A DNA stretch of 64,000 nucleotides from a filamentous cyanobacterium ESFC-1 (lineage in GTDB: Bacteria; Cyanobacteriota; Cyanobacteriia; Cyanobacteriales; Spirulinaceae), in contig KB904821.1 in the NCBI GenBank assembly GCA_000380225.1, positions 4,949,159-5,013,158 on the forward strand. Direction: 5' to 3'. Below the pieces are notes generated by a model. That model had not been told where the DNA came from. It searched no databases and saw only the letters and a program-made list of their open reading frames with translations. Both the position numbers and the translations under genes were made by a program. Positions 1-64,000 of the stretch are shown here, in pieces. The stretch's first letter is position 1; every line of letters begins with the position of its first letter.

Positions 1-3000
1 CCCACGGTACATCAGTAGCTGGGATTATCGGGGGAAGCAATACCGAGGGTTCTTATGGAGTTGCTCCCGATGCGTCATTAGCCGGGCTGCGATTAGTTCC
101 CAGTACCGCACAACAAAATGGCAATGCCGATCTTATCTATACAACCGTAGATGACCTCAAAGAAGCCGATAGCTTGTTTTATTTGCAAAACGATATCGAC
201 ATCTACAACAACAGTTGGGGGCCAGGAGAAGGAAATAACCCACCCAATGACTTAGCCGCCCCGAAAGCCTTAACTCAAATGGTATTGATTACGGGAGTGA
301 ATCAAGGTCGTAATGGCCTGGGTAATATTTACGTTTGGTCAGCAGGAAATCAACGGCAAACTCAGCAAAACGTCAATTATGACGGCTATGCCAATTCTCG
401 CTATACGATTGCAGTCGGGGCAGTAGACCATGATGGCAAACAAGCGAGTTACAGCGAATCGGGCGCACCGTTGTTAGTTTCGGCGTATAGCGGTAGTGAG
501 GGAACGAAGGGCATTAAAACGGCTCACGCTCATCCGGGAACTCCCTACAATCACGACTTTAGCGGTACGTCGGCGGCGGCGGCGGTAACTTCGGGGGTGG
601 TGGCGTTGATGCTCGAAGCCAATCCGAATCTGACTTGGCGAGATGTGCAGCATATCCTCGTCGAAACTGCCCTGAAGAATGATGAAAATGACTCTGAGTG
701 GACGAAAAACGCGGCAGGACACGAGATTAACTACAAATATGGTTTTGGTGTGGTTGATGCGGAGGCTGCGGTGCAGAAGGCTTTGGAGTGGCAGCAGATT
801 GGGACGGAGGTGATGTTGACTTCTGGGGAACGGGAGGTAAACAAGGCAATTCCTAACGGTGGGTCAACTCTTGAACAGTCGTTTCCGTTTACTGAAGATA
901 TCACCGTTGAGTCGGTGGAGGTGATGTTTGATGCCGACCACGAGTTGCGCGGTGACTTGGAAGTGGTGCTGATTTCGCCAGATGGGACAGAATCGGTGCT
1001 GGCGGATTCTCATACGGATGTGAATGACCGGGATGCGGCGGGGAATCCGACGGGGATAGACCAGTATCGCTCTTGGATGTTTACGTCGATGCGCCATTGG
1101 GGTGAGTCGTCGCGGGGTGAGTGGAAGCTACAAGTGCGCGATGAGAATGGGAATGATGTGCAGGGGGATTGGAATAAGTGGAAGCTGAATCTGTATGGCA
1201 CAAAGCCAATGATTGCGCTGGAGGTGACTGACCCGGAAGCACGGGAAGGAGAGGATGAGGGCGAGTTTACGATTCGTCGTCGTGGTAATACGAAGTTCCC
1301 GGTGACGGTGGATTATGAGGTGACGGGAACTCACCGATTATACTCTGCAACTTCTGGGGTAGATTATGAAGCTTTACCGGGTAGTGTAACAATTCCGGCA
1401 GGAGCGTCAGAAGTGAAGATTCCGGTACGCACCCTCGAAGATAATGAGTCGGAGTGGACTGAAAGCGTGCGGATTCAACTGAGTCAGGGACAAGATTATG
1501 AGTTGAGTCCAAGGGATGCTGACTTTAAAGTTGTAGTAATTCAAGACAACGATTTACCCGAAGTTCAACTATATTCTGAATCGTGGTCAGGACAACCCGC
1601 CAATGGGAGAAAGGTAGGTTATGCTTCCGAATCTGGGAATGACAGCTTGTTCAGGTTACGGCGTTTTGGCGATTTATCCCAAGAGTTGCCTGTATATTTT
1701 GATGTCTCAGGAACAGCAATCCCCGGAGTGGACTACAAAATCTTCACAGGCCGACAAGAGTTGACGAACAGCGTCGTTTTTCCTGCGGGACGACATCATG
1801 CCTCTTTCAATTTTGTACCGATTGATGATAATGCCATCGAAGGAGAAGAAACCGCCGCGATCGCTCTAACTCACGATCTTACCTATAAATTCCATACAGA
1901 CCGCGCTGGTCATGTCTGGGATCGGATTCCGGTGACGCTGGCGGATAATGACGACCGACCCACCGTTAGCATTACCACCACAACCAATAATATCTCTGAA
2001 GGGGGTACACCCGGACAATTTACCATCACTCGTACTGGGGGCGATCTGGCTCAACCTTTGACTGTGGAGTATTGGATTGGTAGGGGAGGAGGGGGACGAG
2101 CAATCAATGGCGATGATTATGTCGAAATTCCTGAATTTGTTACAATTCCTGCCGGACAAACTTCAGTAACTATTGATATCAAGCCGATTGATGACAACCA
2201 AATAGAAACGATAGAACTTATAGACATCTATCTAAAATCCCACTCGACTTACGCCATAAGTGCCAATGAAAGAAGTTGGATGCACCTCAGCGATCCCGAT
2301 CACGCGCCACTACCGATGACTTGGGTACAACAGTTAGGGAAAACTACGGCAGATAAAGCGACGGGAATTGCGGTCGATAATGTTGGCAATGCTTATATTA
2401 CAGGACGGACTACGGCTAATCTTTTCAATGAGGATTTGAAGGATTTGTTTGACCCGAACAGCACTCAATCTAAAAACTCAGATTACGATCGCGTTGGGGA
2501 TGTTTTTGTCGCGAAATATAACCCTCAAGGAGAACGAGTTTGGCAGGAACAACTAGGAACAGCAGGCTTTGAGGAAGCGACGGGGATTGTGGTAGATAAT
2601 GCGGGTAATCTCTATGTGGCAGGCTCAACGGACGGTGTTACTGGGGATGGCAAGAAAGATGCGTTGAGCAATCACGATGTCTGGTTGGTGAAGTATGACT
2701 CTGCCGGAAATCGTCAGTGGACTCGCTCTCTGGGACAGCAAGCCAACGCCAGTAAGAATCAGTTGGGTTATGACGTTTCTAAGGGGGGTATGTCGATTGA
2801 CCCCAATGGCAATATTTACCTGACGGGTTACACCTTTAGCAATCTTGATGGTAGCAATGCGGGGTCAGCCGATGCTTTCGTCTCGAAGTATGCCCCGAAT
2901 GGCGATTTGGTTTGGACGCGGCAGTTGGGGACGAATACTTGGGATGAAGCCAGTGGTGTGGTAGCTGATAAGGACGGCAATGTTTATGTGACAGGTCACA

Positions 3001-3692
3001 CGAAAGGTCAACTTCCGAGTCAACCCCAAGCGGGTAATAAGGATGTTTGGGTCGCGAAATACGATGGCAATGGCAATCAGCAGTGGGTCAAGCAATTCGG
3101 GACAGAAACGGCGGATGAGTCTTTGGGAATTGCCGTAGATGAGGTTAACAATCGGGTTTATCTCACGGGTAAAACCAATGGCTGGCTGGGTGAGACTTAT
3201 CCGGGTGTGTACCATGATTGGGTCGGCGATGATCATGCTCGGCGAAAAGCAGGTGGGGGCGATCGCTCTGGCTTGGGTGGCACTTATGCTGGTGAAGGGG
3301 ACGCTTGGCTGGCTGCGGTGGATACGGAGGGCAATGTGCAGTGGAAACGCCTCTTGGGAACGAATGCCGCCGATAGTGCCAGCAGCATTAAGGTAGACGG
3401 TATTGGTAATATTTTCGTGAGTGGACGTAGCGCTGGCAAGATTGGGTCAAAGCAGCTCAGGAGTAGCGATACTACGGGTACAGTGCATCTCGGTGGCGAG
3501 GATATGTTTGTGGCGAAGTACGATCCGGCGGGGGCGTTGCTGTGGAAGCAGCAGTTTGGTACAACGGCGGATGAGGGCGCGAATGCTATGGCGCTGTCGG
3601 GTTCGTCGGTATACCTAGCCGGGGTAACGACGGGGGCGTTTGGGGCGGCTTCTGGGGGCGGTGAGGATGCTTGGATTGCCCGGTTGGGGTAG
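1..3692 (+). CDS. Kexin-like S8 protease with P domain, Calx-beta and SBBP repeats (5' partial)
   Basis: The gene enters from the left edge and is open in frame from base 3, where the first codons read HGTSVAG, the histidine motif of subtilase (S8) peptidases. The catalytic Asp must lie upstream of the window. The oxyanion Asn is in NNSWGP (about base 210) and the catalytic Ser in SGTSAAAA (about base 563). A proprotein-convertase P domain follows (about 800-1200; RGDLEVVLISPDGT and GEWKLQVRD). Next come about three Calx-beta domains (about 1210-2290; for example PAGASEVKIPV) and then a series of roughly 50-residue SBBP beta-propeller repeats (about 2310-3690; pattern GNxYVTGxT, then VWVAKYD and QWxKQFGT). 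At least 1229 residues are in the window. It is probably a secreted calcium-dependent protease or surface protein. TTG at 174 is not the real start, because upstream sequence codes for the active site. Confidence 0.93.
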   Translation, partial: HGTSVAGIIGGSNTEGSYGVAPDASLAGLRLVPSTAQQNGNADLIYTTVDDLKEADSLFYLQNDIDIYNNSWGPGEGNNPPNDLAAPKALTQMVLITGVNQGRNGLGNIYVWSAGNQRQTQQNVNYDGYANSRYTIAVGAVDHDGKQASYSESGAPLLVSAYSGSEGTKGIKTAHAHPGTPYNHDFSGTSAAAAVTSGVVALMLEANPNLTWRDVQHILVETALKNDENDSEWTKNAAGHEINYKYGFGVVDAEAAVQKALEWQQIGTEVMLTSGEREVNKAIPNGGSTLEQSFPFTEDITVESVEVMFDADHELRGDLEVVLISPDGTESVLADSHTDVNDRDAAGNPTGIDQYRSWMFTSMRHWGESSRGEWKLQVRDENGNDVQGDWNKWKLNLYGTKPMIALEVTDPEAREGEDEGEFTIRRRGNTKFPVTVDYEVTGTHRLYSATSGVDYEALPGSVTIPAGASEVKIPVRTLEDNESEWTESVRIQLSQGQDYELSPRDADFKVVVIQDNDLPEVQLYSESWSGQPANGRKVGYASESGNDSLFRLRRFGDLSQELPVYFDVSGTAIPGVDYKIFTGRQELTNSVVFPAGRHHASFNFVPIDDNAIEGEETAAIALTHDLTYKFHTDRAGHVWDRIPVTLADNDDRPTVSITTTTNNISEGGTPGQFTITRTGGDLAQPLTVEYWIGRGGGGRAINGDDYVEIPEFVTIPAGQTSVTIDIKPIDDNQIETIELIDIYLKSHSTYAISANERSWMHLSDPDHAPLPMTWVQQLGKTTADKATGIAVDNVGNAYITGRTTANLFNEDLKDLFDPNSTQSKNSDYDRVGDVFVAKYNPQGERVWQEQLGTAGFEEATGIVVDNAGNLYVAGSTDGVTGDGKKDALSNHDVWLVKYDSAGNRQWTRSLGQQANASKNQLGYDVSKGGMSIDPNGNIYLTGYTFSNLDGSNAGSADAFVSKYAPNGDLVWTRQLGTNTWDEASGVVADKDGNVYVTGHTKGQLPSQPQAGNKDVWVAKYDGNGNQQWVKQFGTETADESLGIAVDEVNNRVYLTGKTNGWLGETYPGVYHDWVGDDHARRKAGGGDRSGLGGTYAGEGDAWLAAVDTEGNVQWKRLLGTNAADSASSIKVDGIGNIFVSGRSAGKIGSKQLRSSDTTGTVHLGGEDMFVAKYDPAGALLWKQQFGTTADEGANAMALSGSSVYLAGVTTGAFGAASGGGEDAWIARLG

Positions 3693-3879
3693 CCCTCGCA
3701 CTCCGAGAGGGGGGTCGGAGTTTCTTGTCCCCCTTCCCCTATTTTGGGGGAAGGGTTGGGGGAGGGGGGGCATCGCTGGTTTCCCTCACCCCCCAACCCC
3801 CTCTCCCAAGTGGGGAGAGGGGGAGCAAGTCAAGTAAGGATAAACAAGAAACCGGGGTTCGTTGAACCAACAACCCAAA
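3693..3879. repeat. G/C-rich dispersed intergenic repeat
   Basis: This short gap between the protease and the convergent ilvD is filled by inverted G- and C-runs (CCCTTCCCC...GGGGAAGGG, and CCCTCACCCCCCAACCCC...GGGGAGAGGG). It ends with a GAAACCGGGGTT motif at about 3849. The CCCTCACCCC-AACCCCTCTCCC block recurs near 7310 and 33077, so it is a dispersed repeat. It may end transcripts from both sides. Confidence 0.6.
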
Positions 3880-5565
3880 TTAAAACAAATCCCGGTCAGT
3901 GACAGCACCAATACTGCTCGAAGACACCAACTTGGCATACTTCCCTAAAATGCCGTTGCGATAGCGCGGGGAAGGGGGTGTCCAGTTGGCGCGACGTTGG
4001 GATAATTCAGCTTCAGGGACTTCCAACTGTAGCAAGCGTTGGTGAGCGTCAATGGTAATGCGATCGCCCTCTTGGACTAAGGCAATTGTACCGCCGACTG
4101 CGGCTTCTGGGGCAACGTGACCGACGACCATGCCGTAAGTCCCACCGGAAAAGCGGCCATCGGTGATTAAACCTACCGAATCCCCTAAACCTGCGCCAAT
4201 AATCGCTGAAGTGGGAGCCAGCATTTCCCGCATTCCGGGGCCACCTTTGGGGCCTTCGTAGCGGACGACAATAATATCTCCGGCTTGGATTTTACCGGCG
4301 AGAATTGCGTCTAGACATTCTTCTTCCGATTCAAAAACCCGCGCCGGGCCGCTCATTTTCGGGTTTTTTACGCCGCTAATTTTGGCGACCCCCCCTTCTG
4401 TGGCCAAGTTACCTTTGAGGATGGCTAGGTGTCCGGTGCTGTACATGGGGTTGTCCCAAGGACGAATCACATCTTGGTCGCTGGGGGGATTTTCGGGGAT
4501 ATCGGCTAAGACTTCGGCGATGGTTTTGCCGCTAATGGTGAGGGCATCGCCGTGAATCAAATCATGAGCCAACAGCATTTTCATCACTTGGGGAATGCCC
4601 CCCGCTTTGTGTAAATCTGTAGCGACATAGCGCCCAGAGGGTTTGAGGTCGCACAATACCGGAACTTTGCCGCGAATGGTCTCAAAATCGTCTAGGGTGA
4701 GGGGAACGCCAAGAGTCTGCGCGATCGCGAGTAAGTGTAACACTGAATTGGTCGAACCGCCCACTGCCATAATCACCGCGATCGCGTTTTCAAAAGCCTT
4801 GCGCGTTAAAATCTGACTGGGTAAGATTTGCTGCCGAATCGCCTCGACTAGAACTTTAGCCGATTCTGCCGCACTTTCGGCTTTTTCGGCATCTTCTGCG
4901 GCCATCGTAGAGGAATAGGGCAAACTCATCCCCATCGCTTCAAACGCCGAAGACATGGTATTGGCCGTGTACATCCCCCCACAAGAACCCGCCCCCGGAC
5001 AAGCAAACCGTTCAATATTGGTTAACTCGGTATCGTCAATCTTGCCTGCACTATATTCCCCCACCGCCTCAAAAGCACTGACAACGGTTAAATCTTGACC
5101 CTTGTAGTGACCGGGTTTAATCGTTCCCCCATACACAAAAATCGCGGGAATATTAAGGCGGGCCATGGCAATCATCGCCCCTGGCATATTCTTATCGCAA
5201 CCGCCAATGGCCAAAACGCCATCGAGACTCTGGCCATTGCACACCGTTTCAATCGAATCGGCAATCACCTCCCGCGACACCAAAGAATACTTCATCCCTT
5301 CGGTTCCCATGGAAATCCCATCAGAAATGGTAATCGTGCCGAAAATTTGCGGCATAGCCCCGGCGGTGTGAATCCCGGCTTCGGCTTTTTGCGCCAAGTC
5401 GTTAATCCCCATATTGCAAGGGGTAATGGTGCTAAAGCCGTTGGCCAGCCCGACAATCGGCTTGCTAAAATCTTCGTCTTGGAAGCCCACCGCCCGCAAC
5501 ATCGCCCGATTAGGAGTGCGTTGTACGCCTTGGGTAATGGCTTGACTTCTTTGGTTATTTGGCAT
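3880..5565 (-). CDS. ilvD: Dihydroxy-acid dehydratase
   Basis: This enzyme dehydrates 2,3-dihydroxy acids to 2-keto acids in isoleucine and valine synthesis (IlvD/Edd family, Fe-S enzyme). Its 561 residues match the family length. The Fe-S ligand motifs [10 protein letters not shown] and [16 protein letters not shown] are present, as is the C-terminal block [18 protein letters not shown]. The start at MPNNQRSQ fits the family: homologues begin shortly before the conserved [13 protein letters not shown]. It is monocistronic and convergent with the protease gene. No leader peptide or attenuator is visible upstream. Confidence 0.97.
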
Positions 5566-5992
5566 TGGTTTTCGTTCTCCCGATCGCTATCATGCACGCA
5601 GTCATCATCCAATGACTGCATATAAATTCAGATTTCCAATGTACCAAGAATTTAGAGCCTGAGAACGCATCTCTGTCTCGATCGCGTCCTAAACACTATT
5701 AACCCAAATCAAAATCGAAAAAAGCTGTCTGAGGTCTGACACGATGCCGAGATACCCATTAACATTGAAAAACAAAGTCTACCGTTTTAATACCCTTCAA
5801 ATCTTAATCAGGGCCATCGAGCTAATCTAGAAATTCCCCGTATCATTGAGACTTTAGAGAATAAGTCCACAGGGGAGTGTATCGATCCACCCCAAAGGAT
5901 CAAGATATATAGTTATGTCACACTGAATGTTAGTGTCGGGAGCGAAAAGTATTCTTGTGTTGCCAGCATTATTCGTAAAGAGCAAGAGATAG
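5566..5992. other. Intergenic region, divergent promoters
   Basis: About 430 bases separate the divergent ilvD and pentapeptide genes. I see no convincing ORF, RNA gene, repeat array or clear sigma-70 promoter. It presumably carries both promoters. Confidence 0.4.
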
Positions 5993-6835
5993 ATGATCAT
6001 GGATGGAGCGGAACTCTTAAAACAATACGCTGCCGGAGAAAGAGATTTCCGAGAAGTAGATTTACAAGGCGCATTCTTGGGTGGAGCCGATTTGAGTGGT
6101 GCAAATCTCCGGGAGGCTGATTTGCGGGGTTCCAATTTAATTGGTGCGTCTTTGATTAGAACGAATTTGCGAGAAGCGAATTTGAGCGAAGCCAGTTTAC
6201 AAGCAGATTTGACCGAAGCAAATTTAATTGGCAGTAATCTGGTGCGGGCGAATCTCACGGGGGCGAAACTGGTCGATGTGAGTTTGCGGGCTTCTAACCT
6301 TACCGAAGCTAAATTGGTAGGAGCCAATATGAGTTACGCCATGCTCAACGAGGCGGATTTGCGGGATGCAGACTTAACGCGAGCGAAGTTGGTCGAGTGC
6401 AATTTTGGCCGGGCGAAATTGATGAATGTCATCCTCAAAGATGCGGATTTGCAGGGGGCGAATCTAACCAATGCCATTCTCATGGGAGCCAATTTGCAAG
6501 GGGCAAATTTGACCGGAGCGATTCTTAATGGTGCAAATGCGAGTGGGGCTAATGCTGCCGGAGCCGATCTCAGTCGTGCTAATCTCAGTGGGGCTAATTT
6601 CACCAATGTTATTTTTAAGGGGGCTAATTTACGGGCGGCCAGTATTACTTGGACGACGTTACGGGGAGCCGATTTGACCGAAGCAAAGCTTTATCGAGCC
6701 AAGTTGTGTTGGTCGAATTTAACCGGGGCGTTGTTGGTGGATGCGGTGTTATTAGATGCTAATCTCAATGAGATTAATTTACGCAATGCCAATTTAACTG
6801 GGGCAATTATGCCGAATGCGGGGAGTCATAAGTAG
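5993..6835 (+). CDS. Pentapeptide repeat protein
   Basis: The 280-residue protein is almost entirely pentapeptide repeats, A(D/N)Lxx, from about residue 20 to the end (for example GADLSGANLREADLRGSNL). Such proteins fold into a right-handed quadrilateral beta-helix and are very common in cyanobacteria. Their individual functions are mostly unknown. There is no signal peptide or extra domain, so it is probably cytoplasmic. One repeat is shortened (SLQADLTEANL), which would break the register of one coil. ATG at 5993 or the in-frame ATG at 5999 could be the start. The stop codon TAG is immediately followed by a TTGGTCA heptamer array. Confidence 0.9.
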   Translation: MIMDGAELLKQYAAGERDFREVDLQGAFLGGADLSGANLREADLRGSNLIGASLIRTNLREANLSEASLQADLTEANLIGSNLVRANLTGAKLVDVSLRASNLTEAKLVGANMSYAMLNEADLRDADLTRAKLVECNFGRAKLMNVILKDADLQGANLTNAILMGANLQGANLTGAILNGANASGANAAGADLSRANLSGANFTNVIFKGANLRAASITWTTLRGADLTEAKLYRAKLCWSNLTGALLVDAVLLDANLNEINLRNANLTGAIMPNAGSHK

Positions 6836-6892
6836 TCATTGGTCGTTGGTCATTGGTCGTTGGTCATTGGTCATTGGTCCTTTGTTCTTTGT
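6834..6892. repeat. Heptamer array (TTGGTCA/TTGGTCG, STRR2-like)
   Basis: Tandem 7-bp units of TTGGTCA and TTGGTCG start within the stop codon of the pentapeptide gene and decay into TTTGTTC-like units. STRR2 (TTGGTCA) is a known cyanobacterial short tandem repeat class. Confidence 0.85.
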
Positions 6893-6983
6893 AACCAGCG
6901 AAGCTCGAAACTCTGATGTCAAGAGACTCTCAATTTTTGTAGGGGTGAGGTTTCCCGATCCGCTCTGAGCTAGGGAGAATTTA

Positions 6984-7113
6984 TATAGTAATTCTAAATA
7001 AGAACCGACAGCCCGCCCGCAGATTAAAATCTGGGGAACCAACAAGAACAAAGTCCGTTTTCACGGACTGAGCCAATTAAGTTAATGTGCGGAACTTAAT
7101 TGAAATGACTATA
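6984..7113 (+). mobile_element. 130-bp MITE, copy 1 (family A)
   Basis: A 130-bp element is bounded by imperfect terminal inverted repeats: TATAGTAATTCTAAATAAG on the left, and the complement of TATAGTCATTTCAATTAAG on the right. It has no coding capacity. Two internal perfect hairpins are at 7020-7033 (CAGATT/AATCTG) and 7052-7069 (AGTCCG/CGGACT, 6-nt loop). Base-by-base comparison shows an identical copy in inverted orientation at 42321-42450. The TATA ends suggest a TA-targeting transposase of the IS630/Tc1 type, which is inference. Confidence 0.85.
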
Positions 7114-7459
7114 TTACTCACAAGGACAGAGAGGGGGAAGAGGGGGGAGAAAAGAACTGTGCTTAATTTCAAATTGGTTATCAAGTTGTAACGATGTCAG
7201 CGCGAATGACTATAGGATTTGATACCGCGATCGCACCCAGAAATATACAAGATATTGACATATAGCAGCAAGCAAAACAGTTAGGACGTTTTGACTCGCG
7301 AGGATCGCCCTCACCCCAACCCCTCTCCCACTCCGAGAGGGGCTTATTTTCTAAGAAGGGATAATGTTGTTCTGAACGGTTTGGCGGTTGCTATAAAATT
7401 AGACGGGGGCATAGCGCCCCTACGAGGAACTTGACAAAATGCCAATCCGTTTAACTGGT
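7114..7459. other. Intergenic region with a dispersed repeat
   Basis: There is no gene here. It contains a CCCTCACCCCAACCCC...GAGAGGGGC repeat at about 7310-7350, related to those near 3786 and 33077. A small palindrome GGGGGCATAGCGCCCC-TAC lies near 7404. The rest is featureless. Confidence 0.5.
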
Positions 7460-7492
7460 TACAAATGACCAAAGACGAATGACCAAGGACAA
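7460..7492. repeat. Degenerate heptamer array after the kinase stop
   Basis: Read on the minus strand, degenerate TTGGTCA-type heptamers (TTGTCC, TTGGTCA, TTCGTCT, TTGGTCA) begin two bases after the stop codon of the kinase-WD40 gene. Confidence 0.65.
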
Positions 7493-7493
7493 T

Positions 7494-9605
7494 CTAAGGC
7501 ATTCGCCAGAGTTTAATGGTATTGTCTGAGCTACCACTGGCGAGGGTGTTGCCTTCGGGATCGAAGGCAAGGGAACGGATTTGGTCGATGTGGCCTTCGA
7601 GGGTGAGCAAACGGCGATTGTTGGCGATTTGCCATAGGTGAATGCTGTTGTCTTGGTTGCCGCCGCCACTGGCTAAAAGACGACCATCGGGGCTAAAAAC
7701 AAGGCTTCTGACCCAATCGCGATGGCCAGTGAGGGTGGTTTGGAGGGTGGCTTGGGTGAGGTTCCACAGTTGAATGGTGCCGTCTCCACTGGCGCTGGCG
7801 AGGGTACGATTGTTGGGGGCGATCGCGACGGCAAATACGCCATTATTGCCGGTGTTGATAATTTTTTGTTGGGTGGCGGTTTGGGGTTGCCAGAGGATGA
7901 TTTGATGGTCGGAGCCGCCACTGGCCAGGGTTTGACCGTCGGGGCTGTAGGCGAGGGCGAGAACCCAGTCTTGGTGACCGTTGAGGGTGGTACCCAGTTG
8001 CCCGGATTGGGTATCCCACAGGGCGATCGCGCGATCGCCCCCACCACTGGCCAGGGTTTGACCGTCGGGGCTGTAGGCGAGGGAAAAGACCCACCCGGTA
8101 TGATAATCCAAGGTGTGCTGGAGTTGGCCATCGGGCAAAGACCACAGCTTGATGGTGTTATCGCCGCTACCCGTGGCGAGTTGTTGGCCGTCGGGGCTAA
8201 AGGCGATCGCGTTGATGCCGTGGCTGTGGGCTTTGAAGTTTCGCAATAATTCCCCGGTTTGGGCATCCCACAGGGCGATCGCGCCATCTCGTCCCCCACT
8301 GGCGAGGGTTTGACCGTCGGGGCTATAGGCGACGGCATTGACTCCCGGTAAAGCCCCGGTGGGCGGTTGCACCAGCGTCCCAATTTCGGGGCTAGAAGGG
8401 GCTTCGGCGGCCATTAAGGGTTTGGGAGTGGGATGGGGAGCAATGGGCCGGTTGATGTCTGTGGGGGCGACAAAAGCGACCAAACGCCGCAATAAAGGAT
8501 TGGTATCGAGATAAATCTGACTGGCGGCAATGCCCAAGCTCAGGCACAAGCCACCGATGAGCAGGGGCGGTTTGTAGGGACGCAGGGTTTTGTAGAGTCG
8601 TCGTCCCCGTCGCCGGGATGAGGTGGTTTTCCGGGGATGGGGAGAGGAGAGGGTCGCATCTTCAGCATAACGAAGCTTGAGTTGGGGGGTTTGTGCGATC
8701 GCGTCGAGGCGTTGCAAAATGGCGGCGGCGTTGTGGGGGCGATCGCCCGCTTGGGGAGCCATCAGATCGTCGATGAGGTCGATCAAGGCGGGGGAGATGT
8801 GGGAGGCGCGGTGTTGCCAAATTAAACCCCCGGTGAGGGGGTCTTCGGGAAAGTCTTGGGGGTCTTTGCCCGCGAGTAAGTAAACGAATGTACGACCTAA
8901 GCTAAAAAAGTCGGATTGGGGTACGCCTTTGCCTTTAATTTGCTCCCAGGGGGTATAACCGGGGGAAATAAAGCCGGGAATCAGGCGAGAGTCTTGGGGG
9001 GTGTTGAGGGCGTTTTGAGCAAAGGCAAAGTAATTTAAGGCGGCTTCGCGCAAACCCGCCAGGTTAATCAGGGTGAGTTGCTGCTGCGATCGCAATAAAA
9101 TATTGGCAGGTTGGATGTCTCGGTGAAAGTGTAAGCGAGAGTGCAATGCTTCGAGGGTAATGGCCAACTGCCGCAACCAATCTCTGGCCAGTTTTTCGCT
9201 GATGGGTTCGTCAGAGCGCGATCGCTGCCATTCGGCGAGGGTAAAGCCTTGGGGCTTTTTGAGTAGCAAGCAAGGCAGGGGATCGCCCCCCCAACCGAGA
9301 TCGAGTTCAAAGTAACCGGGGGAAACCACTTGCGGTAAACCGGGGCGATTGATTTCTTGTAAAACTTGGGCTTCTTGGGCAAATAAAGCACGGGCCCGAG
9401 GATGTAGCAGGGTGAGGACTTTGAGTTCCCAGAGTTGCCCGTTTTCTCCTTGGACTTCGTACAGCCGATAAAAACTGTTGTCTTGTAGGATTTGGGTGGC
9501 GCGGCCGCCGTGGGGAAGGTGCAAGGGACTGCCACAATGCTGACAGCGATCGCGCGATCGCGGATCGTCAGGGTGTGGACAGTTGATGTTTAAACAATAG
9601 CTCAT
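7494..9605 (-). CDS. Four-Cys kinase-like protein with WD40 repeats (probable pseudokinase)
   Basis: This 703-residue protein starts with a zinc-ribbon-like motif, CLNINCP...CQHCG (residues 4-24), as in cyanobacterial SpkB-type kinases. A protein-kinase-like domain spans about 45-300. A proline-rich stretch with a membrane segment (about 350-370) follows, then seven WD40 repeats (about 415-703; SPDGQTLASGGxD...IxLW). In the kinase domain Lys62 (WELKVL), HRD 161-163 and Asn168 are present. The catalytic-loop Lys is Gln (HRDIQPAN) and the DFG motif is replaced by Asn-Leu-Ala (181-183). I infer weak or no phosphotransfer and a scaffold or sensor role. It is monocistronic. Confidence 0.9.
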   Translation of the reverse strand: MSYCLNINCPHPDDPRSRDRCQHCGSPLHLPHGGRATQILQDNSFYRLYEVQGENGQLWELKVLTLLHPRARALFAQEAQVLQEINRPGLPQVVSPGYFELDLGWGGDPLPCLLLKKPQGFTLAEWQRSRSDEPISEKLARDWLRQLAITLEALHSRLHFHRDIQPANILLRSQQQLTLINLAGLREAALNYFAFAQNALNTPQDSRLIPGFISPGYTPWEQIKGKGVPQSDFFSLGRTFVYLLAGKDPQDFPEDPLTGGLIWQHRASHISPALIDLIDDLMAPQAGDRPHNAAAILQRLDAIAQTPQLKLRYAEDATLSSPHPRKTTSSRRRGRRLYKTLRPYKPPLLIGGLCLSLGIAASQIYLDTNPLLRRLVAFVAPTDINRPIAPHPTPKPLMAAEAPSSPEIGTLVQPPTGALPGVNAVAYSPDGQTLASGGRDGAIALWDAQTGELLRNFKAHSHGINAIAFSPDGQQLATGSGDNTIKLWSLPDGQLQHTLDYHTGWVFSLAYSPDGQTLASGGGDRAIALWDTQSGQLGTTLNGHQDWVLALAYSPDGQTLASGGSDHQIILWQPQTATQQKIINTGNNGVFAVAIAPNNRTLASASGDGTIQLWNLTQATLQTTLTGHRDWVRSLVFSPDGRLLASGGGNQDNSIHLWQIANNRRLLTLEGHIDQIRSLAFDPEGNTLASGSSDNTIKLWRMP

Positions 9606-10043
9606 CTCTTTCGGACTGGGCTAACGCTAAAAGGCGATCGCGAGCATGGGTCAGAATCAACACCCAAGTTTCGCTTAAAAACGGTTGTTATTAAGATTCT
9701 GTGCTGTCACTTTAATCGTAACAAGTTTTATTTTTCTTTAGAAAATCGATTTAAATTTTTAGCAATTTTCCCCTCATTATCTTTATTTTCCGTGATTTTA
9801 CTGATTTTTTAAACTTCTGCAAAAATCAGCAAATTTGGTGGAAGTTATCGTCATTACCATTAATTTCTGGACAGTAATCTTCCCATACAGGGATTTTACT
9901 AGCCATTGCCCTCACCTTCTCCCACGGGGGGCTATTGGTTTCTCTTGGGTATTACTAGATCATGAGCGACAAAAAAAAGAAAGGCGATCGCCTTTCTTGT
10001 ATCCGTTAAATGATCGAAACCATCAAAGGCGATCGTCTTTTTT
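9606..10043. other. Intergenic region between kinase-WD40 and cax
   Basis: The AT-rich region upstream of the kinase gene (about 9700-9850) probably carries its promoter. I see no gene. The right part holds the cax terminator (9971-9998). Confidence 0.4.
9971..9998 (-). terminator. Rho-independent terminator of cax with a HIP1 core
   Basis: A perfect 22-bp palindrome (AAGAAAGGCGATCGCCTTTCTT, 9977-9998) is followed, on the minus strand, by a run of T. It lies downstream of the cax stop. The stem centre is HIP1 (GCGATCGC). A second AAAGGCGATCG/T-run lies closer to cax, at about 10025-10043. Confidence 0.75.
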
Positions 10044-11147
10044 TTAAACGACTGGATGGAAGAAAAAGGCAAAGCTTAAAATGGTATAAACTGCCAAAAG
10101 TAAGCCCCCTTCTAACCAATTTGATTTGCCATCACTACAAATGGAATTAACAATTAACACTGAAACCGCCACAGCGACTAATTCAAAAGGATTAAAATCT
10201 AAATCCATCGGTTGACCCATAATCCAGCCCGCAATGACTAAAACTGGAGCCACAAATAAGGCGATTTGCATACTCGAACCCACAGCTACAGATAAAGACA
10301 AATCCATTTTATTTTTAATGGCAACTGTAACCGCCGTAAAGTGTTCAGCCGCATTGCCGATAATAGGTAATAAAATTACCCCGGTAAATAAAGCCGTTAA
10401 GCCTAAAGATTCGGTGGCTTCTTCAAAGGCCTCGACCAATAATTCCGATTCGATCGCAACTCCAATCGTAACTAACAGTAAAACCCCGATCCACAACCAT
10501 AAATTAGGTTGTTCGCCTTCGTGTTCTTCGACTTCGAGATCGGCAACGCCCACTTCATACAAATAGGAGTGGGTTTTCATGGAAAACAACAGGGTTAAAG
10601 CGTAAACTAAAATCAAAACAAACGCGACAGCAACCGATAAGTTTTGCAGCGTCGCTTCACCCACCCCCTGAGAAGTATATTCAACGGCGGTGGGAACCAA
10701 AAGGGAAATCACCGCGAGATTCATCACAGAACTATTGGTCATCGCGATCGCACTGGGAAACTCCTGTTCTTTGTAGCGTAAACCCCCCAACAACATCGAG
10801 AAACCCATTACCAGCAACAAATTACTAATAATTGAACCCGTAATCGTCGCTTTGACAACACTAACTAAACCGCCCCGTAGGGCAATAAATGCCAAAATTA
10901 ATTCTGTGGCATTCCCAAAGGTGGCGTTGAGCAATCCGCCTAAACTGGGGCCGACGACAACGGCGACTTCTTCGGTAGCCGTTCCCATAAATGCCGCTAA
11001 CGGGATAATCCCTAAAGAAGCTGTAATAAAGATAACTGATGCGTCCCATTCCAAAAAATGCCCAGCAATGGAAACCGGGATAAACACCAGCATGGCCAAG
11101 AAAACTTTGTTCATAAAGCGTTTTGCGTGTTTTAATCGACGAGGCAA
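10044..11147 (-). CDS. cax: Calcium/proton exchanger (CAX family)
   Basis: This inner-membrane antiporter should expel Ca2+ (or other divalent cations) in exchange for protons. Its 367 residues contain about ten or eleven hydrophobic segments. The two signature alpha-repeats are present: GNATELILAFIALRGG (about 75-95) and GNAAEHFTAVTVAIKNKMD (about 260-280). These hold the conserved Glu residues of the ion path. An acidic stretch between the halves (VEEHEGEQ) matches the central acidic motif of CAX proteins. It is monocistronic, with a strong terminator. Confidence 0.95.
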   Translation of the reverse strand: MPRRLKHAKRFMNKVFLAMLVFIPVSIAGHFLEWDASVIFITASLGIIPLAAFMGTATEEVAVVVGPSLGGLLNATFGNATELILAFIALRGGLVSVVKATITGSIISNLLLVMGFSMLLGGLRYKEQEFPSAIAMTNSSVMNLAVISLLVPTAVEYTSQGVGEATLQNLSVAVAFVLILVYALTLLFSMKTHSYLYEVGVADLEVEEHEGEQPNLWLWIGVLLLVTIGVAIESELLVEAFEEATESLGLTALFTGVILLPIIGNAAEHFTAVTVAIKNKMDLSLSVAVGSSMQIALFVAPVLVIAGWIMGQPMDLDFNPFELVAVAVSVLIVNSICSDGKSNWLEGGLLLAVYTILSFAFFFHPVV

Positions 11148-11503
11148 TAATAACCTAACTCATCGATTCAGCCTTGAGTAGCTTAATTTCGGGATCGCTT
11201 GGTAAAACTGGGTTTTTTGGGGGATTATCTTAAAGAATCCTTAAACTCTGCGGTAATGCGATCGCATCTTGATAAATGCTACAATCCCCAACAGCCCTGG
11301 TTTTGCCCTAGCTAATTGTCCCTTCTGGGGGCAAATTTTCTCAAAGCTCAGACCGCTACAGTCGGCAAAAATCGATAATATTATGGATGGGATAAAGCCG
11401 ACATCGCTCAACTCGCCCCAACGCTTCTAGCTTTCAATCGATCCCAACGTCAAGATTCTCTAGAGTTTGAGCCAGCCCACATAGTATTTACAGGGAAATT
11501 AAT
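11148..11503. other. Intergenic region, divergent promoters of cax and GH57
   Basis: About 356 bases separate the divergent cax and GH57 genes. I see no ORF, repeat array or RNA gene. AGGGAAATTAAT just before the GH57 ATG may act as its ribosome-binding site. Confidence 0.4.
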
Positions 11504-14059
11504 ATGACTTCTGTTGCACAGACCACACCTGTTGCTAACAACGATGTATTGTCTGAAACGCCTAGTCCAGTAACCGCGACGGGTGTATATATGACCATTC
11601 ACGGCCACTTCTATCAACCGCCGCGAGAAAACCCTTATTTAAACACAATCGAACGTCAACCGAGCGCCAATCCCTATCACGACTGGAACGAGCGTATCTA
11701 CCATGAATGCTACCGTCCCAACGTTTTCGCTCGCATTCTCAACGAAAATAATCAAGTGGTCGGGATTGTCAATAACTTTGAATATTTAAGCTTTAATATC
11801 GGCCCCACCTTGATGTCGTGGCTGGAAAACTACGATCGCGAAGTCTACGAACAGATTATCGCCGCCGATCGTAAAAGTGCCGAACGCCTCAACGGGCATG
11901 GTAACGCGATCGCGCAAGTTTACAACCATATTATTATGCCCTTAGCCAACAAAAGGGATAAATATACCCAAATTCGTTGGGGGATCGCAGATTTTCGCGA
12001 TCGCTTCGGTCGCGATCCCGAAGGCATCTGGTTAGCCGAAACCGCCGTAGACTACCCCACCCTCGAAGCCCTCGTTGATGAGGGGATTCGCTTTACCATT
12101 CTCGCCCCCTCGCAAGCCGAACGCTGTCGCCTGCTGCCCACCGAGGACAACACCGATCCCCAATGGCACGAAGTCGGGGGATCGCAAATCGATCCGAACC
12201 GTCCTTACCGTTGTTTCTTGGGCGATGGTCGCTATATTGACATCTTTTTCTATGACGGGCCGATTTCGCGAGATATGGGCTTTGATGATGTCCTTAGTAG
12301 TTCCAGTCACCTCGCCGGGCGCTTAGGTCAAGCCATCCGGGGCGATCGCCGTCCCGCCCAACTGATCAACGTCGCCACCGACGGCGAAACCTTCGGCCAC
12401 CACAAACACAGCACCGAAAAATGCCTGGCTTATAGCTTCACCCACGAATTCCCCCATCGCGGTTGGACAGTCACCAACTACGCCCATTACCTCAGCATCA
12501 GCCCTCCTACCTGGGAGGTCGTTCTCAAGCCCGTTACCGCTTGGAGTTGCGCTCATGGGGTAAATCGCTGGCAAGACGACTGTGGCTGCGGTGGCGGCGG
12601 TTTGTGGCATCAAAAATGGCGGCGACCCTTGCGGGATACCTTAAACTGGCTGCGGGATGAATTAGCGGATTTATACGAAGCCTTGGGACGTAGATATTTC
12701 AGCGATCCCTGGTTGACTCGCGATCGCTATATCGAGGTGCTGCGCGATCGCAACCCCGAAAACATCATGCAGTTCTTATTCCGTCACCAAGCCCAACCCC
12801 TCAGCTACAACGACCAAATCGACGCACTGCGCTTGCTAGAAATGCAGCGTCACACCCTGCTAATGTTTACCAGTTGCGGTTGGTTTTTTGAAGAAATTTC
12901 CCGCCCCGAAGGAGTCCAAATCCTGCGCTATGCCGCCCGCGCTATCGAACTGGCCGGAGATGTATCTGGCAAACGCTTGGCCCCGGAATTTCGCCAACGT
13001 TTAGCCGATGCACCGAGTAACGTGGAATTATTCGGCCATGGTCTGAATATTTACGACCAGTTAGTTGTCTCGTCGGTGGTGCGTTTCGAGCAAGTGGCCG
13101 CCCATTACGCCATTAGTTCTTTATTCCAAACCTTTGCCCCCAGCGAACAGCTTTACTGCTACTGCGCCCGCCAAATCGACTTCCAAAAGCAGCAAATGGG
13201 CGCATTAACCCTGGCAGTCGGTCACCTAGAACTGACATCGGATATTACCCGCGAAAGCAAAGAATTTACGTTTGCCGTGTTGCATCTGGGGGGTTGGGAT
13301 TTCCACTGCTGCTTGCAAACCTTTGGCGGTCGCTTGACCTATACCCAAATCAAGGAACAGTTATTTACCGCCCTCAATGATGCCAGCGTTGCTCGCATGA
13401 TGGTGGTAATGACGCGCATTTTCGGTGAAGAAACCTTTAGCTTAGAAGACCTATTCCCCGAAGAACGCCATCGCCTAATTGAACAACTGGCCGAAAATAC
13501 CAAAGACCGCCTCGATCGCCTGTACGAGCAGGTTTACTTAGAAAACTACGGCATTCTCAAAGCCTTTCACCGCGACGAACTCCCGGTTCCTCAAGAATTG
13601 CAAGTGGCCGCCGAAATTGCCCTGGCCCATCGCTGTTTGCAGGGTTTAGATGCTCTTAATCCTGACAATAACGATCCTCCAGGCATTGATAGCCAACTCA
13701 CAGAACTTGAAGCGATCGCGGCAGAAGCCCAAACCATGCGCTGTCACCTCAAACTTCCCGAAGTGAAAGCCGCCCTCGAAAAACTGATCGGCGGTACATT
13801 GCGCTATATCTTAGCCGAACAGGTAGACTTTGCCGAAGAAGACCTAAAACGCCTCGAACGGGCGATCGCGCTCGGTGAAAACCTTAACCTCGGTTTATCT
13901 CTCGCTCGCGTCCAAGAGCTTTATTTCTTCTATCTTCATCACCATCTCATCCCCCAATGTTGTGATGATTCAAAAGCCACTCAATGCACTTGGAAACCCC
14001 ATCAAGTACAGGCGTTACTCAGTCTCGGTGAGAAGTTAGCGGTTGATGTCAGTGTCTAG
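11504..14059 (+). CDS. Glycoside hydrolase family 57 protein with DUF3536
   Basis: This 851-residue protein is probably an alpha-glucan-active enzyme (amylase or branching-enzyme clan). The N-terminal GH57 (beta/alpha)7 domain spans about 25-400. It has the HGHFYQPPRENP motif, IWLAETAVDYPTLEAL (the Glu is the family nucleophile region) and TDGETFGHHKHSTE (the Asp is the acid/base region). The C-terminal half matches DUF3536. Substrate is uncertain; glycogen or sporulenol-like glucans would fit the family. The start ATG at 11504 has an AGGGAAATTA-like ribosome site. No sugar-metabolism neighbours are adjacent. Confidence 0.92.
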   Translation: MTSVAQTTPVANNDVLSETPSPVTATGVYMTIHGHFYQPPRENPYLNTIERQPSANPYHDWNERIYHECYRPNVFARILNENNQVVGIVNNFEYLSFNIGPTLMSWLENYDREVYEQIIAADRKSAERLNGHGNAIAQVYNHIIMPLANKRDKYTQIRWGIADFRDRFGRDPEGIWLAETAVDYPTLEALVDEGIRFTILAPSQAERCRLLPTEDNTDPQWHEVGGSQIDPNRPYRCFLGDGRYIDIFFYDGPISRDMGFDDVLSSSSHLAGRLGQAIRGDRRPAQLINVATDGETFGHHKHSTEKCLAYSFTHEFPHRGWTVTNYAHYLSISPPTWEVVLKPVTAWSCAHGVNRWQDDCGCGGGGLWHQKWRRPLRDTLNWLRDELADLYEALGRRYFSDPWLTRDRYIEVLRDRNPENIMQFLFRHQAQPLSYNDQIDALRLLEMQRHTLLMFTSCGWFFEEISRPEGVQILRYAARAIELAGDVSGKRLAPEFRQRLADAPSNVELFGHGLNIYDQLVVSSVVRFEQVAAHYAISSLFQTFAPSEQLYCYCARQIDFQKQQMGALTLAVGHLELTSDITRESKEFTFAVLHLGGWDFHCCLQTFGGRLTYTQIKEQLFTALNDASVARMMVVMTRIFGEETFSLEDLFPEERHRLIEQLAENTKDRLDRLYEQVYLENYGILKAFHRDELPVPQELQVAAEIALAHRCLQGLDALNPDNNDPPGIDSQLTELEAIAAEAQTMRCHLKLPEVKAALEKLIGGTLRYILAEQVDFAEEDLKRLERAIALGENLNLGLSLARVQELYFFYLHHHLIPQCCDDSKATQCTWKPHQVQALLSLGEKLAVDVSV

Positions 14060-14288
14060 GGGAAACGTTTTTTCCGAGGAGTGACGGGTTGTTTGTTGTT
14101 TGTTGTTTGTTGTTTGTTGTTTGTTGTTTGTTGTTTGTTGTTTGTTGTTTGTTGTTTGTTTTGATGGGATCGGTTTAGAACCATCAGAGACAGTAGACTC
14201 GTAGGGGCGGGGTTTCCCCGTCCAGAGTGGGAGGAGTGGGGCAATCGGCAATCGGCAATCGGCTTGTAGGGGCGGGGTTTCCCCGCCC
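14060..14288. repeat. Intergenic repeats: TTTGTTG heptamers and REP-like palindromes
   Basis: After the GH57 stop there are about ten perfect 7-bp units of TTTGTTG (14088-14160). Two GTAGGGGCGGGGTTTCCCCG palindromic repeats follow (about 14202 and 14267), separated by GGCAATC heptamers. There is no gene. Confidence 0.85.
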
Positions 14289-14475
14289 AATAACCAATAA
14301 CCAATAACCAACAACCAATAACCAATAACCAACAACCAACAACCAATAACCAATAACCAACAACCAACAACCAACAACCAATAACGAATAACCAATAACC
14401 AATAACCAACAACCAACAACCAACAACCAACAACCAACAACCAATAACCAATAACCAATAACCAACAACCAATGA
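14289..14475. repeat. Heptamer array (CCAATAA/CCAACAA)
   Basis: About 27 consecutive 7-bp units, nearly all CCAATAA or CCAACAA, run to the ATG of the HAD gene. The start codon lies in the last unit (CCAATGA). Because 7 is not divisible by 3, all frames of the complement are open and read WLLVIGY-type peptides. I regard these as artefacts. Confidence 0.9.
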
Positions 14476-15146
14476 CCCATGACATACAAAAATATCTCGC
14501 TCTCGCGACGGATTTTGATGGCACTTTAGCTGCCGATGGTTTTGTGGAGGCGGCGACCCTCGAAGCCTTGATAAGATTGCGACAGTCGGGCCGTAAAGTT
14601 ATTTTGATTACGGGGCGACATTTGGCTGATTTGTTGAATGTTTTTCCTGAAATTCAGCAGTGCGATCGCGTGGTGGCTGAAAATGGCGCGTTACTTTACA
14701 ACCCGCAAACTCAAGCGGTGCAATCGTTAGGAGAATCCCCCAGTGAGGCTTTGATCGCTGCCCTCAAAGCTAGAGGGGTTGAGCCTTTGGACATCGGACA
14801 GGGAATTGTCGCGACTTGGCAACCCCACGGGGAAACGGTGGTTCAAGTGATTGAGGAGATGAATCTGAGTTGGCAAGTAATTCTCAATAAGCGGGCGGTG
14901 ATGGCATTGCCCCAAGGAATTGATAAGGCCAGTGGTTTAAAAGCGGCTTGTGCTGACCTGAATTTGCCCCTAGAAGCGACGATTGGCATTGGTGATGCCG
15001 AAAACGATCGTCACTTGCTGGCGGCCAGTGGTTTTGGGGTGGCGGTGGCGAATGCGATCGCGTCTCTCCAAGCAATGGCAGATTGGGTTACGCCATCAGC
15101 GCGGGGACAAGGGGTACAAGAGTTAATCCAACGCTGGCTGGCATAA
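14472..15146 (+). CDS. HAD-family phosphatase (Cof-type)
   Basis: The 224-residue hydrolase has motif I DFDGTLAADG (nucleophile Asp in DxDGT, residues 14-16), motif II ITGRHLADL and motif IV GIGDAENDRHLL. This pattern is that of Cof-type HAD phosphatases acting on sugar phosphates or similar small substrates. The substrate cannot be read from sequence. The ATG overlaps the end of a heptamer array, so the upstream region has no Shine-Dalgarno sequence. A conserved N-terminus close to the nucleophile motif supports this start or one only a few codons later. Confidence 0.9.
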   Translation: MTHDIQKYLALATDFDGTLAADGFVEAATLEALIRLRQSGRKVILITGRHLADLLNVFPEIQQCDRVVAENGALLYNPQTQAVQSLGESPSEALIAALKARGVEPLDIGQGIVATWQPHGETVVQVIEEMNLSWQVILNKRAVMALPQGIDKASGLKAACADLNLPLEATIGIGDAENDRHLLAASGFGVAVANAIASLQAMADWVTPSARGQGVQELIQRWLA

Positions 15147-15154
15147 TGAATCAT

Positions 15155-18100
15155 TCACAAAGTGACAGAATCAGGCAAAGTCCAGCCTTGGGCCGCTTCG
15201 GGAGTCAGGGCGCTGGAGAAATAAAAGCCCTGGGCGATTTCGCAGCCAAATTCGTGCATTGTCTTCATCTGATATTCGGTTTCGATGTTTTTGGCGATCG
15301 CGATCGCGCCGAGGTTGCGAGCTAACATGACCATAGATCGGGCGATTGCGGCTTTTCCGGTATGGCCTTCAAGTTCCCCTAGAAAAGTGTTATCAATTTT
15401 AAAAATATCGATGGTGACGCTGTGAAGATCGCTCAAGCAAGAGTAGCCTTTACCAAAATTATCAATACAGAGTTTTATGCCTAAGTCTCGCAGTTGGGCA
15501 ATCCGAATTTTAGTGGCATCAGCATTTTTAATCCAGAGATTTTCCGAAATTTCTATACAGAGAAGATTGTAGTCGAGGGCAGTCTCTTGACAAGTCTCGC
15601 GGATTTGTTCGATCAAGTCGGGTTGGAGAAACTGCTTGGGAGAGAAGTTGAGATACAGCATCAAGGGTGAGTTAGGATGTTGCGGCTGAAAGACTTGTAA
15701 CTGCTGACAAGCTTCTGTTAGCATCCAACGGGCGATCGCGACGGAGACACCACTTTCTTCAGCAATCTTTAAAAAGTCTTTGGGATAAATTTCTCCATGA
15801 CGGGGATGATCCCAGCGCAACAAGGCTTCAAAGCCGACTAACTGCTGCGTTTTGAGATCGACAAGGGGCTGATAAGCGATTCTAAACTCATGGCGATTTA
15901 AAGCTTGGCGCAAATCCGTTTCGAGTTGGAGCAATGCCGTTGAATTTTGCTGCATTTTCGAGTTGAAAATCTCATATCGCCCTTTTCCTAAAGATTTGGC
16001 ACGATATAAGGCAATATCAGCATCTCTGAGCAGATCGTCAGGATTGGTATATCTTGGGTGAGAAGCGGTATCGGTGGGTAAGTTGCGACTGAGGACAATA
16101 CCCACACTCACACCAATGTAAACCTCATGGCCGCTTAAATCGAAGGCTTTGTTTAATTCTTGATTGATGCGCTCGGCAATCTGAATGGCGGTATCGAGAT
16201 TACGGACATCTTCGAGCAAAATCGTAAACTCATCACCCCCTAAACGAGCGACGGTATCTTGGTCGCGCAAACAGTTTTCTAAGCGACGCGCTACGGCGAT
16301 TAACAAGCGATCGCCCACTAAATGCCCTAAACTATCATTCACCAACTTAAAACGGTCTAAATCTAAAAATAACACCGCAAACTGGTAAGAGCTTTCTGAG
16401 TTTTGGGCTTCTTCATAGTGGGCGCGGTTTAAAGCGGCGGCTAAACGGGATTGAAATAAGGAACGGTTGGGCAATCCCGTCAAGGGGTCATAAAAAGCCC
16501 GTAGATGTAGTTGTTCTTTAACTTGCTTGTGTTCGGTAATGTCTTCTACCATTCCTTCGTAGTAGAGCAAGTTGCCGTTTTCATCCCGCACTGCCCGCGC
16601 ACTTTCACAAATCCAAATAATGCTACCGTCGCGGCGATAAATTTGGGATTCAAAGCCTTTGACGGCATCGTTTTGTTGCATGAGTTGGACAAATTCTGCC
16701 CGTTGACTGCGATCGACATACAGTTGATGTTCGATATCAATCAAAGAAGCCATTAATTCTGCGACGTTGTTATAGCCATAGATGCGAGCGAGGGCAGGAT
16801 TGGCGCTAATGTAGTGACCGTCTGGGGTGGTTTGAAATATTCCTTCTATGGCATTTTCAAAGATGCTGCGATACTTAGCTTCGGCGCGGACTAGGGCTTC
16901 TTCGTTATGTTTGCGTTCGGTAATATCGGTAATAAAGCCTTCGATGCCCGTGAGTTGTCCGGCGGTATCATAAATGCCGTGGCCTTTTTCCCAAAGCCAT
17001 TTGGTTTGATGGGAGCGAGTTTGAATGCGATATTCAATCACATAGGACTGTTTTTGCTCGATGCGATCGCGCATGGTTGCGAGGATGCGATCGCGGTCTT
17101 GGGGGTCAATGATTTCGCTGTAGCAAAAGGGTTGACCGGCGGTTAATTCTGAACTGGTGTACCCGGTGAGGTGATGGCAACCGTCGCTAATGTAAAGCAT
17201 GGGATAATCAAACTGGGGCGCAGCCGTAAAAAAGATACCATCGGCGGTGTTGATTAAGCTGGCCAAACGTCGCTCGCTTTCGCGTAAGGCGGCTTCAATT
17301 TGCTTGCGTTGATAGATTTCTCCAATTTGACTCGCAACCACGCTGACCACATCGCTGAGGTGGCGGTCTTGGGTTGTGGTTTCGTTCAAGAAAAAGACTA
17401 AGACTGCTATCACGCGATCGCCCGCAATAATCGGGACACCAAACCCGGTTTTCAAATCGACGCTTAAGGCGAGTTGTTGTCGCAAAAACTTAGAAGTAGC
17501 CCGCACATCCTCAAACCAGACGGGTTGACGACTTTGCCAGACTTGACCGGGTAAGCCAATGCCTTTGGGAAAACTATAGTCATAACTTTGCTGCTGAAAA
17601 TTCTCGAAGCGATCGCTTTCTTCTTCAGACCAAGTTTGACTCAGGATTAAGGTTTGACTCGATTCATCCGGAAGCCAGGCTTCACCGTACATCCAATGGG
17701 TGGTTTGACAGACTTTTTGTAGGGTTAATTTTAAAGCATCGGTAAAGGTTGAGGCTTGACCAATCGTTTGGACTAAGGCTTGTAACAATTGGTTTTCCTC
17801 CTCAACTTTACGACGATCTGTAATATCAACTATCGAGCCTTCTCTGGCTATCAAATGGTCTGAAGTGTTCCAAATCCCATAACCTCTTTCCCAAACCCAC
17901 GTTTGCTTGTTGTTACGAGTTAATAATCGATATTCCACATCGTATCTCTGTCGGTGTTTGAGTGCTTGTTCGATCTTTTCGATGACCCACTCGCGATCGT
18001 CGGGATGAATTAAATTTTCAAAGTTTAATGCTTGATTCTCGTTCCATTCTGCCGGATCGTACCCGGTAAGCGCACCACAAGCGGGACTGATAAATTCAAA

Positions 18101-18658
18101 GTTCCAAAAATGATGTGGGGTTTCGCGATCGCATTGACAGCGATACATGATATCCGCAGATTGGTTAACTAAATTTGACAAAGAACAACTGTTGCGTTGT
18201 AGGGCTTGTTCGATTTGTTTTTGATAGGTAATATCCTGAAATGTTCCCACAATCAACGATTCATCGGCGGAAACCAACCGTTGTAGGGAAACTAAACCCC
18301 ACAAACACTTTCCGGTTCGGGTTTGCAGTTGTAGTTCGTAGTTGTCGAGGGCGTTATATTGCCATAATGCTTGTAACAAGACTTGCCAAGCCTTGGGGTC
18401 AAAATAAGAAGCGAGGGCGATCCGGTCGAAACCGGACGGTGAACCCAAGAGGGAATCAAAAGCGGAGTTGGTATATAAAATTTGACTGTTGCTGGCTTTC
18501 GCGATCGCGATGGGAACCGGAAAAGTATTGAACAACTTTGTCAAAAAGCGATCGCTTTCCCAATTTGAATCTGGCTGTAACGCCAATCTTGCTACAAGAG
18601 AGTCCATTTCTAGAGCGTGAGATGATGTAACCCCAGAGTTAATGGGACTTTTTGACAT
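15155..18658 (-). CDS. PAS/GAF/GGDEF/EAL signalling protein with degenerate EAL
   Basis: This 1167-residue soluble protein holds several PAS/PAC domains, a GAF domain (about 290-460), then GGDEF and EAL. The GGDEF site is intact (RLGGDEFTILL), preceded by an RxxD inhibitory site (RDQD five residues upstream), so it can probably make cyclic di-GMP. The EAL domain keeps EALLRW but has DNFGKG instead of DDFGTG (near 15455) and AKNIET instead of AEGVET (near 15290). Two metal/catalytic acidic residues are therefore lost. It is probably a diguanylate cyclase with an EAL domain used for binding. No membrane segment is seen. The neighbouring HAD gene is convergent. Confidence 0.93.
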   Translation of the reverse strand: MSKSPINSGVTSSHALEMDSLVARLALQPDSNWESDRFLTKLFNTFPVPIAIAKASNSQILYTNSAFDSLLGSPSGFDRIALASYFDPKAWQVLLQALWQYNALDNYELQLQTRTGKCLWGLVSLQRLVSADESLIVGTFQDITYQKQIEQALQRNSCSLSNLVNQSADIMYRCQCDRETPHHFWNFEFISPACGALTGYDPAEWNENQALNFENLIHPDDREWVIEKIEQALKHRQRYDVEYRLLTRNNKQTWVWERGYGIWNTSDHLIAREGSIVDITDRRKVEEENQLLQALVQTIGQASTFTDALKLTLQKVCQTTHWMYGEAWLPDESSQTLILSQTWSEEESDRFENFQQQSYDYSFPKGIGLPGQVWQSRQPVWFEDVRATSKFLRQQLALSVDLKTGFGVPIIAGDRVIAVLVFFLNETTTQDRHLSDVVSVVASQIGEIYQRKQIEAALRESERRLASLINTADGIFFTAAPQFDYPMLYISDGCHHLTGYTSSELTAGQPFCYSEIIDPQDRDRILATMRDRIEQKQSYVIEYRIQTRSHQTKWLWEKGHGIYDTAGQLTGIEGFITDITERKHNEEALVRAEAKYRSIFENAIEGIFQTTPDGHYISANPALARIYGYNNVAELMASLIDIEHQLYVDRSQRAEFVQLMQQNDAVKGFESQIYRRDGSIIWICESARAVRDENGNLLYYEGMVEDITEHKQVKEQLHLRAFYDPLTGLPNRSLFQSRLAAALNRAHYEEAQNSESSYQFAVLFLDLDRFKLVNDSLGHLVGDRLLIAVARRLENCLRDQDTVARLGGDEFTILLEDVRNLDTAIQIAERINQELNKAFDLSGHEVYIGVSVGIVLSRNLPTDTASHPRYTNPDDLLRDADIALYRAKSLGKGRYEIFNSKMQQNSTALLQLETDLRQALNRHEFRIAYQPLVDLKTQQLVGFEALLRWDHPRHGEIYPKDFLKIAEESGVSVAIARWMLTEACQQLQVFQPQHPNSPLMLYLNFSPKQFLQPDLIEQIRETCQETALDYNLLCIEISENLWIKNADATKIRIAQLRDLGIKLCIDNFGKGYSCLSDLHSVTIDIFKIDNTFLGELEGHTGKAAIARSMVMLARNLGAIAIAKNIETEYQMKTMHEFGCEIAQGFYFSSALTPEAAQGWTLPDSVTL

Positions 18659-18928
18659 GGTTGGAACTCTCCTGTTTTGAAAATTCGACCCAAGATTAAC
18701 AAAAATAATTCCTTCGTTATACGACGATAAACTGACTAAATATCATAAGGGATGAACCCCGCGATCGCGCTTGATCATCCTTTGATATCTTGAGCTAATG
18801 TCTTTAAGAACTTTCAGAAATCTGTAAAATTAAGCACTCCTTCTGAATTAAACTATGTTTAACTTTCTCAGAACCGTTATCTGTAATACAATCTGAAAAA
18901 ACTTTTTGCGATCGCATGGCGTTGAATT

Positions 18929-19813
18929 ATGGCTTTTTGGGATATCATCCGGAAATATCGCCTTGTTCCTTATATCTTTTTACTACCTGCTGTAGCAATT
19001 CTCAGCATTAGTGTCTTTTTTCCGGCATTACAAGCATTTTGGCTGAGTTTAACCCGCTATGACCTGATTAGCGAACCTCAGTTGATCGGTTTACAAAATT
19101 TTCAACGCTTGTGGCAAGACGATATTTTTTGGCAAACGCTTCGCAATACTCTATTGTATCTGTTGACTGTCGTTCCCTGCTTAACGATCTTGCCCCTAGG
19201 CTTGGCCATTCTCGTCAATCGTCAACTGCGGGGCATTCACTGGTTTCGCACCTTTTTTTATACCCCCGTCGCCATTTCTATGGTAGTTGCGGGGATTGCT
19301 TGGAAAGCCCTTTATGCGTCTAATGGGGTTCTCAATCAAAGTCTCCAGCAACTCGGCCTAGAAACAGGCATCCCCTGGCTAACCAGCCCACAATTCGCCC
19401 TCTGGAGCGTCATGGTGGTCACCGTTTGGAAAGGTTTGGGGTATTACATGGTCATCTATTTAGCGGGCTTACAAGCCATTCCTGGGGAACTCTACGAAGC
19501 CGCGACCCTCGATGGTTCCGATGGTTTACGCAAACATTGGGACATTACGATTCCCTTGATGCGTCCCTATTTAGTTCTCGTTGCAGTGATTTCTGCTATT
19601 TCGGCCACTAAGGTATTTGAGGAGATTTATATTATGACCCAAGGCGGCCCCCTCAATAGCTCAAAAACAGTGGTTTATTATCTCTACGAACAAGCGTTTA
19701 CCAATCTAGAAATTGGTTATGGTTGTGCCATTGGTTTGGTTTTATTTCTGGTAATTTTTATCCTTTCTTTGCTCAATCTTTATGTTTCTAAATATACAAT
19801 TAACAATGCATAA
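18929..19813 (+). CDS. Sugar ABC transporter permease (MalF/UgpA type)
   Basis: The 294-residue protein has six predicted membrane segments and the EAA loop EAATLDGSDGLRKHWDITIP (about 190-210) that contacts the ATPase. The family imports sugars, glycerol-phosphate or compatible solutes with a second permease, a binding protein and an ATPase. None of these partners is in the window, so the gene is an orphan here. The overlapping ATG at 18916 is out of frame. The last residues (TINNA) come from AT-rich heptamer-like sequence at the 3' end. Confidence 0.92.
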   Translation: MAFWDIIRKYRLVPYIFLLPAVAILSISVFFPALQAFWLSLTRYDLISEPQLIGLQNFQRLWQDDIFWQTLRNTLLYLLTVVPCLTILPLGLAILVNRQLRGIHWFRTFFYTPVAISMVVAGIAWKALYASNGVLNQSLQQLGLETGIPWLTSPQFALWSVMVVTVWKGLGYYMVIYLAGLQAIPGELYEAATLDGSDGLRKHWDITIPLMRPYLVLVAVISAISATKVFEEIYIMTQGGPLNSSKTVVYYLYEQAFTNLEIGYGCAIGLVLFLVIFILSLLNLYVSKYTINNA

Positions 19814-19838
19814 TGTACAATTTACAACGGGGGAAATA

Positions 19839-19889
19839 ATAACCAATAACCAATAACTAACAACTAACAACTAACAACCAACAACCAAC
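19839..19889. repeat. Heptamer array (CCAATAA/CTAACAA)
   Basis: Heptamers CCAATAA, CTAACAA and CCAACAA lie between the convergent permease and lipB genes. The array runs into lipB: its last sense codons and stop (minus strand TTG GTT GTT GGT TGT TAG) are array sequence. Confidence 0.85.
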
Positions 19890-20515
19890 GACAAATCAAA
19901 CACCTCAGCAAACGCTATTGCCACATCTTGGCGCACTTTTTCAATAGTTAAACCGGGAATAAATTGGGCTAAACTGCCCACAGGTTTATCGCTGATTCCA
20001 CAAGGTATAATTTGCTGAAAACCGGCCAAATTGGGATTAACATTTAAGGCAAAACCGTGCATTGTAATCCAACGACTGACTTTGATGCCAATAGCCGCCA
20101 CTTTACAGCCTTCTAGCCAAACTCCGGTAAATCCATCAAGGCGATATCCCGATAAATTGTATTGCTTTAAAACCTGTATTAAAACTTCTTCGAGTTGGCG
20201 TAAATACCAATGTAAATCCTGTTGGTGAAAGCGTAAATTGAGAATCGGATAACCGACTAATTGACCCGGACAATGATAAGTCACTTCACCCCCGCGTTCA
20301 ATGCGATGCAGTTCGGCGTGGGGGTTTTGGGGGTCGAATTTGAGATAATCTAAGCTTGACCCCGTACCTAGGGTATAAACGGGGGGATGTTCGAGTAAAA
20401 TGAGTAAATCGTCTCGTTGAGGGTTCGCGATGCGTTGATTAACTTGCGATCGCTGATAATCCCAAGCTTCTTGATAAGGGACAATGCCCCAGTTTTGTAA
20501 TTCACAACGACGCAT
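19871..20515 (-). CDS. lipB: Octanoyl-ACP:protein N-octanoyltransferase
   Basis: The enzyme moves octanoate from acyl carrier protein to lipoyl domains, the first step of lipoate attachment. The 214 residues contain the LipB motif [18 protein letters not shown] and the block [21 protein letters not shown]. The catalytic Cys is in IIPCGISDK, and the nearby Lys of the Cys/Lys pair is in VAAIGIK. The last five residues, LVVGC, and the stop codon are encoded by the heptamer array and are not family-conserved. lipA is not nearby. Start is the ATG at 20515. Confidence 0.96.
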
Positions 20516-20658
20516 AGCTTAAAGCTTTTGATAATGGATTTTAGCCGCGATCGCCAACTCTTTACATTCTACTCGGGGCGCGATCGCCCAGTCTGAACCC
20601 AAATTTCGGTAAGATCGAGAAACAATTTTTACAACTTACTTCTAAACTAATTTAGCCG

Positions 20659-23600
20659 ATGCAAAGCGCTTTCCTCAATCACCTCCACAGTCCCAATCGC
20701 CCCGTCCTGGTTTTTGATGGGGCTATGGGAACATCCTTGCAAACCCAAAACCTCACCGCCGATGATTTTGGCGGCCCGCAGTACGAAGGCTGTAACGAAT
20801 ATCTCGTTATCACCCAACCCGAAGCGGTGAAAAAAGTCCATCGCGGCTTTTTAGAGGCGGGGTCTGATGTCATTGAAACCGATACCTTTGGGGGAACTTC
20901 GGTGGTGTTGGCCGAATACGACCTGGGCGATCGCGCTTATCATATCAATAAAACCGCCGCCCGACTCGCCAAAGAAGTGGCCGCCGCTTATTCTACCCCG
21001 GAAAAACCCCGCTTTGTGGCCGGTTCAATGGGGCCGGGAACCAAACTCCCCACCCTCGGCCATATCGACTTTGATACCCTCAAAAATGCCTATGTCGAAC
21101 AAGCTGAAGGATTGTTTGATGGTGGGGCGGATTTATTATTAATTGAAACTTGTCAAGACGTTCTGCAAATTAAAGCGGCATTAAACGCCGTCGAAGAAGT
21201 TTTTCATAAAAGAGATGAACGTCTACCGATTATGGTTTCGATCACAATGGAAGTGATGGGAACCATGTTAGTCGGGACGGAAATCGGGGCAGCTTTAGCC
21301 ATTTTAGAACCCTATCCCATCGATATTTTAGGGCTAAACTGTGCGACGGGTCCCGAACAGATGAAAGAACATATCAAATATTTATCTGACCACTCTCCGT
21401 TTATTATTTCTTGTATTCCCAATGCAGGCTTGCCCGAAAATGTAGGCGGAGAAGCTCATTATCGCTTAACGCCGATGGAATTACGCATGGCGTTAATGCA
21501 CTTTGTCGAAGATTTAGGAGTGCAAGTTGTCGGTGGTTGTTGTGGTACGCGACCGGATCATATTCAACAACTGGCTGAGATTTCTAGCACTTTAACGCCA
21601 AAAGAACGCCATCCACAATACGAACCTTCGGCGGCTTCAATTTATAGCCCACAGCCCTACGATCAAGATAATTCTTTCTTGATTGTTGGGGAAAGATTAA
21701 ACGCCAGTGGGTCGAAAAAATGCCGGACTTTACTGAATGAAGAAGATTGGGATGGTTTAGTTTCTTTGGCAAAATCTCAAGTCCGAGAAGGCGCACATAT
21801 TCTCGATGTTAACGTCGATTATGTGGGTCGCGATGGGGTGAAAGATATGCACGAATTAGTCTCGCGCTTGGTGAATAATGTCACCCTGCCTTTGATGCTT
21901 GATTCGACTGAATGGCAGAAAATGGAAGCGGGGCTAAAAGTCGCGGGGGGCAAATGTGTTCTCAATTCTACGAACTACGAAGACGGCGAAGAGCGCTTTT
22001 TTAAATTATTAGAAATAGCACAACGATATGGTGCGGGAATTGTCGTCGGAACGATTGATGAAGAAGGGATGGGGCGGACTGCCGAAAAGAAATTCGCGAT
22101 CGCAAAACGGGCATATTACGATGCCATTCATGAGGGTATTCCTGCCCATGAAATCTTCTTCGATCCCCTTGCTTTGCCCATTTCCACTGGGATTGAAGAA
22201 GACCGCGAAAATGGTAAAGCCACCATCGAATCCATTAAACGCATTCGGGAAGAATTGCCCGATTGTCATATTCTGTTAGGGGTTTCTAATATCTCTTTTG
22301 GTCTCAATTCAGCAGCCCGTCAAGTGCTAAATTCGGTCTTTTTACACGAAGCAATGGCGGTAGGATTAGATTCAGCCATTGTCAGCGCTAGTAAGATTTT
22401 ACCCCTCTCTAAAATTGACCCGGAACATCAAGAAATCTGCCGCGATTTAATTTATGACCGCCGCCGCTATGATGGGGATATTTGTATTTACGACCCCCTC
22501 GGAGAACTCACCACTTTATTTGCAGGTAAAAAAGCCAAGAAAGAGCAAGCCATTGATACCAATTTACCCGTCGAAGAACGCTTAAAACAGCATATTATTG
22601 ACGGCGAACGTATTGGTTTAGATGAAGCCCTCACTGAAGCCCTCGAAAAACATCCGCCCCTCGATGTTATTAATGTCTTCCTACTTGATGGCATGAAAGT
22701 GGTGGGAGAATTATTTGGTTCGGGTCAAATGCAGCTTCCTTTCGTGTTGCAATCGGCGCAAACCATGAAAGCAGCCGTGGCATTTTTAGAACCCTATATG
22801 GAGAAAGACGATTCTGATGATAGTGCAAAGGGAACGATGGTCATCGCGACAGTCAAAGGCGATGTTCACGACATTGGTAAAAACTTAGTTGATATTATCT
22901 TGTCAAACAATGGTTACAGGGTGGTCAACTTAGGGATTAAGCAACCTGTCGAGAATATTATTAAAGCCTACGAAGAACATCAAGCCGATTGTATTGCCAT
23001 GAGTGGTTTGTTGGTAAAATCTACGGCGTTTATGAAAGATAATCTCGCTGTATTTAACGAGCGCGGTATTCGCGTTCCCGTGATTTTAGGGGGGGCAGCT
23101 TTAACGCCTAAATTTGTCCATGAAGACTGCCAAAATACCTATAACGGTAAAGTCATCTATGGTAAAGATGCCTTCTCAGATTTGCATTTTATGGACAAAC
23201 TAATGCCTGCTAAATCTGCCGGAGAGTGGGATGATTTAAAAGGATTCCTGGCTGAAATCAACGAAGAAATTGCCACAGAAACCAACGGCCATAAAACGCA
23301 ATCTGAGACGGTTGAAAATGAAGCGAAAGACACCGAACCAGAAGTTATTGATACCGAACGCTCAGAAGCCGTAGAAGTGGATATCGAGCGACCGAAACCG
23401 CCGTTTTGGGGAACGAAATTACTGCAACCCCAGGACATTAGTTTAACCGAGGTTTTCGAGTATTTGGACTTACAAGCTTTGTTCGCGGGACAGTGGCAAT
23501 TCCGCAAGCCCAAGGGAGAAACCCGCGAAGCTTACGAGCAGTTTTTGGCTGAAACGGTGCAGCCCATTTTAGAGACTTGGAAAGAGCGAGTGGTTCAAAA

Positions 23601-24243
23601 CAACTTGCTACATCCTCACATTATTTACGGCTATTTTCCTTGTTTAGCGGTGGAAAACTCTCTGTATGTATACGACCCGAAAGTGGTTGAAAATAACTGC
23701 ATTCCGGTAGAGAGTCAACCGCTTACAACTTTTGAATTTCCCCGGCAAAAATCTTTGCGTCGCCTTTGTATTGCTGACTTTTTCTTACCTCAAGAAATGG
23801 CAAAAGAACAAGCCCAAAATGGCTTAATGCCTGTGGATGTGTTTCCGATGCAAGCGGTGACAGTCGGGGAAATTGCGACGGAATACGCCAAAAAACTGTT
23901 TGCTGCCGATGAATACACCGATTACCTCTATTTCCACGGGTTAGCGGTACAAACCGCCGAGGCGCTGGCAGAATGGGTACACGTTCGGATTCGTTCTGAG
24001 TTGGGTTTTGGCGATCGCGAACCCCAAACCCTACGAGACATTTTACAGCAACGTTACCAAGGCTCGCGCTACAGTTTTGGGTATCCCGCTTGTCCGAATA
24101 TTCAGGATCAATACAAGCAACTGGATTTACTCGCAGTCGATCGCATTAAGATGTACATGGACGAAAGCGAGCAGTTGTATCCCGAACAATCCACAACGGC
24201 GATTGTGACCTATCATCCTGTGGCTAAATACTTTAGTGCTTAG
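20659..24243 (+). CDS. metH: Cobalamin-dependent methionine synthase
   Basis: MetH transfers a methyl group from methyltetrahydrofolate to homocysteine through methylcobalamin. The 1194 residues show all four modules: homocysteine-binding (1-330, zinc Cys in GLNCATGP and [11 protein letters not shown]), pterin-binding (about 335-620, [11 protein letters not shown]), B12-binding (about 650-870, with [10 protein letters not shown] whose His ligates cobalt), and a C-terminal SAM-dependent reactivation domain (about 920-1194, ending near [18 protein letters not shown]). An acidic, low-complexity linker (about 875-910) joins the last two. I see no cobalamin riboswitch upstream. It is monocistronic; cobU is nearby but not co-transcribed. 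Confidence 0.98.
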
Positions 24244-24246
24244 AAA

Positions 24247-24286
24247 ATGGTTATTGGTTATTGGTTATTGGTTGTTGGTTGTTGGG
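24247..24286. repeat. Heptamer array (TTGGTTA/TTGGTTG) after metH
   Basis: Five to six TTGGTTA/TTGGTTG units start four bases after the metH stop. They are followed by a GGGTAGAACGAAGTGAAACCCAAC block that is also found at 31852. Confidence 0.85.
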
Positions 24287-24351
24287 TAGAACGAAGTGAA
24301 ACCCAACAAAACCTCAATTCTTGCCCTTGTTTTGTGATTCAACTCTAAAAT

Positions 24352-24413
24352 GGTGGGTTACGGCGGATTAGTCGATTGCGGTTATAGCAGAGGTTTTAGC
24401 CGCCTAACCCACC
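24352..24413 (+). repeat. 62-bp palindromic element, copy A
   Basis: The ends are GGTGGGTTACGGCGGATT and TAGCCGCCTAACCCACC (imperfect inverted repeats). Copy B at 54359-54420 has the same ends in the opposite orientation, the same 62-bp length and a different centre. It lies just after the stop of the aspartic protease gene on the minus strand. Confidence 0.75.
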
Positions 24414-24953
24414 CTACTGGCGTGGTCGAAATTCAACGGTATTCTCGCGAATCGTGATGTCGTAACTGCCATAAAAATCTTGTCCCAACAGACCAATATC
24501 CATGGTGGGGGCGACGGCAACCATGAGATCGCGCATTTGAATCCGTCCTGCACTCATCGACTGTACTAAACCCAACGGGAAAACCATCGGGCCGCCAACG
24601 GTATCGGCTTGGGCGACTCCGACAGGCTCTAAGCCCAGACGTTGAGCCATCGCGGGGGTAATGACGGTGTGACTAGCTCCGGTATCGACGAGCATTTCAA
24701 AGGCTTGCTGATTGTTAAACATAACATCAATGACGGGAGTGCCGCGATCGCGCCGCTTGATTGGCACTTCAAAACTGCTAACGGCAGTTGACCCCGGATT
24801 GACGTTGGTACTGTTACCGCACAGATGACCCAAACTCACGACCCGACCATTGCTATCGGTCATGTAGCAGCCTTGTTGGGATTGGGCTAACACCGCGATC
24901 GGACTCACACTGAAACCAATTGCTAACAGTAGAGAGGAGAAAAGTTTTGCCAT
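24414..24953 (-). CDS. Retropepsin-like aspartic protease
   Basis: The 179-residue protein has an N-terminal signal peptide (residues 1-23, ending near VLAQ) and a single retropepsin-type domain. The active-site motif is MLVDTGASHTVIT (about 112-124). The later LLGQDFYGSYD block is the second conserved element of this single-domain family. Such enzymes work as homodimers. I infer a periplasmic location. Cleavage targets are unknown. Confidence 0.88.
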   Translation of the reverse strand: MAKLFSSLLLAIGFSVSPIAVLAQSQQGCYMTDSNGRVVSLGHLCGNSTNVNPGSTAVSSFEVPIKRRDRGTPVIDVMFNNQQAFEMLVDTGASHTVITPAMAQRLGLEPVGVAQADTVGGPMVFPLGLVQSMSAGRIQMRDLMVAVAPTMDIGLLGQDFYGSYDITIRENTVEFRPRQ

Positions 24954-25019
24954 GATGGGATTGTTTTAGGGCTGATGAGTTGATCCCATTTTATGCGATC
25001 GTTTTGGGCGGCGGTAGGA

Positions 25020-25685
25020 TTAAATTAGGCTACTCCGCATCATCACTAAGGTTTCGGTAAGTCCTTCGAGGCGGGTTTCGAGGTTTTGTTTAGCGTAGAG
25101 GAGTTGACGCAGTTTTTGGTAACGGGCGATCGCGACGCTGACACTCGGTACATCTTCGGGGGGGCAATCTCTCGACCAGGTTTTGCCTTGTTCGTCAATG
25201 CCGCACAAGCGATAACCGGGACGGGGGGTTTGGTAGCTTACACCATCTTCGCTGAGGGCTTCGACGTAATCCATTTGGCTGTCGCTTTCGGCAATAATCG
25301 GCTCGTTAAAGTTGGGATCGTCCTGATGAGCGTGGGATTCTAACCAACCGTCAATCAGGGGCCCTTCGCTGTAAATCGTTTGGATTTGCGCGAGGACTTG
25401 TTGCAGTTCTTGTTGCCAGGAGATAATGACTTCGCGGATATCCCGCAATAAATCTAAGGCTAGGGCTGGATTAACGCTGTGGTTGTGACTGCTAATGCCC
25501 AGGGGCTTGAGTTTGGGCAACATGGGGACGCGCTCGATCGGTTTTGAGACGGGTTCGATCGCGCTAGGATCGATGTCAAAGGAGGGGGCGTTGGGGTTGG
25601 GTTGCATGGGTTCGCCTTTGGCAGTGGGGCGGGTTTGGCTCATACGCTCCAAGGTCATTTCAATGCGTTTGAGTTCGGGTTTCAT
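25020..25685 (-). CDS. Conserved hypothetical protein
   Basis: I do not recognise a family with certainty. The protein is about 221 residues from ATG 25685 (a further in-frame start lies 21 bases upstream). It begins MKPELKRIE, has a proline-rich disordered N-terminal part (about 15-70), then helical stretches with coiled-coil character (about 75-115 and 175-220). Between them are PGYRLCGIDEQGKTWSRDCPPE and an acidic segment. The repeated basic/acidic helices suggest a scaffold or regulatory protein. It is divergent from cobU with a 63-base gap. Confidence 0.75.
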   Translation of the reverse strand: MKPELKRIEMTLERMSQTRPTAKGEPMQPNPNAPSFDIDPSAIEPVSKPIERVPMLPKLKPLGISSHNHSVNPALALDLLRDIREVIISWQQELQQVLAQIQTIYSEGPLIDGWLESHAHQDDPNFNEPIIAESDSQMDYVEALSEDGVSYQTPRPGYRLCGIDEQGKTWSRDCPPEDVPSVSVAIARYQKLRQLLYAKQNLETRLEGLTETLVMMRSSLI

Positions 25686-25748
25686 AGGCTGGTTTTGGCG
25701 GTACAACTGCTGCTAATCTAGCATTGAGTTTCAATCTCGAAACAATCT

Positions 25749-26300
25749 GTGAATTTTGTACGTTCTGCTGAAATTATTTTAGTCACTGGGCCGACTCGTT
25801 CTGGCAAAAGCGAGTGGGCTGAGTCTTTGGCGATGCAGTCCCAGAAAGCTATATTTTATGTGCCGACGGCGCAAATGCAAGCGGGCGATCGCGAGTGGCA
25901 AGACCGCATTCAACGGCATATCGACCGCCGTCCTGCTGCTTGGCAAACTTGTCACGCTCCTTTTGATCTGGTTGCCGTCTTTGCTGATTGTCCCTCAGAT
26001 TGCTGTTTATTGATCGATTCTTTGGGAACTTGGGTGGCGAATTTATTAGAACAAGAGGATGCCCATTGGGACAAGGTGCTAGAAATGCTCTTAGCGGCAA
26101 TTGCTGAGGCACAGCAGGACGTTATTTTGGTGGCGGAGGAAACGGGATGGGGCGTGGTTCCAGCCTACCCTTTAGGACGAAAATTCCGCGATCGCCTCGG
26201 TGATTTAATCCGAAAAGTGGGCGCGATCGCGGATCGGGTTTATCTTGTAACCGGGGGCTATGCGGTGGATTTAGCCCAACTCGGAACGAGAATTAATTAA
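25749..26300 (+). CDS. cobU: Adenosylcobinamide kinase / adenosylcobinamide-phosphate guanylyltransferase
   Basis: This bifunctional enzyme activates adenosylcobinamide in late cobalamin assembly. The 183 residues have the Walker A motif VTGPTRSGKSEWAESLA near the N-terminus. The family motifs CCLLIDSLGTWVANLL and LVAEETGWGVVP are also present. The start is GTG at 25749. Other cob genes are absent. The B12-dependent MetH and a B12/radical SAM protein in the window are possible consumers of the product. A heptamer-like AT-rich array begins at the stop codon (TAACAATTAACAATTAAT). Confidence 0.95.
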   Translation: MNFVRSAEIILVTGPTRSGKSEWAESLAMQSQKAIFYVPTAQMQAGDREWQDRIQRHIDRRPAAWQTCHAPFDLVAVFADCPSDCCLLIDSLGTWVANLLEQEDAHWDKVLEMLLAAIAEAQQDVILVAEETGWGVVPAYPLGRKFRDRLGDLIRKVGAIADRVYLVTGGYAVDLAQLGTRIN

Positions 26301-26465
26301 CAATTAACAATTAATAATATAAACAGATTGTCATTATTTTTGACAAGAGAATAAGGGTTGCAGCACGCGAAAAAATGCGGTTTTTAGCTCATCCCGAACT
26401 AACGTTAACAAAAAAACTTCTAATTTACGATTTCATTTATTTTTTCGGTTTATTGAGCAAGCCCC
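26301..26465. other. Intergenic AT-rich stretch
   Basis: Between cobU and the heptamer array I see short TTAACAA-type units and otherwise no gene or structure. Confidence 0.35.
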
Positions 26466-26672
26466 AATTATTAATTATTCATTATTAATTATTCATTATT
26501 AATTGTTCATTATTCATTGTTCATTATTCATTGTTCATTGTTCATTGTTCATTGTTCATTGTTCATTGTTAATTATTCATTATTCATTATTCATTGTTAA
26601 TTATTCATTATTCATTATTCATTGTTCATTGTTCATTGTTCATTGTTCATTGTTCATTGTTCATTGTTCATT
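26466..26672. repeat. Heptamer array (TTCATTA/TTCATTG)
   Basis: About 29 units of 7 bp (TTCATTA, TTCATTG, TTAATTA) lie in one long array. It overlaps the 3' end of the 4Fe-4S gene, supplying its last residues and stop. Confidence 0.9.
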
Positions 26673-27175
26673 TTATTTTTCTTCGCTTTCGCGGCTTTTC
26701 GTCCCATTTTGCCCAGATTTTCTTGTAGCGTTCCCATCGGACAGACGGCACACCAAGCTCGCGGACGGGTTATGATCGCCAAGGGAATCGCGATTAAGCT
26801 GGTAACAATACACATACTGACGAAAATACCGCCAACGGCCATCCAATCTCCCCAAGCGATAACCATGCGGGAAATAAAGATGCTCATAAAAATGCCAAAC
26901 ACAAACCAGCGAAACCATTTGCGGTTGAAAAAGCGCGGCCAAGGACGATTGAGGGTCAGTTTAGCCATGATAATGTCTAAAAATGAGCCACGGGGACAGA
27001 GATTACCGCACCAAAAGCGACCCTTATAGTAAGAAATCGCAATTAAAAACACCATCATTCCGAGCATGAGATAACCCAGGATGGGATAAAACAAACCCCC
27101 GATCGCGATTAGGGGAAACAACCAAATCATGGCCCATTGGGTGGGTTTTCCTTTGAAGGCTTTACTTTTACTCAT
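26654..27175 (-). CDS. 4Fe-4S membrane protein (NapH/NosR-like)
   Basis: The 173-residue protein has about four membrane helices (about 15-30, 35-48, 87-105 and 113-135). Two cysteine clusters follow membrane segments: FWCGNLCPRGSFLD (about 55-68) and AWCAVCPMGTLQENLG (about 140-155). They resemble the CxxxCP motifs of NapH/NosR/RdxA-like electron-transfer proteins, but the count of Cys is lower than in those families. The gene diverges from the sulfide:quinone oxidoreductase gene with a 178-base shared upstream region. The last residues, MNNEQ, and the stop codon are made by the heptamer array. I infer a quinone-linked electron-transfer role. Confidence 0.85.
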   Translation of the reverse strand: MSKSKAFKGKPTQWAMIWLFPLIAIGGLFYPILGYLMLGMMVFLIAISYYKGRFWCGNLCPRGSFLDIIMAKLTLNRPWPRFFNRKWFRWFVFGIFMSIFISRMVIAWGDWMAVGGIFVSMCIVTSLIAIPLAIITRPRAWCAVCPMGTLQENLGKMGRKAAKAKKNKMNNEQ

Positions 27176-27253
27176 GGTTTTTAGCTCTCTAATACGGGTT
27201 ATGTCGTAAAAATAGGGTCTGGATTCGTTTTGCGGGATAATTTGCCGATCCCC

Positions 27254-27281
27254 TTGACTTATCCATTGAACTTGATATTAT
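27254..27281 (+). promoter_or_regulatory. Sigma-70-type promoter of sqr
   Basis: TTGACT (27254-27259) and TATTAT (27276-27281) are 16 bases apart. This places the transcript start at about 27288, inside the palindrome described next. Confidence 0.6.
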
Positions 27282-27286
27282 GAATG

Positions 27287-27304
27287 TATAACTAATCAGT
27301 TATA
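27287..27304. promoter_or_regulatory. Palindromic operator, candidate ArsR site
   Basis: A perfect inverted repeat, TATAACT-AATC-AGTTATA, overlaps the predicted transcript start of sqr and lies in the divergent region shared with the 4Fe-4S gene. ArsR-family repressors bind such AT-rich imperfect palindromes. Assignment to the downstream ArsR protein is inference. Confidence 0.6.
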
Positions 27305-27353
27305 AAGTCAATAGACATTTACATTATTTTTTGAAATTCCGGGAGGAATTGAG

Positions 27354-28670
27354 ATGGCTCATGTGGTTGTATTGGGTGCAGGGTTGGGGGGTTTACCCAC
27401 GGCTTATGAATTGCGTCACTTGTTGCCGAAGTCCCATCGTATTACTGTAATTTCGGATAAGCCGCAGTTTACGTTTATTCCCTCGTTACCGTTGGTGGCG
27501 TTTGATTTAACGCCATTGAAGCACGTTCAACTGGATTTAGAGCGTTTGCTCAAAAAACGAGATATTGATTTGATTTTGGGGACGGTGACGCATCTCGATC
27601 CCCATCACCAAGAAATCCGGGTGGGCGATCGCGCACTGCAATATGATTATGTTGTCGTGTCCACGGGGGCAGCATTAGATTTAGATGCGATTCCCGGTTT
27701 GGGGCCCGATAACGGTTACACCCATTCGGTTTGCAATCCCCATCACGCTGAATTAGCCCGCGACGCTTGGCAGGAGTTTGAGCGCAATCCGGGATCGATT
27801 GTGGTGGGGGCTGTTCCCGGTGCGAGTTGTTTGGGCCCGGCTTATGAGTTTGCACTGTTGGCTGAATATGTGTTGCGGAAGCGGGGTTTACGCGATCGCG
27901 CCTCGGTGACGATTGTAACCCCAGAACCCTATGCCGGTCATTTAGGCATTGGGGGAATGGCCGATTCGCGGCAGTTGGTGGCCCAATTATTGCAACGACG
28001 AGGGGTTGAGGTGATTGAAAATGCCGAAATTACCCAAATTAACGAAAAACAAGTGATATTAGCCGATGGCCGTTCCGTAACGTTTCAATACGCCATGCTG
28101 CTGCCGCCGTTTTTAGGGGCGCAGTTTTTACGGGATACGCCAGGGTTAACGGATGATAAGGGCTTTTTGCCGATTTTACCCACCCACCAACACCCAGATT
28201 TCCCCTCAATTTATAGTATCGGGGTGACGATTCAACTGCCGACTCCGGAAGTTACGCCGCTACCGATGGGTGCGCCAAAAACGGGTCAGATGACCGAAGC
28301 AATGGGAATGGCAACGGCTCATAATATTGCGGTGGATTTGGGCGTAATTGCGTCTGAGAAGGTGGGATCGAACATGGAGGCGATTTGTATGGCGGATTTT
28401 GGCGATTCTGGTTTGATGTTCATTGCCGATCCGGTGATTCCCGACCCTGTAACCCACCAAAGACGGCGTGCTGTGGCGTTAGCGGGGCTGTGGATTAGTT
28501 GGGCAAAGGCGGTGTTTGAGGTGTATTTCTTGATGAAAATGCGCTTGGGTTTGGCTGTACCTTGGTTTGAGCGATTGGGCTTGCGAATGTTGGGGATGTC
28601 TTCGTTGGTGCGATCGCTCCAACCCCAACCGGAAACTTCTGGGGCGGTTACGTCTCAGAAAACGTCTTAG
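27354..28670 (+). CDS. sqr: Sulfide:quinone oxidoreductase
   Basis: The 438-residue flavoprotein should oxidise sulfide to sulfur or polysulfide and pass electrons to quinone at the membrane. The FAD site is VVVLGAGLGGLPTAYEL (4-20), with a second nucleotide-like segment near STGAALDLDA. Three cysteines known from the family active site are present: Cys127 (HSVCNPHH), Cys159 (PGASCLGPAYE) and Cys345 (AICMADFGD). The last two match motif positions of the well-studied Acidithiobacillus enzyme. Two amphipathic C-terminal helices (about 385-425) could bind the membrane. GGGAGGAATTGAG precedes the ATG, a strong ribosome site. It heads a co-directional cluster with ArsR. Confidence 0.9.
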   Translation: MAHVVVLGAGLGGLPTAYELRHLLPKSHRITVISDKPQFTFIPSLPLVAFDLTPLKHVQLDLERLLKKRDIDLILGTVTHLDPHHQEIRVGDRALQYDYVVVSTGAALDLDAIPGLGPDNGYTHSVCNPHHAELARDAWQEFERNPGSIVVGAVPGASCLGPAYEFALLAEYVLRKRGLRDRASVTIVTPEPYAGHLGIGGMADSRQLVAQLLQRRGVEVIENAEITQINEKQVILADGRSVTFQYAMLLPPFLGAQFLRDTPGLTDDKGFLPILPTHQHPDFPSIYSIGVTIQLPTPEVTPLPMGAPKTGQMTEAMGMATAHNIAVDLGVIASEKVGSNMEAICMADFGDSGLMFIADPVIPDPVTHQRRRAVALAGLWISWAKAVFEVYFLMKMRLGLAVPWFERLGLRMLGMSSLVRSLQPQPETSGAVTSQKTS

Positions 28671-28775
28671 TTGCCGATCTATGCCTTTGAATCTCTACTT
28701 TACTGCTTTGGGCGGGGGTTCCCTGCCCCTACAAACCTAAAAAGCCTCGATTCATCTTTATTGCTCAGGACGAAC

Positions 28776-28806
28776 TTGACTTTTTATTACTGTATCATTA
28801 TATAAT
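28776..28806 (+). promoter_or_regulatory. Promoter of arsR with palindromic -10
   Basis: TTGACT (28776-28781) and TATAAT (28801-28806) are 19 bases apart. The -10 lies in the perfect palindrome ATTATATAAT (28797-28806), which could be an autoregulatory site. If this promoter is used, transcription starts almost at ATG 28814, so the message would be leaderless or use ATG 28832. Confidence 0.5.
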
Positions 28807-28813
28807 AGAGCAA

Positions 28814-29125
28814 ATGAAAACAGCAGCAACCATGAACATCGCTCTGCACTCCCAAGACTTTGAAAAGTTGGCTAATCGCTTCAAAATTCTGAGCGAATCC
28901 ACGCGATTACAGATTCTTGCGGCGATTTGTCAAGAGGAGCGCAATGTGAGCGAAATTTGCGATCGCACCGGACTGAATCAAGCCAATGTTTCCAAACATT
29001 TGCAGTTACTCAGACAAGCGGGAGTTGTGGCTTGTCGCCGCGTTGGGGTTTGTCGGTATTACCGGGTGATTGATACTCAGTTATTGAGTTTGTGCGATCG
29101 CGCCCAACATATTGTCGTAAATTGA
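28814..29125 (+). CDS. ArsR-family transcriptional regulator
   Basis: The 103-residue (97 from the alternative ATG 28832) winged-helix repressor has a central recognition helix, VSEICDRTGLNQANVSKHLQLL, followed by the wing CRRVGVCRYYRV. Three Cys fall at or near the sensing region: one in AICQEERN before the recognition helix, one in ISEICDRT-like helix 3, and others in VACRRVGVCRYY. Thiol-based sensing of sulfide or persulfide (as in BigR/SqrR) or metal sensing (as in SmtB/ArsR) are both possible. Its place between sqr and four small genes makes it the likely regulator of the cluster. Confidence 0.9.
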   Translation: MKTAATMNIALHSQDFEKLANRFKILSESTRLQILAAICQEERNVSEICDRTGLNQANVSKHLQLLRQAGVVACRRVGVCRYYRVIDTQLLSLCDRAQHIVVN

Positions 29126-29157
29126 TGGATTTTCCCCAAATATTAGGAGTTATAAAT

Positions 29158-29757
29158 ATGTCGAAATTGATTTCTCGTTTGATTTTGAGTTGTTGCGCGA
29201 TCGCGATAATCTGGTTCTCGCAAATGCCGATGGCTCAAGCCGCCAATCCTGCCGAATTAAGCAAAGCCGTAGAAGAAATTGAATACTTAGATGCCACGCG
29301 ATCGGGGTTAGCTTCTAGTTTAGAAGGACGCACTGAACCCCCCACCAAACAAACCATGAAAGAGGTATGTAAACCCGTAGGAATGCGAGCCAAACAACTC
29401 AGCATGGAAAACAACTGGCAAGTGAAACAAATTGCCACAAAATATCGCAATCCCAACCATGCACCGCAATCTGAAACAGAAGAAAACGCCTTAGAATTAT
29501 TCGAGCAAAATCCCGATTTGATCGGCTTTTGGCAAAAGGATACTGTAAGCGGGGAAATGGGCGATCGCTACTTCCGTAGAATCAACGTCGAAAGCAGTTG
29601 TTTAGCTTGTCACGGCGCAAAAAATAGCCGTCCTGACTTCGTAAAAGCCAACTATCCCGAAGACCATGCTTTTGACTTCCAAGTGGGGGATTTACGGGGA
29701 ATGTACTCGGTATTTGTTCCCGAAATACAAGCAGGCTTAAAAGCCGCCTTACAATAA
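29158..29757 (+). CDS. Tll0287-like c-type haem protein (DUF3365)
   Basis: Translation most likely starts at ATG 29158 (AGGAG seven bases upstream), giving 199 residues, rather than at 29092. A signal peptide spans about residues 1-28 (ends AQA). The domain matches DUF3365, a PAS-like fold, with a single c-haem motif CLACH in SSCLACHGAKN (about 152-161). Family members such as Tll0287 were proposed as redox or small-molecule sensors, but their role is not settled. The gene is 32 bases after arsR, so it is probably in the same transcript. I infer a periplasmic haem protein linked to sulfide or redox state. Confidence 0.85.
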   Translation: MSKLISRLILSCCAIAIIWFSQMPMAQAANPAELSKAVEEIEYLDATRSGLASSLEGRTEPPTKQTMKEVCKPVGMRAKQLSMENNWQVKQIATKYRNPNHAPQSETEENALELFEQNPDLIGFWQKDTVSGEMGDRYFRRINVESSCLACHGAKNSRPDFVKANYPEDHAFDFQVGDLRGMYSVFVPEIQAGLKAALQ

Positions 29758-29785
29758 ATATAAATCGCTCAATGTAATTGACAAA

Positions 29786-30313
29786 ATGACAACAATGTGG
29801 TGCAAAATCAGACGCTTTTTTTCCGGGTTGCTACTGTTTTCAAGTTTAGTTTTACTCCTGTCTTTTCTCCTGGGGAATTTGCAGACTTCCCCCGCCCTTG
29901 CCGCCGTTTATTCCCATCGCGAAGCCCCCGGACAAATCCTGTATAAATCTCGCCATACCCTGCGAGATAATAACAGCAATCCCTGGCAAATTATTGTCTT
30001 TAAACAAATCAAACCCAACCGCGCAACTTCTACCAATCTCAGGTTAGTGGGCTTTCCCGGTACAGTGGAATTTGAGCATCCCCAACCCCTGAAAATCACC
30101 GCTAAAAGCCGTGACTTTCTCGCCGAAGATGTCTTCGCTCAAAAAGCCCCTGGTGCGAATGTGGGTCAATACAATGTTGCCACAGTTTTGCCACAACTCC
30201 GCTTAGGACAAACCGTGAAACTCGAAATTCCAGTTAAAAACGACTTTCCCCTGAGTCTTGCGGTTCCTTCTGAGGTTGTCTTGGAATGGAAAGAAATTGC
30301 TGGCAAAGATTAA
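29786..30313 (+). CDS. DUF3122 secreted protein
   Basis: The 175-residue protein has a signal peptide (about 1-38, ending near ALA) followed by AVYSHREAPGQILYKSRHTLRD, typical of the cyanobacterial DUF3122 family. Function is unknown. The rest is mostly beta-rich and ends with a hydrophobic strand near VVLEWKEI. It follows the haem protein gene by 28 bases in the same direction, and ATG 29795 is an alternative start. I infer a periplasmic or membrane-associated protein in the same unit. Confidence 0.8.
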   Translation: MTTMWCKIRRFFSGLLLFSSLVLLLSFLLGNLQTSPALAAVYSHREAPGQILYKSRHTLRDNNSNPWQIIVFKQIKPNRATSTNLRLVGFPGTVEFEHPQPLKITAKSRDFLAEDVFAQKAPGANVGQYNVATVLPQLRLGQTVKLEIPVKNDFPLSLAVPSEVVLEWKEIAGKD

Positions 30314-30412
30314 AAGTTTTCCTACAGTATCTTTATCAAAGGGTTAACATTTAAACCCAAATCGCAACATTTTTCTTAATTCACTCCCTCACAAATTCAA
30401 GAGATAAAAATC

Positions 30413-30811
30413 ATGAAAAACTTATTTTCTCCCGAATGGATGCAAGCCTATCAAGCCCAATGGAATCAAGACCAAGAACTTAAAGAAGCTTTAGCCCAAA
30501 TTCACTTTGACTCTAACATTGGTTACGGCTTTAAAAATGATGCTCATCCTCGCGGTGTAATTATTGTTCAAAATGGCGAAGTCATTGCCGCCGAACCTTA
30601 TCATAATCAACCTTTAAATTGGGATTTACGCGCCGATGAAAAAGATTGGCAGCAATGGTTAAAACGCGGAATTAAAATGATGGGATTAAGTACTGCTTAT
30701 GTCCAAGGAAAAATGAAATTTGCTGTAGGGGATTATACCGCGATGATCAAAGACCCCCGCATGGTCAAACCCTTTTTAAAAACCTTCGCGGTGATGGGTC
30801 AAGTGAGTTAA
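30413..30811 (+). CDS. SCP2 sterol-binding-like protein
   Basis: The 132-residue protein resembles the SCP-2 lipid-binding fold: IGYGFKNDAHPRGVIIVQNGEVIAAEP (about 45-70) and KFAVGDYTAMIKDPRMVKPFLKTFAV (about 105-128) match the conserved beta-sheet and C-terminal helix. It has no signal peptide. Its lipid or other ligand is unknown. It is the last gene of the co-directional sqr-arsR-DUF3365-DUF3122 set (99 bases after DUF3122). It is followed by a palindromic terminator at 30831. Confidence 0.7.
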   Translation: MKNLFSPEWMQAYQAQWNQDQELKEALAQIHFDSNIGYGFKNDAHPRGVIIVQNGEVIAAEPYHNQPLNWDLRADEKDWQQWLKRGIKMMGLSTAYVQGKMKFAVGDYTAMIKDPRMVKPFLKTFAVMGQVS

Positions 30812-30830
30812 TTTAATATTTGTGCTTATT

Positions 30831-30860
30831 ACCCCGGTTTTTCCCTTTAAACCGGGGTTT
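30831..30860. terminator. ACCCCGGTTT palindromic terminator
   Basis: The inverted repeat ACCCCGGTTT ... AAACCGGGGT (30831-30858) has an 8-base loop and a short T-run. It follows the last gene of the sulfide cluster. Related palindromes occur at 33158, 42192 and 62033. Confidence 0.65.
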
Positions 30861-30944
30861 CGACTACCTCATTACATCCCCATCCCCAAGCCGGGTTGAA
30901 TCAACCTTAAGAAATAGCCGACATCTCCCAACACTCGCCCATTT

Positions 30945-31802
30945 TTGGCGCACAATGGCAGTAAAAATATTCCTTTTTTTGAGCCTGTGAATACCATCAC
31001 TTCAGAAGCGCCCACCCCTTTCCCAACCGTCTACGGCCCGGTAAAATCATGGCGGTATGGGCGATCGCTCGGTATCGATCCCATTGGTGCAATCTCGACT
31101 TGTTCGTTTAACTGCGTTTACTGTCAACTCGGCGAAATCGAGTATCGTACCGACCAACGCCAGATTTTCGTACCCACAGCCACAATTATCAAAGATTTAC
31201 AAAGATTTGCGCCTTGGGACGTGGATGTAATCACTCTTAGTGGTAGCGGTGAACCCACCCTCGCGGCAAATTTGGGCGAAATCATTACAGAAATTCAAAA
31301 ACTAACCCAAAAACCCGTGATTGTTCTCACCAACGGCACATTACTGGGCGACCCGGCAGTGTGTCAAGCCTTGCAATCTGCCCAAGAAGTTGCCGTAAAA
31401 CTCGATGCAACCTACTCCGACCAACTCACCCGCATTAATCGCCCCCTTTCTGAATTAGACTGGGCAGAAATTTACACCGGAATCGAGCAATTTCGCTCAT
31501 TTTATCCGGGGAAACTGAGTTTACAAACCATGATTTTAAGTCCGTGGCAAAAAGCGCAACAGCAAATTTATTGCCATATCGTCCGCAAAATTCAGCCCGA
31601 CACCATTCAACTCAACACTCCCACTCGTCCCAAACCTTTGATGCGTCAACTGGATGGCCGCGGCAACCATACCCCAGGGGAATCTCGTTCCTATCCGGTA
31701 CACCACCTGAAATCTGTCAGCAGCGACGTTTTACAGGGGCTTGCCGCCATGATTCAGCAAGAAACGGGGGTTTCTACCCGTATCGCTCCGCAGCCTTCTT
31801 AG
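30945..31802 (+). CDS. Radical SAM protein
   Basis: The 4Fe-4S motif CSFNCVYCQ (CxxxCxxC) is near residue 53 of the 285-residue frame, followed by the glycine-rich SGSGEPTLA for SAM binding. The form YGPVKSWRYGRSLGIDPIGA...TCSFNCVYCQLG resembles the archaeal/bacterial wybutosine-type and other small radical SAM proteins. The substrate is unknown. The frame begins at TTG 30945; GTG 30987 is a likelier start because conserved sequence begins at PTVYGPV. The stop TAG lies inside an AGGCAGT heptamer-like repeat. Confidence 0.8.
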   Translation: MAHNGSKNIPFFEPVNTITSEAPTPFPTVYGPVKSWRYGRSLGIDPIGAISTCSFNCVYCQLGEIEYRTDQRQIFVPTATIIKDLQRFAPWDVDVITLSGSGEPTLAANLGEIITEIQKLTQKPVIVLTNGTLLGDPAVCQALQSAQEVAVKLDATYSDQLTRINRPLSELDWAEIYTGIEQFRSFYPGKLSLQTMILSPWQKAQQQIYCHIVRKIQPDTIQLNTPTRPKPLMRQLDGRGNHTPGESRSYPVHHLKSVSSDVLQGLAAMIQQETGVSTRIAPQPS

Positions 31803-31844
31803 GCAGTGGGCAGCGCGTGCTGTGGGCAATGGGCAGTAGAATTT

Positions 31845-31921
31845 GTAGGTTGGGTAGAACAAAGTGAAACTCAACACCAAATAAAGGTTTTGTTGGGTTT
31901 CGTGACCTCAACCCAACCTAC
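31845..31921. repeat. 77-bp palindromic element
   Basis: The ends GTAGGTTGGGT ... ACCCAACCTAC are perfect inverted repeats. The interior also pairs (GTGAAACTCAACA ... TGTTGGGTTTCGTGA). A half-copy of the same sequence, GGGTAGAACGAAGTGAAACCC, is at about 24284. Confidence 0.7.
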
Positions 31922-31950
31922 GAGGCTGATAACTGATAACTGGTAACTGA
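31922..31950. repeat. TGATAAC heptamers before the OYE gene
   Basis: Several TGATAAC/TGGTAAC units run directly into the ATG of the OYE gene, whose first bases ATGACTGA continue the pattern. Confidence 0.65.
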
Positions 31951-31951
31951 A

Positions 31952-33058
31952 ATGACTGACCTTGCCTTGCTACAACCGTTAGAAATTGGTGATTTACTTT
32001 TAAAAAATCGCGTTGTTCTTGCTCCTCTGACGCGATCGCGAGCGGGACAAGAACGCCTGGCGAATGCTTTAATGGCTCAATACTACGCCCAACGTGCCAA
32101 CGCCGGACTACTCATTACCGAAGCGACTGTGATTTCTCATCAAGCCATTGGTTGGCTCGAATCCCCCGGCATTTATACCGAAGCGCAAACCGAATCGTGG
32201 CAACAAGTTACAGAAGCCGTCCACGCCCAAGATACGCCGATTTTCCTGCAACTGTGGCACACCGGACGGGCTTCTCACTCCAGCTTTCAACCGAACAATC
32301 AACTCCCCGTCGCACCTTCGGCGATTGCCATTCAGGACGACGACGGCATTCATACACCCCTAGGCAAAAAGCCCTATGAAACCCCCAGAGCCTTAGAAAC
32401 CGATGAAATCCCCGGCATTGTCGAAGATTACCGTCGTGCGGCTCACAATGCCTTACAAGCGGGATTTGATGGGGTGGAGATACATGGGGCTAACGGCTAT
32501 CTGATCGACCAGTTTCTTCAGTCTAAAACGAATCAGAGAAGCGATCGCTACGGCGGCATTCTCGAAAATCGCTACCGCTTTCTTAAAGAAATTGTTGAGG
32601 CGATTTTGACCGTATTTCCAGCCCATCGGATTGGGGTGCGACTTTCCCCGAATGGGTCGTTTAACGATATGGGTTCCCCGGATTATCGCGAAATTTTCTT
32701 TTATGTGGCCGAAAAACTCAATGCTTATGACCTCGGTTATCTGCACATTGTAGACGGCCTCGGTTTTGGTTTCCATGAGTTAGGTCAGCCCATGACTCTC
32801 GATAACTTTCGCCCAGTTTTCGACAGTCCCCTCATGGGCAACTGCGGCTATGACCAAGATGCCGCCGAAGCTGCCATCCAAGACGACCAAGCTGACCTTA
32901 TCGCCTTTGGTCGTCCCTACATCAGCAACCCCGATTTAGCTCAACGTTTTGCCCACGGTTGGCCGCTCAATCCCTACGATGATATGACTTATTGGTATTC
33001 TGGCGGCGCAAAAGGTTATACCGATTATCCAACTTATTCCGAATCTCAAGCCAGTTAA
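31952..33058 (+). CDS. Old-yellow-enzyme family ene-reductase
   Basis: This 368-residue FMN enzyme (NADPH-dependent alkene reductase, OYE/NemA family) has LAPLTRSRA near the N-terminus, QLWHTGRASH and the active-site block GFDGVEIHGANGYLIDQFLQSKTNQRSDRYGG. The later FVR-like LAFGRPYISNPDLAQRF binds phosphate of FMN. It reduces activated C=C bonds of electrophiles; the physiological substrate is not clear. It is monocistronic and convergent with the next gene. Its start codon directly follows a heptamer array. Confidence 0.94.
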   Translation: MTDLALLQPLEIGDLLLKNRVVLAPLTRSRAGQERLANALMAQYYAQRANAGLLITEATVISHQAIGWLESPGIYTEAQTESWQQVTEAVHAQDTPIFLQLWHTGRASHSSFQPNNQLPVAPSAIAIQDDDGIHTPLGKKPYETPRALETDEIPGIVEDYRRAAHNALQAGFDGVEIHGANGYLIDQFLQSKTNQRSDRYGGILENRYRFLKEIVEAILTVFPAHRIGVRLSPNGSFNDMGSPDYREIFFYVAEKLNAYDLGYLHIVDGLGFGFHELGQPMTLDNFRPVFDSPLMGNCGYDQDAAEAAIQDDQADLIAFGRPYISNPDLAQRFAHGWPLNPYDDMTYWYSGGAKGYTDYPTYSESQAS

Positions 33059-33076
33059 CGCCATTATCCTGGGATT

Positions 33077-33119
33077 GCCCTCACCCCAAACCCCTCTCCC
33101 AAGTAGGGCGAGGGGCTTA
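33077..33119. repeat. CCCTCACCCC-type dispersed repeat
   Basis: CCCTCACCCCAAACCCCTC ... GAGGGGC inverted repeat, related to 3786 and 7310, in the gap after the OYE stop. Confidence 0.55.
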
Positions 33120-33157
33120 ATGCTCTATCCACACCACTCCTCAACCGTCCTACAGCT

Positions 33158-33190
33158 AAAACCCCGGTTTTTTCAACAAACCGGGGTTTT
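33158..33190. terminator. Bidirectional palindromic terminator
   Basis: A perfect 13-bp inverted repeat, AAAACCCCGGTTT/AAACCGGGGTTTT, with a 7-base loop and A/T-runs on both sides lies between the convergent OYE and radical SAM genes. Confidence 0.75.
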
Positions 33191-33210
33191 GGAATTAAAG
33201 GAATTTGAAC

Positions 33211-34791
33211 CTAAGAAATCGCGGCCATTTGCTTGCGAATTTCCGTGTTATCTTCCATCGGTGCAGTTAAAGCTTCTTCGAGGTCAGCCCGTCCGAGTTT
33301 TTCTTCGAGAATCTTCATCACTTCTCGGCCAAAATCATTGGGGTTTTGTTGCCAGGCTTGTAAGCAAACTTCCCCGAAAAATGACCCTAAAGGTTCGGGA
33401 TTCCAGAGTAACTTTTTCGCCGTCCAGGGCATCAAACTCATGGGATTGTAACCGGGTTTGAGGATGTCGTTTTTGAGGGCGTAACCTTCAAGATGGGTAT
33501 GGGGTTGTAAGCCAATAAAGAAGATCGCAGGCTCGACTTTATCGGCTCCAAAAACTTCTTCTAAGGCGCGATGATAGGCAATAGTTTGGCGAATGGTCTC
33601 GAAGGTTTCGTCAATAACATTAAAGGAATAGTTGACGGAAACAATATCGTTAAATCCGGCAGCTTTGAGGTCGCGGCAGTTTTGCAAAACCGTCCGCAGA
33701 TTGTAGCCCATCCGCATTTTACGCACCAATTCTTGAGAGCCACTGGTAATGCCGATCTCAAAGTAGTTCATCCCCGTTTGAACCATTAAATCGCAGAGTT
33801 CGGGGGTGAGGTTATCGGCGCGGATATAAGCCGCCCAGTGAATGTCTGTCATGCCAGAATCTACGATTTTTTGCAGCAATTCCACGGCATCGTCGATGAA
33901 TTTGCGAGCTGGGATAAACTGGGCATCGGTAAACCAGAAGTTGCGAATACCGCGATCGTATAATTGGCGCATTTCTTTGACTACTTCATCGGCGGGATTA
34001 ATGCGGACTTGCTTGCCTTCGACGACGGTATAAATGCAGTAGCAGCAGTTGTGGGGGCAGCCTCGTTTGGTTTGTACGCCGATGTAAAAGTCGTTTTCTT
34101 GGAGATAATAGTTGAATTCTGGCCAAATTTGGGCGATATAGTCGTAATCGCAGGCGGTTTTCTCCATAGGGGTGGGAAATTCGTGGATCATGCGATCGCG
34201 CGGTTGGTTTTCTCCGACGACATAACAACGCTCGCTGCTAATGTCTTCCCCCCGCAATAATTTCTCTAACAGGGTTTCCCCTTCTCCGACGGAAACAATG
34301 GTGTTTTTCGGCAGTAAGTTTTGCATCTGCTCGTAAAATACACTCACTGCACCACCCCCAACTACAGCCCTCGCTTCGGGATTGTAGCGGCGCGATCGCG
34401 TCAAACCCCTTTGAATTAAGCCCCGATTGCGCCATAATTCGCCATAATAAGCCGTCGCGACCTTTAAACCGCCGATCGCCCCCCGCAGTTTTTTCAGGGG
34501 GTTTTTGGCGTAATACACCTCAAAGGCATTTTGTAGAGGATTTCCCCCACGGCCCCCCACGGGGGCATAAATTTGAATATCTCGCCAAGAAAAGACTAAC
34601 AGCGTCGGCTGAAACTCATCAACGGCACGGTCTAGGGCTTGGTTAAACTCCAAGGGGGGAACGGTTCCGAGATCGAAAATGCGTTGTTGTACCCCCGGAA
34701 ATTGTTTGTGCAGATGATCGGCCAAGTAAACCACACCAATGGGAAAGATTGGGTTACAGGGAAGGCGGACAAAAAGGACTTTCTGCATCAT
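33211..34791 (-). CDS. B12-binding-type radical SAM protein
   Basis: The 526-residue protein has an N-terminal B12-binding-like region (about 1-200, LLVFSWRDIQI and AVVGGGAVSV) and a radical SAM domain with RGCPHNCCYCIYT (CxxxCxxC, about 240-250). The SAM glycine motif equivalents follow. Cyanobacterial homologues are sometimes annotated as photosystem II high-light acclimation radical SAM proteins; I cannot verify this here. The substrate is unknown. Its upstream region (34792-35212) is long and carries no recognised gene. Start ATG 34791 could also be ATG 34788. Confidence 0.88.
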   Translation of the reverse strand: MMQKVLFVRLPCNPIFPIGVVYLADHLHKQFPGVQQRIFDLGTVPPLEFNQALDRAVDEFQPTLLVFSWRDIQIYAPVGGRGGNPLQNAFEVYYAKNPLKKLRGAIGGLKVATAYYGELWRNRGLIQRGLTRSRRYNPEARAVVGGGAVSVFYEQMQNLLPKNTIVSVGEGETLLEKLLRGEDISSERCYVVGENQPRDRMIHEFPTPMEKTACDYDYIAQIWPEFNYYLQENDFYIGVQTKRGCPHNCCYCIYTVVEGKQVRINPADEVVKEMRQLYDRGIRNFWFTDAQFIPARKFIDDAVELLQKIVDSGMTDIHWAAYIRADNLTPELCDLMVQTGMNYFEIGITSGSQELVRKMRMGYNLRTVLQNCRDLKAAGFNDIVSVNYSFNVIDETFETIRQTIAYHRALEEVFGADKVEPAIFFIGLQPHTHLEGYALKNDILKPGYNPMSLMPWTAKKLLWNPEPLGSFFGEVCLQAWQQNPNDFGREVMKILEEKLGRADLEEALTAPMEDNTEIRKQMAAIS

Positions 34792-35212
34792 GCTTAAGCT
34801 TTTATTAAGAGTTTTTTACTAAGTTAGTAAGAGCTTTTGTATTAGGGAGTAATCGCAAATATTACAAAACCCTGTAAAAAAAAATGTCATATAACTTAAC
34901 CTTAACGCAATAATCCCAGTTATTCACCGAAAAGATCGCTTTAAAAGCGGCTGAAGCCGCTAGTATCAAATCTAACAATTTTGCTTAAGACGGCAAAATG
35001 AAAGCAATTAAGGCAAAACAACATGAAAAACAGTGCGGTCTCATTTTTACGACTTTATTCTTTTATTTTCGTCAATTATTGCTGGTTTTAACTTCCGAAA
35101 CCCTAGGAAATTTTGTGGGATTAGTAGTCAGATTTACAGCAATTCGGGATCGCTGAGTGTTAGCTTAGGAGTGTAATAGCAAACTTATATAGTCGAAAAG
35201 CAACATTTAACT
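34792..35212. other. Intergenic region upstream of DUF1830
   Basis: It is AT-rich with one small hairpin, AGCGGC-TGAA-GCCGCT at about 34944. I find no ORF or RNA gene; it probably holds the divergent promoters of the radical SAM and DUF1830 genes. Confidence 0.4.
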
Positions 35213-35521
35213 ATGGCACAAATTTTTGATCCCGTTCCTGAAAGCGCAATTAATCCCCTTCTTTGCTGCTATGTCAATGCCACTAGCCAAATCCAAGTGG
35301 TTCGCATCACCAATATTGCTAATTGGTATTTTGAACGGGTTGTTTTTCCGGGTCAACGTTTAGTATTTGAGACAGTTCGTACTGCGCTATTAGAAATTCA
35401 TACAGGAATGATGGCAAGTGCCATCATATCGGATACAATTCCTTGCGAGCGTTTATGTATCAACGAAAGTTTAGACGCTGAAGATGAGTCTTCTGAACCC
35501 GTCGCTGCGGCGATGTGCTAA
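35213..35521 (+). CDS. DUF1830 protein
   Basis: The 102-residue protein belongs to DUF1830, a small family restricted mainly to cyanobacteria: LLCCYVNATSQIQVVRITNIANWYFER and VVFPGQRLVFE are its signature. The function is unknown. Its 3' end meets the right end of a decayed IS605-type element. The last residues and stop (AAAMC, then TAA) lie at the junction, so the C-terminus may have been altered by insertion. Confidence 0.85.
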   Translation: MAQIFDPVPESAINPLLCCYVNATSQIQVVRITNIANWYFERVVFPGQRLVFETVRTALLEIHTGMMASAIISDTIPCERLCINESLDAEDESSEPVAAAMC

Positions 35522-35960
35522 ATCGTGAAGTACCCAACGCCAACGCTTTACTTTTGGCGTGGGCTTCCTGTTTCACTGACAATTGCCTCTACCAGAAACC
35601 GTTTCTAGCTTTGGTCTTACATCGTCTCCACAGGCTAAAACGCCACTTCCTGGCGCTAAAAAATAGTCACGCCAATTCTCAAGCCGCATCGTTATTGATT
35701 TCGCTCAACAATGATTGTGAGTCATACCGCCTGATCTTTAGGTTCTCAAACACTTCGGACTTGGTTTTCGTCTACTAGCTTGCGTGAAAGCCAGTGATGA
35801 GAATCTAGTCGGTGATAGACTGTTATTAGTATATCGCCAAAAAGTAAGTCTTTGGGTCGCGATTCATCCCGTCGCCAACGTTCCTTATGGCGCGGGTCTT
35901 CTCGCGACCTTAAGATAAATTTTTTTAACCTCTTGGGGTAGTTCATCCCGAACTACCCCA
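35521..35960 (-). mobile_element. Decayed IS200/IS605-type element with tnpB remnant
   Basis: Read on the minus strand, the element starts with a perfect 10-bp hairpin GGGGTAGTTC...GAACTACCCC (35935-35959). Next is a nested hairpin, GGTCGCGA/TCGCGACC enclosing CCCG-CGCCA/TGGCG-CGGG (35855-35909). It then has tnpB-like coding pieces and ends in a right-end hairpin with ACGCCAA...TTGGCGT (35537-35560). The order (left-end hairpin, tnpB, right-end hairpin with guide-RNA scaffold) is that of IS605-type elements. tnpA is absent and most of tnpB is deleted, so it is immobile on its own. Confidence 0.65.
35577..35800 (-). pseudogene. tnpB fragments (RNA-guided endonuclease remnant)
   Basis: Two translated pieces are recognisable. 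LSRKLVDENQV (about 35757-35790) matches the segment before the RuvC-II region of TnpB. VLACGDDVRPKLETVSGR (about 35590-35645) matches the C-terminal tail of cyanobacterial TnpB proteins, which usually continues SVKQEA; here that continuation is in another frame. Between them the frame is broken and the RuvC and zinc-finger core is missing. No functional protein is possible. Confidence 0.65.
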
Positions 35961-36048
35961 TCAAACTTAATATGCCATTGGTCTTTTGTCGTTCGTTCCT
36001 GCCGCGCTGATAAAATAGACTCAATTCTGCATTTGAGTTGATTTCGTT

Positions 36049-36483
36049 TTGCATCTTCCCTCTTTTCTTTGGCTTTGGAAAATCGCCGCTTGGTCGATGG
36101 GTTTGTCCATCACTGCTTATGCGATTCTTGCGGTTTCCGGCTTTTGGCTGTTTAATCGTCGTACCCAAAACCGTCCTCGTCCTGATTGGCTGCGCCCTCT
36201 GCACTACAGTATGGGCGGGATCATGGCGATTTTAGTCTTAATTCTCTTGGGGATTGGTTTGGTGGGGACGGTGGGGCATTTTGGCAGTTTGGGTCATTCT
36301 CCCCATTTGGCCGCCGGTTTGATTGTGGTGGCGCTGGTAGCGGTGTCGGTGTGGAGTGCCACGCAGATTAATCAAAAACCTTGGGCGCGATCGCTCCATA
36401 TTAGCATCAATTCCATTCTCTTTTTCGCCTTTGCGTGGGTGTCTTGGAGTGGTTGGCTGGTCGTGCAGAAGTACCTGTCTTAA
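36049..36483 (+). CDS. DUF4079 membrane protein
   Basis: The 144-residue protein has four hydrophobic segments (about 8-32, 50-75, 85-103 and 117-140) and matches DUF4079, a cyanobacterial/plastid family related to cytochrome b561-like membrane proteins. His residues in LHYSMGG, HSPHLAAG and LHISINS sit near membrane ends, as in haem-b ligands, but haem binding is unproven. The start is a TTG at 36049 because the frame is closed 15 bases upstream. Its stop shares TTAA with the convergent lepB stop. Confidence 0.8.
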   Translation: MHLPSFLWLWKIAAWSMGLSITAYAILAVSGFWLFNRRTQNRPRPDWLRPLHYSMGGIMAILVLILLGIGLVGTVGHFGSLGHSPHLAAGLIVVALVAVSVWSATQINQKPWARSLHISINSILFFAFAWVSWSGWLVVQKYLS

Positions 36484-37145
36484 TCGTCGTTTTGGGAATG
36501 GAGAAAAGTATCTGAAGACGGGATCGGTGGCACTTCTTGGTTTAACCCTCCTGCCCGTTGGGGTGGCCAAAAACGCACCGCAGCCCGTCCCAAAATCTTA
36601 TCTGCTGGGACGACTCCCCAACAGCGACTATCGTAACTACCAGAGCGATTATCCCCTAAAACAAGGTAGGAATCGGGCGGAATAGTCACGGGTTGGCTGA
36701 GATAAGGCGTTTTTTCCGGCTGAATGACGTAACACAAATCTAAATCGGTAAATTCCCCGGCGAGGAGATAATCTTCCTCTAACAGTTCGCCGTTGATATA
36801 GACTCCACCCTCTTGTAACGTTACCGTTTCCCCCGGTAAGCCCACAACGCGCTTAATCAAGGTCGGGCCGATATTTTCTGCTTCTAATGCCGCCGGGGGA
36901 TAAAATACGATCGCGTCCCCCCGTCGAGGGGGATGAAAGCGATAGCTTATCTTTTCGATCATCAGGCGATCGTTAATGGCTAACGTTGGTAACATCGACC
37001 CAGAGGGAATATAGCGGGCTTCAGCGACAAAACTGCGGATTCCTACGGCTAAAACCAAACTTAATCCTACAGTTTTGAGAATTTCTGGCCCCAGACGGGG
37101 CGATCGCCGTTTAAAAATCGGCGTGTAGTATCGGGGTGATTGCAT
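36480..37145 (-). CDS. lepB: Signal peptidase I
   Basis: This membrane-bound Ser/Lys protease removes signal peptides of exported proteins. The most likely start is ATG 37145 (221 residues, MQSPRYYTP); the frame also contains an upstream TTG at 37193. A single N-terminal membrane anchor (VGLSLVLAVGIRSFV) is followed by the catalytic motif PSGSMLPTL, the Lys motif IKRVVGLPGE, and SRCWGVVPADKILGRA near the C-terminus. shc lies upstream in the same direction with a gap of about 180 bases. The stop codon overlaps that of the convergent DUF4079 gene. Confidence 0.94.
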   Translation of the reverse strand: MQSPRYYTPIFKRRSPRLGPEILKTVGLSLVLAVGIRSFVAEARYIPSGSMLPTLAINDRLMIEKISYRFHPPRRGDAIVFYPPAALEAENIGPTLIKRVVGLPGETVTLQEGGVYINGELLEEDYLLAGEFTDLDLCYVIQPEKTPYLSQPVTIPPDSYLVLGDNRSGSYDSRCWGVVPADKILGRAAVRFWPPQRAGGLNQEVPPIPSSDTFLHSQNDD

Positions 37146-37324
37146 CTTATGGTAACGATAAGACTGCGATTTACGATTTCTTAAATCTAGCAAGAGAGTC
37201 TCAAAACAGGATAAGGTGTGCGATCGCGCTATTCCTAATTTAGCTTGAAATTCTCAAAAGGTTATCTCAATCGGGGATGCTAGAAATCGCCAACAACCCA
37301 TAACCCCCAATCAACCCCAAAAAA

Positions 37325-39274
37325 CTAAAGCAATCCCGCCTTTTTGACTTGCTGATAGCGTCCCAATGCTGTTAAGGAAAAATGCTGCTGATAGAGGTGA
37401 TATTTCAGATAAAAATGACTGGGAAAGCCCGTTCCCGTGAAATAAGGTTCGTCCCATTTGCCCTCTTGTTGGGTGCGGATGAGATAATCAACACCAGACG
37501 CGATCGCGTTTTTCCATTCAGTTTGCGGGGTAATCCCTTGACTTGTCGCCGCTTCAACCGCCGCCATCAAGCCCGTTAACGCCCAAGCCGTCTGAGATGC
37601 GGTACTGTCTCCTTTTCCCTTATAAGCCGGGTCATCGTAGCTTTTACAAGTCTCCCCCCAACCGCCATCAGCATTTTGACAACTTTGTAGCCAATTCGCC
37701 CCCCGTTCGATGTTGTCATAATGGGACGCAGCCGCCACCAAACTCAACGCCGAAAGTGCGCCACTGGTGCCATAAATGTAGTTTACGCCCCAGCGACCAA
37801 ACCAAGAACCATCCGCCTCTTGTTCGGCGATCGTGTACGCTAAAGCCTCTTTAAAAGCCTGTGAACCAACCAGCAAATCGCAGCGACCCGCCATTTCCAA
37901 AACCCTAGCCGTCACATCAACGGTATTGGGGTCAATCATCGCCTTGAGGTCGGCATAAGGCAGATAATTCAGCCAATCTTGATTGTTATTAAGGTCAAAC
38001 GCAGCCCATCCCCCCTGAGAACATTGCATCGACACAATCCAACGCAAACAACGGTTAATTGCCGCTTGTTTTAAATCCTCATTCGGTAACTCCACCGCCG
38101 ACAAAGCCATCATCACCACCGCCGAATCGTCCACATCGGGATAAAAGCGGTTGTCAAACTCAAACGCCCAAGCCCCCGGTTTCCCCCGCTTATTTTTAAC
38201 CGCCCAATCGCCATAATCGAGGATTTGCTTTTCGATTAACCATTCCCCGGCTTTCACTAATTCCGGGCGATTCGGTTCGAGTCCCGATTCGACCAAAGCC
38301 CGCATCACCAAAGCCGTATCCCACACCGGAGAAACACAAGGCTGTACCCAATAAATCTCATCGGTTTCTCTGGCAAAACGGTCTACTGCTTGCAAACCCC
38401 TTTCTACCACGGGGTCATACTTGCTGTAGCGCAAACAACGCAACGCCAGCAACGAGTTTAACATTGCCGGAATAATACCGCCCCAATCTCCTGTGGCCTC
38501 TTGCCGTTCTAATACCCATTTTTCGGCGGCTTTTAACCCTTCTTGGCGAAAGGGAACGAGATTGAGGTTTTCTGACCATTTAAAGGCATCATCTAGCCAC
38601 ACAAAAACGTCTGTCCAGTCGTTATTTTTCGGTAACTCGTATTTAACGTTTTCAATGCCTTCGCTGTAGAGTTCGTCCAGTTTAATCGCCGGATTCACCT
38701 CAAAAACGGGCTTTTGGTCAAAGACAATCAACAAGGGAACGGTACTTCCTCTTGCCCAACTCGACATTTCATAAATCGTGAAGGGAAAGTTATCGGGAAG
38801 CAGCATCAACCAGGACGGAATCGAGGGGACTCCTCGCCAGTCGTAACAACCGATTAAAGCTAGATGCAGTTTGGTGAAGATGCGGGTTTTGCTAATGCCG
38901 CCCTGTTGTAAGATAAACTCGCGGGCCGCGACTAAGGCCGGGTCACTGGTGGGAACCCCCAACAACCGCAGGGCCATATACGCTTCGACTGAGGTACTGA
39001 GGTCGCCACCATCGTCATAATACAACTCCCAACCGCCGTGGGCTTTTTGTTCGCGCCGCAGATAGGTTTCGGCTTTAGCGAGGGGGCGTTTGCTGTCGGT
39101 GTCCCAAATTTTATGTAGGAGAACCACCTCAGCCGTCATGGTGACGTTGGATTCTAAATCGGCCCACCAATAGCCTTCGGGATATTGGATCGAGAGGAGG
39201 TGGTTTTGGGACGACGCGATCGCATCTTGAAGTCGATCTGGGGTTACGGAAACAGACGAGTCTTGGAGTTGCAT
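37325..39274 (-). CDS. shc: Squalene-hopene cyclase
   Basis: The enzyme cyclises squalene to hopene, the core of hopanoid membrane lipids. ATG 39274 (MQLQDSS) is a better start than the upstream ATG 39307, since homologues begin near there; it gives 649 residues. The catalytic DVDDSA (DXDD) motif is present. Several QW repeats are visible (for example QADGSWFGRWGVNYIYGT and QNADGGWGET). It is a peripheral membrane enzyme without a signal peptide. Other hopanoid genes (hpn) are not in the window. Confidence 0.96.
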   Translation of the reverse strand: MQLQDSSVSVTPDRLQDAIASSQNHLLSIQYPEGYWWADLESNVTMTAEVVLLHKIWDTDSKRPLAKAETYLRREQKAHGGWELYYDDGGDLSTSVEAYMALRLLGVPTSDPALVAAREFILQQGGISKTRIFTKLHLALIGCYDWRGVPSIPSWLMLLPDNFPFTIYEMSSWARGSTVPLLIVFDQKPVFEVNPAIKLDELYSEGIENVKYELPKNNDWTDVFVWLDDAFKWSENLNLVPFRQEGLKAAEKWVLERQEATGDWGGIIPAMLNSLLALRCLRYSKYDPVVERGLQAVDRFARETDEIYWVQPCVSPVWDTALVMRALVESGLEPNRPELVKAGEWLIEKQILDYGDWAVKNKRGKPGAWAFEFDNRFYPDVDDSAVVMMALSAVELPNEDLKQAAINRCLRWIVSMQCSQGGWAAFDLNNNQDWLNYLPYADLKAMIDPNTVDVTARVLEMAGRCDLLVGSQAFKEALAYTIAEQEADGSWFGRWGVNYIYGTSGALSALSLVAAASHYDNIERGANWLQSCQNADGGWGETCKSYDDPAYKGKGDSTASQTAWALTGLMAAVEAATSQGITPQTEWKNAIASGVDYLIRTQQEGKWDEPYFTGTGFPSHFYLKYHLYQQHFSLTALGRYQQVKKAGLL

Positions 39275-39632
39275 ATCCTCACAATCAACGGGGTTTGAGC
39301 AAAACACCCAAATTTTAGCTTATTTATTGTTTGTCCTTTGTCTTTTGTCCTTCGTCATTGGTTATGGCCGAAGGTATTTTTTCACAAAAAGAGGGTCTCC
39401 CAACTTGGGCGGGGAGGACAGACTCAAAAAAAAGGCGAGGGCGCGATCGCTGTATAACAATTATCGCCTCGAAAAGCACCCATTAAGTTCAATCTTGTCT
39501 CTTGGTTCCACCAAGGAACGTAGAAACGAGGTTTCGCCTCGATTTCATCAAAAATCTGCTATTGAGAAAATATATAAACGAGTTGACTTCTCAAAGGAAA
39601 ATACTATATGTTGCGAAAAGCCTTGTTCATTA
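39275..39632. other. Intergenic region
   Basis: About 360 bases without a gene. It has a short heptamer-like TTTGTCC/TTTGTCT stretch (about 39328-39365) and a small GAGG-TTTCG-CCTC hairpin near 39530. A possible terminator for the next minus-strand gene is not clear. Confidence 0.4.
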
Positions 39633-40133
39633 TTAATTGTTCGTGGTTAAACGCTGCTGTAACGCCCGTAGAAACATCCCTACCGGAAATTGATAATATT
39701 CCACGATTAGCCAGAGAACGCAGCTTAAATGTAAAATAAAAGTCAGAATAGTCCAGGCAATCGGCAACCAAGCTAAAAAGCTACCGGGCATGGGGGGAAA
39801 GAGATAGGCCGCGCAACCGACAATCGTCGGCGGAAAAAGCACAAATAATACCGCGACAGCAATATAATCCCATCCCCAGGTTTCTCCGGCTTGATTCACA
39901 CTTTGCCATTGTTTACCGGTCCAACGCCAGCGTAAACTTGGTTGTCCGTCGGCTAATTGCAAAACTTGTTGTTCTAAATTTGTCGCAAAAATATGCTGGC
40001 AAAAGTTACAACTCATGGCTTCCATTAAGGGAATTGTAGAAACTTGACCCCAGCGACACACCGGACAAGGATAAGTCCCGCCTTCGACTAAATGAGTGGG
40101 AGGAGTAGAGATATAGGTGGATTGTTTCATCAT
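39633..40133 (-). CDS. Zinc-ribbon membrane protein, unknown function
   Basis: The 166-residue protein has two Cys pairs (YPCPVCRWG and MSCNFCQHIF) that form a zinc ribbon at about residues 23-45. Two or three hydrophobic segments follow (about 92-110, 115-130, 135-150). The N-terminal ribbon is probably cytoplasmic. I know no function. The last residues (TTNN) and stop are part of a TTAATAA-like heptamer stretch. Confidence 0.8.
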   Translation of the reverse strand: MMKQSTYISTPPTHLVEGGTYPCPVCRWGQVSTIPLMEAMSCNFCQHIFATNLEQQVLQLADGQPSLRWRWTGKQWQSVNQAGETWGWDYIAVAVLFVLFPPTIVGCAAYLFPPMPGSFLAWLPIAWTILTFILHLSCVLWLIVEYYQFPVGMFLRALQQRLTTNN

Positions 40134-40325
40134 TTTAAAAAACCAGGAAAAATAAAGCTATAATGCTATAAAAATAAAGAAATTAGCGCCAAAAAGGTAA
40201 AGCTTTGAACCGCGCGATCGCGAAGCATGGATGACAATCAAACTATTGTTTTAAAGTTACAATGATGCGGGTAAAAGCCTGACGGCAAGATTCAGTAACT
40301 TTGGGCTAAAGATGGGAATAAACTA

Positions 40326-41165
40326 ATGGTAAACCCTCGACAAGAAGAACGACAAAAAATCATCGAACTCGCTCAACAAGGCGATCCCGATACCATTGCG
40401 GGTTTACTGAATCATAAGTTACGTCCCGAAGGGGTTTCGGTGCAAGTCTCTCGACAGCAAGATTGTTTATCAATTTTCTTAACCTCTCGTACCACCCCCG
40501 ATCGCGATTTTTTGGTGGATTTTATTCGCCAATCTCTGAGTAAATTAAAAGTAAAATCTGGCAAAATTGCCGAAATTCGAGGTTATCTCCAAGACCAAGC
40601 CGATCCGGTGTGGGTAGAAGCCATTGAACTGGAAAACTTAGCCCTGCAAAAAGCGCTTTCGGCTTGGTTACAAGAAAGTACCAGTTTGTTTCCTTGGCAA
40701 ACAGAAACCCTGCCTGAAGTCCGAACGGAAATGTTGCGGATTTACCTCAATGCCAAGGATACTGCCTTACTTCCGGTTGAGTATATCAAAGCGGTTTTGA
40801 AATTGGCCGTTAATGACATTTTACCCGTTCCTTATCCGAGTGAGATTGTGTTAGGGATTTACAATTGGCGGGGGGAAATGCTGTGGTTAGTAGATTTAAA
40901 CCGCTTGTTGGGTTTTTCTTCGGCTTTAACGCCTTATGCCACGGAAGTTCACGCGATCGCGCTGCAAGTCGAACAACAGCTTATTGCCGTGGTTGTGTCA
41001 GACATTCACGACCTCGAACGTCACGATCTCGACTCCCTGCAACCCCCTTCCCCTGGCTTATTTGCCCCGTCCCTACAGTCTTTTGTACAGGGGTATCTGG
41101 TCAGCGCTGATAGCATTATTTTGGACGTTCCTAGTATTCTACAAACATTTACCCAAAACACCTGA
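40326..41165 (+). CDS. CheW-domain protein
   Basis: The 279-residue protein has a CheW adaptor domain in its C-terminal half (about 140-275; IKAVLKLAVNDILPVPYPSEIVLGIYNWRGEMLWLVDLNRLLGF). CheW links receptors to CheA in chemotaxis or type IV pilus motility. The N-terminal 135 residues form an unrelated alpha/beta segment (QREERQKIIELAQQGDPDTIAGLLNH) common in cyanobacterial proteins. Partners are not in the window. The downstream PFL-activase starts 106 bases later. Confidence 0.88.
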   Translation: MVNPRQEERQKIIELAQQGDPDTIAGLLNHKLRPEGVSVQVSRQQDCLSIFLTSRTTPDRDFLVDFIRQSLSKLKVKSGKIAEIRGYLQDQADPVWVEAIELENLALQKALSAWLQESTSLFPWQTETLPEVRTEMLRIYLNAKDTALLPVEYIKAVLKLAVNDILPVPYPSEIVLGIYNWRGEMLWLVDLNRLLGFSSALTPYATEVHAIALQVEQQLIAVVVSDIHDLERHDLDSLQPPSPGLFAPSLQSFVQGYLVSADSIILDVPSILQTFTQNT

Positions 41166-41271
41166 GTTTCCTCAAACTTTCTTTAACATTAAGATCGACC
41201 CTCGGAAACCTGGCTGCGAAATCCCTACAATAAAAGTAGATCAAGATCGACGCGATCGGGAGTTTTTCATA

Positions 41272-42048
41272 ATGGTATTCAATGGGACTGCTTCACCAAC
41301 ACCCAACCCTATTTCTACAACTCATTCAGGACGGATTCACTCCGTCGAAACCTGCGGTACTGTAGACGGGCCGGGAGTCCGTTTTATTATCTTCACCCAG
41401 GGCTGTTTATTACGCTGTCAATATTGTCATAATCCCGACAGTCGCGACTTACACTCTGGAACCGAAGTGACTGTCGATTCTCTGATTACAGAAATCCAAA
41501 AATATCGTTCTTATATGAATGCGTCAGGGGGCGGTTTAACCATTACCGGAGGCGAACCGTTATTACAACCGGAATTTATCGGCGAAGTTTTCCGTCGCTG
41601 TCAAGAATTAAATATTCATACTGCCCTCGATACTTCCGGTTATCCTAAATTTGAACAAGCCAAAGAAGTATTGAAATATGTAAATTTAGTCTTACTAGAT
41701 ATCAAATCTTTTGACCCAAAAATCTATCACGATGTCACCCACGTTGAACTCGAACCGACTCTTAGATTTGCCCGCCATTTGAACGAAATCAACAAGCCCA
41801 CTTGGGTTCGTTTTGTGTTAGTTCCCAATCTCACCGATGCGCCCCACAATGTCGAAGGATTGGCGCAATTTGTCGCCGGATTAGATTGTGTTGAAAAAGT
41901 AGAATTATTGCCCTTTCATCAAATGGGGCAATATAAGTGGGAACAAATGGGATTAAACTATCCCCTCAAAGATACTGAACCGCCTACGGATGAGAAAATT
42001 GCGGAGGTTCGCGGTATTTTTGAAAAGTATGGTTTGAAGGTTGAGTAA
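41272..42048 (+). CDS. pflA: Pyruvate formate-lyase activating enzyme-like radical SAM protein
   Basis: The 258 residues from ATG 41272 (upstream frame extension is not needed) have the motif QGCLLRCQYCHNPDSRD, with CxxxCxxC, and the SAM motif GGEPLLQ. The N-terminal SVETCGTVDGPGVRF is typical of PFL-AE. It would install a glycyl radical on a partner such as PflB. No such partner is in the window, so assignment to PFL specifically is inference. The stop codon TAA overlaps the left end of a MITE at 42048. Confidence 0.88.
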   Translation: MVFNGTASPTPNPISTTHSGRIHSVETCGTVDGPGVRFIIFTQGCLLRCQYCHNPDSRDLHSGTEVTVDSLITEIQKYRSYMNASGGGLTITGGEPLLQPEFIGEVFRRCQELNIHTALDTSGYPKFEQAKEVLKYVNLVLLDIKSFDPKIYHDVTHVELEPTLRFARHLNEINKPTWVRFVLVPNLTDAPHNVEGLAQFVAGLDCVEKVELLPFHQMGQYKWEQMGLNYPLKDTEPPTDEKIAEVRGIFEKYGLKVE

Positions 42049-42180
42049 TACCAAATCCGGTTTCGACACCCCCTTTATCCAGCTAACCCGCCCACGGATT
42101 AAAATCCGGGGAATCGCGAGAGCAAAGTCTGCGAAGGCAGACTAAAAAATAGGTGGGTTATGGCGTATCGGATTTAGTAT
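42048..42180 (+). mobile_element. 133-bp MITE (family B)
   Basis: Ends ATACCAAATCCG (42048-42059) and CGGATTTAGTAT (42169-42180) are inverted repeats with one mismatch. Internal hairpins are CGGATT/AATCCG (42095-42108) and AGTCTG/CAGACT with a 6-nt loop (42126-42143). The arrangement is the same as in the 130-bp family A element, with paired substitutions. Confidence 0.75.
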
Positions 42181-42191
42181 AAAGTGACAAC

Positions 42192-42224
42192 AAAACCCCG
42201 GTTTTTTCAAAAAACTGGGGTTTT
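42192..42224. terminator. AAAACCCCGG-type palindromic terminator
   Basis: AAAACCCCGGTTTT...AAAACTGGGGTTTT with a short loop follows the pflA-MITE region. One pair is G-T. Confidence 0.6.
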
Positions 42225-42262
42225 AAAACTGCCAATTCCCCCGACTGCCCATTGCCAAAAAA

Positions 42263-42596
42263 ACTGATGACTCGCCAGAAACTTAATTTTACTTTTTGAG
42301 GCTGTAACCCAAGTGTATTCTATAGTCATTTCAATTAAGTTCCGCACATTAACTTAATTGGCTCAGTCCGTGAAAACGGACTTTGTTCTTGTTGGTTCCC
42401 CAGATTTTAATCTGCGGGCGGGCTGTCGGTTCTTATTTAGAATTACTATAGCGTTGAGCCTTTTCTAGAATCTGCCCTACAGCAAGAAGTTTCTGACCCC
42501 CTTTGGAGGGGCTTGCATCCCCACTCCCCCCCCACTGCCGATTGCCGATTGCCCCTGATTAAGCTGATAACTGAAGAAGCTGCCCACTGCCTAAAA
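42263..42596. repeat. Composite dispersed repeat interrupted by a MITE
   Basis: Outside the MITE (42321-42450) the flanks align with 51449-51660. Shared blocks are GAAACTTAATTT..ACTTTTT, GCGTTGAGCC and AGCAAGAAGTTTCTGAC, then CCGATTGCCGATTGCC heptamers and a TGATAACTGA block. There is no gene. Confidence 0.75.
42321..42450 (-). mobile_element. 130-bp MITE, copy 2 (family A)
   Basis: The reverse complement of this segment is identical, over all 130 bases, to 6984-7113. It is inserted in a dispersed repeat whose other copy (51449-51660) lacks it. Confidence 0.88.
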
Positions 42597-45500
42597 TCAA
42601 CGATGTCCCCGCAGCCAATAGGTTTGCATTTTCCCCTTACCTTTGATGGTAATTTCGCCTCTGGGGTCGAAGTGATACTTGTCGCGGAGGCATTCGTAGG
42701 TTTGTTGGGTGACTTGGATGCCTTCGGGGACACCGTGGGATTCCATGCGGGAGGCGACGTTGACGGCATCTCCCCACAGATCGTAAATAAACTTGTTAAT
42801 GCCGATGACACCTGCGACCACAGGCCCGGTATTAATGCCGATGCGGAGGCTGAATACTTCGCCATCATCGCGACGAAAACGGCGAATACTGGCTTGCATA
42901 TCTAGGGCCATTTCGGCGACAACTTCGGCATGATCCGATCGCGGAATCGGTAGACCTCCTGCGACCATGTAAGCATCCCCGATGGTTTTGATTTTTTCGA
43001 GGCCGTATTTTTGGGCCAGTTGGTCAAAAGCCGAGAAGATATCGTTAAGGGAATCGACCAACTCTGTCGGGGCAACGCGGGACGACCAAGAGGTAAAATC
43101 GACGATATCGGCAAATAGAATCGTGACTTCCTCGAAACGTTCGGCGATCGCGGAGGAGTCTTGTTTGAGGCGTTCGGCAATGCGTTGGGGTAAAATATTG
43201 AGCAAGAGACGTTCGGACTTTTCCCGTTCCCAATGCAGGGCATCTTCAGCGAGTTTGCGCTTGGTAATGTCTTGAATCGTGCCTTCGTAGTAAGCGGGAT
43301 GGCCGTCGTCATCGCGAACCAAGCGGACGTTTTGAGAAGTCCAAATCGTGCTGCGATCGCGCCGATACACCCTCGCTTGATAATCTGAAACCGATCCTTG
43401 TGTGGCTAAAAGTTCCGTGAGTTGCGGCCATTGTTCTTCATAAACGTACAGGCGATCGCCAATCGGGTCTAAATCCTCTGCCATTTCCTCTAGAGACTCA
43501 TACCCATACATCGCCAGTAACGCCGGATTTGCGCTCAAATACCGCCCCGCTAAACTGGCTTGAAAAATCCCCTCGGCGGCATTTTCAAAGATGCTACGAT
43601 ACTTTTCTTCGGCTTCTTGTAAAGCATTAAGTACCCGTCGCCGTTCGGTAATGTTGCGGGCGACCCAAATCACGCAATCGTCCGGTAGGGGGGAGATACT
43701 GGCCGCAAACCACACTTCCTCTCCTTCGGTGTTGTGAATAATGGCATTGGGATTGATCGGGTTTTGTTGTTCCCCCACATCCATCCGCAAACTATATTCA
43801 ATATTCACCGTTTGTCCCGATCGCAACGCCTTGGTAATATTCTCGATAAATAAATCCGCCGTTGTTTGGGGTAAAACCTCATAAACACTTTTGCCAATGC
43901 GGTCAGAAGCCGGGCTATAAATCGCTTCAGAGTTCGTCGTCACCACTTTGACATAACAACCCTGGGAATCAAACACCGCGATCGCGTCCGTCATCGCTGC
44001 AAACAAGGCTTTGAGTTCGGCTTCCGACTTCCGCAACGCCCCTTCGATGCGTTCTCGTTCCCCAATTTCCATCAACAGTTGCAAATTCAACTCTTGCAAC
44101 TCCATTGTCCGTTTTTCGACGCGGCTTTCTAACTCCTCAGTAAGTTGCTTGAGTTCCGCTTCGGCTTGCTTGCGTTCGGTAATATCTTCGACTGTGCCTT
44201 CGTAATACAGCAAATTGCCCTCAGAATCTCGGACGGCTCGCGCATTCTCCGAAATCCAAACAATCGTGCCATCGCATCGATAAACCTGCGACTCAAACTC
44301 AACCACAGCCCCAGAGGTTTCAATCAACTGTATAAACTGTTCGCGACGCTGAGGATCGAGGTACAAATCCTGAGAATCTTGCAATCCCTTCATCAATTCT
44401 CTTGGGGAATCGTAGCCATAAATCCTTGCTAAAGCGGGGTTAGCACTTTGAAAACTGCCATCAGGTAACGTTTGGAAAATGCCTTCTACGGTATTTTCAA
44501 AAATGGCGCGATATTTTTCCTCAGCTTGGCTCAATCCTTCGATAGCTTCAAACCGCTTGGTAATATCAATCCCTACGGTAAAAGCAGCCCGACCTTCATC
44601 ATACTTCTGGGCCGCAATTAAATAATGGCGAGTTTGACCGCGAACCAGAGTGGCAATTTCGCGTAAATCCTCTTGGGCTGAACTGTTGAAAAAGTCCCGT
44701 ACAAAGTCTTTAAAGTCGGAACTGGCTTGCAAAAAGCCAATATCTTTACCCACAAAGTTTTCGCAGGGCAGGCCAAAGGTTTGCGCGAGGTGACGATTCA
44801 CCCCCAAGTAACGCAAATCTGAGCTAATCCAAGACACAATCCCCGGAACCGCATCTAACACCGCCTGTAGCTGCTCTTTAGTCGCTCTCAGGCTTTCATT
44901 TGCCTTAGCGCGTTCGGTAATGTCAATGCCCACAGTAAAGGCGGCGCGGCCTTCGTCGTACTTCTGGGCAGCGATCAGGTAGGAACGGGGATTTTCGCGG
45001 ACGGTGGCGGTAATTTCATAAAGAGTCTCGGTAATGTCGCTGTTGAAAAAGTCCCGTACAAAGTCTTTGAAGTCGGAACTGGCTTGCAAAAAGCCAATAT
45101 CTTTACCCACAAAGTTTTCGCAGGGAAGGCCAAAGGTGTGCGCGAGGTGGCGATTCACCCCCAAATAACGCAAATCCGAGCTAATCCAAGACACAATCCC
45201 CGGAACCGCATCTAACACCGCTTGCAGTTGGTCGCGAGTCGATTGCAGGGTTCGCACCACTTGTTGATGTTCGACAATTTCGTTGACCAACTGATCGCTC
45301 GATACAATCAGCGCGGCGGTGCGTTCGGCAAATTGTAACTCTAATTCCTGGCGATCGCGCTCTCGGGCTTGTTCAATAAATTTACGCTCGGTAATATCCC
45401 GTCCGACCCATACCACCGCATTTTGATTGACCTTAGACAAACTCGCGGCTAACCAAAGTTCCGGTTGGCCTTTGGCATGATGGACTACCCAGGGGGATAA

Positions 45501-47150
45501 ATTGGGGTTGTAGTCGCAGTATTGCCCTTGATGCAAGCAGAGTTCAAAGCTGACGGTTTCTTGATTTTCTAAGACTTGCTGTAAATGACCCCGCAAAACT
45601 GCCGCCGTTTCCGGGGCGTAGATGTCCTCCAAACTTTGACCAATGACACTGGTATCGGGCTTGTGGGGGTTGTTGGGGTTGGTGGGGGCAATTTTAATGA
45701 TTACGCCGCGATCGTCGGTCACAAAGACCGTATCGGTCATCGCCGCAAACAAAGCTCGTAGTTCTGTGCCATAGTCCTGCATGACCGTTTCGATTTGTTG
45801 GTAAGCAGTGGCTTCGTTCATCAGTTGGGCGATCGCGTTTTCGAGGTCAGCCGTATGCTCGGAGCGTTCTTCGAGTTCTTGGCTATGACGAATCCAGTGG
45901 GAAATTTCGGCGATTACTTCGAGTAAAATATCGGAGGTTTTGAAGGTGGCCGCTTCAGTCCCTAGCCAGGGTAAGGGGGCGATCTCTCTGGGATTCAGGT
46001 TTTGCCAAGCTAAATTCCCTTCCGGTTGAATTTGCGCTAAATAGCAGGGTTGTTTGAGGTGATGATTGGGTTTGAGGGTGACTAACCCCCCCGGAGCCGC
46101 TAAACTTTGACCATAGGCGGCAATGCGTACTCGTTCGATGTCAAAAGTATGGGCGAGTTCGACGGCTTGCTGCCAGAGGTAGACTTGGCGATAAGCGGCG
46201 GCGCTAATTTCGGTGGCGATGCCGTTTTGGTGACATTGGGCTTGATATTCTCGGAGAAATTCTTGATTTGCGCTGTCGCTCCCACTGGCAAAATAATTAG
46301 CTAGGGTGTAATGACCCTCCACACTTTCCCCGATTTGGGCAATTTCTGCTTCGTTGAGATTCACCGCCACACTGGGATAATTTAATCCGGCTTGGCGATA
46401 TTGCTGATAGAAAGCGAGGTTGGCCGTAGCTTCAAGCGTATTGACGATTAAATCGGGCTTGCGGGTACGAATCCGCGCGATCGCGTCCCTAAAATCTTCT
46501 GTTTCTAGGGAAATATAATCTTCCCCGACGGTTTGTAATCCGGCTCGTTTGAGTTGTACCTTTAACAGATGATTAACGGTTTTTGCCAGTAGAGTATCGC
46601 TACCGAGGAGATAAATTTTTTGATACTGTTGCTGCTGTATCCAGGCGATCGCGGGTTCGATGTACTGATTGGGACAAGCCCCCGTATAAAAAATATTTGA
46701 GCAATGTTCTAAGCCTTCGTAGCGCTTCGCATACCACAACAAGCCGCCACCCGTTTCTAAGACTGGGATCAGGGCTTTTCTAATCTCAGACGAACAAGCC
46801 CCGAAAAAGGTTGTTATCCCCATCTCTAGTAAGTCTTGGATGTCTCGACACCAAAGTTCGGGATGGTCTTCAGGGGCGATCGCGATCGGTTGAATCGTGC
46901 GACCTAAAATCCCCCCGCATTGATTAATCTGTTCGAGGGCCATACAGGTAGCATTCACAAACGAGGCATCTCTCGCGGTTGCTAGAGGATGTACATCTAA
47001 AATCCCCACTGGCATATTCACCGCGTTGGGCTTGGGACAAAGGTTACGATCGATCACCGTGTTAACAATTAAATTCGTTTCGATTAACCTGACACTGGAA
47101 CTGATCTCGACCTGAATAGAAGGACGGTGAACAGGGAATAGGTGCAACAT
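42597..47150 (-). CDS. Adenylate cyclase with UrtA/AmiC-like sensor and PAS domains
   Basis: This 1517-residue protein has no signal peptide and no clear membrane helix. The N-terminal 45-400 region resembles periplasmic amide/urea-binding proteins of the AmiC/UrtA (Peripla_BP_5) type: VGILDVHPLATARDASFVNA and EINQCGGILGRTIQPI. Several PAS/PAC domains follow (about 460-1270). Two of them are near-identical tandem copies. The class III cyclase domain (about 1320-1515) has FADIVDFT and TIGDAYMVAGG for metal ions. Lys in EKIKTIGD and Asp in YDLWGDAVN are the adenine-specific residues. It probably makes cAMP in response to a small amide and redox or light input. M46 is an alternative start. Confidence 0.9.
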   Translation of the reverse strand: MLHLFPVHRPSIQVEISSSVRLIETNLIVNTVIDRNLCPKPNAVNMPVGILDVHPLATARDASFVNATCMALEQINQCGGILGRTIQPIAIAPEDHPELWCRDIQDLLEMGITTFFGACSSEIRKALIPVLETGGGLLWYAKRYEGLEHCSNIFYTGACPNQYIEPAIAWIQQQQYQKIYLLGSDTLLAKTVNHLLKVQLKRAGLQTVGEDYISLETEDFRDAIARIRTRKPDLIVNTLEATANLAFYQQYRQAGLNYPSVAVNLNEAEIAQIGESVEGHYTLANYFASGSDSANQEFLREYQAQCHQNGIATEISAAAYRQVYLWQQAVELAHTFDIERVRIAAYGQSLAAPGGLVTLKPNHHLKQPCYLAQIQPEGNLAWQNLNPREIAPLPWLGTEAATFKTSDILLEVIAEISHWIRHSQELEERSEHTADLENAIAQLMNEATAYQQIETVMQDYGTELRALFAAMTDTVFVTDDRGVIIKIAPTNPNNPHKPDTSVIGQSLEDIYAPETAAVLRGHLQQVLENQETVSFELCLHQGQYCDYNPNLSPWVVHHAKGQPELWLAASLSKVNQNAVVWVGRDITERKFIEQARERDRQELELQFAERTAALIVSSDQLVNEIVEHQQVVRTLQSTRDQLQAVLDAVPGIVSWISSDLRYLGVNRHLAHTFGLPCENFVGKDIGFLQASSDFKDFVRDFFNSDITETLYEITATVRENPRSYLIAAQKYDEGRAAFTVGIDITERAKANESLRATKEQLQAVLDAVPGIVSWISSDLRYLGVNRHLAQTFGLPCENFVGKDIGFLQASSDFKDFVRDFFNSSAQEDLREIATLVRGQTRHYLIAAQKYDEGRAAFTVGIDITKRFEAIEGLSQAEEKYRAIFENTVEGIFQTLPDGSFQSANPALARIYGYDSPRELMKGLQDSQDLYLDPQRREQFIQLIETSGAVVEFESQVYRCDGTIVWISENARAVRDSEGNLLYYEGTVEDITERKQAEAELKQLTEELESRVEKRTMELQELNLQLLMEIGERERIEGALRKSEAELKALFAAMTDAIAVFDSQGCYVKVVTTNSEAIYSPASDRIGKSVYEVLPQTTADLFIENITKALRSGQTVNIEYSLRMDVGEQQNPINPNAIIHNTEGEEVWFAASISPLPDDCVIWVARNITERRRVLNALQEAEEKYRSIFENAAEGIFQASLAGRYLSANPALLAMYGYESLEEMAEDLDPIGDRLYVYEEQWPQLTELLATQGSVSDYQARVYRRDRSTIWTSQNVRLVRDDDGHPAYYEGTIQDITKRKLAEDALHWEREKSERLLLNILPQRIAERLKQDSSAIAERFEEVTILFADIVDFTSWSSRVAPTELVDSLNDIFSAFDQLAQKYGLEKIKTIGDAYMVAGGLPIPRSDHAEVVAEMALDMQASIRRFRRDDGEVFSLRIGINTGPVVAGVIGINKFIYDLWGDAVNVASRMESHGVPEGIQVTQQTYECLRDKYHFDPRGEITIKGKGKMQTYWLRGHR

Positions 47151-47450
47151 GATAAAGTCGGGACATCAATCAAAGATAGCTCCAAATCCTTTAAAACCGC
47201 AAACCACTGCTATCGATTTAGACCATCGACAAGCAGCGATCGGTGGACTTCACTTCGAGATGCCCCTACGATCAAGTGTAATCGCTTTTGGGGTTCAGTT
47301 GTATGCAACCGACTGCCTGCGCGAAGGATAATTCATAAGTTTTGTCAGTTTTCAAGGTTTATTTCAGACTGTTTGTGTTCGTATAATGACAGAATATTAA
47401 AGTTGGCCAGAATTGCCCGATCTGCCTCCTCAGCCTCCCCCAGAGTTTGA
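47151..47450. other. Intergenic region, nothing recognised
   Basis: About 300 bases between two minus-strand genes. I see no repeats, hairpins of note or plausible ORF. Confidence 0.4.
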
Positions 47451-48650
47451 TTAATCGGGACGATAGGGTGCGGCGACATGATTGAGGGTTTGTTGGATGC
47501 GGTATTCCCAGGAATATTTCTGCACCAAGTCGCGATCGCCCATAAGATCAGGAGTCCAATGCCCATAGCGACTCAAAACCCCTTTTAACCCTTCAGCAAA
47601 GGCGGTGGGATTGTCGGGTTCGCACCAAGCCGCAATCAAGGGAGAATCGGTAAATTCTTGCAGGGGTTTAATTTGGGTGGCGACAATGGGACGACTGGCG
47701 GCAATATAGTCAAAGAGTTTCATCGGAGAGGTGAAACTCGCCGCTTCCCCGGACAAATGAGGGTAGATGAGCGCATCGGCGGCTTGGAGTAAGCTGGCGA
47801 GGCTATGGTGTTGTAAATAGCCGAGTAAGTTGATATTGGTCAGGCCGCGATCGCGAATTTTTTGCTGATACTCTTGAATTTGGGACGGCGTTCCCCCGGC
47901 AAAGGCAAAGGTAACTTGGGGGAAATTGGGGGCAAGATCGAGGATTAAATCAATGCCTTTGAACCGCACTAACTCCCCGGCATACACCACCAAGCGGTTT
48001 TGTTCTGAGTTTAATAATCGCGATCGCCATGCTTGGGCGGCTTCAGTTTGACGAATGTAAAATAGTTGATTAAAGCCATTATGCAGTTTAATGACCTTTT
48101 CCGGGGGCATACCATTGCGAATTAAATCCTGCCGCACCGGATCGGCCACCGTCACCGTCACTTGAAATAAAGGACTATTGACGATTTCGGGTTCGTAGCG
48201 TTTGGTTTCATAATGATCTCGCTCGTAAATCGCCGCAATGCCCTGTTTAACCGCCGCTTTAACAAAATTCCAGTCGCGACTGTGAACCAAGCGAGTATGG
48301 GGGCGTAAATGGACGGGGAGATAATATTTACAAGCGATGGTACTCGAATTTGTCCACTTACTTTGAATGCGGTCAACCGGATAAGGCATGGGTAGAGAAG
48401 CGACCTGCAAATTATCCTGAAGATTGTAATAATTTTTGAGAGCAGAACTCGGAGGATGAGGTCGGAACGGCGCAAGTAATTGTAGCGGATTCAGAGCTTT
48501 CTGACCGCGATGAATATCAACCAATACGGCGTTGTGACCTAGATTGGCCGCAGCATTGGCTAAATGGATAATTTGGACTAAATGAGCGCCGGGTTGGGGT
48601 AGGGGATCGCGGACAAAAAATAAGTAAGTGTTAGGGTGAGTCATAGCCAT
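47451..48650 (-). CDS. Glycosyltransferase (GT4-like)
   Basis: The 399-residue enzyme is a group 1 glycosyltransferase of the GT-B fold. The C-terminal nucleotide-sugar domain shows VVYAGELVRFKGIDLILD, then LLGYLQHHSLASLLQAADALIYPH and the acidic/Ser motif GEAASFTSPMKLFDYIAASRPIVAT. The N-terminal acceptor domain is less conserved (LVQIIHLANAAANLGHNAVLVD). It probably adds sugar to a lipid or polysaccharide. It follows rpaA by 48 bases in the same direction, so the two may be co-transcribed. Confidence 0.9.
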   Translation of the reverse strand: MAMTHPNTYLFFVRDPLPQPGAHLVQIIHLANAAANLGHNAVLVDIHRGQKALNPLQLLAPFRPHPPSSALKNYYNLQDNLQVASLPMPYPVDRIQSKWTNSSTIACKYYLPVHLRPHTRLVHSRDWNFVKAAVKQGIAAIYERDHYETKRYEPEIVNSPLFQVTVTVADPVRQDLIRNGMPPEKVIKLHNGFNQLFYIRQTEAAQAWRSRLLNSEQNRLVVYAGELVRFKGIDLILDLAPNFPQVTFAFAGGTPSQIQEYQQKIRDRGLTNINLLGYLQHHSLASLLQAADALIYPHLSGEAASFTSPMKLFDYIAASRPIVATQIKPLQEFTDSPLIAAWCEPDNPTAFAEGLKGVLSRYGHWTPDLMGDRDLVQKYSWEYRIQQTLNHVAAPYRPD

Positions 48651-48698
48651 TCACTCCCAAAGGCAAGCGCGAGGGAAAGTATTCCCCCTAACTGTACC

Positions 48699-49439
48699 TC
48701 AAGCTGTTGCCGAATCCGGCTCTACAGGCAGTTGGCTACTACTGGGTAACTCTAAACAATATCCCGCACCGTACACGGTTTTAATGTATTTGGGATGGCG
48801 GGGATCGGGTTCGAGTTTGGTGCGTAAATGGCGAATGTGAACGCGAATCGTCTCAATGTCGTCATCGGGATCGTAGCCCCAAACTTCTTTTAAAATATCG
48901 CTCGGAGAAACGGTTTGACCGTGACGTTGCAATAAGCAATGCAACAGTTCAAACTCTAAATGAGTGAGTTTAACCGTGGTATCAAACCAAATCGCTTCAA
49001 AACGCTCTGGAATGAGAGTCAGGGGGCCGTAGTTGAGGATTTCAGAGTGTTTTGCCGCTTGGGGAATGCGATCGGTTCGTCGCAACAAGGCGCGAACGCG
49101 AGCTAACATTTCTTCTAACTCAAAAGGCTTTGTCATGTAGTCGTCAGCCCCGGCGTTGAAACCACCGACTTTATCTTGAGTTTGATCTAAAGCCGTTAGC
49201 ATCAAAACCGGAATATCGGCGGTGCGTTCGTCTCGGCGTAGGCGTTGACAGACGGTAAAACCATCGACTTTCGGCAGCATCAGATCGAGCAGAATCAAGT
49301 CGGGCTGTAATTGAACGGCTAACGCTTGACCTTTTACTCCATCTTTAGCTTGACTTACGTCGTAGCCCGCCATTTCTAAATTGACGGCAACTAACTCTGA
49401 AATCGCAGGATCGTCATCAATGACCAGAATTCGAGGCAT
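48699..49439 (-). CDS. rpaA: OmpR-family response regulator, RpaA-like
   Basis: The 246-residue regulator has a receiver domain with acidic pocket DDD (9-11), the phospho-acceptor Asp in LILLDLMLP (about 54) and Lys in DYMTKPFE. The winged-helix domain (about 130-235) ends with [33 protein letters not shown]. The combination of sequence, in particular [27 protein letters not shown], is that of cyanobacterial RpaA, the circadian output and phycobilisome regulator; I rely on memory of the family. NblR or other OmpR members are less likely. Its cognate kinase SasA is not in the window. Confidence 0.75.
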
Positions 49440-49807
49440 TACTAGAGCGCTATGTCTACATATTTTTGTAACAGTTCTCTAAGAACTGTAAGGAAACTGT
49501 GAAGTTTCCTGTACTGATTATACGCATTAAAGCTTAAGTTTTTGGGAAGATTGTTACAGTTTGCAGAAAAAGCTGAGGAATTTATAAAGGTTCGCGATCG
49601 CATTTGAGGGAGGCAGTGGGGGTTTTTGGGGCAATCGGCAATCGGCAATCGGCAATCGGGGTGTAGGGGCGGGGTTTCCCCGTCCAAGGGAGGAGGGGGG
49701 AGAGTGGGGAGAGGGGGGAGAGTGGGGAGAGGGGGAGGAAATTAGCAATTACCAATAACCAATGACCAATTCAGGGATTCTGCCAATAACCAATAACCAA
49801 TAACCAT
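49440..49807. repeat. Repeat-rich intergenic region upstream of rpaA
   Basis: Contains GGCAATC heptamers (about 49624-49656), a GTAGGGGCGGGGTTTCCCCG REP-like palindrome (49661-49685), GGGAGAG-rich purine tracts (49690-49740) and a CCAATAA heptamer array (49749-49805). The rpaA promoter is presumably within the first 150 bases. Confidence 0.75.
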
Positions 49808-50017
49808 TTGTGACAAGTTAAGGTTTTGGTTGAATTGTCAAGTTTCTCGTAGGGGCGGGGTTTCCCCGTCCAATCCTCACCCATTTACCCCGTCAATTTT
49901 GTTGTTACCGTCGCCTCTAACTGCTGTATTCAAAGATAAGATTGGGCGAGGAAACCTGGCCCCTACAAGGGTTTTAGAGCATTCTTGACATTGTGGCTGT
50001 TGCCTTAACTTGTCACG
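49808..50017. repeat. About 210-bp inverted-repeat element, copy 1
   Basis: Ends GTGACAAGTTAAGG and the complement of it, CCTTAACTTGTCAC (perfect 14 bp). Inner sequences also pair: GTAGGGGCGGGGTTTCC on the left with GGAAACCTGGCCCCTAC on the right. A related element is at 54081-54268. It looks like a MITE. Confidence 0.75.
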
Positions 50018-50020
50018 ATT

Positions 50021-50114
50021 AACCAATAACCAATAACCAATAACCAGTAACCAATAACCAACAACCAATAACCAACAACCAACAACCAACAACCAACAAC
50101 CAACAACCAACAAC
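50021..50114. repeat. Heptamer array (CCAATAA/CCAACAA)
   Basis: About 13 units of 7 bp. On the minus strand it begins directly after the stop codon of the acyl-CoA dehydrogenase gene. Confidence 0.88.
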
Positions 50115-50115
50115 C

Positions 50116-51213
50116 TTACAGTCGTAACAACTGAGCTAAACTGGCTTCTAAAACCGCCTCATTTTGCCCGAAGACTGAAAACATCAAAGCTTCGCGATAC
50201 ACCCGTTCTTGAGGATTTTGGGTGAGATTGGCCGCACCACTGGCCGCGATCGCCGCCCCTTGAGCGCAACGTCCCGCCAAATTAATCGCCCAAGCCCGCA
50301 ACTGAAGATGATGTTCAAAAAACCAAAATTCCGGCGATTGTTGTAAGGCTTGATAAATCGAGTCCTGACAATCATTCAGTTCTCGCTTCAAGCTTTGATA
50401 GGCATTTTGAATCGTAGGCAGGGATTTTCGCGAATATTGTTGTTGGAGCAAATCTAATCCGGCTCTGGCGCATCCTAGAGGAAAAAAGCTATGTTTGAGG
50501 ACATTTTGGCGATCGCTTTGATGGATGGCATCGGGAGGGGTAATTTTCACCACGCGATCGCGACTCAACAACCATTGCCCTATTGTCGCCGTTACTGTTT
50601 GGGTAGACTGCATCGCCATCAACGACATTGGCTCAGACAAGCTAATTTCGCCGTTTTCCCTGCGGCAATTCTGAAGCGGCACAACCCCATACACCGCCTC
50701 TCCACTCGGCAGCAACGCCCCAACAATAAAATGCTCAAAAAAGCCGCCTCCCGTAATCCACGGCACAACTCCATCTAAAACATATCCTTCTGAAGTAGAC
50801 TTCGCCTTCATCAACGGTGCGCCGCGCCGACGTAATTGGGAAAACCCAACCCCCAAGCCGATTTCCCCCGTTGCCAAGCCCGGCAGAAACTCCTGTTTTA
50901 AGCCCTCATTTTCACTCTGGGCTAACATCGATCCTGCGCTTTGATGTTGGGTTTGTAAAAAAGCCAGCGCCCCCGAATACCGCGCAATTGTTACCTGAAA
51001 CAAGGCAAATTCTAACAAATTTAAACCTTTGCCTTTCCAATGGGGCGGTACACGCAACGCCAAAGCATCTAACTCCCCTAGACCTTGCCAAGCGCGTCTT
51101 AATGCTTCTGGGTTTTGGTCAATCAGCGTTGCTTGAGGAGCAACTTCGGTTTGAAAATAAGCCTCCACGCGATCGAGGAGAGGATAACGGTAATCCTGAT
51201 GATTAATCTTCAC
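50116..51213 (-). CDS. Acyl-CoA dehydrogenase-like flavoprotein
   Basis: The 365-residue protein matches the acyl-CoA dehydrogenase fold: N-terminal helical domain (1-110, YPLLDRVEAYFQTEVAPQA), a middle beta domain (GLGVGFSQLRRRG...YVLDGVVPWITGGG) and C-terminal helical bundle. The catalytic Glu cannot be placed with confidence. Homologues act on acyl-CoA or acyl-ACP, or on nitro/amine compounds. Cyanobacteria rarely use beta-oxidation, so a biosynthetic or detoxifying role is possible. The GTG start at 51213 directly follows an array of CCAATAA heptamers, so no ribosome site is visible. Confidence 0.85.
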   Translation of the reverse strand: MKINHQDYRYPLLDRVEAYFQTEVAPQATLIDQNPEALRRAWQGLGELDALALRVPPHWKGKGLNLLEFALFQVTIARYSGALAFLQTQHQSAGSMLAQSENEGLKQEFLPGLATGEIGLGVGFSQLRRRGAPLMKAKSTSEGYVLDGVVPWITGGGFFEHFIVGALLPSGEAVYGVVPLQNCRRENGEISLSEPMSLMAMQSTQTVTATIGQWLLSRDRVVKITPPDAIHQSDRQNVLKHSFFPLGCARAGLDLLQQQYSRKSLPTIQNAYQSLKRELNDCQDSIYQALQQSPEFWFFEHHLQLRAWAINLAGRCAQGAAIAASGAANLTQNPQERVYREALMFSVFGQNEAVLEASLAQLLRL

Positions 51214-51217
51214 GATT

Positions 51218-51336
51218 TGGTTATTGGTTGTTGGTTGTTGGTTATTGGTTGTTGGTTGTTGGTTATTGGTTGTTGGTTGTTGGTTATTGGTTGTTGGTTA
51301 TTGGTTGTTAGTTGTTGGTTGTTGGTTATTGGTTGT
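51218..51336. repeat. Heptamer array (TTGGTTA/TTGGTTG)
   Basis: About 17 units of TTGGTTG and TTGGTTA in the 5' region of the acyl-CoA dehydrogenase gene (minus strand). Confidence 0.9.
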
Positions 51337-51385
51337 AATCTATTTTCCTCCCACTCTTCCCACTCTTCCCACTCCTCCCCCTCCT

Positions 51386-51661
51386 CCCTTGGGCGGGGAA
51401 ACCCCGCCCCTACACGCCCACTGCCAACTGCCCCTGATTAAGCTGATAACTCTCTTTGAAACTTAATTTACTTTTTCTCGGCTGAAAGCTTAGTATAGTC
51501 TGGCGTTGAGCCTTTTTATAGAGTCTACCCTCTAGCAAGAAGTTTCTGACTTCCTTTCTGGGGTAGAATTGCACTCCCCTCCCGACTGCCGATTGCCGAT
51601 TGCCGATTGCCCCTTAATCGCTGATGACTGACAACTGATAACTGAAATAACCTGCCCTAGT
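51386..51661. repeat. REP-like palindrome and composite repeat, copy 2
   Basis: CTTGGGCGGGGAAACCCCGCCCC (51388-51413) is the inverted form of the REP-like palindrome. After it, 51449-51660 aligns with the flanks of the MITE at 42263-42596 (GAAACTTAATTTACTTTTT, GCGTTGAGCC, AGCAAGAAGTTTCTGAC, CCGATTGCC heptamers, CTGATAACTGA). The MITE is absent here. Confidence 0.75.
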
Positions 51662-51728
51662 TAGCGAACAATCCCAATCCAAGGTAGGATCGTTTCAATC
51701 AAGCTGTGAAAGTAAATAAATGTAAATC

Positions 51729-52133
51729 ATGTCAATAAAATCAGTTTTATCTCGCTGTCTTGCCTTATTTCTGGTGTTAACAATCGGCTTAATGGGCTGC
51801 GATAGTAGCACCAGTGGTTTATCCGGCAATTACCGCGAAGATACCTTAATGGTATTGAATAATTTAACCGAAGCCATCGAAATGCCTCAAGATGCCCCAG
51901 ATAAAAGTGCAGTTGTTGAAGTGGCTCGCGATCAAATGAATGAATATGCGGCTCGTTACCGTCGCAATGGTAACTATGCGGGCTTAAGCTCTTTTACGAC
52001 GATGCAAACCGCCGTTAATAGCTTGGCGGGGTATTATAGCTCTTATGGTAATCGTCCTTTACCGGACAAGCTTAAAAAGCGTCTCAAGCAAGAATTTAGA
52101 AGGGTTGAAATTGCTTTAAAACGCGGCGCTTAA
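51729..52133 (+). CDS. psb27: Photosystem II lipoprotein Psb27
   Basis: Psb27 is a lumenal lipoprotein that binds photosystem II assembly intermediates before the oxygen-evolving cluster forms. The 134-residue protein has a lipoprotein signal peptide with lipobox LMGC (Cys24) and a four-helix bundle. Its GNYREDTLMVLNNLTEAIEMP start and YYSSYGNRPLPDKLKKRLKQE end are typical. Its length and sequence agree with the family. A terminator follows at 52186. Confidence 0.96.
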   Translation: MSIKSVLSRCLALFLVLTIGLMGCDSSTSGLSGNYREDTLMVLNNLTEAIEMPQDAPDKSAVVEVARDQMNEYAARYRRNGNYAGLSSFTTMQTAVNSLAGYYSSYGNRPLPDKLKKRLKQEFRRVEIALKRGA

Positions 52134-52444
52134 GGGCGAAGCTGGCGCATAACGACACAGTTGACTTGATAAAATCGTCATTTTGGGATTGGGCTTTCGG
52201 GCCCGATCCTTTTGCTATGGGTTAACCTTGGGCGAGAGGACTTTTGTTATACCCAAGGTAAACGGGATTATTAAATGGCACTTCTCGCTGTCGGTCTACC
52301 GGAATGGGCTACCGTTTGTTTGAATACAGAAAAATCTGAATCAGGGTGAAACAACACAGTAGAGGCGTTGCGGATGCTTTGATTTCCAGGCATAGCACAC
52401 CACAACCCGGCTAATCTCCCTAACCTAGCAAGACGGCAAGTTTT
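52134..52444. other. Intergenic region with psb27 terminator
   Basis: Holds the psb27 terminator (52186-52213) at its left end. The rest carries no recognised gene. A second, weaker palindrome is around TTATACCCAAGG near 52246. Confidence 0.45.
52186..52213 (+). terminator. Rho-independent terminator of psb27
   Basis: GGATTGGGC (52186-52194), loop TTTCGG, GCCCGATCC (52201-52209), then TTTT. Eight Watson-Crick pairs and one G-U. Confidence 0.8.
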
Positions 52445-53935
52445 ATGAAACAGCTTTTCAAGATGATACGACCCACTGATTCAGGCTCGAAACTCTCGAA
52501 AATGAGCCGCGTTATTGCGAGTTTTTTAATGGGCAGTAGTTTGGCGCTACAAAGCGGTGCGATCGCGCCAGTTATGGCTCAGACGAGCGCTTATTGTCGC
52601 TTTAACGATGCCCTAATCTCTCAAAAAGAATCCTTGCGTCGAGAAGCTTTTGGGGGGAATGAAGGGGCAAAAACCCGCTATCAAGAGATTGTTCGCCAAC
52701 ACGCTCAATATTTACAACAATGTCGCTCGCGCACTTGGCCGCGCACTCAGGCGATTTGGCTGCGGTTGTATCCCTGTGATGCCAAACCGGGGGTGTTGGA
52801 GTCGGTGTTGGATCATATTGTGAACAAGGGTTATAACCAAATTCACGTTGAGGTATTTTTCAACTCCCAGGTTTTATTACCCGAAAACGATAATCCTACC
52901 CCTTGGTCATCGGTGGTGCGGTCGAGTGGGGCCGAAGATGTGGATTTATTGGCGCAGGCGATCGCGAAAGGTCGAGAAAGAGGCTTAAAAGTGTATGCCT
53001 GGGCGTTTACCATGAACTTTGGCTATAACTACGGTTTACTGCCCGACCGCCAAAGCGCGATCGCCCGCAACGGTAAAGGTCAAAACAGCTTATCCTATGT
53101 CGAAGACGGGGCGCAACTGTTTATCGATCCCTACAATCGCCAAGCCCAAAGCGACTACAGGCAAATGACCAACGCGATCGCGACTCGCCGACCCGATGGG
53201 ATGCTATTCGATTATATTCGCTATCCTCGCGGCTCAGGAACCGCCTCCGTCGCCGGAAATGTCCAAGATTTATGGATTTATAGCCCCGCCTCCCAACAAA
53301 GCCTCATACAACGAGGTTTAAATCGCCAAGGCCAAGATTTAATCCGAATTTTCATTGAAAAAGGCACAATTACCGCCAGCGACCTAGCCGCCGTCCGAAG
53401 CCGTTACCCCAACGAATCCACCCCCAACTGGCAAGGCCGCAACACCGCCGCCAGTAGTCTCAGCGCCCTGCGTAGCCAACTCTGGACGCTTAGTGTCGCC
53501 CATGCGGCCCAAGGCGTGATTGATTTCCTCGATATGGCCGCCCGTCCTTTTCAAAATAACGGGATGCAAGCCGGGGCCGTCTTTTTCCCCACCGCCAATC
53601 AAGGAGTAGGTCAACAAGGCTACGACTCCCGCTTGCAACCCTGGGATCGCTTTTCTCCTGCCCTAGAATGGCATCCCATGGCTTATGCGGTCTGCGGCAG
53701 TCCTAACTGTATTGTTGAAGAAGTGCAGCGCGTCGTTCAACTGGCCCCCTCTCAAACCAAAATTGTCCCAGCCCTCGCGGGTTACTGGGGCAGACGAGAC
53801 GGCAATCGCCCCTCCCTCGAAGAACAAATGCAAGCCCTACAACGTGCCACCCCCCAAATCCAAGCGGTGAGCCATTTTGCCTATTCTTGGCAAGAACCCC
53901 AATCGGATCAAGCCCGCCGTTTTTGTGAGTTGTAG
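52445..53935 (+). CDS. Secreted family 10 glycosidase-like protein (GHL10/DUF187)
   Basis: The 496-residue protein has a signal peptide (about 1-46, ending near VMAQ) and a GHL10-type TIM-barrel domain. Conserved segments are AIWLRLYPCDAKPG, YNQIHVEVFFNSQV, AWAFTMNFGYNYGL, LFIDPYNRQAQSD and GMLFDYIRYP (DYxRYP signature, acidic active-site region). Such proteins probably cut glycans at the cell surface; the target is not known. The stop codon is directly followed by a TTGGTCA heptamer array. Confidence 0.88.
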   Translation: MKQLFKMIRPTDSGSKLSKMSRVIASFLMGSSLALQSGAIAPVMAQTSAYCRFNDALISQKESLRREAFGGNEGAKTRYQEIVRQHAQYLQQCRSRTWPRTQAIWLRLYPCDAKPGVLESVLDHIVNKGYNQIHVEVFFNSQVLLPENDNPTPWSSVVRSSGAEDVDLLAQAIAKGRERGLKVYAWAFTMNFGYNYGLLPDRQSAIARNGKGQNSLSYVEDGAQLFIDPYNRQAQSDYRQMTNAIATRRPDGMLFDYIRYPRGSGTASVAGNVQDLWIYSPASQQSLIQRGLNRQGQDLIRIFIEKGTITASDLAAVRSRYPNESTPNWQGRNTAASSLSALRSQLWTLSVAHAAQGVIDFLDMAARPFQNNGMQAGAVFFPTANQGVGQQGYDSRLQPWDRFSPALEWHPMAYAVCGSPNCIVEEVQRVVQLAPSQTKIVPALAGYWGRRDGNRPSLEEQMQALQRATPQIQAVSHFAYSWQEPQSDQARRFCEL

Positions 53936-54083
53936 TCATTGGTCATTGGTCATTGGTCATTAGTCATTGGTCATTGGTCATTGGTCATTGGTCATTGGTC
54001 ATTGGTCATTAGTCATTGGTCATTGGTCATTGGTCATTGGTCATTGGTCATTGGTCATTGGTCATTGGTCATTGGTCATTGGT
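53936..54083. repeat. Heptamer array (TTGGTCA, STRR2)
   Basis: About 20 units of TTGGTCA (some TTAGTCA) begin with the stop codon of the GHL10 gene (TAGTCATTGG). Confidence 0.92.
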
Positions 54084-54290
54084 GACAAGTTAAGGTTTTG
54101 TCCCATTTTCAAGTGCCTTGTAGGGGCGGGGTTTCCCCGCCCAAGTTGACGTTATTGGGCGCGATTTCAGTCCCAAATCTTCCTGTTGAAATTGTACGCG
54201 CGGAACCTCACCCCTACACAGATGTAGGACTCTCTTGATATAAGGATTTCGCGCTTAACTTGTTACGAATGGTCATTGGTCATTGGTGAC
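54081..54290. repeat. About 190-bp inverted-repeat element, copy 2, with REP-like palindrome
   Basis: GTGACAAGTTAAGG at 54081, the REP-like GTAGGGGCGGGGTTTCCCCG palindrome (about 54119-54143), then CGGAACCTCACCCCTACA and CGCTTAACTTGTTACG at about 54253. It is homologous to 49808-50017. A further half end, GTGACAAGTTAAGG, follows at about 54286. Confidence 0.7.
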
Positions 54291-54358
54291 AAGTTAAGGT
54301 TTTGTCCCATTTTCAAGCCGTAGTGCAACGACACAGCTAAAATAAGGCTTTATCGCTC

Positions 54359-54420
54359 GGTGGGTTAGGCGGCTAGAATCTAGGCTATGACTGTAATCTG
54401 GCAATCCGCCGTAACCCACC
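54359..54420 (-). repeat. 62-bp palindromic element, copy B
   Basis: Ends GGTGGGTTAGGCGGC and GCCGTAACCCACC; the length and ends match 24352-24413 in reverse orientation, the interior differs. Confidence 0.75.
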
Positions 54421-54468
54421 ATTTAAGATGTGTTGCAGTAGTAATTGTTAGTTATTGATTATGAGCTA

Positions 54469-55089
54469 ATGGTCAGAACTCCCGCACCCTCGGACAAAGA
54501 AACCTTCTTTCTTGAGTTACCTAAAACAATGAGGCTCTATGTTACACAAGAACAATTTGCGACCCTGGCTGCCAGCAATCGAGAATTATGTCTCGAACGA
54601 ACGGCAAAAGGAGAGTTAATTGTGAATCCCCCGACGGGTTGGGAAACAGGAAAACGGAATAGCTGGATTTCTGGAGAATTGCATCTTTGGTGGCGTAATG
54701 CCGGGGAACCGGGCGAAATTTTCGACTCCTCAACCGCGTTTATTTTACCGAATGATGCAACTCGCGCCCCGGATGCTTCCTGGATTTCTCAAAGCCGTTG
54801 GGATGCCCTCACCCCCAAACAAAAAGGAACATTTGCCCATATTTGTCCCGATTTTGTGGTGGAGTTGCGGTCAGGTTCCGATACGCTCAAGTCGGTACGA
54901 GAGAAAATGATTGAATATAGGGATAATGGGGCGAGATTGGGTTGGTTAATCGATCCGCAAAATCAAACCGTAGAAATTTATCAGCCCGATGCGGATGTTG
55001 AAGTGTTATCCCATCCGACTGAGTTAGCGGGTGGGGAAGTTTTACCGGGTTTTGTTTTGGATTTGCGCCGGGTTTTTGATTTACCTTAA
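54469..55089 (+). CDS. Uma2-family (PD-(D/E)XK nuclease-like) protein
   Basis: The protein (206 residues from ATG 54469; a TTG lies 24 bases upstream) is a Uma2/DUF820-type protein very common in cyanobacteria. It has the PD-(D/E)XK nuclease-like residues: Asp in TRAPDASWI, Asp-Glu in CPDFVVELRSGSD and Lys in SVREKMIEYRDNG. Function is poorly known; nuclease activity is inferred from fold. The stop codon shares TTAA with that of the convergent pentapeptide gene. Confidence 0.85.
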   Translation: MVRTPAPSDKETFFLELPKTMRLYVTQEQFATLAASNRELCLERTAKGELIVNPPTGWETGKRNSWISGELHLWWRNAGEPGEIFDSSTAFILPNDATRAPDASWISQSRWDALTPKQKGTFAHICPDFVVELRSGSDTLKSVREKMIEYRDNGARLGWLIDPQNQTVEIYQPDADVEVLSHPTELAGGEVLPGFVLDLRRVFDLP

Positions 55090-55859
55090 AACACGAAATT
55101 CAACAACAGCGACCCCACCCCGGCGAGGAAGTTGCCGAAATTACCGCCACCGCCGCCGCCGCGATTGGGAGGATTTGCCGCCAGTTCGATCACCTCAGCG
55201 AACTGTTCTGTCACTTCTGAGCCAGTTGGGTTGTTTTGGGCTTCAAACAGAGAATTTGCCAGTTGAGCGTCGTGCATGGCGGCTCCGTAGTTGCCTAAGC
55301 GAAAGAACGAGACACCGCGACCGAGATAAGCGGGGGCAAATTCTGGGTCTAGACCTAATGCTTGATTATAGTGCGCGATCGCGGCCTGATAATTTCCCCG
55401 TTCGGCTTCGAGTGCGCCCCAGGTGTAAAAATTCTCCTTGGTTCCGGCATAATTCGGGATGCCAAAAGTGCCTTGAATGTGGGCTTGCTGTAAACTTGTG
55501 CCTAAAAGGTTGGCATTGACTAGATAAGCGTCTCTTAAGTCGGTTCCGGTTAAGTTTGCGCCGACTAACACCGCCCCAGTCAAGTTTGCGCCATTGAGCG
55601 ACGTTCCGATCAGATTCGCCCCCATGAGATTCGCCCCGGTGAGATTGGCTTGGCTAAGGTTGGCATAACTCAAATCCGCCCCTTCTAAATTCGCCCCGGC
55701 GAGATTGGCCATGGCGAGTCCTGCCCCCCTTAAGTCGCAGTTGGGGCATTGTCGGGTGGAAAGGAGTTGGCTGGTGTGTTGCAGGTTTTCGGCTTTGACG
55801 GGGGCCAGCCAGCTTAGGGCGGTAACAACGGTGGTGGCGATGATGGGGAGTTTTGTCAT
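55086..55859 (-). CDS. Secreted pentapeptide-repeat/TPR protein
   Basis: The 257-residue protein has a signal peptide (1-23, ending VKA), then CPNCDLRGAGLAMANL and about 20 pentapeptide repeats (about 40-125), and a TPR region (about 145-200; YQAAIAHYNQALGLDPEFAPAYLGRG). It ends with a Gly-rich stretch and a hydrophobic tail. It probably acts in the periplasm or thylakoid lumen. Its start is next to a long heptamer array upstream. Confidence 0.85.
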   Translation of the reverse strand: MTKLPIIATTVVTALSWLAPVKAENLQHTSQLLSTRQCPNCDLRGAGLAMANLAGANLEGADLSYANLSQANLTGANLMGANLIGTSLNGANLTGAVLVGANLTGTDLRDAYLVNANLLGTSLQQAHIQGTFGIPNYAGTKENFYTWGALEAERGNYQAAIAHYNQALGLDPEFAPAYLGRGVSFFRLGNYGAAMHDAQLANSLFEAQNNPTGSEVTEQFAEVIELAANPPNRGGGGGGNFGNFLAGVGSLLLNFVF

Positions 55860-55875
55860 TTGTCTTTAGTCCTTG

Positions 55876-56150
55876 GTCATTTGTTGTTGGTTGTTGGTTA
55901 GTAGTAAGGGATGAGCGCCCTTGTATTGGTTGTTGGTTATTGGTTGTTGGTTATTGGTTATTGGTTGTTGGTTATTGGTTATTGGTTATTGGTTATTGGT
56001 TATTGGTTGTTGGTTATTGGTTGTTGGTTATTGGTTATTGGTTATTGGTTGTTGGTTATTGGTTATTGGTTATTGGTTGTTGGTTATTGGTTATTGGTTA
56101 TTGGTTATTGGTTATTGGTTGTTGGGCGGGGAAACCCCGCCCCTACAAGC
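55876..56150. repeat. Long heptamer array (TTGGTTA/TTGGTTG) plus REP-like palindrome
   Basis: About 34 units of 7 bp run from 55876 to 56123, then an inverted GGGCGGGGAAACCCCGCCC palindrome (56124-56150) and CCGATTGCC heptamers. It lies between the pentapeptide/TPR gene and the RND gene. Confidence 0.92.
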
Positions 56151-56196
56151 CGATTGCCGATTGCCGAAAACACTGATGACTGATGACTGAAAACCC

Positions 56197-59100
56197 CTAC
56201 TGCCTAGAACCGTTGACTCGCCGTAGCCAACCCATCAAACTAAACGAAGAACGGTTGGGGGTGTAAACCGTGTCGCTGCTGGTTTCCGGTTCGGATTCGG
56301 CGGGGGGGAGGGGGGCCAGCATTGTGCCGCCTCCGGTGGGGGGTTGTGGGGGTTGTGGGGGTTCGTGGGATGAGAAAAAGCGGTCTTCGAGTTGCTTAAT
56401 CACAATATAGAGGATTGGCACGAAAAAGAGGCTCAAAACGGTCGCGACGAGCATTCCGCCGAAAACGCTGGTTCCCAATGACCAACGACTGGCAGACCCG
56501 GCCCCCTGGGCGACAACGAGGGGGAAGAAGCCGACTAAACTGGAGATGGCGGTCATTAAAATCGGGCGAAAACGCTGTTCTCCGGCTTGGAGGGCGGCTT
56601 TGGGGATGGTTACGCCTGTTTCGCGCAGTTGATTGGCAAATTCGACGATCAGAATGGCGTTTTTGCTGGCAAGGCCAATCAGCATGACGAGGCCGACTTG
56701 GGCATAAACGTCGAGGTTGAGTCCCCGCAAGGCGATAAAGGACAATGCCCCTAACATGGCAATGGGGACGGTGAGGAGGATAATGGTAGGGTCGATGTAG
56801 CTTTCGTATTGGGCGGCGAGGACAAGGAAGACGACGACAATACCTAAGCTAAAGATAATGGGGGCTTGACCGCCAGAGGATTTTTCTTCGCGGGCGGTTC
56901 CCATCCAGGCATAACCGAGGGTGGGTTGGGCGATTTCTTGGTAAGCTTGTTCCATGGCCGCGATCGCCTGACCGGAACTATAACCCGGATTCGGTTGACC
57001 TTGCAGTTTAATTGAACGAAACAGGTTGAAGTGGTTGATGGTTGAGGGGCCCACGACGGTTTCGGCGGTGACGAGACTATCGAGGGAAATCATCTGCCCG
57101 GAGCGCGATCGCACATAAAGTTTTTTGATATCATCGGGATTGGCGCGAAATTGTTGGTCGGCTTGCACATATACCCGATAGCTGCGCGTCCCGTAGTTAA
57201 AATCGTTGACATAGCGAGAACCGAGATAAGCCCCTAAAACGTTGAGGGCATCGTCAAGTTCGACGTTGAGGGCGGCGGCTTTTTCGCGATCGATGGTAAT
57301 TTCCATCTGGGGGGTACTGGCGGTAAACTGGGTAAAGACTTGGCCTGCGATCGCGGGTTTTTGATTCGCTTGTTCAATTAGGGCATAAGCTGACGCGATC
57401 AGATCGTTTATTTCCAACTGACCGCCGCTTCGGTCTTGCAGTTGCAACTCAAAGCCGCCAAAGTTACTCAAACCCTGGACAGGGGGCGCATTAAACGCCA
57501 AAATAAACGCCCCTGGAATTTGCTGAAACTGCCCGTTGAGCCGTTGTACAATTGCTTCTGCGGTTTGATTGGGGTTGCGCCGTTCATTCCAAGGCGTGAG
57601 AGTGCCGAAAAACAGTCCTTTATTCGACGCACTCCCATCAAAGCTAAAACCGCTAATCACAAAGGTAGCCTTGACTTCGGGGATATCTTGCATCTGAGTA
57701 TCAACCCGGTCGAGGATGTCTTGGGTATAGTTCAAGGAAACGCCTTCAGGGGCTTGCACAATGCCTAGGAAGTAGCCTTGGTCTTCGGCAGGGACGAAAC
57801 CACTCGGAACGATGCGATACATCCACAAGGTTAGTCCTAGGGCGACGATAAACAGCCCCATGACAAAGAGTTTGAAGTGACTTAAGAAATCTAGGGCTTG
57901 GCGATAACGCTGAGTAATCCAATCAAAAACTCGGTTAAATTTGCCGAAAAAGCGTCCTAAGATGCCTTGCCGTTCCGATTTGCGCCGTAATAATAAGGCG
58001 GAGATTGCCGGGGAGAAGGTGAGGGCGTTAAACGTAGAGATAACAATCGTGAAGGCAATGGTTAAGGCAAACTGTTGATAGATTTTGCCCGTTGTGCCGG
58101 GGAAAAAGGCCACGGGGATAAAAACCGCCAAAAGCACGATAGAAGTAGCCACAACTGCCCCAGAGAGTTCGCTCATGGCTTCGATGGCGGCACGTCGGGG
58201 TCGCAATCCTTGTTCGATTTTGGCGGCAATGGCTTCGACGACGACAATGGCATCATCCACGACTAATCCGGTGGCTAAAACCATGCCAAACAGGGTTAGG
58301 GTGTTAATTTCAAAGCCAAACACCCAAATAAAGGCAAACGACCCAATTAACGACACGGGAATGGCAACCCCTGGAATGATCGTGGCTCGCCAATCTTGCA
58401 GGAAAATGAAGATAATAAAAGTAACGAGGGCGATCGCGATGAACAAATTTATCACCACTTCTCGCAGGGACGTTTCCACAAATTCCGTCGTATCAAACGC
58501 CACTTGCGCTTGCAATCCTGGCGGGAAATTTTCCTCTAATTCGGCAATTTTGGCTCTAACTTGTTTTGCGACATTTAAAGCATTACTGCCCGGCAATTGA
58601 TAAATCCCGACCCCAATCCCCGGATTTCCCAGGATTTGCACGCTACTGTCGTAGTTTTCTGCCCCTAGCTCGGCGCGACCTACATCTTTGAGCTTAATTA
58701 AACTGCCTGTAGAACTGCGTTTAATAATCAACTCCTCAAATTCGCGGGCATCTTGCAGTTGACTTTGTACCCGCAAACTCATCTGAATTTCTTGGTCTGG
58801 GGGTGCGGGTTGTTGTCCCACTGAACCGACCCCAATTTGAATATTTTGGGCCCGCAGGGCATCAATGACATCCTGAGTCGTCAAGCCACGACTGGCGAGG
58901 GCATTGGGATTCAGCCACAACCGCATCGCATACTGCCGTTCCCCAAAAATCTGCGCTTTACCAACGCCATCCAAGCGGCGGAGTTGATCGACAACAAATA
59001 AATCTAAATAATTACTAATAAAGAGGTCATTGTAGGTTTCATCGGGACTGAAAAAGCCAATCACCAACAGCAAACTATTTGAAGCCTTCTCTGCCAGTAT

Positions 59101-59487
59101 CCCGGTTTGGGTCACGGCTTCGGGTAACTGGGGTTCGGCGGTGGTGAGGCGATTTTGGGTGTTAATCTGCACCAAATCTGGGTCTACACTTGGCCCGAAT
59201 GTGACCGTAATCGAACTTGCGCCATTATTGCTGCTGTTGGACTCGATATATTCCATCCCCTCTACGCCGTTGATTTCCCGTTCGAGGATATTGGTGACGG
59301 AACTTTCAACGGTTTCGGCATCCGCCCCGATATAATTGGCAGAGACTTGTACCTGAGTCGGTGCAATTTCGGGCAAACGCGAAATGGGAAGATTGACCAT
59401 CGCGATCGCGCCAATCAGAGCAATTAATATAGAGCAAACCGTTGTCAGGACAGGCCGCTTAATAAAGGTGTTTACAATCAACAACAT
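56197..59487 (-). CDS. RND efflux pump (HAE1/AcrB type)
   Basis: The 1096-residue transporter has twelve membrane helices and two large periplasmic loops. The proton-relay Asp pair is in LATGLVVDDAIVVVEAI (TM4), as in AcrB. Hydrophobic drugs or toxins are the usual substrates. The C-terminus carries a Pro-rich tail (PPQPPQPPTGGG) beyond the family length. No membrane-fusion protein or TolC-like channel is in the window, so the pump is an orphan here. Its last residues NGSRQ and stop (AGGCAGTAG) fit a GGCAGT heptamer. Confidence 0.95.
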   Translation of the reverse strand: MLLIVNTFIKRPVLTTVCSILIALIGAIAMVNLPISRLPEIAPTQVQVSANYIGADAETVESSVTNILEREINGVEGMEYIESNSSNNGASSITVTFGPSVDPDLVQINTQNRLTTAEPQLPEAVTQTGILAEKASNSLLLVIGFFSPDETYNDLFISNYLDLFVVDQLRRLDGVGKAQIFGERQYAMRLWLNPNALASRGLTTQDVIDALRAQNIQIGVGSVGQQPAPPDQEIQMSLRVQSQLQDAREFEELIIKRSSTGSLIKLKDVGRAELGAENYDSSVQILGNPGIGVGIYQLPGSNALNVAKQVRAKIAELEENFPPGLQAQVAFDTTEFVETSLREVVINLFIAIALVTFIIFIFLQDWRATIIPGVAIPVSLIGSFAFIWVFGFEINTLTLFGMVLATGLVVDDAIVVVEAIAAKIEQGLRPRRAAIEAMSELSGAVVATSIVLLAVFIPVAFFPGTTGKIYQQFALTIAFTIVISTFNALTFSPAISALLLRRKSERQGILGRFFGKFNRVFDWITQRYRQALDFLSHFKLFVMGLFIVALGLTLWMYRIVPSGFVPAEDQGYFLGIVQAPEGVSLNYTQDILDRVDTQMQDIPEVKATFVISGFSFDGSASNKGLFFGTLTPWNERRNPNQTAEAIVQRLNGQFQQIPGAFILAFNAPPVQGLSNFGGFELQLQDRSGGQLEINDLIASAYALIEQANQKPAIAGQVFTQFTASTPQMEITIDREKAAALNVELDDALNVLGAYLGSRYVNDFNYGTRSYRVYVQADQQFRANPDDIKKLYVRSRSGQMISLDSLVTAETVVGPSTINHFNLFRSIKLQGQPNPGYSSGQAIAAMEQAYQEIAQPTLGYAWMGTAREEKSSGGQAPIIFSLGIVVVFLVLAAQYESYIDPTIILLTVPIAMLGALSFIALRGLNLDVYAQVGLVMLIGLASKNAILIVEFANQLRETGVTIPKAALQAGEQRFRPILMTAISSLVGFFPLVVAQGAGSASRWSLGTSVFGGMLVATVLSLFFVPILYIVIKQLEDRFFSSHEPPQPPQPPTGGGTMLAPLPPAESEPETSSDTVYTPNRSSFSLMGWLRRVNGSRQ

Positions 59488-59584
59488 AGAAGCTAGGCAG
59501 ATGAGGGACGGGCCGAATCGCTCGGTGTTTCAAGCCGATGACACCGATCATAACGTAGCAGGCTTTTTTCAGTTATCAGCTTCT

Positions 59585-59835
59585 AGGGGGCAGTCGGCAA
59601 TCGGCAATCGGCAGTAGTTCTTAGGCAGTAGGCAGTGGGTCTTAGGCAGTCGGCAATCGGCTTGTAGGGGCGGGGTTTCCCCGCCCAACAACCAATAACC
59701 AATAACCAATAACCAACAACCCAGACAAGGGCTAAAGCCCTTACTACTAACCAATAACCAACAACCAATAACCCAGACAAGGGCTAAAGCCCTTACTACT
59801 AACCAATAACCAGTAACAAATAACCAAGGACAAAG
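59585..59835. repeat. Mosaic of heptamers and REP-like palindrome
   Basis: CAATCGG, AGGCAGT and CCAATAA heptamers, plus GTAGGGGCGGGGTTTCCCCGCCC (59662-59687). A 36-bp block (CCCAGACAAGGGCTAAAGCCC...ACTAACC) is repeated in tandem at 59720 and 59772. It lies between the divergent RND and dnaN genes. Confidence 0.85.
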
Positions 59836-59895
59836 GACAAACGACGAACGACTGCGGTAAAATCGATTTGCTCTACAGCCCATTGTGTCGCGCTC

Positions 59896-61068
59896 ATGAA
59901 ATTTGTTTGTAGTCAAAGCGATCTCAACGCTAATCTCTCTATTGTCGGTCGTGCCGTTCCTTCTCGACCGACCCATCCCGTTTTAGGAAACGTGCTGCTG
60001 ATTGCCGATTCTAAGTCCCAGAAAATCAGCTTGCGGGGCTTTGACCTCAGCTTGGGGATTCAAACCAGCTTCCCGGCACAAGTAACGGTCGGTGGGGCGA
60101 TTACCCTTCCGGCAAAACTCCTCAATGATATTGTTTCTCGCCTCAGCGAAGGAGAAATTACCCTCAGTCATGATGATGAGGAGGGCGAGACTGATGTCGA
60201 AGAAGGGTCTATCGCCACTTTAACCTCGACTTCAGGGCGGTATCAACTGCGGAGTCTCAATGCTGAGGAATATCCAGACCTGCCATCGGTCGAAGATGGA
60301 GAAGCCCTCAACCTCTCGATTGCGGCGTTGAGTGAGGGGCTGCGGTCTAGCTTGTTTGCGGCGAGTACCGAGGAAAGCAAGCAAGTCCTGACGGGGATTC
60401 ACCTGAGTCAACCGGAAGCGGGTCATTTGGAATTTGCGGCGACGGATGGCCATCGTTTGGCGGTGGTGCAAACGATGCAAGAGGAAACCGAAGTTGAATC
60501 TGAAGAAACAGACGATCCTTTTGCGGTGACGATTCCGGCCCGAGCGTTACGGGAACTGGAACGAATTTTAGCAGCCCACAGTAATGAAGATACTTTATCG
60601 TTGAAGTTTAATGAGTCTCAAGTGGTGTTTGAAATTGGCGACCAACGCCTCACCAGTCGCAAGTTAGAGGGGGCTTATCCGGCGTATCAACAGTTAATTC
60701 CCAGTCAGTTTTCGATCCAAATGGCAGTAGAACGGAAGCTTTTAATTAGTTGTTTAGAACGGGTTTCGGTGCTGGCGGATCAAAAAAATAATGTGGTAAA
60801 TTTTGACCTCAACAGCGACGATCAACAGTTGTCTTTGAGTGTGGATAGTGCGGATTTTGGCAGTGCGATCGAGTCGATTCCGGCGCAAATTTCAGGGGAT
60901 AGTATTGTGGTGGCGTTTAATGTTAAATATCTTATGGATGGGTTAAAGGCGTTGCCGACTTCGGAGATTCAAATGCAGCTTAATACGCCGATGCAACCGA
61001 TTATTTTTAATCCGTTGGGGGGTGTGAAAATGACGTATTTGGTAATGCCTGTTCAAATCAGGGATTAA
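59896..61068 (+). CDS. dnaN: DNA polymerase III beta sliding clamp
   Basis: The 390-residue protein is the processivity clamp; it forms a ring of two molecules, each with three similar domains (about 1-125, 130-255 and 260-390). MKFVCSQSDLNANLSIVGRAVPSRPTHPVLGNVLLIAD and the C-terminal NPLGGVKMTYLVMPVQIRD are typical. An acidic insertion (DDEEGETDVEEG, about 94-105) is seen. dnaN usually sits near oriC, but I see no DnaA-box cluster in the flanks. The heptamer sequence TTAACAATTTACAATG starts at its stop codon. Confidence 0.98.
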   Translation: MKFVCSQSDLNANLSIVGRAVPSRPTHPVLGNVLLIADSKSQKISLRGFDLSLGIQTSFPAQVTVGGAITLPAKLLNDIVSRLSEGEITLSHDDEEGETDVEEGSIATLTSTSGRYQLRSLNAEEYPDLPSVEDGEALNLSIAALSEGLRSSLFAASTEESKQVLTGIHLSQPEAGHLEFAATDGHRLAVVQTMQEETEVESEETDDPFAVTIPARALRELERILAAHSNEDTLSLKFNESQVVFEIGDQRLTSRKLEGAYPAYQQLIPSQFSIQMAVERKLLISCLERVSVLADQKNNVVNFDLNSDDQQLSLSVDSADFGSAIESIPAQISGDSIVVAFNVKYLMDGLKALPTSEIQMQLNTPMQPIIFNPLGGVKMTYLVMPVQIRD

Positions 61069-61155
61069 TTAACAATTTACAATGAACAATTTACAATGAG
61101 AGAACATTAAGACCAATGACTAATGACTAATGACTAATAACCAATGACGAATGGC
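61069..61155. repeat. Heptamer array (AATGACT) between dnaN and CDF gene
   Basis: ACAATTTACAATGAAC units, then ATGACTA/ATGACCA units. The start codon of the CDF gene (ATGACGAATGG) is the last unit. Confidence 0.8.
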
Positions 61156-62013
61156 AAAAACCATTACTTAACAAGTCGTTTAGTGTTGTGGACAACACTA
61201 GGACTTTTGCTGTTGTTGTTGTGGGTGAAGGTTTCGACGGGGCTTGATGTAAATTCGTTGAGTTTGCTGTCGGAGTCTTTACATACGGCGATCGCGGGGT
61301 TTAGTTTATTAGTCAGTTGGTTAGCTGTAACTGAAGTTGACCGACCCACGGGCCGAGAAATTTATGGTCACGGGAAACGGGAAACGGTGTTGGTTTTGAT
61401 TTTCGCGATCGCGCTGAGTTGGGCTTGGTTTGATTTAGCTCGCTCGACGATTATTGTATTGCTCAATTGGGGAAATCCAGTAACAAGTATTCGGGCCAAT
61501 TTGCCTTTGTTACAGTTGTTAGGATTACTGGTGGCGCTAACTTTGGGTTTGGGATTGTTTAATCGGGTACAAAGTGGCATTTTGAATTACCCGATTTTAC
61601 GTTTTAATGCCAATCAATTGTTTAAGGATGCGTTTCTTTTAGCTATTGTCACGGGTAGCATTGCGGGGGTGTGGTGGGGAGAGCCTTTGTTTGATGCGAT
61701 CGCGTCTTTTATGTTACTGATTTTAGCTTTAGATAATTTTTGGCAGGTGTTGAGTTGGCATTTGCCTTTACTTCTCGAACAAGTCGCGATCGCCCCGGAA
61801 ATCCTAGAAGAATTAATCGATGAGGTGGAGGGGGTCAAAAAGTGCTATAACGTCCGTTCTAGGGGCATGGTGGGGCGTTTGGTGTACATTTCGATGCACC
61901 TTACCCTAGAGCCGAAAATTAAAGCCATGACCCCCCAAATTGCTCGCAGTATCGAGAAGGCTTTGCGCGATCGCTACGGCCCCATTCAAGTCACTTTAAT
62001 TGTTGAGTCGTGA
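61144..62013 (+). CDS. Cation diffusion facilitator-like transporter
   Basis: The 289-residue protein has about six membrane segments and a cytosolic C-terminal domain (about 205-289; EILEELIDEVEGVKKCYNVRSRGMVGRLVYISMHLTLEP), like CDF metal transporters. The metal-site motif in TM2 is less clear: SESLHTAIAGFSLLVSW has Ser/Glu/His in place of HxxxD. It may transport a different cation. The ATG is embedded in heptamer repeats. It follows dnaN by 75 bases but has no functional link. Confidence 0.85.
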   Translation: MTNGKNHYLTSRLVLWTTLGLLLLLLWVKVSTGLDVNSLSLLSESLHTAIAGFSLLVSWLAVTEVDRPTGREIYGHGKRETVLVLIFAIALSWAWFDLARSTIIVLLNWGNPVTSIRANLPLLQLLGLLVALTLGLGLFNRVQSGILNYPILRFNANQLFKDAFLLAIVTGSIAGVWWGEPLFDAIASFMLLILALDNFWQVLSWHLPLLLEQVAIAPEILEELIDEVEGVKKCYNVRSRGMVGRLVYISMHLTLEPKIKAMTPQIARSIEKALRDRYGPIQVTLIVES

Positions 62014-62032
62014 ACTAATATCAAAAAACCAC

Positions 62033-62096
62033 AGAACCCCGGTTTCTGGCTTAAAATTTCAATTTTCTGTGTAAGCAAATAAGAAACCGGGGTTCT
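62033..62096. terminator. AGAACCCCGGTTTCT palindrome
   Basis: Fifteen-bp inverted repeat arms (62033-62047 and 62082-62096) with a 34-base interior between the convergent CDF and SDR-PhyH genes. It may be a bidirectional terminator or a mobile palindrome. Confidence 0.6.
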
Positions 62097-62126
62097 CAAA
62101 CAGTATTTTTTCGGATTTAATATAAG

Positions 62127-63710
62127 CTACAACGCTATAGGTTTTGAGGATTTGGGGCTGTATCCCGGCGTAATTTCAACATCAGCGCGGGCAATTCTTA
62201 AGGTTAAGGAAAGCCGCACTTTGCCACTAAGATTGCGAACAGAGCGATGAATTAATTGATCGGAAAATAAGATAAATTGTCCGGGTTTTAAAACAACCGG
62301 AATGGCTTGTGCTGCGAGTTCTGGGGGAACATCAAAAAAGGGACTACCACTAAAAGGATCGGTGGCTTGAATTTTGACGCGATCGCTATTAATATCTAAA
62401 AACTCAAAGCCGTTTAAGGCTGTTACTTCAGTTAGGGCAATATAAACATGAACAGTCTTGCTATTTGGAGCAATTAATTGAGGGTAAGAATCTTGATGCC
62501 ATAAAGGAATTAGTTTTTGACCCGGATAATTTGCCCATAATTCTGACCGCCATAATACGATATCTTCGCCTAAATTATTTCGCAATACTTCTAATAGTTT
62601 TTGGTCTTGACATAATCGCCAAACTGCATCCGAATCAAGATGTCTTTCCATATAAAATTCTCGCTTCCACTGTTGAATCAAAGCCAGAACCGCCGATCCG
62701 ACTCGACCTCGGAATAATAGTTTTAGGGGATTCGTTAGATTTTTAGGAGATTTGGGTAATACTTTTGTAAAAATTTCTTGGGTAATTGACGCGATTTCTG
62801 CTGCGGTTAAATCGAGATGATGAACTCCCAAAATATGCTGATATTTCTGAGGATTAATGGTAGTAGGAAGGGCGCGATCGAATTGAGTCCAAATCAAACT
62901 TTTTTGCATTAAACTTTGGGCAAGTTGGCGATCTTGAGCAACATCCGGTAAAACAAATGGTTGCGCTTTACTGTCGAGAAATTGACCGCTAATACCCAAC
63001 ATTTCTGGGGAAGTTGCACAAAACAAACTACTATACGCACCTTCTTCTGGAGAAAGCCCTAACCTCAGCAAGCGACTCAACTGATGTCCCAGGGTAATAT
63101 TTGAACGCACAAAACCCGGATGAACTGCATTCACTGTAACTTCGGTTGGCTTTAATGTTCTGGCTAATTCTAGGGTAAAAAGTAGCAAGCAAAACTTAGA
63201 AACTGCATAAAGTTCTAAGAAATTAAGCGGTGTTTTTTGGGTTAAAAGATGCCAAGGAATCCCTTGCGGACGCAATGCTAAATCCGAAGCCACCATGACA
63301 ATGCGACTCGGTGCTGATTGTTGGAGTTTATTTAATAACAATTGAGTCAGTAAAAAATGACCTAAATAATTCGTTCCCCAAATCCGTTCAAAGCCTTCTT
63401 GGGTTGTGCCTCTGTGATGAAATATTCCGGCATTATTGATTAAAACGTGCAGAGGAAGATCGCGTTTTTCAAACTCTTGAACGCAGCGACGGACTGAAGC
63501 CAAAGAAGCTAAATCGAGGGGTAGAAACTCGACATTTTGATTATTACTGCGCTGACGAATATACGCGATCGCGTTGGCTGCTTTAGTCGCAGAACGACAA
63601 GCGATAAAAACATGATATCCTTTTCGGGCCAAGCCGAGTGCAGTCATTAAACCCACACCAGAATTGCCACCAGTAACGAGACTAACTGGCCGATCAATCA
63701 TGGCTGGCAA
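62127..63710 (-). CDS. SDR-PhyH fusion: NAD(P) oxidoreductase plus phytanoyl-CoA dioxygenase-like domain
   Basis: This 527-residue protein joins two enzymes. Residues about 5-290 are a retinol-dehydrogenase-like SDR: TGGNSGVG (13-20), NNAG (92-95), Ser142, Tyr168 and Lys172 (YAVSK). Residues about 295-515 resemble PhyH Fe(II)/2-oxoglutarate dioxygenases: His405 and Asp407 (WHQDSYP), His488 (DQLIHRSVRN) and Arg499/Arg505 for 2-oxoglutarate. All key residues are present, so both sites are probably active. The substrate is unknown; a lipid or polyketide alcohol is a reasonable guess. Codon use is like that of neighbours. The gene is monocistronic. Confidence 0.88.
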   Translation of the reverse strand: MPAMIDRPVSLVTGGNSGVGLMTALGLARKGYHVFIACRSATKAANAIAYIRQRSNNQNVEFLPLDLASLASVRRCVQEFEKRDLPLHVLINNAGIFHHRGTTQEGFERIWGTNYLGHFLLTQLLLNKLQQSAPSRIVMVASDLALRPQGIPWHLLTQKTPLNFLELYAVSKFCLLLFTLELARTLKPTEVTVNAVHPGFVRSNITLGHQLSRLLRLGLSPEEGAYSSLFCATSPEMLGISGQFLDSKAQPFVLPDVAQDRQLAQSLMQKSLIWTQFDRALPTTINPQKYQHILGVHHLDLTAAEIASITQEIFTKVLPKSPKNLTNPLKLLFRGRVGSAVLALIQQWKREFYMERHLDSDAVWRLCQDQKLLEVLRNNLGEDIVLWRSELWANYPGQKLIPLWHQDSYPQLIAPNSKTVHVYIALTEVTALNGFEFLDINSDRVKIQATDPFSGSPFFDVPPELAAQAIPVVLKPGQFILFSDQLIHRSVRNLSGKVRLSLTLRIARADVEITPGYSPKSSKPIAL

Positions 63711-63835
63711 TCCGCATAAAATAAGGTAGATTCATTAATGAGAAGGATACTGTTCTATTCGCTATTATTGCAGGATTTTGGTAGGAAAAGCTATGATTTG
63801 ATGCGATCGCGTCTTATTCCTCATTTGAGCCACCA

Positions 63836-64000
63836 TTACACGCAGCCTTCAATAGCGAGAACATCGGGTAACTGACCACTCCGAAAACGCTGGACTGTAC
63901 CGCTACCGTCGGTTTCAAAAATCACGCGATAATTGCTATTTTTAGCACTTTTAGGCACATAAATCAAATATTTCCCCTCTGGATCGTAGGGGTGTTCCTC
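63836..64000 (-). CDS. C-terminal end of an unrecognised protein (partial)
   Basis: An open frame enters from the right edge on the minus strand and ends at TAA (63836-63838), giving 54 residues: EEHPYDPEGKYLIYVPKSAK ... and a C-terminal LPDVLAIEGCV. I do not recognise the family. Continuous coding to the edge and typical composition suggest a real gene that extends beyond the window. Confidence 0.6.
   Translation of the reverse strand, partial: EEHPYDPEGKYLIYVPKSAKNSNYRVIFETDGSGTVQRFRSGQLPDVLAIEGCV

Follow-up and report, generated by a model that had tools for sequence, protein, structure and literature searches.

A REP-like double hairpin, probably orphaned of its Y1 enzyme, inside two MITE families of a filamentous cyanobacterium

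The locus and its two MITE families

The window analysed here, a stretch of 64,000 nucleotides, belongs to a genome of 5.63 Mb in 3 contigs. The octamer GCGATCGC, which we take to be HIP1, stands in the window 108 times where composition predicts about 0.8, an abundance typical of a cyanobacterium. At the locus under study a MITE of family B lies behind an ORF for a pflA-like protein, and a MITE of family A follows on the opposite strand (Table 1). Since the duplicated target TAA of the B element is the stop codon of this ORF, the end of the pflA-like gene is preserved. The two family A copies of the window are identical over 130 nt.

Table 1. Positions of the MITEs, their hairpins and the adjoining ORF in the window.
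Feature	Position	Strand	Remark
pflA-like ORF, upstream of B	40936-42048		pyruvate formate-lyase activase-like protein
B left target-site duplication	42046-42048	.	TAA, the stop codon of the pflA-like ORF
Family B MITE, 131 bp	42049-42179	+	ends TACCAAATCCGG.../...CGGATTTAGTA
H1 of the window B copy	42091-42111	+	outer CCC/GGG and one-base bulge; core 42095-42108
H1 arms in window B	42095-42100 / 42103-42108	+	CGGATT / AATCCG
Linker between H1 and H2 in window B	42112-42125	+	AATC type in this B subfamily
H2 of the window B copy	42126-42143	+	AGTCTG-CGAAGG-CAGACT
H2 arms in window B	42126-42131 / 42138-42143	+	AGTCTG / CAGACT
B right target-site duplication	42180-42182	.	TAA
Family A MITE copy	42321-42450	-	ends TATAGTAATTCTAAATAAG.../...TTGAAATGACTATA; TA duplication by eye, inseparable from the ends
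H1 of A copy 42321-42450	42401-42414	-	CAGATT..AATCTG
H2 of A copy 42321-42450	42365-42382	-	AGTCCG..CGGACT
Second family A MITE copy	6984-7113	+
H1 of A copy 6984-7113	7020-7033	+	CAGATT..AATCTG
H2 of A copy 6984-7113	7052-7069	+	AGTCCG..CGGACT

Family B has the features of a MITE, namely terminal inverted repeats, a target duplication, non-coding sequence and many copies. Read by eye, the duplications of other B copies were TTA, TCA, TGA or TAA, that is TNA, which presumably suggests an IS5-type transposase. An IS630-type partner of B was ruled out, as no DDE_3 (PF13358) gene was found in this genome. The B ends gave 46 exact matches (11 with the reversed pattern), none of them spaced 0.7-3 kb apart as space for a transposase would require, which rules out an autonomous element with exact B ends; a partner that is diverged or from another family may exist. 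Plasmid DNA searched with the A and B elements gave no match.

Other repeats were seen in the window. A terminator-like hairpin (AAAACCCCGGTTTTTT...GGGGTTTT) occurs at 42192-42224, directly behind the B MITE, and again at 33158-33190 and 30828-30860. Tandem arrays of heptamer type (TTGGTTA / CAATAAC and variants) lie at 14036-14524, 26464-26681, 49740-50157, 51161-51392, 53911-54128 and 55845-56165, and several of them adjoin a GGGGCGGGGTTTCCCCGCCC hairpin repeat.

The two-hairpin module and its paired changes

The part common to both MITE families is a module of two hairpins, about 57 nt long, which on the minus strand of our alignments starts with H2, continues with a linker some 11-17 nt long that usually has TAG ahead of H1, and closes with H1. 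BLAST found 42 places in this genome with the B query and 44 with the A query; the exact two-hairpin pattern matched 54 times and the same pattern read backwards 0 times, while R1, a covariance model built from copies of this genome only, gave 110 matches. For the alignment 63 copies were taken in full, four of 67 rows (score 3) being left out as chance. When MITE ends were sought around these copies with up to 2 mismatches, 26 were flanked by a complete set of A ends and 10 by one of B ends, a single A-like end stood beside 10 and a single B-like end beside 6, and 11 had neither kind (the ten aligned B copies of a separate comparison are not all identical with the ten both-B-end rows). Because MITE ends flank both sides in 36/63 copies, A and B appear to have multiplied the module here; because 27/63 copies are without one or both ends (16 with a single end), the module is better regarded as a unit of its own than as a part peculiar to one MITE. 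It is intergenic: none of the 63 copies lies mostly within an ORF of at least 200 aa, though such ORFs make up 64% of the same DNA. Pairs in opposite orientation no more than 300 bp apart numbered five among 99 of the 110 matches, one of them being the B and A MITEs of the window. Three further arrangements were seen in this genome, namely an A MITE apparently nested in the H1 hairpin of another module (G000:C1:3592980), an A MITE apparently nested in the linker of another (G000:C1:2182801), and four tandem modules at exact 210-bp steps (G000:C1:4175127-4175815).

The sequence-only reading of this DNA had drawn attention to hairpin arms that differ between the families by matched changes, with CAGATT/AATCTG and AGTCCG/CGGACT in A and CGGATT/AATCCG and AGTCTG/CAGACT in B. 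All these hexamers are present in the window, and the paired changes are real. Its statement that loop length is kept holds among the window copies (the hexamers are 2 nt apart in H1 and 6 nt apart in H2) and fails for the family as a whole, four sibling B copies having a 7-nt H2 loop. The contrast between A and B likewise stands for the window copies; a clean split between the families was rejected, since 3/26 A copies with both terminal inverted repeats carry the B-type H1 pair. The two-ended B copy at 53667, for its part, shows the H2 pair of type 'A'.

How far these differences arose base by base is another matter. On a tree of the 26 both-end A copies, from which the stems were left out, three changes of the H1 pair were counted, and they are accompanied by others nearby, in the linker or ahead of the stem, as in block exchange. 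In the window B copy, the H2 loop CGAAGG is the reverse complement of the CCTTCG found in three other B copies, the closest siblings having ACGAGAG. Compensation from A to B as first proposed therefore holds in part, hairpin and linker having partly been replaced together in an exchange of whole modules, and the window example, real as it is, looks like module exchange plus a reverse-complemented loop and so is no proof of selection alone. These same observations favour a reading with no structural selection at all, in which template switching or arm inversion made the paired changes in one step and gene conversion spread them. We think this improbable, because one-sided intermediates of the kind expected from stepwise change are present (C.A at H2 pair 5 in 3 copies and at H2 pair 7 in 21/63), and because a pairing of 96-98% over many genomes, with variable stems and a conserved linker, needs continued upkeep.

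Covariation within this genome alone is modest. H1 pair 6 was A-T in 35/63 and G-C in 24/63 copies, and H2 pair 5 was C-G in 50/63 and T-A in 9/63; three of 15 pairs showed changes on both sides, a number reached by 297/500 shuffles. There were 35 cells changed on both sides against 15.3 after shuffling, and this cell count and the covariation score beat all 500 shuffles. Copies from other genomes gave very strong support. Among 91 distinct copies of relatives 97.6% of cells were paired, 14/15 pairs had changes on both sides, and 356 cells were changed on both sides against 97.5 shuffled, with at most 42.9% paired in the slid control. At 29 loci R2, a broader covariance model built partly from modules beside flanked Y1 genes, yielded a second set, 57 copies that had no part in building it; here 96.3% of cells were paired, 12/15 pairs were changed on both sides, and 193 such cells compared with 54 shuffled, the slid control reaching at most 46.8%. 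Both sets were aligned to the structure model, which leans towards pairing, and the slid controls gauge the signal that remains. The number of extra pair types did not exceed the shuffles in either set (65/500 for the 91 copies, 165/500 for the 57). The alignment of more copies that the sequence-only reading had called for thus bears out its proposal of selection for pairing, a constraint strongly supported by both cross-genome sets.

The stem sequences of relatives are quite different from one another; linker and spacing are less variable. Linkers of other copies are of CTAA or AACC type. The CTA on the plus strand, which is TAG near the H1 foot on the minus strand, is absent from the window B copy and was found near the H1 foot in 73/91 and 46/57 distinct copies of relatives against 24/52 here (79, 49 and 25 by a looser count). 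A REP-type GT[AG]G at the 5' foot is not kept; TAG alone is common and the base before it varies. Linkers here come in two variants, GGCTAA and GGAACCAA. Both resemble linkers of distant genomes (L232, L188), namely GGAAACCAAT and GAGAACCAGA, so that their alternation would be old or recurrent.

Whether the structure serves in DNA or in RNA had been left open by the sequence-only reading, and our evidence leans to DNA. A structured RNA is expected to show G.U pairs well above A.C. Across genomes the counts were 14 G.U v 12 A.C (10 v 6 in H1, 4 v 6 in H2) and, in the second set, 7 v 5, though the model scores G.U better. Since G.U pairs do not outnumber A.C, DNA is favoured over RNA, and the balance, as indirect evidence, fits recognition of folded DNA better than an RNA role. 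A module acting as RNA, be it a terminator pair, an mRNA stabiliser or a small RNA whose function keeps the pairing, would agree with the stable predicted folds (z -4.03 for the B element, -3.45 for the A element), with the intergenic place of all 63 copies examined, and with H2 in this genome, where A.C 31 (21 at pair 7) v G.U 4 on the plus strand become U.G if read from the minus strand. H1 behaves in the opposite way, with G.U 12 v A.C 2 on the plus strand (pair 1 omitted), and because the hairpins lean opposite ways here, no one strand accounts for both; a strand-specific RNA signal was therefore rejected. An RNA role would moreover not predict that the module flanks one type of Y1 gene (see below), Rfam had no family at cut-off in the window, and in 20 loci of relatives the sole Rfam match to a module was a CRISPR-repeat model, so that we consider the RNA reading unlikely. 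That match (CRISPR-DR28 on the H1 stem of L205, 1502-1525, 36.6 v a cut-off of 35 bits) is probably false and is relevant to CRISPR calls in cyanobacteria.

The module in relatives and the Y1 gene beside it

With R1, for which up to 141 candidates were scored per genome, the module was found in 15/39 genomes including this one, with 15-45 copies in seven relatives of other families and 0-3 in twelve genomes of the same family. R2 gave matches in 59/292 genomes of the phylum and 35/116 genera, its counts per genome being lower bounds because 19 candidates were scored in each. As R2 finds at least 19 modules in G002, one of the twelve same-family genomes, the scarcity in the own family is partly a matter of the reach of R1. 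A looser pattern scan of genome contigs gave apparent chance matches over many phyla (L109-L184), which were excluded from the analysis of the module.

The hairpins had first been read as a property of the MITEs, and this did not survive the comparison: around 99 copies of relatives the scan met a single exact B end and not one exact A end, and the one-mismatch matches nearby lay partly inside the modules themselves. That the hairpins serve the transposition of the MITEs, as subterminal sites of a DDE transposase, would explain the shared inner position of the module in both families. It is very unlikely in view of these relatives, of the 11/63 copies of this genome without an A or B end and the 16 with one only, and of the fact that A and B differ in ends and in duplications. 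As the agent acting on the hairpins, a Y1 enzyme of subclass 1.2 type is likelier than the MITE transposase, since its gene is flanked by the module in relatives.

The module often occurs in doublets there. In the 29-locus set a second module lay within 250 bp at 22 loci, and the 26 neighbour pairs were 21 tail-to-tail (H2 inside) and 5 head-to-head; among 56 loci of the R1 set this was so at 20, with 17 pairs tail-to-tail, 5 head-to-head and 2 tandem (n=24). Three of the neighbour pairs are overlapping matches (gaps -22, -28) and may be spurious.

Among the Y1 (PF01797) genes in the genomes of relatives, one kind is embedded in modules. The frame 361-783 of L191 has a module on either side, and at L229-L236 and L255 genes for similar proteins have one no farther than about 130 bp away, to one side or both. 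R1 placed a module at 9/10 loci of this kind, which we call subclass 1.2-type (L191 and eight others; L234 was missed), and at 1/33 other Y1 loci, which are 27 genes by their places. R2 found it at 10/10 and at the same 1/33; the 10/10 is circular, since some of the modules that R2 was made from lie next to these genes, and the R1 result is not. A further 20 Y1 loci, picked by eye and mostly for longer frames, had no module by R2. Flanking by other Y1 types was thus rejected. The sole exception among the 33 is L251 (2001-2111), where a tail-to-tail module pair lies about 150 bp behind an IS200-type gene.

In a tree of Y1 proteins (L224 and L226 left out; L227 without an aligned piece), the 10 flanked genes and two Bacteroidota plasmid genes formed a clade of 12 (100/100), from which the 24 other Y1 rows, mostly of IS200 type, were separate. 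Two types of the protein were seen, and the linkers too were of two types. The motif Y---Q--HH was exact at 8/10 flanked loci; L229 has Y---H--HH, and L255 has stops in the gene and an aligned piece that ends before the motif. The gene is low copy, with one per genome at E < 1e-20 and two of different type in G023. The L230 protein matched eight PDB sequences, all named transposase and including ISHp608, and the NCBIfam name for the flanked proteins is IS200/IS605 transposase. Against the RAYT model NF047646 (cut-off 80 bits) two of three proteins scored 23 and 20.6 and the third had no match. TnpA-Y1 subclass 1.2 (Quentin et al. 2018) is described as having Y---Q--HH, about 148 aa and low copy number in Cyanobacteria and Bacteroidetes (PMC6006769). 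By signature, separate clade and low copy the flanked genes appear to belong to it, the match being to the description of the subclass rather than to the HMM or sequences of that paper.

In this genome a search with one query, as used across all genomes, found no subclass 1.2-type gene. The Y1 matches here were an IS200-type gene, a gene split in two and a couple of remote matches, none near a module. By these searches, this genome has lost the gene or never had it, and as far as they reach the modules here are orphaned of both the Y1 enzyme and a MITE transposase. Elsewhere, too, gene and module often occur without each other. Ten of 39 genomes had at least 5 R1 matches, four of them with the gene (G014, G023, G027, G038) and six without it (G000, which is this genome, G013, G029, G032, G033, G035), and R2 adds module-bearing genomes without the gene (G002, G015, G020 and G026, with 4 to at least 19 modules). 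Conversely, the gene was present with no R1 match in the genome search in G018 and G025, and with one in G007, G010 and G016; R2 gave at least 18 modules in G016 and at least 14 in G018. The link between gene and module therefore rests on adjacency, not on co-occurrence.

Hairpins also adjoin the related genes of Bacteroidota. The Persicobacter gene (L329) has paired hairpins next to it with an 11-nt linker ending TTAG, the stretch occurring at 10 places in two records; a second Persicobacter copy (L331) has a linker ending TCAG and, by eye, a matched change in one stem. A different hairpin repeat, present at 3 places, adjoins the Bernardetia gene (L328). R2 scores nothing in two Bacteroidota loci or in one Kovacikia locus, and since the Bacteroidota hairpins were read by eye and R2 is blank there, the claim across phyla is the weaker one.

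Comparison with known repeats and proposed origin

REPs and REPINs are short intergenic hairpins, dispersed and with compensatory changes, that flank a low-copy Y1 gene and often form inverted doublets (PMC3116915, PMC6006769). Cleavage of single-stranded DNA is known from the IS200/REP group of Y1 enzymes, and REP hairpins are a substrate that TnpA-REP cuts (PMC6006769). The module resembles the REP/REPIN-RAYT system (TnpA-REP, REPtron) in being dispersed, in its compensatory changes and in flanking a low-copy Y1 gene; its intergenic place is a result for this genome only. Unlike a REP, it consists of two same-orientation hairpins with a conserved linker, and its foot is N-TAG at best rather than GT[AG]G. 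Unlike that of a RAYT, its gene is of subclass 1.2 type, for which Table 1 of PMC6006769 gives REP 'no' and the paper generally no IS200-type ends; against that listing, double hairpins flank every one of the ten subclass 1.2-type genes that we examined in relatives. Searches of open-access literature on REP/RAYT, small dispersed repeats and cyanobacterial MITEs gave no report tying subclass 1.2 to hairpins.

Among cyanobacterial repeats, GTAG-tagged REPs (GTAG-12, -15, -16) are GTAG-footed hairpins in Anabaena, Nostoc and Cyanothece, and the GTAG-15 dimers of A. variabilis lie inside long palindromes beginning TATAGGA (PMC3733652). Cyanobacterial MITEs, Nezha and others, are mentioned in PMC3733652 and PMC10969869. 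A and B are like them in having terminal inverted repeats, short duplications and no coding capacity, and unlike them in that, with different ends, they share an inner module which also exists apart from them. H1 alone may already be catalogued as a GTAG family or as an SDR element. SDR elements (Elhai et al. 2008, Genome Res 18:1484) are reportedly cyanobacterial repeats of 21-27 nt with a common structure backed by compensatory mutations, are said to lie sometimes within minitransposons, and are not known to be linked to a Y1 gene.

In conclusion, the module was not invented by the MITEs, and in relatives it flanks a subclass 1.2-type Y1 gene. The paired changes of its hairpins probably reflect their recognition as DNA. 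We give a probability of roughly two in three to the reading that it is a REP-like double hairpin that no longer has its Y1 enzyme in this genome and is now carried in two MITEs with terminal inverted repeats. The Y1 enzyme would recognise the folded single strand and spread the module, which would demand paired stems and leave their sequence free to drift. Action of such an enzyme agrees with the place of the module next to the gene, with a linker that is conserved and stems that vary yet stay paired, and with the doublets arranged tail to tail. The enzyme may then have been lost from this genome, or have acted elsewhere. Copies caught between the ends of the two MITEs (the duplications being TA for A and TNA for B) would have been multiplied by the transposases of those MITEs, and modules may have been exchanged between elements.

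A wider proposal, towards which we incline only slightly, is that a REP-like double-hairpin system of its own (H2, a linker ending N-TAG, H1) exists in Cyanobacteria and Bacteroidota with the subclass 1.2 proteins as its enzymes, and that such hairpins can outlive the enzyme through capture and amplification in unrelated DDE-type MITEs. If true, this would be a change of vehicle for a hairpin repeat. Single-strand transposase relatives presented in 2018 as neither insertion sequence nor REP-associated would gain a candidate substrate, and the abundant two-hairpin repeats of cyanobacteria a possible source. The genome studied here would then be a case of a hairpin repeat persisting without its enzyme inside other mobile elements.
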